Shown: positions 1 to 20,406 of the stretch, one piece after another | Position numbering within the stretch: the stretch's first letter is position 1 | How the letters are laid out: every line of letters starts with the position of its first letter | Source: a virus | Length of the DNA stretch: 20,406 nucleotides | Reading direction: 5' to 3' (one strand) | IMG/VR virus record: IMGVR_UViG_3300032895_000081 | Span: 1-20,406 of that record | The notes under the pieces: model-generated | Told to the model about the DNA's origin: nothing | Seen by the model: the letters and a program-made list of their open reading frames with translations, nothing else | Databases searched by the model: none | Program-made: the position numbers and the translations under genes

Positions 1-1170
1 GAACCTGGCGTTGCGCCACCCACGCTGCCGCAACCTGGTCAGCCTGGCCAGCCTGGAGGCGCTCCAGGTGGCGCACCGCCAGGTCAGCAGCTGCCAGCCC
101 CAGGCCAGCCACCGCGGCCACCAGCACCGCAGATGGCACCACCCGAACCTGGAGCCGCACCCATGCCGCGGGTGCCAGCTGCTGGTGCTGTCCCCAAGCC
201 AGGTGGCCCCGGTGGTGCGCCATCACCGGGGCACCAGGCCGCACAAGCCGCAGCGGCAGCTGTTGCTTCTGCTGAACGGGCACATCCTGTGCCTAAGAGC
301 GCCGCCAGTACTATGGATTCCGCACGGTCCGTGGACAGCTCAGACGGTCAGTATAAGGCTGCGCTGAGTGAACTGGATGCCCTGCGCCGTCATCTTAAAA
401 AGGGACGGCAGATTACCACCTGGCAGTGCCGTCATGTCACAGAAGGCACTCTGTCCAGCATTGCTGAGATGATAGCCAAAGGCATGAATGCCGACCAGGC
501 CGTGGACGTAGCGGAAATCCATTACACGCCCACGCCGCAGATAACCAAGGTCGGGCCTGAAGGCTACATTCACGGGTGGGAGTGCGTGGAACCCCCATGC
601 CGCAGCGTTGGCGACAAGCTGCTGCACGACGCTCACGGTGCCGGCACCATCACCAGTGTCGACCACGACGGCAACCTGCATGCCACATTCTCAGACGGCA
701 CGCACGGCCTGCTTGGCCACGATGCCGCCACCACAGTGCCAGCACTGGCCCCGCAGGTGAGGCCAGCCACTGCTGACGACTTTAAAGCCATCCCAGGCGT
801 CCCGCCCGATGCGCAAGGCGTAAGCGTCAGCTGGGCAGCGGGAATGGACCCAGGCGAATACCACGTTACAGCCGACCAGATGCAGCTGGCCATAAAGCAA
901 ATCCACCAGCTGCGTGACCGCTACCACGAGATTGAGCAGCAAGAACAGCAGCTGGCTTCCACCGAGCGGGAGGAAGCCAAAGAGCTGGCTAAAGCCAAAG
1001 GCAAACTGTCATGGCATCTGGGCACCATCCTGGCTGGGCTGGGCCTGGCTGCTGGGGCAGCCTTCACAGCGCTGTTCGCTGGGCCTGTTGTAGCTGGCGT
1101 AATCGCCGCAGTGGCTGGCGGCCTGCCATCTGTCGCCGTTGAGTGGATTGACTTCCACCACAAGTGGTAA
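1..1170 (+). CDS. Probable portal protein, C-terminal part (5' truncated by window edge)
   Basis: The frame is open from base 1, so this is the end of a gene that starts upstream; 389 residues are visible. The first ~80 residues are very rich in Pro, Gly and Gln. Next comes a segment around LDALRRHLKKGR with helical repeats, which resembles the C-terminal region of actinophage portal proteins. From about residue 184 there is a GPEGYIHGW module ending in a PPC motif, then an SH3-like stretch (GDKLLHDAHGAGTITSV). A charged Gln/Glu coiled coil (~300-335) leads into a hydrophobic Gly/Ala segment (~338-377) that could cross a membrane or form a helical hairpin. The next gene starts 9 bases later, so the two are probably co-transcribed. 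The portal call rests on this C-terminal similarity and on the position before the ParB/MuF/protease/capsid genes; the diagnostic portal core is outside the window. A minor head protein is the alternative. Confidence 0.6.
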   Translation, partial: EPGVAPPTLPQPGQPGQPGGAPGGAPPGQQLPAPGQPPRPPAPQMAPPEPGAAPMPRVPAAGAVPKPGGPGGAPSPGHQAAQAAAAAVASAERAHPVPKSAASTMDSARSVDSSDGQYKAALSELDALRRHLKKGRQITTWQCRHVTEGTLSSIAEMIAKGMNADQAVDVAEIHYTPTPQITKVGPEGYIHGWECVEPPCRSVGDKLLHDAHGAGTITSVDHDGNLHATFSDGTHGLLGHDAATTVPALAPQVRPATADDFKAIPGVPPDAQGVSVSWAAGMDPGEYHVTADQMQLAIKQIHQLRDRYHEIEQQEQQLASTEREEAKELAKAKGKLSWHLGTILAGLGLAAGAAFTALFAGPVVAGVIAAVAGGLPSVAVEWIDFHHKW

Positions 1171-1179
1171 GGAACACGC

Positions 1180-1359
1180 ATGAGCGATGAGCAGCCCCTG
1201 ACCCCGCAGCAAACCCAGGCCCTGGTAGTGAACGCACTCAAGCAGCTGATGCTGCAGCAAGGTGCCAGCGAGCAAGATGCCGAGGCAACCGCGCAGGCAC
1301 TGGTAGCTGAAGCACGTAAACAAGGTGAGCAGTGGCCAGGAACGCTGCCGCAGGCGTAA
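1180..1359 (+). CDS. Small hypothetical protein (59 aa) between portal and ParB-like genes
   Basis: This short gene starts at ATG 1180 and ends at TAA 1357-1359. It fills the gap between the portal-like gene and the ParB-like gene. An upstream AAGGAA-type ribosome site overlaps the end of the previous gene. The product is helical and rich in Gln and Ala (starts MSDEQPLTPQQTQALVVNAL) with no Cys, signal peptide or membrane segment. Its 3' end overlaps the start of the next gene by 28 bases, which suggests translational coupling. No family is recognised. It could be a small virion or assembly factor, but nothing in the sequence shows this. It is supported by tight packing and by filling an otherwise empty 161-base gap. 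Confidence 0.6.
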   Translation: MSDEQPLTPQQTQALVVNALKQLMLQQGASEQDAEATAQALVAEARKQGEQWPGTLPQA

Positions 1360-2099
1360 GCGTCAGCGCTGACCAGGTAGCCCGCCAGCTCAGTGCCGAC
1401 TACCCAGAGTCAGCACTGGACTGGGTTAAGCAGCTGACCTGGCACGGTCCGCAGGAGATACCGCTAGACCAGGTCGACTTCACTCACCGTCGGCGCTGGA
1501 ACGCCTGGAAGGAACCAGACCGCGTCAGCGAGATGGCAGCCAAAATAGCCAGCCGAGCGCAGCAAGGCAGGCGCATTAAGCCAGTCGTGCTGGTAGACAC
1601 ACCTGACACCGAGCGCAGCACCAACTACAAGGTGATAGACGGCCATCACCGCTCACTGGCCTACCGTCAGCTAGGCAAGCCAGTGTGGGGCTACGTTGCG
1701 AAAACAGACAGTAACACTGGTCCGTGGGACGAGTTCCACGCCCAGCAGTTCGATGCTGGCCAGCGTGAAACCACCGACGCGTTCGCAGCCAAATCAGCAA
1801 GCTGGCTGGCATGGGAATCTGACCGCCAGCAGGCTCAGCAGCTGGCTGACAGCCTGCAGCAGGCACTCCTGGCAGCGGTGGACACTGATGCTATCGCCCG
1901 CGACTGGGTGCAGGTCCTGTCCACGCAAAGTCTGGGACCAGGCGCAGCCGAAAGCTACCTGCTCACCCAGCTGCCGCGGGTACGTGGCGCACTGGAAGCC
2001 GTTCTCGGTCCAGCCTGGCAGCAGGCATGGGAACTGGGACAGCGCTCAGCGCACCACCAGCTGCTGGCCAGGCGTAACTCTACCTGCGGGCCTGAGTAA
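1332..2099 (+). CDS. ParB-like nuclease-domain phage protein
   Basis: The 255-residue product carries the ParB/sulfiredoxin-like signature: KVIDGHHRSLAYRQLGKPV (about residues 98-116), preceded by the IPLDQVDF strand and a PVVLVD strand. In this superfamily the DGHHR motif forms the nucleotide-binding/hydrolysis site. In phage head modules such domains often sit beside, or fused to, MuF minor capsid proteins, and their role in the virion is unclear. The GTG start at 1332 is chosen because an AAGGTGAG ribosome site lies just upstream inside the preceding gene. The C-terminal half is helical and Gln-rich, without recognised motifs. The 3' end overlaps the converging minus-strand gene by 20 bases, leaving no room for a terminator between them. 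The domain call is firm; chromosome-type partitioning is unlikely because no partner ParA or centromere-like repeats are seen. Confidence 0.8.
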   Translation: MARNAAAGVSVSADQVARQLSADYPESALDWVKQLTWHGPQEIPLDQVDFTHRRRWNAWKEPDRVSEMAAKIASRAQQGRRIKPVVLVDTPDTERSTNYKVIDGHHRSLAYRQLGKPVWGYVAKTDSNTGPWDEFHAQQFDAGQRETTDAFAAKSASWLAWESDRQQAQQLADSLQQALLAAVDTDAIARDWVQVLSTQSLGPGAAESYLLTQLPRVRGALEAVLGPAWQQAWELGQRSAHHQLLARRNSTCGPE

Positions 2100-2559
2100 T
2101 CCACTCCAGGGCACCTGGGGTTTCCGTCAGCTCTGGTGAGCAGAACGCAAATCCGCATGGCTCATCAGTCAGCTGGCAGTTGCCAAGCGGCCTGGTGAAC
2201 GAGTCAGCATCGAAGGTGACGCCCAGGTACCGCAGTCCAGGCTCACGCCAGGTGCGGTCGGTGACTTCGCCGTCCTGGCTGACTACCCAGGCGTGATGCA
2301 CCCACAGGCCGAACTCGTTCAGCGCAAACCCTTCCGCATACTGCAGTCCATCGGGGTCCAGCGCCGTCCATCCCATGGCTGTGAGCGCAGCGTTACGGAA
2401 GCACTGCTGTTGCTTCATCCACTGGCCGCGGCGCTTAACAGGCGGCTGCCATTCCTCGCCACGGTCAGCTATCGCATGCCAGACGTCAGCTTCAAGTGAC
2501 AGCCGCATACCGCGCGCAGCATCAGCACATCTGCGCGCGGTATCACGTAGTTCCGTCAT
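2080..2559 (-). CDS. Hypothetical phage protein with CFRNA...YAEGFAL...HHAWV motifs
   Basis: This 159-residue product has an ordered set of motifs: QQCFRNA, then QYAEGFAL, VHHAWVV, and DGEVTDRTW followed by YLGV. The order C-N, E-G, H-A-W, D-x-T-W recurs in a family of uncharacterised phage accessory proteins. The spaced Cys and His look like possible active-site residues of a papain-like or transglutaminase-like fold; that last step is inference. It is the last gene of a three-gene minus-strand cassette, 14 bases after its neighbour. The ATG at 2559 follows an AGGGAAACAGGG purine-rich ribosome site. The stop lies 20 bases inside the end of the plus-strand ParB-like gene. No membrane or signal sequence is visible. 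Confidence 0.75.
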   Translation of the reverse strand: MTELRDTARRCADAARGMRLSLEADVWHAIADRGEEWQPPVKRRGQWMKQQQCFRNAALTAMGWTALDPDGLQYAEGFALNEFGLWVHHAWVVSQDGEVTDRTWREPGLRYLGVTFDADSFTRPLGNCQLTDEPCGFAFCSPELTETPGALEWITQARR

Positions 2560-2573
2560 TCCCTGTTTCCCTT

Positions 2574-2870
2574 TCAGTCGTTGAAGACCGTGATATTGAA
2601 GTGGCCGGTCTTCCGCTGCTGACTGGGGTTAACTGGCTTCAGCTTCCAGTACAGCACCTCACCTTCGCTGTCCCGCTTCTCATGGTCCACAACGAACACC
2701 ATGTCGTCGTGACCAGGGTAGCGGCTCACCAGCGTGAGCCCAACATCGGCTGAGTCGTCATACACGCGGCCGAACCCGCCAATGTCTGACATCTCAGCAA
2801 CGAAGTTCCTGCTCTGCGGCACCCAGGTCAGCTGATCTGAGTGGACGTACGGATGTGGCGTGAGCAACAT
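2574..2870 (-). CDS. Hypothetical protein (98 aa), opposite-strand cassette
   Basis: The product is a 98-residue soluble protein with a mixed alpha/beta appearance: Tyr- and Asp-rich strands such as LTLVSRYPGHDDMVFVVDHE and LYWKLKPVNP. No Cys is present, nor any known catalytic motif. The start is well supported, because a perfect AAGGAGG ribosome site (complement of 2880-2886) lies 9 bases before ATG 2870 and overlaps the stop codon of the preceding gene, a classic coupled arrangement. The VSRYPGHDDMVFVVDHE wording, followed by a K-rich strand, recalls small phage proteins that describe display or formatting of hydrophilic sheets, but I do not recognise a family. It is probably an accessory function expressed separately from the virion genes. 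Confidence 0.7.
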   Translation of the reverse strand: MLLTPHPYVHSDQLTWVPQSRNFVAEMSDIGGFGRVYDDSADVGLTLVSRYPGHDDMVFVVDHEKRDSEGEVLYWKLKPVNPSQQRKTGHFNITVFND

Positions 2871-2884
2871 TTGCGGTTTCCTCC

Positions 2885-3265
2885 TTACCGCGTTGTGGTT
2901 ATGGCTAGCTGGCTGGCGGCTACTGGCTTGAACTCGAACCTGTCCAGGGCGTAGTAGCCGTCAGGGCAGAGGTCGCTGCCGTCTTCTATCTGGACGACAT
3001 CGCCTATGCTGAGCGACCGCAGCCTCAGCGCCCGGTAGTCAAGCGCAATCTGGTCTGGCTCACCAAAGTCGGGGTCTTCTCCGACGTTCAGCCGCCAGTA
3101 CACGTCCTCCAGCACGTGCTGGAGGTAGTCCTCGGGCTGCTCAAACTGGAACACCCTGACTAGCTGATGTGAGCGTGGCTGCGTGATTTGCTTGCCTGGC
3201 TCCAGCCGTGTGTTCAGCCCAAAGCTGGCATCACGGTCAGTGTTGTGCAGAATCGTAACCTTCAT
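2885..3265 (-). CDS. Hypothetical protein (126 aa), first gene of opposite-strand cassette
   Basis: This is the first gene of the minus-strand cassette. It has 126 residues, starting MKVTILHNTDRDASFG at ATG 3265 behind a GGAAACAGGGAA ribosome site. The sequence is mostly beta, with a Leu/Arg-rich VFQFEQPEDYLQHVLEDVYWRLNVGED segment and a C-terminal strand set around SIGDVVQIEDG and GYYALDRFEF. The SIGDVV...YYAL pattern and this overall layout resemble small proteins found repeatedly in actinophage and actinobacterial accessory regions, but no function is known to me. Transcription must begin in the 81 bases between it and the divergent MuF gene. I see no convincing -35/-10 pair there. Confidence 0.72.
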   Translation of the reverse strand: MKVTILHNTDRDASFGLNTRLEPGKQITQPRSHQLVRVFQFEQPEDYLQHVLEDVYWRLNVGEDPDFGEPDQIALDYRALRLRSLSIGDVVQIEDGSDLCPDGYYALDRFEFKPVAASQLAITTTR

Positions 3266-3346
3266 TTCCCTGTTTCCTTCTTTCCCTTTTGTGTGACAAC
3301 TACGTAAACGCCTGCTGCCTTCTGTTTATTTCCCCTAGGAGCCCCT

Positions 3347-6300
3347 GTGTCTGTGCCAGCTGCAGAAACTGCGGAAACCCAGCAGCCAGTTCAGCAACAG
3401 CCAGAACTCCAGCATCCCGTTCTTGATGCGCTCATAGCTGGCTATCTGCTCACCCATCCGCCGCTGGCACAGTTTATGCAGCGTCGCCGCAGCTACGTGG
3501 CAGGCATGTCAGGTACACGGCTTGCGCAGCTAGCACAGGTGCTGCATCAGGTTCAGCAGCAGGCACTGGCCGATGGTCAAGTTCCCGAACCTGAAGAAGT
3601 GAAACAGCAGCTGGATGCGGTGCTCGCCAGTCCCGCAGTCGGCGGTGCGCCAGACGGTCCAGCAGCCAGCTCAGCGGCTAACGTCGGCCAGACCGAAGTA
3701 TCCGCTGCCGTGGCTGAAGCCGCTCATGATACCTACCGCAACGCTGGCGTGGCAGCCACTGAATGGCTTACAGCAGAAGACGAAAAAGTATGCCCCATCT
3801 GCGCCGCTAACGAAGCCGCAGGCGCAGTGCCCATGGGCATGCCGTTTCCGTCTGGTGACCTTATGCCCCCAGCGCACCCACGGTGCCTACCTGGGAACAC
3901 TCTTGTAACGGCCAGTAGCCGTATCACGGGTGCAACCTCGCGGGTATACAACGGTGATCTCGTCAGCATCCGCACTCTGACGGGCAAGCTCCTCACCGCT
4001 ACCCCCAATCATCCGGTACTGACGAACCAGGGCTGGGTTCCTGCGGGCGTCGTGCAGGTAGGCGAGCAGGTAGTCACTAGCAGCTGGAGTCAGCGGGTGC
4101 GTGGCGTTGACAACAATCACCAGCACATGCCAGCCACTGTCAAGCAGGTAGCGGAAGCGTTTTTGCGCTCTGGCCAGGTGCTGTCCGCTGAAGTGCCAGT
4201 TGCCGCCGAAGATTTCCACGGCGATGGGGCCGGCAGTGAAATCTGCATTGTAGGGGCCTATCGCCGTCTGCCGACGCCATACAATGCCACGGTCGTCCAT
4301 AAATGTGGCCATCAGGTTTTCCAGCGGAGAGATGTTACCAGGCTTGGCTTCGCGCCCCTTGGCCGCCGCAACGCGCTTTTCGTCGGTAAGAGGCACTCCG
4401 CGCACCGCCGCATGCGCAGCGCTAACCAGCCGCTGGCGCTCCTCGGGGCTGGTCCTGGCCATACGCAGGTACATGCTGGTGCTTCGGCCCCTTGGCTCAA
4501 TGCCGTTCTCCACGAGCCGAAGCCGTACCACTGGTCGGCTGACGCCGAAGGCTTCGCTCAGCGCCTTCTCACTCTCTCCAGCGACATAGCGCTGGATGAG
4601 GTCGTCCACGTCGAAGTCGCTACGGCGAACACCCATGTTTACAACCTTGAAACCGAAAGTGGATGGTACATAGCCAACGGTATTGTAACCCACAACTGTC
4701 GGTGTACCCACACGCCGACTGACTATTACAGTGTCCCGCCGTACGTTCAGCAACGGGAAGGTGAGCCGCTGCGGTGGTTTGGCTGGCCTGACACGTCGCT
4801 GACTGAAGAACAGCGGCTGCAGAATAAGGGCTGGCACGATGCGTGGATGCACGAGGCGCGCGGTTTCCACGGTGAGTGGGCGGGAATAGACACCTTTATA
4901 CCTGGCATGAAACCAGCGCAAGGTGTTAAAGACCTGCAGACCGTAGTCAAGAACATATCTGGCGCTGGCGACCATGAAGTCACCTATGGCCGCATGCCGA
5001 CCTTGTGCCCAGCATGTAACGGCATCGGCGGAACATGCGAGCAGTGCGGCGGCACCGGCAAGCAGCCGACAGGGAAGTGCCTGAGCTGCGGCTGCGGCCT
5101 TCCCCATGACGACCACGGCGACCCGCGTAACATCACCCAGGACGACGTGCAGGCCGCGGCAGCTGCTGCTGAACTGCCTGGCGGTCAGGCAGCCAGCAAC
5201 ATAGCCGACTGGTACCGCAGCCAGCCTGATGCTGACGACGCACCCACCGCTAAGGTGCTCACCGCAGATGAGATAGCCCGCATAGACGACGCACTGATGC
5301 ATGCGTACAAAAAGAAGTCACCCCGTGGTAATGCTCAGACGCTACGTGATTACTGGTCAGGCCACGGGCACGCTGGACCATCACACGGTGCTGAACGTGA
5401 CGCCATAGCCTGGGGCACACCAGGCGACTTCGACAGGTGCGTCGCCATGGTGACCACTCACGCGAAGATGTCACCTGAGCAGGCTAAAGGTTACTGCGCT
5501 GAGCGGCATCATGATGCGCTTGGCATATGGCCAGCCACGCACGCTAAGGACATCCGCGAGGCTTCGGGTGGGAGCAAGAAGCACGTCTCCATCGCCGACC
5601 TGGTGAAAGCCGGCCCAGAGGGCTATATCCACGGCTGGATTTGTGTCCGCCCGCCCTGCGGTGAAAAAGACAGCCTCCACCTGGAAGAGAACGAGCAGGC
5701 CACGTTCAGCATCCCAGGTCACGGAATGATGGCCAGCTACCGCATTGTGCACGGCGGTACTGGCCAGCAGCTGGGCACCGTCCGCCCGACAGGTGACCGC
5801 GAACACGGCGTCCAGTTCGCCGCGTACAACAACACCAACGTCCACACTCCTTCTGCTGTGGGGGATGACCCAGCGAGCGGCCTGCGGCAGGTAGCCCGCG
5901 AGCATGACCTGCGGCTGCTGCGTGACAAAGCCAGTGCCGCTGGGTTCACCGAACCAAGACGGCAGCTGGACAATGCCCGCAACCAGCTGATGGGCGGCCG
6001 TGAAGACGCTGCTGCGGAGTCGCTGCGGAGCGCGCAGCAAACACTGGACGCGATACCGCCAGTTACCGACCCGCGTGGCTTCTCCAACGCTAAAGATGTA
6101 GCCCAGCTGCGTAACGGCGTCGTGGACCTTTACCATGACCTAACTGGCGATGAGCTGCCTGAGCGGAAACTGGAAGTCCCTGACGAGCCATGGGCTAAAA
6201 CAGGGAAGATACGCCGCAGCCAGCTAGAAGTTCACTGGGGTGACGGCAGCCATGCTGAGGTCATCCATAAGCCCACCGGGATTCAGGTTGGCACAATTGA

Positions 6301-7243
6301 CCAGGAGTGGCTCAGCAAAAGGCAGCCGCATCTGGCTAAGGGCACCATTGCCAGCGACAGCAAAGCCTATTACACAGGCCGGCATGCTGACGGCAGCGTG
6401 GTGTCGTTTGCTGCCAGTGATGCTAAGCAGCCAGGTGCAGACAAAGCACTCACCCGCCTGATTGATGCTCATAACAAGCGGCTGGAGCCAGCGCCGCCAC
6501 GTGAACCAGAACCACCCGTGCCAGCGTTGCCTGACAAGCCACCAGACTGGTTCCTGGCCGACCACTCCATCAACTCTGACAGCCTTGACAGTTTGAGCGG
6601 CACCTACACCCAGGAGCAGCTGGCCCGCGCGCACCAGCAGATACGTGACCAGCTTAACCACCAGGCCCGCTATGTGCCGAACGTGGTTGCCCGTGCCAAA
6701 GTGAACGTCACCAAGCCAACTGGCGGGGGAGTGCGCAGCAACTGGCTTGGCGAGCACTACGGCACCAACGGCACCATCAACATCAAGCCTGAGATTCTGG
6801 ACTCCCTCGGGGACCCAGTCAAGAACGACCGCACGCTGGTGAGCGGCCAGGGCACCTGGTGGCCGCCAGCAGACGATAAGTGGTCGCTGGCTGATACGGT
6901 GCTAGCACATGAGATAGGCCACGGCGTGGCTGACCGTGGCCTCAGCGCACGGTACGCCGGCCCTGACCTGTGGAAGAAAATAGCTGACGGCATTGGCGTC
7001 ATGCCGCCGATGGACCTGGAAAAAAAGAGCAAGTTCGACTACGAGCAGGCTGTTAACCGCTGGATTGGCTCAAACAAAGCCAAAATTGCCAGGGAAGTGT
7101 CTGACTACGGTTCCGCCAACATGAATGAGATGCTGGCGGAACTGTGGCAGGAGTACACGCAGTCGTCTAACCCGCGGGCTGCGGCTAAAGCCTACGGCGA
7201 ATACGTGATGCGTTATCTTAAGGACAGAGAGAAGCAGCCGTGA
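3347..7243 (+). CDS. MuF-type minor capsid protein, intein-containing, with zinc and HEIGH peptidase domains
   Basis: The 1298-residue precursor becomes 1027 residues after removal of an intein (residues 180-450). GTG 3347 follows TAGGAG at 5 bases. Residues ~1-130 are helical. The MuF (SPP1 gp7/Mu gpF) core follows: WLTAEDEKVCPICAANEAAG (C149, C152), then PPAHPR, which after splicing continues CRCTHTP. MuF proteins are minor head proteins near the portal, injected or needed for assembly. After the intein come a DnaJ-like zinc module (C554 onward, CPACNGIGGTCEQCGGTG), a WGTPGDFDRCV domain (~689-730), a GPEGYIHGW module (~756), a helical region, a Pro-rich linker (~1047-1067) and a metallopeptidase-like domain with HEIGH at 1188-1192 and a later NEMLAELWQEY segment that may give the third ligand. 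MuF proteins with C-terminal effector domains are known from temperate phages. Whether this domain acts on virion or host proteins is unknown. Confidence 0.88.
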   Translation: MSVPAAETAETQQPVQQQPELQHPVLDALIAGYLLTHPPLAQFMQRRRSYVAGMSGTRLAQLAQVLHQVQQQALADGQVPEPEEVKQQLDAVLASPAVGGAPDGPAASSAANVGQTEVSAAVAEAAHDTYRNAGVAATEWLTAEDEKVCPICAANEAAGAVPMGMPFPSGDLMPPAHPRCLPGNTLVTASSRITGATSRVYNGDLVSIRTLTGKLLTATPNHPVLTNQGWVPAGVVQVGEQVVTSSWSQRVRGVDNNHQHMPATVKQVAEAFLRSGQVLSAEVPVAAEDFHGDGAGSEICIVGAYRRLPTPYNATVVHKCGHQVFQRRDVTRLGFAPLGRRNALFVGKRHSAHRRMRSANQPLALLGAGPGHTQVHAGASAPWLNAVLHEPKPYHWSADAEGFAQRLLTLSSDIALDEVVHVEVATANTHVYNLETESGWYIANGIVTHNCRCTHTPTDYYSVPPYVQQREGEPLRWFGWPDTSLTEEQRLQNKGWHDAWMHEARGFHGEWAGIDTFIPGMKPAQGVKDLQTVVKNISGAGDHEVTYGRMPTLCPACNGIGGTCEQCGGTGKQPTGKCLSCGCGLPHDDHGDPRNITQDDVQAAAAAAELPGGQAASNIADWYRSQPDADDAPTAKVLTADEIARIDDALMHAYKKKSPRGNAQTLRDYWSGHGHAGPSHGAERDAIAWGTPGDFDRCVAMVTTHAKMSPEQAKGYCAERHHDALGIWPATHAKDIREASGGSKKHVSIADLVKAGPEGYIHGWICVRPPCGEKDSLHLEENEQATFSIPGHGMMASYRIVHGGTGQQLGTVRPTGDREHGVQFAAYNNTNVHTPSAVGDDPASGLRQVAREHDLRLLRDKASAAGFTEPRRQLDNARNQLMGGREDAAAESLRSAQQTLDAIPPVTDPRGFSNAKDVAQLRNGVVDLYHDLTGDELPERKLEVPDEPWAKTGKIRRSQLEVHWGDGSHAEVIHKPTGIQVGTIDQEWLSKRQPHLAKGTIASDSKAYYTGRHADGSVVSFAASDAKQPGADKALTRLIDAHNKRLEPAPPREPEPPVPALPDKPPDWFLADHSINSDSLDSLSGTYTQEQLARAHQQIRDQLNHQARYVPNVVARAKVNVTKPTGGGVRSNWLGEHYGTNGTINIKPEILDSLGDPVKNDRTLVSGQGTWWPPADDKWSLADTVLAHEIGHGVADRGLSARYAGPDLWKKIADGIGVMPPMDLEKKSKFDYEQAVNRWIGSNKAKIAREVSDYGSANMNEMLAELWQEYTQSSNPRAAAKAYGEYVMRYLKDREKQP
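3887..4636 (-). CDS. Antisense homing endonuclease (HTH + Vsr/EDxHD-like nuclease) nested inside intein 1
   Basis: The complementary strand of intein 1 encodes a 249-residue protein with strong coding features. ATG 4636 has AAGG 9 bases upstream (TCAAGGTTGTAAAC). Residues ~8-50 form a helix-turn-helix (LIQRYVAGESEKALSEAFGV, then SRPVVRLRLVENGIEPRG) typical of DNA-recognition parts of phage homing enzymes. Residues ~104-180 resemble a Vsr/EDxHD/DUF559-type nuclease: E106 in a helix, then YNADF (D132), VEIFGGNWH (E141, W147, H148), an Arg/Lys helix, and GWHVLVIVV. The TAG stop is antisense to intein codon 2 (CTA), so the gene lies wholly within the intein. Codons are GC-rich at third positions in this frame. 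The frame is also open further upstream to 5302, but no meaningful protein is seen there. Presumed role: cutting intein-free MuF alleles to spread the intein. Confidence 0.82.
   Translation of the reverse strand: MGVRRSDFDVDDLIQRYVAGESEKALSEAFGVSRPVVRLRLVENGIEPRGRSTSMYLRMARTSPEERQRLVSAAHAAVRGVPLTDEKRVAAAKGREAKPGNISPLENLMATFMDDRGIVWRRQTAIGPYNADFTAGPIAVEIFGGNWHFSGQHLARAQKRFRYLLDSGWHVLVIVVNATHPLTPAASDYLLAYLHDARRNPALVRQYRMIGGSGEELARQSADADEITVVYPRGCTRDTATGRYKSVPR
4682..4687 (-). promoter_or_regulatory. Candidate -10 element (TACAAT) for the antisense endonuclease
   Basis: Read on the minus strand, TACAAT lies about 46 bases upstream of the antisense endonuclease ATG, within the block G codons of the intein. 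No good -35 hexamer is visible at 16-18 bases, so this is weak. If real, promoter, ribosome site, gene and stop all sit inside the mobile element. Confidence 0.22.
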
Positions 7244-7443
7244 CTGTTAAAACCCCGTCGGGTGAGGTGCTGAGTGACAGCAGCTGGGATGACGGTCCTG
7301 ACACCGTGCAGGACCTGCTTAACCAGCTGGGCACCACAGACCCCCAGGCGGTCAGGGAGCTGATGAGCCAGCCGCAGTGGAACGACTTCTCCCAGGCGCT
7401 GCGGCAGGATGTGGCAGCATGGCTGGCTGACCGGCCGCAGTAA
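7240..7443 (+). CDS. Small hypothetical protein (67 aa) coupled to MuF gene
   Basis: The GTG start at 7240 overlaps the TGA stop of the MuF gene in a GTGA arrangement, a standard sign of translational coupling. The 67-residue product (starting MTVKTPSGEVLSDSSWDDGP) is acidic and Trp/Gln-rich, with a probable helical bundle at DTVQDLLNQLG and FSQALRQDVAAWLADRPQ. No family is recognised. Because its translation would follow that of MuF, a role linked to the MuF protein, such as assembly partner or control of its peptidase domain, is possible but unproven. Its TAA stop lies inside the left arm of a hairpin at 7438-7488. Confidence 0.62.
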   Translation: MTVKTPSGEVLSDSSWDDGPDTVQDLLNQLGTTDPQAVRELMSQPQWNDFSQALRQDVAAWLADRPQ

Positions 7444-7488
7444 CCCCGCTGAGGATATGGTTTCCGCTCGTACACTGGGGGGTTACTG
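7438..7488. repeat. Intergenic hairpin A: 10-bp stem, 31-base loop, between convergent genes
   Basis: CAGTAACCCC (7438-7447) pairs perfectly with GGGGTTACTG (7479-7488), leaving a 31-base loop. The stem covers the stop codons of both converging genes (TAA at 7441-7443 on plus, TAA at 7485-7483 on minus), so it could act as a bidirectional terminator. There is no T-tract on either side. The loop resembles that of the hairpin at 16636-16704, with shared ATATGG, TTTCCGCTC, GTA and ACTG. Confidence 0.6.
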
Positions 7489-7806
7489 TCCAGCTGGGTC
7501 GTCGTCTGGGTTCCACTTGACGTTGTACCGCCGCAGGTTCTCCTTCCAGAACTCCCGCCATATACTCAGCGGCGTGGCGCAAATACTGCAGCACTCAGCT
7601 CGCACTTCCATGCCGTTGAGGTAGACGTGAAATACGTCGGCATCTTTGAACTCAGCAAAACAGCCGATGCGGCTGGTGCGGCTGATGTTGTCTTCCCGCC
7701 AGTGCTGGCCTTCGGTGCTGTCCAGCCACTGGACCACTTCGGCTGGCGGCAGCTCAGGCCGCGAGACCACTGGCTTTCGTGCGTCGGCTGGGCTGCTCGT
7801 TGTCAT
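7483..7806 (-). CDS. Hypothetical Cys-containing protein (107 aa)
   Basis: This is the last gene of the second minus-strand cassette. Its ATG (7806-7804) overlaps the TGA of the upstream gene (ATGA), so translation is probably coupled. The 107-residue product has a Pro-rich N-terminus, a VVQWLDSTEGQHWREDN segment and a beta hairpin around DVFHVYLNGMEVRAECCSIC. The four Cys residues (one in RIGCFAEF, then C-C-x-x-C) could bind a metal or form disulfides. The C-terminus is aromatic and basic (WREFWKENLRRYNVKW), then acidic. No family is recognised; it may be a phage accessory protein. Confidence 0.68.
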   Translation of the reverse strand: MTTSSPADARKPVVSRPELPPAEVVQWLDSTEGQHWREDNISRTSRIGCFAEFKDADVFHVYLNGMEVRAECCSICATPLSIWREFWKENLRRYNVKWNPDDDPAGQ

Positions 7807-8138
7807 TTCTCAGCTTCGGGGCGCGTGTAGTAAGGGCCGCCAGGGCAGTTGCAGCCGTCATAGTACGCTGGGCAGTTCCACGGGATTGCGTGGTTCCATG
7901 GCTGCAGGTGGGCCGCGTAATGGTAGTACGTGATGATGTCGTGCACCTGGAGCGGGACTACGGGAGCCAGGGCCTCGATGTATGCCCTGGCGTAAGTGTT
8001 CCGCATTCGCTCCAGGTGCGGGTAGTAGGCTGCATCGGTGCGGAGCACGTCCTGCGTGGTGCCCAGGATTACGTTATGCGCCAGGTGCAGCAGCTTCTCC
8101 AGCGTCTCACGGTCCAGGCGCTCATACTTGTCCGCCAT
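7803..8138 (-). CDS. Hypothetical His/Tyr-rich protein (111 aa)
   Basis: The 111-residue product begins MADKYERLDRETLEKLLHLA, a clear amphipathic helix, and continues with a long helical region rich in Tyr and His (IITYYHYAAHLQPW). It ends in a short Cys-containing tail (WNCPAYYDGCNCPGG) that could bind one metal ion. ATG 8138 has a weak AGGA ribosome site very close to it, and the stop of the previous gene lies 11 bases upstream. The ATGA overlap with the next gene points to an operon. The function is unknown and no catalytic signature is visible. Confidence 0.68.
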   Translation of the reverse strand: MADKYERLDRETLEKLLHLAHNVILGTTQDVLRTDAAYYPHLERMRNTYARAYIEALAPVVPLQVHDIITYYHYAAHLQPWNHAIPWNCPAYYDGCNCPGGPYYTRPEAEK

Positions 8139-8149
8139 CGTCCTGGCCC

Positions 8150-8464
8150 CTAGCTGATTTCCCTGGCCACATAGCCAGGGTCAAGCATGCGCGGGCCGGT
8201 GTAACGCTGGCAGCTGCACTGAACCAGTTCCCAGCCTTTTGGGTCGCCATAGGTGTTCCACCTGGTAGCTTTGCCTTTCACCCTGGCGTGGCAGCTGCCA
8301 CCTTCGTCACTGCTGGCCTCGTGGAATGACAAGTGGTGACCGCAGCCGCAGAGCGGCTTAGGGGGCGTGGGTGGCTTAGCGGTTCTGCGACGGCCAGGCA
8401 GGTACCTGCCCATCAGGAAGAACAGCAGCGCTGTCGCTGCGGCCAGCAGTACGCCGCCCGTCAT
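8150..8464 (-). CDS. Small membrane-anchored Cys/His protein (104 aa)
   Basis: The chosen start is ATG 8464, because it overlaps the TGA of the upstream gene (ATGA). This gives an N-terminal membrane helix directly after the start (MTGGVLLAAATALLFFLMG) followed by a positive GRRRTAK stop-transfer segment, so a short N-terminus outside and a cytoplasmic domain are likely. The soluble part has CGCGHHLSFHE, a later Cys, and CSCQRYTGP. This Cys/His arrangement is common in small actinophage zinc-binding accessory proteins. A longer frame upstream to 8566 exists, but that extension overlaps the neighbouring gene and has no ribosome site advantage. Zinc binding is inferred and the role is unknown; a membrane function in lysogeny or superinfection control is only one possibility. 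Confidence 0.68.
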   Translation of the reverse strand: MTGGVLLAAATALLFFLMGRYLPGRRRTAKPPTPPKPLCGCGHHLSFHEASSDEGGSCHARVKGKATRWNTYGDPKGWELVQCSCQRYTGPRMLDPGYVAREIS

Positions 8465-9408
8465 GACGCCACTCCGCTCCAGGCTGTACGCTCCAGGAAC
8501 TCCGCAGCATGCTGCTTGGCTTCGTCGCTCACTGCTGGCACCAGTTCCTCGTCTGGCGCTGGCCACACCTCATACAGGTCCCGCAGCAGCTCCTTGGCGA
8601 CTATGCGGTGTGCGTGCGCAGCGCAGTGCCCTGGACGCCACGGTGAGCCAGGCGCACCCCACTCAGGGTGAGCTACCGTGCCGCAGCCGTTTGAGCCCAG
8701 CGGCGGGCGGTGGCTGTTCTGGCACTGCTTCTCATGGCGCTTGGCTTCAGCTGCGGCACGTTCCCGCTGGTAGATAGCCAGGTACTTGCTGTCGGCGATG
8801 GCTGGGCTGCGCTTGGCGTTACGCACCAGGTAACTGCTGAACGTGTACAGCACCGGGCGGACGGTTGTGCGCTTGCCACCGCGCAGTACATCAGCCTGGG
8901 TGGAACCAGAACGCGGGCGGTCAGCTGGGTCACCGCAGCCGCAGTACCGCCAGAAACTCCGCAGCCCGTAGTGATACTGGGAGTCCTCACCGTACATGGG
9001 GTTGGGTGCTTTGTTGCTGCCGCGTATATACGGCTCATCGGCCACCAGCACGCGCTTGCCGTCTGAATCTGCCCAGTGGTATGGGGTGGCTATGCGCGGG
9101 TTGCCGACCAGGCCAACCAGCCGCGGGAACAGCACCCCGCTGGCCAGGCCAGGTATTCCCGCAGCCCAGTCTTTAACCCGCTTGGGCACTACGCGCTCGT
9201 ATTCGTCCCGCAGCAGCTCACGGTATTTGTCTTCAGTGGCGCGGGCGATGTCTTTGATGCTGTCCGCCAGCACCTTGTTAGCTACTGTGCCGCGGTCGGC
9301 TCGGTTCTCCGCAGCCACCCGTGCTTTGATGGCATCAGTCAGCCCTTCACTCAGTGCCCGCAGCGCCAGCAGCTCCTCAGCTGAGGCCCGCAGCTCGTTC
9401 CCTTCCAT
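8461..9408 (-). CDS. HhH-like protein resembling IS110/IS116-type transposase C-terminal domain
   Basis: ATG 9408 is preferred over GTG 9417 because GGGAG lies 8 bases before the ATG, while the GTG has no spacing from the purine tract. The ~315-residue product has a charged helical N-terminus, then IPGLASG...RLVGLVGNP around residues 85-105, a helix-hairpin-helix-like segment followed by FWRYCGCGD. This IPG-G-VGDP ... W-R-YCG layout recalls the C-terminal domain of IS110/IS116-family transposases and related non-transposing phage and haloviral proteins. The middle and end hold CGTVAHPEWGAPG, WRPGHCAAHAHR and a final helical region. No DEDD catalytic RuvC-like domain is visible, so I infer DNA or RNA binding, not transposition. 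It is the second gene of the cassette. Confidence 0.62.
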   Translation of the reverse strand: MEGNELRASAEELLALRALSEGLTDAIKARVAAENRADRGTVANKVLADSIKDIARATEDKYRELLRDEYERVVPKRVKDWAAGIPGLASGVLFPRLVGLVGNPRIATPYHWADSDGKRVLVADEPYIRGSNKAPNPMYGEDSQYHYGLRSFWRYCGCGDPADRPRSGSTQADVLRGGKRTTVRPVLYTFSSYLVRNAKRSPAIADSKYLAIYQRERAAAEAKRHEKQCQNSHRPPLGSNGCGTVAHPEWGAPGSPWRPGHCAAHAHRIVAKELLRDLYEVWPAPDEELVPAVSDEAKQHAAEFLERTAWSGVAS

Positions 9409-9450
9409 TCCCGTCACTCCCTTGGCTTTTAAACGCCGCGTTGTTGATGG

Positions 9451-9957
9451 CTACCGTTGTCGCTCTGGCTGCCTGACTGCCAGACCCCGCTGCTGGTGCG
9501 CCCGTGGCCTGACAGGCACATCGTCCAGGCAGGTTGCCCCAGGTGTGCCCTTGATGGCGACTATGGCTTCCTCGTGCCTGCGGATGGTTTTGCTCAGCCC
9601 GTCAATCATCAGCCCGTAGTAGCTGATGACGGTCTCATGCTGTTCGACAGTCAGCGAGCCCCAGGTGCGGCGGCCAACATTCGGCACCCACACCAGTTCG
9701 CTCAGCAACCTGGCCCGTGCCGCCAGCGCGGCGTCGCTGAATCCGCTGGCTGGCTCGGTGAGGCTCGCGCGGCCTTCAAGACCGCGGACCAGCCGGCGCA
9801 GCTCAGTGCTGGCGGTGTCCCGTACCGCCGGCAGCAGCATCTCGAACGCCGAGCCTCTGTCATTCAGCGCCAGGTTCAGCACTGACGCAGCAACCACATC
9901 TGGGTTGCGTTCCCCGCTGTCGTAGGCGGCACGGATAAGCGCAGCCAGACTCGTCAT
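9451..9957 (-). CDS. Hypothetical helical protein (168 aa), first gene of second opposite-strand cassette
   Basis: The 168-residue, mostly helical product starts MTSLAALIRAAYDSGERNPD at ATG 9957, behind GAGGGAAGCT. The N-terminal part (IRAAYDSGERNPDVVAASV) and the WVPNVGRRTWGSLTVEQHE segment look like a folded all-alpha domain. The C-terminal ~25 residues are Arg/Pro-rich and may be disordered. No Cys cluster, membrane helix or known motif is seen. As the promoter-proximal gene of the five-gene minus cassette, facing the divergent region at 9958-10189, a regulatory role is conceivable, but no clear HTH was found. Confidence 0.65.
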   Translation of the reverse strand: MTSLAALIRAAYDSGERNPDVVAASVLNLALNDRGSAFEMLLPAVRDTASTELRRLVRGLEGRASLTEPASGFSDAALAARARLLSELVWVPNVGRRTWGSLTVEQHETVISYYGLMIDGLSKTIRRHEEAIVAIKGTPGATCLDDVPVRPRAHQQRGLAVRQPERQR

Positions 9958-9977
9958 AGCTTCCCTCTTCCCTGTCG

Positions 9978-9992
9978 GATACGCGCCGTATC
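9978..9992. repeat. Dyad GATACG-CGC-CGTATC, candidate operator
   Basis: A perfect 6-bp inverted repeat with a 3-base centre lies 20 bases upstream of the first minus-strand gene. The size and spacing suit a dimeric repressor. Binding is not shown. Confidence 0.35.
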
Positions 9993-10012
9993 AACCTTGA
10001 CTCCCGCCGATC

Positions 10013-10033
10013 AGTTGGGCGCGTGAGCCAACT
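10013..10033. repeat. Inverted repeat AGTTGG ... CCAACT in divergent promoter region
   Basis: Six-base perfect arms (10013-10018 and 10028-10033) are separated by 9 bases. The right arm abuts the TATATA at 10033-10038. It may be an operator or a weak hairpin. Confidence 0.3.
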
Positions 10034-10048
10034 ATATACCCCCAGGTG

Positions 10049-10079
10049 TTGCTTACAGCACCCAGTGCTCTGCTATGAT
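10049..10079 (+). promoter_or_regulatory. Candidate rightward promoter (extended -10)
   Basis: TGCTATGAT at 10071-10079 forms an extended -10 element (TATGAT at 10074-10079). A TTGCTT lies 19 bases upstream (10049-10054). Transcription would begin near 10086 and give a ~104-base leader before the start at 10190. This would exclude TTG 10079 as start codon. Confidence 0.4.
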
Positions 10080-10179
10080 TGCACGTAATTCTGCGGACAG
10101 GAGAAGTCTCTCTCCCGTGTGACAAGTGGTTTCCGCTTCCTCCTTGGAGGCAACTCCCAGTTAGCTTAACGCCAGGTGC

Positions 10180-10192
10180 GGGGAGGTTCACG
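10180..10192 (+). promoter_or_regulatory. GGGGAGG ribosome site before an ACG start codon
   Basis: GGGGAGG then TTC precedes ACG at 10190. The same GGAGG-TTC-start layout precedes ATG 16737 and TTG 17284 in this window. No ATG, GTG or TTG occurs in frame between 10079 and here, nor for a long stretch after it. ACG is therefore the best-positioned start. Confidence 0.5.
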
Positions 10193-13100
10193 TCCAGCTT
10201 CCCTACTCCAGTAGCGGAGCGTCTGGCACAGGCGCTGAAGGCGTTCAACCCTGACCAGCCGCGGGGGCCTGGCGGTGAGTTCGCCGCCGAGGGTGGTGCA
10301 GCCCAGGCATCGGTGTCATCAGCAGATGAAGCATCAGGCATTGCGCCTTCACCAATGGCACCAGCGCGCCCACCTGGCAGCGGTGGGGGCGGCCGGCCTG
10401 CTGGTGCTGGCCAGAACGAGACCACGCCAGCTGAGCAGCAGATAAATTCGCTGCTCACCCAGGCGCAGGGGCTCGACCAGGAAGCCGACGACATTTCTGG
10501 CCAGATAACTAACCTGCAGTCGCTGCAGGACAGTTACGAGTCGCAGGCTAAAGCCGCTGAGCAGGCTGCGTCAGCGGCTTCGTCGTCAAGCAGTTCAAGC
10601 ACATCCTCCAGCACGTCCGCTTCTACCTCATCATCTACCACTGCGGCGTCCACGTCACCAACGGTTACTGGCACTGCGGCCGGCTCCACATCCAGCAGCT
10701 CAGCAGCAGAGTCCGACGAGCAGCTGGCCGCCAGCTACGAGGCTCAAGCGCAGGCCGTTGGCCAGCAGATTACGCAGCTGCAGACTCAGGTGACGTCACT
10801 GCATTCGCAGGCTGCCCAGCTGCGGCAGCAGGCCAGCCAGGTGCATGGCGCACCGCAACAGCAACAGCAGAGCAAGTCCGACACCCGGAGGCACGTGGCC
10901 GCTGTCCTGACCGACACCAAGGACGTCTACGTTAGTTTCCCGATTCTCAAGACTGAAACTAACGCTGACGGTGACCTCATCGTTTACGGCAAGGCCACCG
11001 ATGGGACCGTTGACTCCGACGACCAGATTGTGGACTCAAAGTGGTCTGCAGCCGCGCTTAAGACGTGGCTGGCTACTGGCGGTAACGTCCGCGTGCAGCA
11101 TCAGGCTAACCGTGACCCTGCTGGCGTTGGCCTCAAGATTGACCTCGACAAAGACGGCGACGGCGGTCACTACCTGCAGGCGGAAATCAGCGAGCCCATC
11201 GCTAAAAAGCTAGTCAGCAAGGGTGCGCTGCGGGCGTTCAGCGTCGGCATTATGCGGCCTAAGATTGTCACGGACAACAAGGCACGCGGCGGGCGTATTG
11301 TTGGCGGCGAGCTGGGTGAGGTCAGCCTGGTAGACCGTCCTGCTAACCGTAACTGCGCCTTTACCCTGGTCAAGAGCGACAAAGACGGCAATGCTGAATG
11401 GCTGGGCGCGCTGAATGCTGACCCTGACTTTGTCGCCAGGGCACTGACCCCAACGCCATCGGACATGGCGCGCATGCTCGGCAAGTCCGCAGTAGCACCG
11501 CCACCGCAACAGCCCGATGTCGAAGCTGGGTTTATACCAGCGGCACCGTTTGCTAACCCGGTGGCTAACCGCCTGCAGGAGGCCCTGCGCCTGGATAAGC
11601 GGGAACTAGCCTCGGGCCGCGTGGTTGATTCCGGCGGCCGTGATGTCACCAGCCTGGACGATAAGGACTTTGCCGGGCCGCACAAGACCTTCCCCATCAA
11701 GACGCAGGATGACGTGAGCGATGCCGCTAGCCTGGCACATCATGCTGCTGACCCGTCGGCTGTGCGCAGCCGCATCCGCTCGATAGCCAGCCGTAAGTGG
11801 CCCGGGATGAAGCTGCCGCCGTCGCTGAGCGGAGGGGATGACAGCAGCAAGACCACCACCGAGCCTGACGTGGGCAAGGCTGGCGCTAAGGCGTGCCCCA
11901 AGTGCGGCAAAAACTACCATGCCGACTCCAAGATGATGAACTGCGAGAGCTGCGGCACTAAGCTGCCTGTCGCCAAGGCTGAAGACGGCGAATGCAGTTT
12001 GTGCCACGGCACCGGCAAGATTCTCGATGGTCACCGTAAGTGCCCCGACTGCGGCGGCAGCGGCAAGCAGTCCGTCAGCAAAGGTCACGACGACGGCGAC
12101 CTGGTGGACCGCATGGCGGAGAACGACGACAACGACAACGATGACGACAGCAGCAGTGACAGCAGCAGGGGTGACACCAGTGCTGACGCCAGCGGCAACG
12201 TTGACGGCGACGGGCCAGACGCAGCCACCGACGACGAAGACGAAGACGGCATAAAGACAGCCAAGGGCAAAATGTTCTGCCCTGCGTGCGGCAGCGGCCT
12301 TAAAAAGAAGGGCTCGTTCTGCCCTGGCTGCGGGGCTAAGGTTGCCATGCCGTCTAAGACTAAGCACGTCATCCCGCATAGCCACCCGTCTCCTGGGGAT
12401 GGTGCACGCGGCAAGGACACCAAGCCTGTGCCAGCTCACCGTGAGCCAGACGGCCCGCAGACTGAAGACTTTGAGAAGGACGCGGGCATGGAAGACGCCG
12501 ATGGTCCTGACGGTGCTAAGCCAGCCGAGCCAGCGCCAACGTGGAGTGCATCTAAGGGAACTGACCCAGCCGCTGGAGTGGACAACAAAAAGCCCACTGA
12601 CTCAGGTCCCGCTGAAGACGACGAGGAACAGCGCGACAACAATGCGCCGTACCTGGTGTCCAGCGAGGGCGCTAAGATGCGCCAGACGCAGGCCCCGTAT
12701 TCGCTTATGCGCAGCCACGATGCGCTTTGCGCCGCTTACGACGGGCCTGCCGTGCTGGCGGAGTACCCGTCGCTTAAGGGCTACGCCGACGCTGTGGATT
12801 CTGAGGCATGGCGTAACGCTGCCCGTGACGTAGTTAACTCAGGCAACCTGAGTGACGGGCAGAAGGCGCTGGGCGTCGCTGCGGCGGCTGAGCACCTTAA
12901 GGCGCTTGACCCCGCCGCAGTTGAAGACGGCCGTGCGGCACTGCGCAAGGCGTTCGCTGACATGTACCCGAGTGTCCACCTGACGCCAGGGCAGGTAACA
13001 GCCCAGCAGTTCCACCGCCCTTACATCAGCGACGGCCATGCGCCGCTTTCAGCCCAGCCGCCAGGCAGCCAGCCTGATGCTAAAATCCCCCCGCAGGGTA

Positions 13101-13861
13101 TTACCGCCAGCCAGTTCACCCGTCCGTGGATAAGCGACGGCCACCAGTCACAGTCGCCAGCTGACGGCGGCACGCGGGTGGAGTCGTTCGGCGGGGTGAA
13201 CGCCAGCCACATGAGCGCACCCAAGGGCAGCGCCATGTCAGCTATGACCGTCATACATGACAGCATTGCTGACAGCTTCCCTGACCTTTGCCCAATGGGC
13301 CACAGCTCGGCGGTGCCCGCTGCAGCCCACAAGGATGCCATTGACGCCCGTAACGGCTCAATGAGCCAGATTGCCACCCAGATAAGCAACCACGTCCAGG
13401 CCAGCATCCCAGCCGCAGCCACCCAGGTCACCAAGGCAGCTGAGCCGCTGGTACCCGTAACCAGAAACAAGAAGACCAAAAAGACCAAGTCCGCATCACC
13501 TGGCGCGGCCGTGCTCGCTAAGATGCAGGAGCTGACCGACCAGAACGCGGCACTGCTTAAGGCGTTCGGTGAACGTGAAGCAGCAGCCGCAGACACCATC
13601 ACCAAAATGCAAGCTCAGATAGATGAGCTAGGTTCCCAGCCCGACCCGTACCTGGCGCCACTGCGCGCAGCTGTCTACGGGCCTGACCATGGTGCTGAAA
13701 GCGGTGCTGGCACTGAAGACCGGCGGTCGACAGTGGAAAAGGCAGCCATGGCAGTCCACGACGAGAAGCTGGCGTTTCTGCAGTCGCTTACCAACTCGGG
13801 TGACCCCACCGTACGCGAAGGCGCACAAGCCCAGATCCGCAAGATGCTGGGTGCGCCGTGA
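10190..13861 (+). CDS. Prohead serine protease / scaffold fusion with zinc ribbons
   Basis: A 1223-residue product is predicted if ACG 10190 is the start; TTG 10079 would add 37 residues. An N-terminal NPDQPRGPGGEF motif is followed by Gln-rich coiled coils, a Ser/Thr low-complexity stretch (~128-170) and a prohead protease domain (~243-395). That domain has GNVRVQHQAN (H304), LRAFSVGIM (S351) and GELGEVSLVDRPANRN, matching the His/Ser layout of HK97-type U35 proteases, which cleave scaffold and capsid protein during head maturation. Downstream are CxxC zinc ribbons (from C569), a DnaJ-like CSLCHGTG...CPDCGGSG module, an acidic Asp-rich tract and a third ribbon (FCPACGSG...FCPGCGAK). A twice-repeated QF-RP-ISDGH motif and a C-terminal coiled coil of scaffold type follow. 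The fusion of protease and scaffold just before the capsid gene is typical; the zinc modules are unusual. Confidence 0.85.
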   Translation, partial: TSSFPTPVAERLAQALKAFNPDQPRGPGGEFAAEGGAAQASVSSADEASGIAPSPMAPARPPGSGGGGRPAGAGQNETTPAEQQINSLLTQAQGLDQEADDISGQITNLQSLQDSYESQAKAAEQAASAASSSSSSSTSSSTSASTSSSTTAASTSPTVTGTAAGSTSSSSAAESDEQLAASYEAQAQAVGQQITQLQTQVTSLHSQAAQLRQQASQVHGAPQQQQQSKSDTRRHVAAVLTDTKDVYVSFPILKTETNADGDLIVYGKATDGTVDSDDQIVDSKWSAAALKTWLATGGNVRVQHQANRDPAGVGLKIDLDKDGDGGHYLQAEISEPIAKKLVSKGALRAFSVGIMRPKIVTDNKARGGRIVGGELGEVSLVDRPANRNCAFTLVKSDKDGNAEWLGALNADPDFVARALTPTPSDMARMLGKSAVAPPPQQPDVEAGFIPAAPFANPVANRLQEALRLDKRELASGRVVDSGGRDVTSLDDKDFAGPHKTFPIKTQDDVSDAASLAHHAADPSAVRSRIRSIASRKWPGMKLPPSLSGGDDSSKTTTEPDVGKAGAKACPKCGKNYHADSKMMNCESCGTKLPVAKAEDGECSLCHGTGKILDGHRKCPDCGGSGKQSVSKGHDDGDLVDRMAENDDNDNDDDSSSDSSRGDTSADASGNVDGDGPDAATDDEDEDGIKTAKGKMFCPACGSGLKKKGSFCPGCGAKVAMPSKTKHVIPHSHPSPGDGARGKDTKPVPAHREPDGPQTEDFEKDAGMEDADGPDGAKPAEPAPTWSASKGTDPAAGVDNKKPTDSGPAEDDEEQRDNNAPYLVSSEGAKMRQTQAPYSLMRSHDALCAAYDGPAVLAEYPSLKGYADAVDSEAWRNAARDVVNSGNLSDGQKALGVAAAAEHLKALDPAAVEDGRAALRKAFADMYPSVHLTPGQVTAQQFHRPYISDGHAPLSAQPPGSQPDAKIPPQGITASQFTRPWISDGHQSQSPADGGTRVESFGGVNASHMSAPKGSAMSAMTVIHDSIADSFPDLCPMGHSSAVPAAAHKDAIDARNGSMSQIATQISNHVQASIPAAATQVTKAAEPLVPVTRNKKTKKTKSASPGAAVLAKMQELTDQNAALLKAFGEREAAAADTITKMQAQIDELGSQPDPYLAPLRAAVYGPDHGAESGAGTEDRRSTVEKAAMAVHDEKLAFLQSLTNSGDPTVREGAQAQIRKMLGAP

Positions 13862-13868
13862 TGCTCTT

Positions 13869-13893
13869 GGCTTCCGAGCTAGTCCTGGAAGCC
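13869..13893 (+). repeat. Small hairpin between protease/scaffold and capsid genes
   Basis: GGCTTCC (13869-13875) pairs with GGAAGCC (13887-13893) across an 11-base loop in the 62-base gap before the capsid gene. There is no T-tract, so a processing or stabilising hairpin is as likely as a terminator. Confidence 0.35.
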
Positions 13894-13923
13894 TGTTAGC
13901 TTACAGCACCGCAAAGGAGGTCT

Positions 13924-15786
13924 GTGGCCGATATTCTGACCGCAGAAGTATCTAAGGTTGGCGCGGAGGCAGCTGCCGAGGCCAGCTGGTATGACACCCC
14001 AATGGACATGCTGGCCGGCCGCATGCCCGAAGCCGTCAAGGGTGCTGGCTTTGCCCGCCCAGGCGGCAACAAGCCCATCGACAACGACGACGAGATTTTT
14101 GACCGTGCGTTCAAGGCTACTAAGGCACTGCGCAGCGCGGTTTCTAAAGGCCAGAAGCATCCTGAAGAAGTCCGCAAGAGCCTGAACCCGAGTTTCACCA
14201 GCCAGTTTGGCAACTTCCTGGCGGCAGGCACCCCAGGGTTCGGCAACAGCGGTCTCACTGAGCTGGTGCAGCAGATTAACTCTGCGTTCAGCCAGACTGA
14301 TGCGCTTAAGAACTTCACGCTGACTGCGCCGCTGTCCAGCGGCTTTGTGCCGTTTGACCTGGTTGCGCCGTCGCGTCTTATCTACCCGGTGTACTCGCCG
14401 CTGCGGAACAAGATTCCGCGGGTGCCTGGCCAGGGCACCAGCCGGCGTGTCAAGGTCGTGACTGGTGTCAGCGGCTCCCAGACCGGTGGTCAGGGCGTCA
14501 TCGACATCAGCATTCCTGAGCTGGTCAGCGGTACTTCCATCACAGGCACGTGGCCACTGAACCTGCCTGGGTCAGGCAACCAGACTGCTATCGACCTGAA
14601 CGTCCCCTACCAGTTCTTCGGCCTGACTGAAGCACTGTCGTGGCTGGCGCAGTTCGGCGGTCAGGGCTTTGAGGACATCAGCGCCCTGGCTAACCTGATT
14701 CTGCTTCAGGAGTTCATGCTGGCCGAGGAGTACGCCATGCTGGCGGCTACTCCAACCAACCTGGCCGCACCAGGTGCTTCAACGCTGGCTGTCCGCACGC
14801 CAGGCAGCAACGAGACTGCGCTTTCCAACGGCACCTACTACGTGTACGTGACGGCAGTCAACTTCTACGGTGAAACCATCGCCGGGACGGTGTCGGCCAG
14901 CCAGGCTGTCAGCAGCCAGGTGCTTGATGTCACCATCAGCCCTGTTGCTGGTGCGCAGCAGTACAACGTGTACATTGGCACCTCAGCCTCATCGACGTCT
15001 TGTTACCTGCAGGTGGGTACCAGCTACCAGGGTTCCACCACGTACGTGGGGGCGCAGTCAGCTAACTCGGTCGGCGGGCACAAGATAACCCTCCAGGGCA
15101 CGGTAGCTACCTCAGCTAACGGCACTCCGCCAACCTCTGACACCGGCACCGGCAAGAGCACCCGCATGGCCGGCATGATTCCCACCCTCTCAGGCCAGGC
15201 GGCTACCGCGGGTGTGTACCCAACGTCGCCGTCCGCATGGGAAGCCGGGTACATCAACCAGTCGCTGGGCACGCACCTGAGCATCAGCGCAGTAAACAAC
15301 GCCCTGCAGTCGCTGTTCGACGGCGGCAGCGGTATTTCGCCTGGTTCCTTCCGAGCTGACCCAGCGGAGCTGGTTGGTGAGGGTGGCGACATCATGCGGA
15401 TGTCTAACGACATTGTGCAGTCGGGTCAGGCAACCACATACCAGCTGCTGATTCAGCAGAGCGAAGTCGACGGCATCATGTCGGGTGCTGCGGTCAGCCA
15501 GTTCCAGAACCCGATTACCCGCAGCAAGATTCAGCTGCTGGTGCACCCGTGGCTCACGCAGGGCACCGCCATGCTGATGAGTTACACGCTGCCGTTCACC
15601 TGGTCCAACGTGGCCAACTGCTGGGAAATGGTGATGGTGCAGGACTACCTGTCCATCAGCTGGCCAGTCATAGATGCGACATTTAGGTACAGTCTATTCC
15701 AATATGGGGCATTGGTGGCGCAGGCACCGTACTACAGCGGTCTTCTGCAGGGCATTCAGGTGTCCGATCAGACCCCATATAGCTGA
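13924..15786 (+). CDS. Major capsid protein (HK97-like) with inserted Ig/FnIII-like domain
   Basis: The 620-residue product starts at GTG 13924 behind a perfect AAAGGAGG site, the strongest in the window, as expected for the most abundant virion protein. It directly follows the protease/scaffold gene. The N-terminal ~100 residues are charged and helical and may be a cleaved delta-type domain. The FTLTAPLSSGFVPFDLVAPSRLIYPVYSPLRNKIPRV region and the later helical and beta parts (FGLTEALSWLAQFGG; NPITRSKIQLLVHPWL) fit actinophage HK97-fold capsid proteins. Residues ~281-380 form a separate module (NGTYYVYVTAVNFYGETIAG, QYNVYIGTS) typical of FnIII/Ig-like surface insertions. The last ~40 codons use rarer, AT-richer codons (ATA, AGG, CTA, TTG), unlike the rest of the gene, just where a homing endonuclease gene follows. 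Confidence 0.85.
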   Translation: MADILTAEVSKVGAEAAAEASWYDTPMDMLAGRMPEAVKGAGFARPGGNKPIDNDDEIFDRAFKATKALRSAVSKGQKHPEEVRKSLNPSFTSQFGNFLAAGTPGFGNSGLTELVQQINSAFSQTDALKNFTLTAPLSSGFVPFDLVAPSRLIYPVYSPLRNKIPRVPGQGTSRRVKVVTGVSGSQTGGQGVIDISIPELVSGTSITGTWPLNLPGSGNQTAIDLNVPYQFFGLTEALSWLAQFGGQGFEDISALANLILLQEFMLAEEYAMLAATPTNLAAPGASTLAVRTPGSNETALSNGTYYVYVTAVNFYGETIAGTVSASQAVSSQVLDVTISPVAGAQQYNVYIGTSASSTSCYLQVGTSYQGSTTYVGAQSANSVGGHKITLQGTVATSANGTPPTSDTGTGKSTRMAGMIPTLSGQAATAGVYPTSPSAWEAGYINQSLGTHLSISAVNNALQSLFDGGSGISPGSFRADPAELVGEGGDIMRMSNDIVQSGQATTYQLLIQQSEVDGIMSGAAVSQFQNPITRSKIQLLVHPWLTQGTAMLMSYTLPFTWSNVANCWEMVMVQDYLSISWPVIDATFRYSLFQYGALVAQAPYYSGLLQGIQVSDQTPYS

Positions 15787-15882
15787 TATGCCCTAGTTTA
15801 GGTACTAGGTCAAGATGCTCAAGTAGTAGTATACTTTCAGTCAAGGGGCCGGGGGTCTCGGCCCCCTTGACTGGAGGTACAT
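15787..15882 (+). promoter_or_regulatory. Leader of the free-standing endonuclease gene: inverted repeat, TATACT, hairpin
   Basis: The 96-base gap contains CCTAGT...ACTAGG (15792-15809), a -10-like TATACT (15830-15835) without a clear -35, and a strong hairpin at 15838-15873. GGAGG lies immediately after the hairpin. A transcript from TATACT would begin about at the hairpin, giving a structured 5' end. Confidence 0.35.
15838..15873 (+). terminator. Strong hairpin after capsid gene, before homing endonuclease gene
   Basis: CAGTCAAGGGGCC pairs with GGCCCCCTTGACTG (13 bp, one bulged C) around a 9-base loop. It follows the capsid gene and lies directly against the GGAGG of the next gene. With no T-tract, it could be a terminator, a 3'-end protector of capsid mRNA, or a structure controlling endonuclease translation. 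Confidence 0.45.
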
Positions 15883-16617
15883 GTGCCAACCGAAGAAGGT
15901 AAGAAGCAGCAGGCTGAGGCAGTAGCAGCAGCTAACCGCCGGCGTATGGGCGAGAAGCGCCCGAACCAGAAATCAACCCACACACCAGAGTCGGACGCTA
16001 AGCGTTCAGAAGCGATGAAGCGGCGCTGGGCTGACCCTGAGTACAAGGCAAGGCTTTCGGCAAAGTTCAAGGCCAGCATGACGCCGGAAACCAGGACCAA
16101 ACACAGCAAAGCCCAGAAACGTGTCCGCTCCAGTGAGACGGACAAAGCGCGGCGTGCTGAAATAGAAGCCAGGCCGGAAACCAAAGCTGCCCGGAGTGCC
16201 GCAGCCCGAAAGCGCTGGGCGCGGCCTGGGGAGCATGAACGGCAGAGCGAAGCTATCAGGCAGACGTGGGTAACACCTACACCTGAACGTCTCAACTCCC
16301 TGCACTGGCGGCATGACAAGCCGCTAACAGGACTAGAAATTCAGGTGCTGGCTGCCCTTGCTGCGCGGGGCGTAACACTGCCTGCCGAGCATATCCACAT
16401 GACGGTTGGCCGGTACGAGTTTGACTTCTACGTCGAATCCCTGAACCTGGATGTCGAGTGCGACAGCAGGCACTGGCATGCTCATCCAGACCGCGTCAAG
16501 CACGATGCTGTACGGGATAAGAAACTCAAGGCGCTCGGCTATACGGTCCTGCGCATCACCGAAGAAGAGATTACCGCTGGGGACTTCACCCGCCTGGACG
16601 AAATCCTCAGCAAGTAA
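15883..16617 (+). CDS. Free-standing homing endonuclease (NUMOD3-like repeats + Vsr/EDxHD-like nuclease)
   Basis: The 244-residue product starts at GTG 15883, 5 bases after GGAGG. The basic N-terminal half has repeated SEAMKRRWADPEYKARLS-type elements, at ~42-59 and again in weaker form near 104-130. These are characteristic of NUMOD3 DNA-binding motifs in phage homing endonucleases. The C-terminal half has a nuclease core: LEIQVL helix (E152), YEFDFYVE (D181), LDVECDSRHWH (E192, H197, W198, H199), D203, and LKALGYTVLRITEEEI. The E ... D ... E-x-x-x-x-W-H order matches the antisense nuclease in intein 1 (E106, D132, E141, W147, H148), suggesting one fold. Such enzymes cut gene alleles lacking the insertion and copy themselves in. 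The target is probably the 3' part of the capsid gene or the adjoining spacer. It is bracketed by two strong hairpins. Confidence 0.82.
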   Translation: MPTEEGKKQQAEAVAAANRRRMGEKRPNQKSTHTPESDAKRSEAMKRRWADPEYKARLSAKFKASMTPETRTKHSKAQKRVRSSETDKARRAEIEARPETKAARSAAARKRWARPGEHERQSEAIRQTWVTPTPERLNSLHWRHDKPLTGLEIQVLAALAARGVTLPAEHIHMTVGRYEFDFYVESLNLDVECDSRHWHAHPDRVKHDAVRDKKLKALGYTVLRITEEEITAGDFTRLDEILSK

Positions 16618-16635
16618 AGCCAGCGATGCTGGGTC

Positions 16636-16704
16636 TCTGGTGACCGCGGCTGCCGTATATGGCGTGGTTTTCCGCTCCGTAACTGGGCAGCCGCGGTCAC
16701 CAGA
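16636..16704. repeat. Intergenic hairpin B: 19-bp perfect stem, 31-base loop
   Basis: CTGGTGACCGCGGCTGCC (16637-16654) pairs perfectly with its complement at 16686-16703, and one more T-A pair closes the outside. The loop is 31 bases, as in the hairpin at 7438-7488, with related sequence (ATATGG, TTTTCCGCTC, GTA, ACTG). It lies in the 119-base gap between the endonuclease gene and the next gene. There is no T-tract. Confidence 0.7.
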
Positions 16705-16736
16705 AGGAACTAACTTACCCGACTGTGTGGAGGTTC

Positions 16737-17018
16737 ATGGCTCCGGTCAGCTACGTGAGCATCGGCAGTGTAACGCCAACGCTGATCGGCACGTTCAGCG
16801 GTACCACCAACCAGACGCTGCGCATTCATGTTGACGCCGCCAGCCCGCCCGTCTGGTTTGGCACCAGCAACTCAGTCACCACGTCAAACGGGTTCCCTGC
16901 CGGCGGCGGCAGTGACTTTGTTCTGCAGCGCGGTTATGCCAGCGGCGACCAGCAGGTGTGGGGCATCGTCACTGGCCCTTACGCTGGCAACGTCACCTGG
17001 TCGGTGAATGTTTCGTGA
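16737..17018 (+). CDS. Small beta-rich protein (93 aa), probable head decoration or surface component
   Basis: ATG 16737 is chosen because GGAGG-TTC directly precedes it; a GTG 12 bases upstream is in frame but would overlap the ribosome site. The 93-residue product is Thr/Ser/Gly-rich and mostly beta (starts MAPVSYVSIGSVTPTLIGTF), with DFVLQRGYASGDQQVWGIVTG near the middle to end and a C-terminal VTWSVNVS strand. No Cys, signal peptide or membrane segment is present. It is the first of four closely packed small genes after the capsid gene. That position and composition suit a capsid decoration or spike-base protein; a homology search would be needed to name it. Confidence 0.62.
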   Translation: MAPVSYVSIGSVTPTLIGTFSGTTNQTLRIHVDAASPPVWFGTSNSVTTSNGFPAGGGSDFVLQRGYASGDQQVWGIVTGPYAGNVTWSVNVS

Positions 17019-17275
17019 GTGTGGCTGTCACCACCATCGTGTGCGCATCACCAGCCGATGGTGTGCGGCTGTCGCAGGTACTGGCCCGCCCTGGCAGCTG
17101 GAGCGGGACCATGCCAAGCATCGAGGGCAACGGGGCACTGGTGACGCTCACCTGGAGCCTGCCCGTCAGCACTACGGCCATCCAGGCGGCTGTTGCTGCT
17201 GCTAAGCCAGCAGTGATGACAGCAGTTTCTGTTACTCATACGGCCGCTGGTGCGGTCACTGCGTTCCGTTTTTAG
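17015..17275 (+). CDS. Small beta-rich hypothetical protein (86 aa)
   Basis: GTG 17015 overlaps the previous stop (GTGA), so translation is likely coupled; an upstream frame extension into the preceding gene is rejected. The 86-residue product (MSVAVTTIVCASPADGVRLS) has alternating hydrophobic strands, a single Cys, an Ala-rich helix (IQAAVAAAKPAVMTAV) and ends in VTAFRF. No family is recognised. Composition and neighbours suggest a virion-surface or assembly role. Confidence 0.55.
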   Translation: MSVAVTTIVCASPADGVRLSQVLARPGSWSGTMPSIEGNGALVTLTWSLPVSTTAIQAAVAAAKPAVMTAVSVTHTAAGAVTAFRF

Positions 17276-17283
17276 GGAGGTTC

Positions 17284-17946
17284 TTGCCCACTAGCATCAT
17301 CAATCCGCAGGTTAACGAGACGCTAGCGCCGTACCAGTTTGACGGCGGGGTCACTATCGGCGGTGCCAACATTGCCGGCGGTGCCAGCGCACTGGCACCT
17401 GCTGTCGTCGGGCTGAAGGCATGGTCGTTCCCACTGGCCCTGGCAGGGGGCAGCGTGGCTGCGCTGACCTCAGCCTACCTGTATCTGGCTCAGGTTAACC
17501 TGCCTGTGAACACGGCCTTCAGCAACATCTACGTCAACATGCTCGGCACAGTTGCGGCGCTGCCGTCTACGACGGCTTCGTTTGCTGGGGTGTGGTATGT
17601 CAACACTTCATCTACGGCTGCCCTCGTGGCTTCCACGGCGCAGATCGGCACGGCCACTGGTACCACTGCTGGGTTCAAGACCTATCCGCTCACCGCGCAG
17701 TACACGACAACGTCATCGGGCACGTACTACGTAGGACTGGTTTACGGCAGCAACGGGCCTTCTCTGTCGGTCGCTGCAGCGACGGCCATTACCACAGGAG
17801 CTACTACGGTGGCCGGGCCGGTGGCTACGGCGTCGCAGTACCCGTTCGCTATCAACGGCACCAGTGTCTCCACGCTGCCCGTGTCGCTGGCGCTGACAAG
17901 CAACCAGCTGGCTACCGCAGAAGTGTTCTGGGTCGGCCTGTCGTAA
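17284..17946 (+). CDS. Ser/Thr/Ala-rich beta protein (220 aa), probable virion surface or fibre-like protein
   Basis: TTG 17284 is the start, with AGGGAGG-TTC directly before it. The 220-residue product is almost free of charged residues and rich in Ala, Thr, Ser and Gly. It has an N-terminal YQFDGGVTIGGANIAGG turn region, aromatic strands (AYLYLAQVNLP; VWYVNTSSTAAL; GTYYVGLVYGSNGP) and a C-terminal FAINGTSVSTLPVSL...VFWVGLS segment like those closing phage fibre and receptor-binding beta domains. It is in one run with its neighbours, 8 bases after the previous stop and overlapping the next start. A head fibre, decoration or adhesion function is inferred from composition only. Its many Ser/Thr residues could be targets of the glycosyltransferase encoded two genes downstream. 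Confidence 0.6.
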   Translation: MPTSIINPQVNETLAPYQFDGGVTIGGANIAGGASALAPAVVGLKAWSFPLALAGGSVAALTSAYLYLAQVNLPVNTAFSNIYVNMLGTVAALPSTTASFAGVWYVNTSSTAALVASTAQIGTATGTTAGFKTYPLTAQYTTTSSGTYYVGLVYGSNGPSLSVAAATAITTGATTVAGPVATASQYPFAINGTSVSTLPVSLALTSNQLATAEVFWVGLS

Positions 17947-18524
17947 TGTCTGTCCAGTTCGGGAGTCTGGCTGCCAATAGTGGTGTTGTTCAGATTCTTT
18001 CCGCCGTTAGTGCTGCGTCCACTGTTACGGTATTCGCGAGTCAGCCAGGTGAATTTGCGCTTGGCGTTAGTTCAGCCGCGGTCTTCGTGATGCCGGTTCC
18101 CAGCGGGCCGGATGGCGTGAGTCTTTCTCTGAACCAGGGTGAAGAACTCTGGGGTGAGCTTGGAGCCGACGCTGATGTATCGCTGGGGTGGGTACTGCAA
18201 ACGCCCACCCCAGCTTCTGCCGTAGCTAACGCTTATAGCTTCACCAGCGATGAGACGTCTGGCTCAGCAGTGGAAGTTATATCGGCAGTGTCCGGCAGTT
18301 GGGACGTAATTCTTTCGGCCATCCTCACCAACGATTCGGGTGAAGTGGTGCAGGTCTCCAGCGCCACCTTTACGGGCTCAGTCTCGGGGGCACCAGCAGG
18401 CGCTTTCGACTTTGCCGCAACCGGCACTGGAGCCATCAAGTTCCGCCTTACCGATGGCGACTCAATATGGGCCTGGGGTAACAACAATGCGCAGGTTTCC
18501 TGGTTCATGACTCAGGTAACGTAG
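17946..18524 (+). CDS. Beta-rich protein (192 aa) with two similar halves, probable virion surface protein
   Basis: ATG 17946 overlaps the previous TAA (TAATG); the frame is also open far upstream inside the previous gene, which is rejected as shadow. The product has 192 residues, acidic and Ser/Val-rich. Two segments look like a duplication: LSLNQGEELWGELGADADVS in the middle and FRLTDGDSIWAWGNNNAQVS at the C-terminus, each followed by a hydrophobic strand. This suggests two small beta sandwiches, each ending in an exposed G-x-x-x-W loop. The gene before it ends in a similar strand pattern. There are no Cys residues or membrane helices. A structural virion role is inferred from location and fold pattern. 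Confidence 0.6.
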   Translation: MSVQFGSLAANSGVVQILSAVSAASTVTVFASQPGEFALGVSSAAVFVMPVPSGPDGVSLSLNQGEELWGELGADADVSLGWVLQTPTPASAVANAYSFTSDETSGSAVEVISAVSGSWDVILSAILTNDSGEVVQVSSATFTGSVSGAPAGAFDFAATGTGAIKFRLTDGDSIWAWGNNNAQVSWFMTQVT

Positions 18525-18525
18525 C

Positions 18526-18546
18526 AGGAAGGAAAACTGGACAATT
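18526..18546 (+). promoter_or_regulatory. AGGAAGGAAA ribosome site before a probable ATT start codon
   Basis: AGGAAGGAAA (18526-18535) sits 8 bases before ATT at 18544. Reading from that ATT gives the canonical glycosyltransferase beginning (x-RILWFSNAP). No ATG/GTG/TTG occurs in frame nearby upstream, and the next in-frame one lies after the first nucleotide-sugar motif. Confidence 0.5.
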
Positions 18547-20406
18547 AGGATTCTGTGGTTCTCGAACGCTCCGTACATTCCAACGGGATACGGAACGCAA
18601 ACCGCTACCTGGCTGCCCCGTCTGGCGCAGCTAGGGCACGAGGTGATGTGCGCTGCCCCGTCGTCGCATTACGGTGCGCCGCTAGCCTGGGAAGGCATAA
18701 CTGTCCTACCAGGCTGGCGGGACGGCACTGGCAACGACATTCTGCTGGACCACTACAGGTGGTCTAAAGCGGACCTGGTTATCACCCTGTGTGACAGCTA
18801 TGTGCTGAACCCTGAGCTGGTCCGGCAGATGCGCTGTGCGCACTGGATTCCGGTGGACTGTGACCCGCCGAACTTCCGTGAGGTAGCTAACCTGGGCCAG
18901 ACGGGTGCACTGCCGATAGCTATGAGCAGGTTCGGGCAGCGGGCACTTAAGGGCCGCGGCGTGTCAGCCAGGTATGTGCCGCATGCTATTGACATCAAGA
19001 CGTTCTCGCCGCCCGCTGACCACATGGAGCAGCGGAACATCATTGGCCTGGGCAAAGACACATTCGTCATCGGCATTAACGCCTTCAACAAAGACGTGAT
19101 GCGCAAGGCGTTTGCGGAGCAGTTTCTGGCGTTCAGCCAGTTCCACCAGCAGCATCCCGATTCGATGCTGCTGGTGCATTCGTGCGTTGCGGACCCGTCG
19201 TCGGTGGATTTGCGCGCGCTGGCTGAGGAAACAGGTATTTCTGCCAGTGTGCTGTTCCCCGACCAGTATGCGTACGCGACCGGCATGATGACTGCTGAGA
19301 ACATGGCCAGCTGGTATGGTGCGCTGGACCTGCTGAGTAACTGCAGCTACGGCGAGGGCTTCGGCTTGCCGATTGTGGAAGCGCAAGCCTGCTTCCCAGC
19401 CGAAACTCCGGTTTCGGCTACAGGCATTGAGCGTACCATGAGCAGGACGTACAGCGGAGAGATGGTCTCCGTTACTACTGCTCGGGGTGACACGGTGGAG
19501 GCCACTGCCGAGCACCCATTCTGGACCGATAGGGGATGGATTCCCGCAGCTCAGCTAAGGCATGATGACCTGCTCCTATATACTGGGGGGTATGCCAGCA
19601 GCGGGATACAGGAAGTACACGCCGGAACAATTGGGGAGGTTGTCGCAGCTCTACGCACAGATGCCACTGAGGGAAGCGGCAGAGCACGCAGGTATGACCT
19701 ACGAGGCGGCGTTCTGGCAGGTGCGGCAGCTGGGCCTACGCAAACAGTTCTCGCAGATCGTCAAGCTGAACCCAGTTACCGTTGGTCCCGAGAGTCTGAG
19801 CTACCTGGCTGGCCTCATCGACGGCGAGGGAACCGTATCCATTCGCAAATTCAGCGGCAAGTACAAACCGACTATCCGCGTTGCGAATACGTCTCAGCCT
19901 CTGATGGCATGGCTGGAGAGACACTTCGACGGTCCTTCGACGTTTATCGAGCATCGTCGTATCCGACCAGCCAGCGAACTTCAGTGCTACATGTACCATA
20001 TTCAGGGACTCGGGCACCTGCCACTGTATCAGGCGCTGGTTCCCAGGCTGGTTATCAAACGCCAGCAAATGGAGTGCCTAGTAGAGTTCACCGAGCTGCG
20101 CCTGACTCAGAATCGTTCGGATCCCTTGTCGGAGCGGCAACTGGAACTGGTCTCTACCGTGCGGAACCTGAATATCAAGCCATCCGCTCGATTGCGCGCA
20201 GAGTTGTCCGCGAACTCCCTGTCTACAACCTGACAACGACTTCAGGTACGTACACAGCTGCTGGGTACCTGGTTCATAACTGCGGCACGCCTGTGGCTGT
20301 TACTGACTGCTCGTCTATGAGTGAGCTGGCTGGTCCTGGGTGGAAGATTCCGTGCCCGCTGCCATCCAGCAAGTTCTGGGTGCCTGCGCACCGCGGCTGG
20401 TGGCGC
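18544..20406 (+). CDS. GT4-type glycosyltransferase, intein-containing (3' truncated by window edge)
   Basis: 621 residues are visible and the frame runs off the window. The N-terminus (RILWFSNAPYIPTGYGTQT), the PRLAQLGHEV helix, later VPHAIDIKTFSP and VIGINAFNKD, and the C-terminal EGFGLPIVEAQA-CGTPVAVTDCS donor-site motif (after intein removal) are those of GT-B fold, family 4-type retaining transferases, which move sugar from a nucleotide donor. The start is the unusual ATT 18544, supported by the ribosome site and the family's normal N-terminus. The intein (residues 283-579) interrupts the conserved donor-binding E-x7-E region, so splicing is needed for activity. Position after Ser/Thr-rich surface-protein genes suggests glycosylation of virion proteins; host-surface modification is an alternative. 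Confidence 0.85.
   Translation, partial: MRILWFSNAPYIPTGYGTQTATWLPRLAQLGHEVMCAAPSSHYGAPLAWEGITVLPGWRDGTGNDILLDHYRWSKADLVITLCDSYVLNPELVRQMRCAHWIPVDCDPPNFREVANLGQTGALPIAMSRFGQRALKGRGVSARYVPHAIDIKTFSPPADHMEQRNIIGLGKDTFVIGINAFNKDVMRKAFAEQFLAFSQFHQQHPDSMLLVHSCVADPSSVDLRALAEETGISASVLFPDQYAYATGMMTAENMASWYGALDLLSNCSYGEGFGLPIVEAQACFPAETPVSATGIERTMSRTYSGEMVSVTTARGDTVEATAEHPFWTDRGWIPAAQLRHDDLLLYTGGYASSGIQEVHAGTIGEVVAALRTDATEGSGRARRYDLRGGVLAGAAAGPTQTVLADRQAEPSYRWSRESELPGWPHRRRGNRIHSQIQRQVQTDYPRCEYVSASDGMAGETLRRSFDVYRASSYPTSQRTSVLHVPYSGTRAPATVSGAGSQAGYQTPANGVPSRVHRAAPDSESFGSLVGAATGTGLYRAEPEYQAIRSIARRVVRELPVYNLTTTSGTYTAAGYLVHNCGTPVAVTDCSSMSELAGPGWKIPCPLPSSKFWVPAHRGWWR
19390..20280 (+). other. Intein 2 (297 aa) in the glycosyltransferase
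   Basis: The element runs from Cys (TGC 19390) to Asn (AAC 20278-20280), followed by Cys+1. Block A is CFPAETPVSATG. Block B is VEATAEHPFWTDRGW, with T-x-x-H. Block F is LPVYNLTTTSGTYTAAG and block G is YLVHN. All class 1 splicing residues are present. Between blocks B and F the splicing frame is open but carries Arg/Ser/Pro-rich sequence with no endonuclease motif (for example GWPHRRRGNR opposite the LAGLIDADG motif). That stretch encodes a LAGLIDADG enzyme in the +1 frame. Removal joins EAQA to CGTPV and restores a perfect GT-B motif. Confidence 0.93.
19562..20233 (+). CDS. LAGLIDADG homing endonuclease encoded out of frame inside intein 2
   Basis: The 223-residue product is read in the +1 frame relative to the intein and glycosyltransferase. 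TAAGG lies 2-5 bases before the paired ATGs at 19562/19565; ATG 19592 is an alternative. Residues ~19-60 form a helix-turn-helix-like domain (YTPEQLGRLSQLYAQMPLRE, then AAEHAGMTYEAAFWQVRQLG). A single motif YLAGLIDGEGTVSIRK follows at 81-96 with catalytic-type E89. Then come PTIRVANTSQPLMAWLERHF, a YMYHIQG strand and LVIKRQQMECLVEF, all standard for free-standing single-motif enzymes that act as homodimers. It ends with TGA 20231-20233 inside block F codons. It occupies the normal endonuclease position in an intein but as a separate gene. Expression probably needs internal translation initiation on the glycosyltransferase mRNA. Confidence 0.88.
   Translation: MMTCSYILGGMPAAGYRKYTPEQLGRLSQLYAQMPLREAAEHAGMTYEAAFWQVRQLGLRKQFSQIVKLNPVTVGPESLSYLAGLIDGEGTVSIRKFSGKYKPTIRVANTSQPLMAWLERHFDGPSTFIEHRRIRPASELQCYMYHIQGLGHLPLYQALVPRLVIKRQQMECLVEFTELRLTQNRSDPLSERQLELVSTVRNLNIKPSARLRAELSANSLSTT

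Follow-up and report, generated by a model that had tools for sequence, protein, structure and literature searches.

The homing enzyme of an intein is known as a domain within the intein's own polypeptide chain, PI-SceI and PI-PfuI being representatives of the canonical large type. The locus considered here raises the question of where the homing function of an intein is encoded when its own reading frame combines a complete splicing domain with no nuclease. It lies in a 20,406-base virus record, IMGVR_UViG_3300032895_000081, the whole of which is called the window below; its major capsid protein has five matches in the phage collection, at 24-29% identity, which places it far from those phages. 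The gene interrupted by the intein encodes a MuF-like minor capsid protein: its ORF is matched by the head morphogenesis profile phrog_4728 (E 1.8e-8), the minor head protein profile phrog_2841 (2e-7) and phrog_15127 (1.1e-40, a profile that covers the intein too), and by Phage_Mu_F (0.025) and SPP1 gp7 (2.7e-5), both below their own cut-offs.

The initial annotation had read an intein with blocks A, B, F and G from the letters of the plus strand, and its boundaries proved to be right. Within the host ORF, the segment reads CLPGNTLVT...TATPNHPVL...HVYNLETESGWYIANGIVTHN / C+1 (Table 1) and passes the cut-offs of both Pfam Intein_splicing (E 1.4e-11) and NCBIfam intein_Cterm, with intein_Nterm falling just short (24.1 bits, cut-off 24.5). 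Features of a class 1 intein present here are the Cys1 nucleophile, block B TxxH, block G THN / C and the Hint fold, and across 23 aligned inteins C1, T40, N42 and H43 are invariant and N271 nearly so. The AF2 model of the intein (mean pLDDT 63.1) is confident at its Hint ends, with block means of 77-94 for residues 1-70 and 75-93 for residues 231-271, and mostly of low confidence over the linker, where residues 128-218 and 220-230 fall below 50; all 50 chains among the matches listed by Foldseek for this model are inteins, hedgehog or intein-like domains. In keeping with the earlier remark that the plus frame holds no nuclease motif, the intein-frame protein P0003 matched no nuclease family among the Pfam, phrog and NCBIfam profiles, and there is no in-frame endonuclease domain between blocks B and F.

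Table 1. Coordinates of the features discussed, as positions in the window.
Feature	Positions	Strand	Remarks
MuF-like minor capsid host gene	3347..7243	+	1298 aa counting the intein
Intein, 271 aa, Cys1 ... His-Asn, Cys+1	3884..4696	+	interrupts the PPAHPR/CRC motif of MuF
Intein block B, TATPNHPVL	3995..4021	+	T40, N42, H43 invariant in alignment A4
Intein linker, residues 69-233, separating the two Hint halves	4088..4582	+	opposite the nuclease core; delimited by model confidence and substitution classes
Motif EDFHGDG of the intein frame	4208..4228	+	opposite conserved nuclease Glu141 (putative active site)
Intein blocks F and G, HVYNLETESGWYIANGIVTHN	4634..4696	+	intein_Cterm match
Putative homing-endonuclease ORF, 249 aa, HTH and EDxHD/Vsr-fold nuclease	3887..4636	-	antisense to the intein
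Nuclease HTH region, residues 10-43	4508..4609	-	HTH matches and helices in the model
EDxHD/Vsr-fold catalytic region, residues 104-199	4040..4327	-	alignment A3 and structural match
Shine-Dalgarno-like AAGG, ending 8 nt before the ATG	4645..4648	-	opposite block F Asn-Leu
Start codon ATG	4634..4636	-	opposite block F His codon CAT
Stop codon TAG	3887..3889	-	opposite intein Leu2 (CTA)

The strand opposite the intein contains the 249-residue ORF, with its ribosome site and stop, that had been called initially, each minus-strand codon lying exactly opposite a plus-strand codon such that nuclease residue i faces intein residue 252-i. The original reading of this product as an HTH protein joined to a Vsr/EDxHD-like nuclease, for which a lack of nuclease homology was named as contrary evidence, was borne out by both profile and fold comparisons. 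A profile built from 29 family members recovers I-Bth0305I (3r3p, E 8e-7), 3hrl (5.5e-4) and Vsr (1cw0, 0.0067) from the PDB, and also several HTH proteins (best 2lvs, 7.2e-8), while 19 of the 29 members match REase_MTES_1575 at E <= 0.01. The nuclease identity rests on the family because the window protein alone (P0001) matches nuclease families weakly: its matches are HTH_58 (0.0033), MTES_1575 (0.036) and 3r3p (0.75, ranking behind an RNase P protein at 0.5), and an NCBIfam search with it returned nothing. Alignment A3 shows Y129, N130, D132, E141 and R160 as invariant and E106 and H148 as nearly so; E106, D132, E141, H148 and R160 are thus conserved inside the family alignment, as candidate counterparts of the E-D-x-H-D motif. 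The AlphaFold2 model of the nuclease (51 sequences) has a mean pLDDT of 91.8, and Foldseek places two I-Bth0305I chains and Vsr at ranks 1-3 (E 2.5e-3 to 5.5e-3, with no match at E <= 0.001). VIA-align puts 1cw0 first at Z 11.4 (113 residues, 2.4 A), then 3r3p (9.8) and 3hrl (9.7); the next two are T. gondii mitoribosome chains, whose Z of 9.4 and 8.9 lie within 1 of that of I-Bth0305I. As judged from the family profile and the predicted structure, the minus-strand protein is of the EDxHD/Vsr catalytic fold. A simple scan of the minus strand over 3700-5000 found no convincing sigma-70-like site upstream of 4636.

The arrangement is not confined to the window. tblastn searches at E <= 1e-3 recovered the nuclease from 128 phage records and the intein from 125, with nearly equal organism counts, and in the records compared from both lists the two places coincide on opposite strands; the carriers are phages of Gordonia, Mycobacterium, Salmonella, Escherichia, Klebsiella, Pseudomonas, Vibrio and others. 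The loci studied further number 177, comprising the window, 20 phage records, 142 IMG/VR loci (one scan contributing the best 80 of 370 relatives) and 14 genome loci, with GC contents from 37 to 72% and identities to P0001 from 27 to 61%. An overlapping intein match on the opposite strand, in codon register, is present in 174 of the 177, window included (worst E 4e-4); as all 176 relatives were found via the nuclease, this figure tells how often nuclease relatives are antisense to an intein, and not how frequent the design is among inteins. With the intein as the query, an antisense nuclease is present in 50 of 50 IMG/VR loci, some of whose contigs overlap the first set. These 50 loci and four further records yielded no intein of the group without an antisense nuclease: Sejanus, Idiomarinaceae 1N2-2 and Vibrio 1.113.A have the same nuclease, and Lennon has a LAGLIDADG-like antisense ORF instead. 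A scan with the Jersey-type nuclease gave one locus, and in the Kagunavirus fEg-Eco06 (L076) the same architecture occupies a different place in MuF. The window itself has a second intein, likewise with an overlap; neither it nor P0004 had relatives in the IMG/VR scans.

Besides sharing the DNA of the intein, the nuclease has its translational punctuation written into the splicing blocks (Table 1). The codon usage at these points was compared in 130 non-redundant elements with the expectation from synonymous recoding with extein codon usage, related elements being counted as independent (the family averages 40% identity to P0001). Intein Leu2 is encoded by TTA or CTA, which supply the nuclease stop, in 64 of 82 cases (11.7 expected; maximum 24 in 20,000 simulations), and the nuclease ends exactly opposite intein residue 2 in 62 of the 130 elements. 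The block F His is CAT, opposite ATG, in 68 of 87 (38.2 expected, maximum 53) and CAC, opposite GTG, in the other 19, and a Shine-Dalgarno 4-mer is found within 18 nt upstream in 78 of these 87 (null mean 24.2, maximum 37 in 500). An earlier run, in which a strict block F filter removed 23 of 137 elements and usage was drawn from the whole intein-frame ORF, agrees in its outcomes with the 130-element run. Under that stricter filter, 77 of 114 elements have His immediately ahead of block F, which is not diagnostic because the canonical intein KlbA has one too (GHIYDL); some elements without that His have the start and ribosome site a few codons off.

Relatives of the nuclease also exist outside inteins. 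In three of the 177 loci, from Acinetobacter phage P1068 (L075, CDS WHB31326.1), a Thermoleophilia MAG (L099) and an IMG/VR contig (L155), the nuclease is free-standing beside an uninterrupted MuF gene, unlike that of the window. The nuclease ORF is intact in each, the frame antisense to it has 7, 2 and 5 stops respectively, and no intein match was found on the opposite strand. The gene that each one converges on passes the Phage_Mu_F cut-off (7.6e-12, 7.8e-18 and 2.5e-9, in the same order) and has an uninterrupted C(R/K)C site. Thus, the nuclease represents a genuine protein family that exists apart from inteins, and adjoins its likely target.

These free-standing forms bear on a further constraint seen over the EDFHGDG motif of the intein frame, of which E109-D114 are invariant and G115 nearly so in 23 sequences, and which lies opposite the VAVEIF segment around nuclease Glu141. 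The nuclease codons facing this motif are nearly fixed when compared with the usage of the same elements: V140 is GTG in 112 of 114 (24.6 expected), A139 is GCC in 122 of 126 (52.1 expected), V138 is GTC in 90 of 91 (35.9 expected) and P137 is CCC in 78 of 80 (27.8 expected). Among the free-standing nucleases, GCC at 139 and CCC at 137 each occur in 0 of 3, and L099 alone keeps both GTC at 138 and GTG at 140. The codon bias goes beyond the needs of the nuclease frame, and either the intein frame or the DNA itself is under selection at this point.

Sporadic presence at one exact site is seen in the Salmonella phages. When the exteins of Salmonella phage vB_StyS-sam are joined, they match 1032 phage records at E <= 1e-10, of which 360 are Salmonella, and many of the 60 matches listed are full-length in one uninterrupted piece, the best listed empty allele being that of Salmonella phage SaTp-04 (140 aa at 99.3%, in one piece); a nuclease match is present in 64 Salmonella records. 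Near-identical phages that differ at one exact codon site indicate a mobile (homing) element.

We consider it very probable that the locus is a mobile intein served by a homing endonuclease with a gene of its own, which occupies the complementary strand of the intein DNA, and the initial proposal to this effect gains support from the nuclease homology and from selection on both frames, described below. The plus frame would produce a Hint domain that excises itself from the MuF capsid protein, and since it removes itself the insertion would be harmless. The minus frame would be transcribed and translated into the HTH and EDxHD/Vsr-fold nuclease, which is predicted to cut intein-free MuF at or near the PPAHPx/C(R)C codons, and repair from an intein-bearing copy would then transfer both genes together. 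The nuclease core is placed opposite the otherwise dispensable Hint linker, where canonical inteins hold their in-frame nuclease; the nuclease tail, facing blocks A-B, is truly dual-coded, and the ribosome site and start stand opposite block F and the stop opposite Leu2.

One alternative takes the minus ORF for a mere shadow of the intein, open and seemingly conserved through conservation of the intein alone. The in-register antisense frame is the register most prone to long spurious antisense ORFs, and in the window it runs open past the intein up to 5302 (471 aa); as this register is often open in GC-rich genes, an open frame alone is weak evidence. However, the nuclease frame (its last ~30 codons aside) is open in 125 of 130 elements where 5.3 are expected, with 5 failing, which together with the protein-level selection seen in the substitution patterns puts its openness beyond chance. 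Nuclease identity is greater than intein identity over the best segments in 158 of 173 loci. Selection was gauged on 163 elements with both ends, reduced to 28 independent pairs, with each difference classed by its effect in both frames; 11 of the 174 intein-context loci were left out because an end was unassigned or they were set aside (including the truncated L058 and L060 and the frameshifted L079). The neighbouring N-extein with its false antisense frame served as control, changes to stop in the false frame being counted there and not in the element, and omega is given for two backgrounds. In the 13 pairs with over 72% identity, omega in the linker is 0.28/0.23 for the nuclease and 0.77/0.63 for the intein, whereas in the extein the false antisense frame is near neutral (1.07/0.79) and MuF is at 0.40/0.30. 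Opposite Hint-N (intein residues 1-68) the values are 0.37/0.56 for the nuclease and 0.31/0.47 for the intein. Doubly silent changes are scarce (10 in this Hint-N class for the 13 pairs), which makes every ratio that has them as denominator rough. All 28 pairs give 0.50/0.37 and 0.91/0.67 for nuclease and intein in the linker, 0.61/0.52 and 0.50/0.43 in Hint-N, and 1.06/0.95 for the false antisense frame of the control. By these substitution patterns both frames are under purifying selection, the nuclease dominating the linker and both proteins the ends. The homologous inteins accordingly do not display the combination earlier put forward as contrary evidence, of a minus frame broken by stops beside a selected plus frame: the nuclease match is free of stops in 166 of the 174 loci, just as the intein frame is across the nuclease match in all 174, and of the eight loci with a stop, five have it near the C-terminus, a stop inside the nuclease core being restricted to L008, L021 and L079 (an unverified, frameshifted record). 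With the nuclease fold and the relatives free of any intein added to this, the shadow reading is exceedingly improbable; a spurious antisense ORF is rejected on the extein control, the synonymous nulls and the free-standing relatives.

The same values speak to the converse possibility, that the intein is degenerate and non-splicing, with the nuclease alone selected and the plus frame kept free of stops only so that MuF is not truncated. The weak intein omega of the linker and the low pLDDT of most of residues 128-230 would fit this, but the purifying selection on the intein over Hint-N, the invariance of C1, T40, N42 and H43 and near-invariance of N271 in the 23 aligned inteins and the confident Hint ends of the model render it very unlikely. 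Somewhat less remote, and still unlikely, is a real and expressed nuclease that acts elsewhere, for instance in phage exclusion or in autoregulation through the HTH, and is merely sheltered in the intein. L008 and L021 have lost the nuclease frame and kept the intein, homing cleavage is a prediction from sequence, and the HTH region could bind other DNA. Against this stand the three free-standing relatives adjoining an uninterrupted MuF motif, the sporadic occurrence of the element at one exact site among near-identical phages and the known role of EDxHD enzymes as homing endonucleases (PMC3943268).

A homing intein with an antisense nuclease can be compared with several known systems. Like the canonical large intein, it has a Hint domain, a nuclease between blocks B and F, a conserved host motif and intein-free alleles; unlike it, it has its nuclease in an independent ORF that is read from the complementary strand and has a start, ribosome site and stop of its own. 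Nuclear group I introns include cases of homing-endonuclease genes on the antisense strand, which resemble the present one in placing the homing gene on the strand opposite the host gene, but entail no dual protein coding since the intron is untranslated. The EDxHD nuclease family was reportedly first described, by Dassa et al. in 2009, as ORFs between the halves of split inteins. The window nuclease shares with I-Bth0305I and Vsr the catalytic fold and an HTH DNA-binding module beside the nuclease domain, and differs from them in being encoded antisense to an intein. A nearer parallel is the ShiLan domain, a hidden out-of-frame HNH endonuclease in mycobacteriophage methylases, likewise a homing nuclease concealed within an in-frame insertion of a phage gene, where it uses another reading frame; it lies on the same strand, in the third frame, with no splicing domain or ribosome site detected (PMC11855218), whereas the window nuclease is on the opposite strand and accompanied by a splicing domain. 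The words antisense, opposite and reverse strand do not occur in the text of PMC11855218, which cites an actinophage intein preprint (doi 10.1101/2025.01.02.630785) for overlapping reading frames. This 2025 preprint, with "Non-Canonical Architecture" in its title, may cover part of the actinophage cases. The initial statement that no well-characterised example was known agrees with the literature titles and abstract openings listed, none of which describes an antisense nuclease in an intein.

The same MuF site hosts a second version of this design. Nine records, from the Gordonia phages Lennon, Sitar, Nordenberg, Thing3, SchottB and Barsten, have a 196-residue ORF that bears a LAGLIDADG-like FIDGEG motif and runs antisense to MuF. 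The intein was read for Lennon; there this ORF is antisense in codon register to another intein, which scores weakly (Vint 0.027, Intein_splicing 0.21). The Lennon-type ORF is 31-32% identical to proteins annotated as endonuclease in Cyanophage PP and some Caulobacter phages, and its Pfam match is marginal (LAGLIDADG_3, 0.26). A comparison of Lennon with Barsten gives 44 differences that are silent for the nuclease alone, 10.5 for the intein alone, 6.5 for both and 12 for neither, and by nuclease codon position the differences number 16, 6 and 51; judged from this one pair, the nuclease frame is clearly selected. It is likely, in our estimation, that dual-strand inteins are widespread phage mobile elements in which splicing (sense) and homing (antisense) are encoded codon against codon, with the ribosome site, start and stop of the nuclease carved into the catalytic blocks of the intein, and that they arose at least twice at this one MuF site, the nucleases being unrelated (an EDxHD type in many phages, a LAGLIDADG-like one in Gordonia phages). 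They probably began with a nuclease gene, antisense beside its target, that became enclosed in an intein; with the free-standing relatives at hand, the origin of such intein-nuclease composites can be tested.

To our knowledge, firm examples of antisense overlapping genes are few. Here a single 0.8-kb segment specifies, on its two strands, a pair of folds that are unrelated and each under selection, which offers a large natural data set for antisense overlaps. The split separates the control of splicing from that of homing, and inteins now regarded as lacking a nuclease may turn out to be mobile. The nuclease has been missed by annotation: among 25 phage regions, a CDS is annotated for it in just one case, the free-standing gene of Acinetobacter phage P1068. 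The record of L079 is unannotated, and vB_StyS-sam has a short CDS on the nuclease strand, in another frame.

Antisense placement of a nuclease over an intein is also seen with another nuclease family. In Gordonia phage Lennon (L230), a LAGLIDADG-like nuclease lies antisense, and in codon register, to an intein that interrupts MuF at the same site as that of the window but is a different intein. Matches to this nuclease were found in eight further Gordonia records, and selection on it is discernible in the one pair compared. The antisense architecture of the window occurs at another position of MuF in Escherichia phage fEg-Eco06 (L076), where the intein sits upstream of the HPN/CRS motif and leaves it intact. 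In Salmonella phage GE_vB_M5 (L079), a record marked UNVERIFIED, the element is disrupted in both frames, possibly by sequencing errors. Free-standing relatives of the window nuclease are found in Acinetobacter phage P1068 (L075), a Thermoleophilia MAG (L099) and an IMG/VR contig (L155). In all three the nuclease gene converges with a MuF gene that has no interruption; these relatives are possible precursors or escapees.

Within the intein linker of the window, the EDFHGDG motif is conserved, and its codons are constrained beyond what the antisense nuclease requires, which may reflect either a DNA signal or a role in the intein frame.

Judged by its profile matches (phrog_5046, 3.1e-18; LAGLIDADG_3, 0.002, below the family cut-off), the ORF within the second intein is predicted to encode a nuclease, which would be the second hidden one of this 20-kb stretch and differs from the antisense nuclease in both family and reading frame. 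IMG/VR scans recovered no relatives for a selection test.

Coordinates of the features discussed
Feature	Record	Position	Strand	Remark
EDFHGDG	window	4208-4228	+	intein linker
Antisense nuclease	window	3887-4636	-	
MuF gene	window	3347-7243	+	
Second intein	window	19390-20280	+	inside glycosyltransferase ORF
223-aa ORF	window	19562-20233	+	within second intein; +1 frame, same strand
Putative homing nuclease	window	15883-16617	+	DUF559, 8.2e-10
ORF taken as major capsid gene	window	13924-15786		
LAGLIDADG-like nuclease ORF	L230	1992-2582	-	antisense
Antisense nuclease-intein architecture	L076	1303-2067	+	other MuF position

A third putative homing nuclease of the window is free-standing, its gene being directly 3' of the ORF taken as encoding the major capsid protein. 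Close to its C-terminal end, the MuF protein displays, from translation alone, an HExxH motif (LAHEIGHG) resembling that of zinc metallopeptidases.

Follow-up and report, generated by a model that had tools for sequence, protein, structure and literature searches.

A predicted splicing-competent intein of a phage glycosyltransferase gene overlaps a LAGLIDADG nuclease gene in the +1 frame

The sequence studied here, referred to as the window, is a complete IMG/VR record of 20406 bases and is probably a phage fragment. At its far end, a gene for a GT4-type glycosyltransferase is interrupted by an intein, and the DNA of the intein also holds, in the +1 frame, the gene of a LAGLIDADG-type nuclease (Table 1). 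The N-extein gave weak Pfam matches (Glyco_trans_1_4 and Glycos_transf_1) and an NCBIfam match to MshA (E 7.5e-9), and an intein-less homologue, L002, was 63% identical to the glycosyltransferase of the window. The intein splits the protein at EAQA/CGTPV, directly after the stretch EGFGLPIVE, which we take to be the EX7E donor-site motif of GT4 enzymes. In place of the EAQA, intein, CGTPVAVTD of the window, L002 has the uninterrupted EAQACGVPVVVSD (EAQACGVPV). Hence the insertion is exact, and when compared with L002, removal of the intein restores the conserved host protein, an in-frame insertion of the kind that characterizes class 1 inteins. It may be noted that the start codon of the glycosyltransferase gene is uncertain. 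It is apparently an ATT at 18544 (ATTAGGATTCTGTGG, matching MRILW in the related contig L003). As the conserved N-terminus is compatible with no ATG, GTG or TTG, the gene may use a rare start codon.

Table 1. Features of the intein-bearing glycosyltransferase gene, numbered as in the window.
Feature	Position	Strand	Basis
N-extein, N-terminal part of GT4-type glycosyltransferase	18544..19389	+	Weak Pfam and NCBIfam matches; identity to L002
Intein, 297 codons, stop-free throughout	19390..20280	+	C1, T39xxH42, LVHN end, Cys+1; Pfam; AlphaFold
N-terminal splicing region (blocks A, B and the following turn)	19390..19656	+	Model confident at residues 1-66 and 75-89
Possible expression signals, TATACT (-10-like) and GGGGGG before ATG 19592	19579..19591	+	Weak
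Nuclease gene, +1 frame, 213 aa and stop TGA	19592..20233	+	Same-site identity; AlphaFold; I-MsoI/I-CreI fold and profile
5′ dual-coding overlap, splicing region and nuclease N-terminus	19592..19656	+	Frame-0 conservation z 7.2, nuclease residues 1-20
HTH-like N-terminal domain of nuclease, residues 11-47	19622..19732	+	Model helices H11-21, H26-32, H37-47
Intein-frame linker, predicted disordered, little conserved; DNA encodes nuclease core	19657..20166	+	pLDDT about 30, residues 90-259
LAGLIDGEG motif, residues 72-80, catalytic acidic E79 (predicted)	19805..19831	+	Aligned with I-MsoI AGFLDGDG
Lys156 in PxLxIK	20057..20059	+	Aligned with I-MsoI PYLRIK; matches conserved I-MsoI/I-CreI lysine
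C-terminal splicing region (blocks F and G, ending LVHN)	20167..20280	+	pLDDT 74-88; invariant among GT-site inteins
3′ dual-coding overlap, nuclease C-terminus and start of block F	20192..20233	+	Frame-0 z 3.6 from nuclease residue 200
C-extein of glycosyltransferase	20281..20406	+	CGTPVAVTDCSSMSELAGPGWK matches intein-less L002; contig end truncates gene

An earlier note on this DNA had described a splicing frame open through 297 codons, and this was borne out: the frame begins with C1 at 19390, runs to the last Asn (20278-20280) and is followed by Cys+1 at 20281. All residues of a class 1 intein are present, namely the nucleophiles at 1 and +1, the His-Asn of the C-terminus (LVHN) and the TxxH of block B, here T39-A-E-H42 (TAEH). 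Block F has an Asn, a position where many inteins have Asp. The intein matched the Pfam family Intein_splicing with an E-value of 1.6e-5, below the gathering score. In the AlphaFold model, residues 1-66 and 260-297 were confident and residues 90-259 disordered; when the ordered part was compared with the Mtu RecA mini-intein, it superposed over 106 residues at 1.8 Å (Z 13.2), showing a Hint fold. A search of Rfam gave no match to a group I intron. These features support the identification of the element as a true intein, for which splicing competence is predicted.

The +1 frame is free of stops from 19562 up to a TGA at 20231-20233, and encodes an HTH and the motif YLAGLIDGEGT. The earlier note had placed the nuclease at 19562-20233 with its own start. 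The two domains and the stop stand as described, and the start is revised. The upstream ATGs at 19562 and 19565 were not common to the relatives in the alignment, and the conserved start is the ATG at 19592, where MPAAGYRKYTPEQL aligned with MPNKGYRKYTEEEL, MPAKGFRKFTPAQL and MPKKGYRKYSQAQS of the relatives. A start at 19562 or 19565 is thus probably wrong.

When the nuclease was modelled by AlphaFold as a single chain, a pLDDT of 93.3 was obtained, with three N-terminal helices, one alpha-beta LAGLIDADG unit carrying one motif, and C-terminal helices. The best fold and profile matches were I-MsoI and I-CreI (Foldseek E 2.4e-7; profile E 2.5e-26 to I-MsoI). The protein therefore has both the motif and the fold of the I-CreI/I-MsoI type, its single-sequence Pfam match being below gathering. 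AGLIDGEG was invariant across all aligned nested nucleases, and Lys156 of PxLxIK was invariant in 19 nucleases. The nuclease lay at +1 to the splicing domain in all six cases described below, and not in the same frame as in a canonical bifunctional intein. Motif, fold and profile agree with the view already put forward that this is a single-motif LAGLIDADG enzyme of the free-standing or intron type, and they support an I-CreI/I-MsoI-like nuclease that is predicted to cleave DNA.

Sequences upstream of the nuclease start were inspected for expression signals. A good Shine-Dalgarno sequence precedes the gene in L191 (TAGGAGGTGGTTATG) and a fair one in L009; the window copy has just the GGGGGG, one base before the ATG, and no clear Shine-Dalgarno sequence. 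TATAAT or TATACT occurs upstream of the nuclease start in all five glycosyltransferase inteins, in three of them 7 bases before the ATG. The same hexamer also codes for a conserved Tyr-Asn or Tyr-Thr in frame 0. A hexamer located 7 bases from the ATG could, as a lead only, mean a leaderless transcript. A sigma-70 promoter scan of the window intein gave no match. In L004 a promoter matching at 11 of 12 positions was considered and rejected, the chance expectation being 0.9 and its TATAAT being dictated by the frame-0 codons. The nuclease is likely to be translated by internal initiation at ATG 19592.

The earlier note had proposed separate searches for the intein and the nuclease. Same-site relatives were sought by a DNA pattern that combined the glycosyltransferase motif with a subsequent intein start, and afterwards by profile searches. 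In four other viral (phage) contigs, an intein was found to occupy this site and to carry the same nuclease at +1: L003 (also present as L010), L004 (also as L008), L009 and L191. Their inteins are 294-304 codons long, each with an open splicing frame, and their nucleases and that of the window are 36-50% identical to one another. In a sixth case, L011, the host is unrelated, being a DUF2201 metallopeptidase/VWA-like phage protein, and the intein again has an HTH and LAGLIDGEG nuclease at +1. The intein of L011 lies at 4712-5728 (+), and its splicing domain has a longer canonical N-terminal part that is absent from the glycosyltransferase-site inteins. Looser patterns gave no further same-site inteins, and a single-sequence search of viral contigs gave no close relatives of the window nuclease. 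In L191, another ORF of LAGLIDADG type (AGFIDGDG), whose C-terminal end is HTH-like, is located at 4911-5513 (+), downstream of the intein-bearing glycosyltransferase gene.

In the +1 phase, a stop appears in the intein frame wherever a nuclease codon ending in T is followed by AAN, AGN or GAN. Across the six genes, none of the 302 codon junctions at risk carried the T, and the other codons ended in T in 21% of cases. When synonymous codons were shuffled within each gene, the window gene acquired on average 6.9 intein-frame stops and remained stop-free with P = 5e-5. For each of the five relatives the corresponding P was 1.4e-3 or less, and for L011 no stop-free sequence was obtained in 20,000 trials. 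Over the six genes, the means ranged from 5 to 13 stops, and 5e-5 to 1.4e-3 of trials were stop-free. Among 122 non-nested relatives, 1.6% were open in the +1 phase, with a mean of 11.2 stops. That the host frame is kept free of stops by selection, as had been proposed from the window alone, is thus supported by codon use in each of the six genes.

The codon-level analysis of both frames, also suggested earlier, separated what is conserved from what is held open. Within the same-site set, nuclease codon positions 1, 2 and 3 were 58, 63 and 37% identical. This pattern is the mark of the nuclease frame and not of that of the intein. For conservation of frame 0, the null consisted of synonymous recodings of the nuclease that keep the intein frame open. 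Against this null, frame-0 similarity was strongly raised in the two terminal overlaps (Table 1); between them it was near the null in most segments, with z about 2 in a few. Four-fold sites were 30% identical in the nuclease vs 36% in the glycosyltransferase. The possibility that the linker is constrained as a protein was considered and rejected, as the weak positive z over the whole length resolves mainly to the two ends, and the four-fold sites point the same way. As the strong rise in frame-0 similarity is confined to the ends, it is these that encode two proteins, the part of the intein frame between them mostly being just held open.

Between the intein-bearing phages, the inteins or their splicing regions were 39-61% identical, the nucleases 36-50% and the glycosyltransferases 32-42%, and the glycosyltransferase nearest to that of the window is intein-less. 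Inteins and nucleases are thus mostly more alike than their host proteins, and horizontal spread fits both this and the lack of an intein in the nearest glycosyltransferase. When a tree was made of 128 related nucleases, all six nested members fell on one side of a branch with an SH-aLRT of 94 (quick search, no bootstrap). It may be noted that only five same-site copies are involved, and that both the relatedness of the nucleases and the phase rule described below were found by starting from the window's own sequences. As the six cases have diverged and their nucleases form one group, the event that produced the nested layout appears to be old. The arrangement may have arisen once and then moved between host genes; the shared phase alone does not prove a single origin, because the genetic code constrains the phase. 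The earlier note had inferred that a free-standing-type gene invaded a mini-intein out of frame. The type of nuclease agrees with this. The sequences searched contained no mini-intein at this site without nuclease, nor any intein there with the nuclease in frame, and out-of-frame invasion is therefore inseparable from a later shift of an in-frame nuclease. Invasion of a mini-intein by a free-standing gene is plausible.

On the anatomy, the insertion site, conservation, stop avoidance and predicted folds, we favour, with a probability of roughly 0.85, a mobile self-splicing intein that carries a separate homing endonuclease, encoded at +1 in overlap with it, with two selections acting on the shared DNA. 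The element would occupy the sugar-donor-site motif of the phage glycosyltransferase, and the full-length chain would be translated in frame 0. The two splicing regions (19390-19656 and 20167-20280) would then form a Hint domain and be spliced out, an unstructured loop of about 170 residues lying between them. The I-CreI/I-MsoI-type endonuclease with its HTH would be made from the internal ATG 19592, and would cut intein-less glycosyltransferase genes at EAQA/CG, leading to copying of the element. The one sequence would thereby be under two selections, the nuclease being conserved as a protein and the intein frame mostly being kept just stop-free. An open intein frame costs the nuclease nothing, since each stop begins with a third-position T that can be silently replaced by C.

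Four other explanations were weighed. A pair of indels from sequencing or assembly error could have put an ordinary in-frame nuclease out of frame, and the GGGGGG run at 19585-19590, at the nuclease start, is the kind of place where this might happen. Such a frameshift pair had been named beforehand as the finding that would overturn the nested layout. The same frame relation was seen in five other, independent contigs with no shared homopolymer, and in-frame stops were avoided in all six cases, so that the chance of such an error is negligible. The same G run could be slippery in the window copy, and programmed frameshifting from the intein frame, instead of internal initiation, would then give a fusion of the N-terminal intein part with the nuclease. 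L003, L004, L009, L191 and L011 show no conserved slippery site, whereas a conserved ATG marks the beginning of the HTH, and Shine-Dalgarno sequences are present in L191 and L009; hence we regard frameshifting as improbable.

Just as improbable, in our estimate, is that the nuclease is a decaying relic carried by an intein that alone is functional. Decay of the nuclease is, as generally known, common in inteins, yet here six diverged copies retain an intact, conserved nuclease frame in which residues of LAGLIDGEG and PxLxIK are invariant. Less probable again is a non-splicing insertion with a hidden nuclease that is tolerated in the glycosyltransferase, after the example of the ShiLan domain, which follows the same out-of-frame logic (PMC11855218). 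Unlike ShiLan, the present element has a complete Hint domain with C1, TxxH, HN and Cys+1, and it is located in a conserved active-site motif. On the sequences compared, the double-coded layout is a real, maintained arrangement and not an accident or a sequencing error.

Like PI-SceI, PI-PfuI and the mycobacteriophage portal intein L199, the mobile intein proposed here has a Hint domain, a nuclease between blocks B and F, and presumed homing mobility. In such bifunctional inteins, the polypeptide that undergoes splicing includes the nuclease, usually with two LAGLIDADG motifs, whereas the +1 frame of the present element encodes a protein of its own with one motif. Split inteins whose halves flank a free-standing nuclease gene ('fractured genes') also have a separate nuclease gene within the intein, but their host gene is divided into two ORFs. 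In the window the host gene is a single ORF through the whole element, and the nuclease gene does not interrupt the splicing frame. I-CreI and I-MsoI share with the window nuclease the fold, the single motif, and the conserved acidic and lysine residues. Unlike it, they are homodimers encoded in group I introns, with no N-terminal HTH and no overlap with a splicing protein. The ShiLan domain and the Pacc40 insertion are out-of-frame HNH nucleases in phage methylases, and in the ShiLan insertion the authors found no features of intein or intron splicing (PMC11855218). Both resemble the present case, as the insertion has no stops in the host frame and holds a homing nuclease that is read in another frame. 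ShiLan has an HNH nuclease, a methylase host and no splicing domain, whereas the present element combines LAGLIDADG and Hint domains in a glycosyltransferase, and so is not of the ShiLan type. The open-access literature searched gave no previous case of a splicing-competent intein that contains an out-of-frame nuclease, and the nearest published precedent is the out-of-frame HNH of ShiLan, without a splicing domain.

When the five non-native phases were examined for dipeptides that make a stop unavoidable with synonymous codons only, two were free of them: the +1 phase found here and the codon-aligned antisense phase. The former can be opened by third-position T-to-C changes alone, and the latter by avoiding TTA, CTA and TCA alone. 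All six LAGLIDADG cases use the +1 phase. The first intein of the window, at 3884-4696 (+) in a MuF-like gene, has a codon-aligned antisense ORF (3890-4696, -) with an HTH and a DUF559/Vsr-like nuclease. Homologous antisense nuclease ORFs were present in 13 of 13 MuF/minor-head-type phage inteins examined, that is, this one and 12 others from Gordonia, Klebsiella, Edwardsiella, Escherichia, Vibrio and Idiomarinaceae phages and viral contigs. No TTA, CTA or TCA codons occurred in the antisense overlap of the 13, and the ORFs were not listed in the public annotations fetched. In the same survey, the portal intein L199 showed an ordinary in-frame LAGLIDADG domain, so that the survey was able to detect the usual layout. 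Like the +1 nuclease, the antisense ORFs lie outside the splicing frame, leave the sense linker open and use a silently openable phase; they differ in being on the opposite strand and in belonging to the EDxHD/Vsr-like nucleases, a family unrelated to LAGLIDADG. By eye, a 244 aa ORF ending in a DUF559/Vsr-like part (FDFYVESLNLDVECDSRHWH), apparently a free-standing nuclease between virion genes, was also seen at 15883-16617 (+) of the window.

The phase rule was recognized post hoc, in sequences that are related to one another. With that in view, we lean, with some reserve, towards a second widespread architecture of phage inteins, in which the nuclease is superimposed on the splicing protein in another frame or strand, just the two silently openable phases are used, and gene finders miss the nucleases. 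Inteins with homing nucleases are usually described as one fused polypeptide, and single-motif LAGLIDADG enzymes located in inteins are unusual; here the nuclease is a separate overlapping gene. Splicing and mobility would be decoupled as proteins and locked together in DNA, such that a mutation in one can break the other. The layout offers a concrete test of overlapping-gene evolution, as the genetic code predicts which phases are allowed. It also suggests that mobile inteins are under-counted, and if the second architecture is true, many phage 'mini-inteins' may be fully mobile elements.
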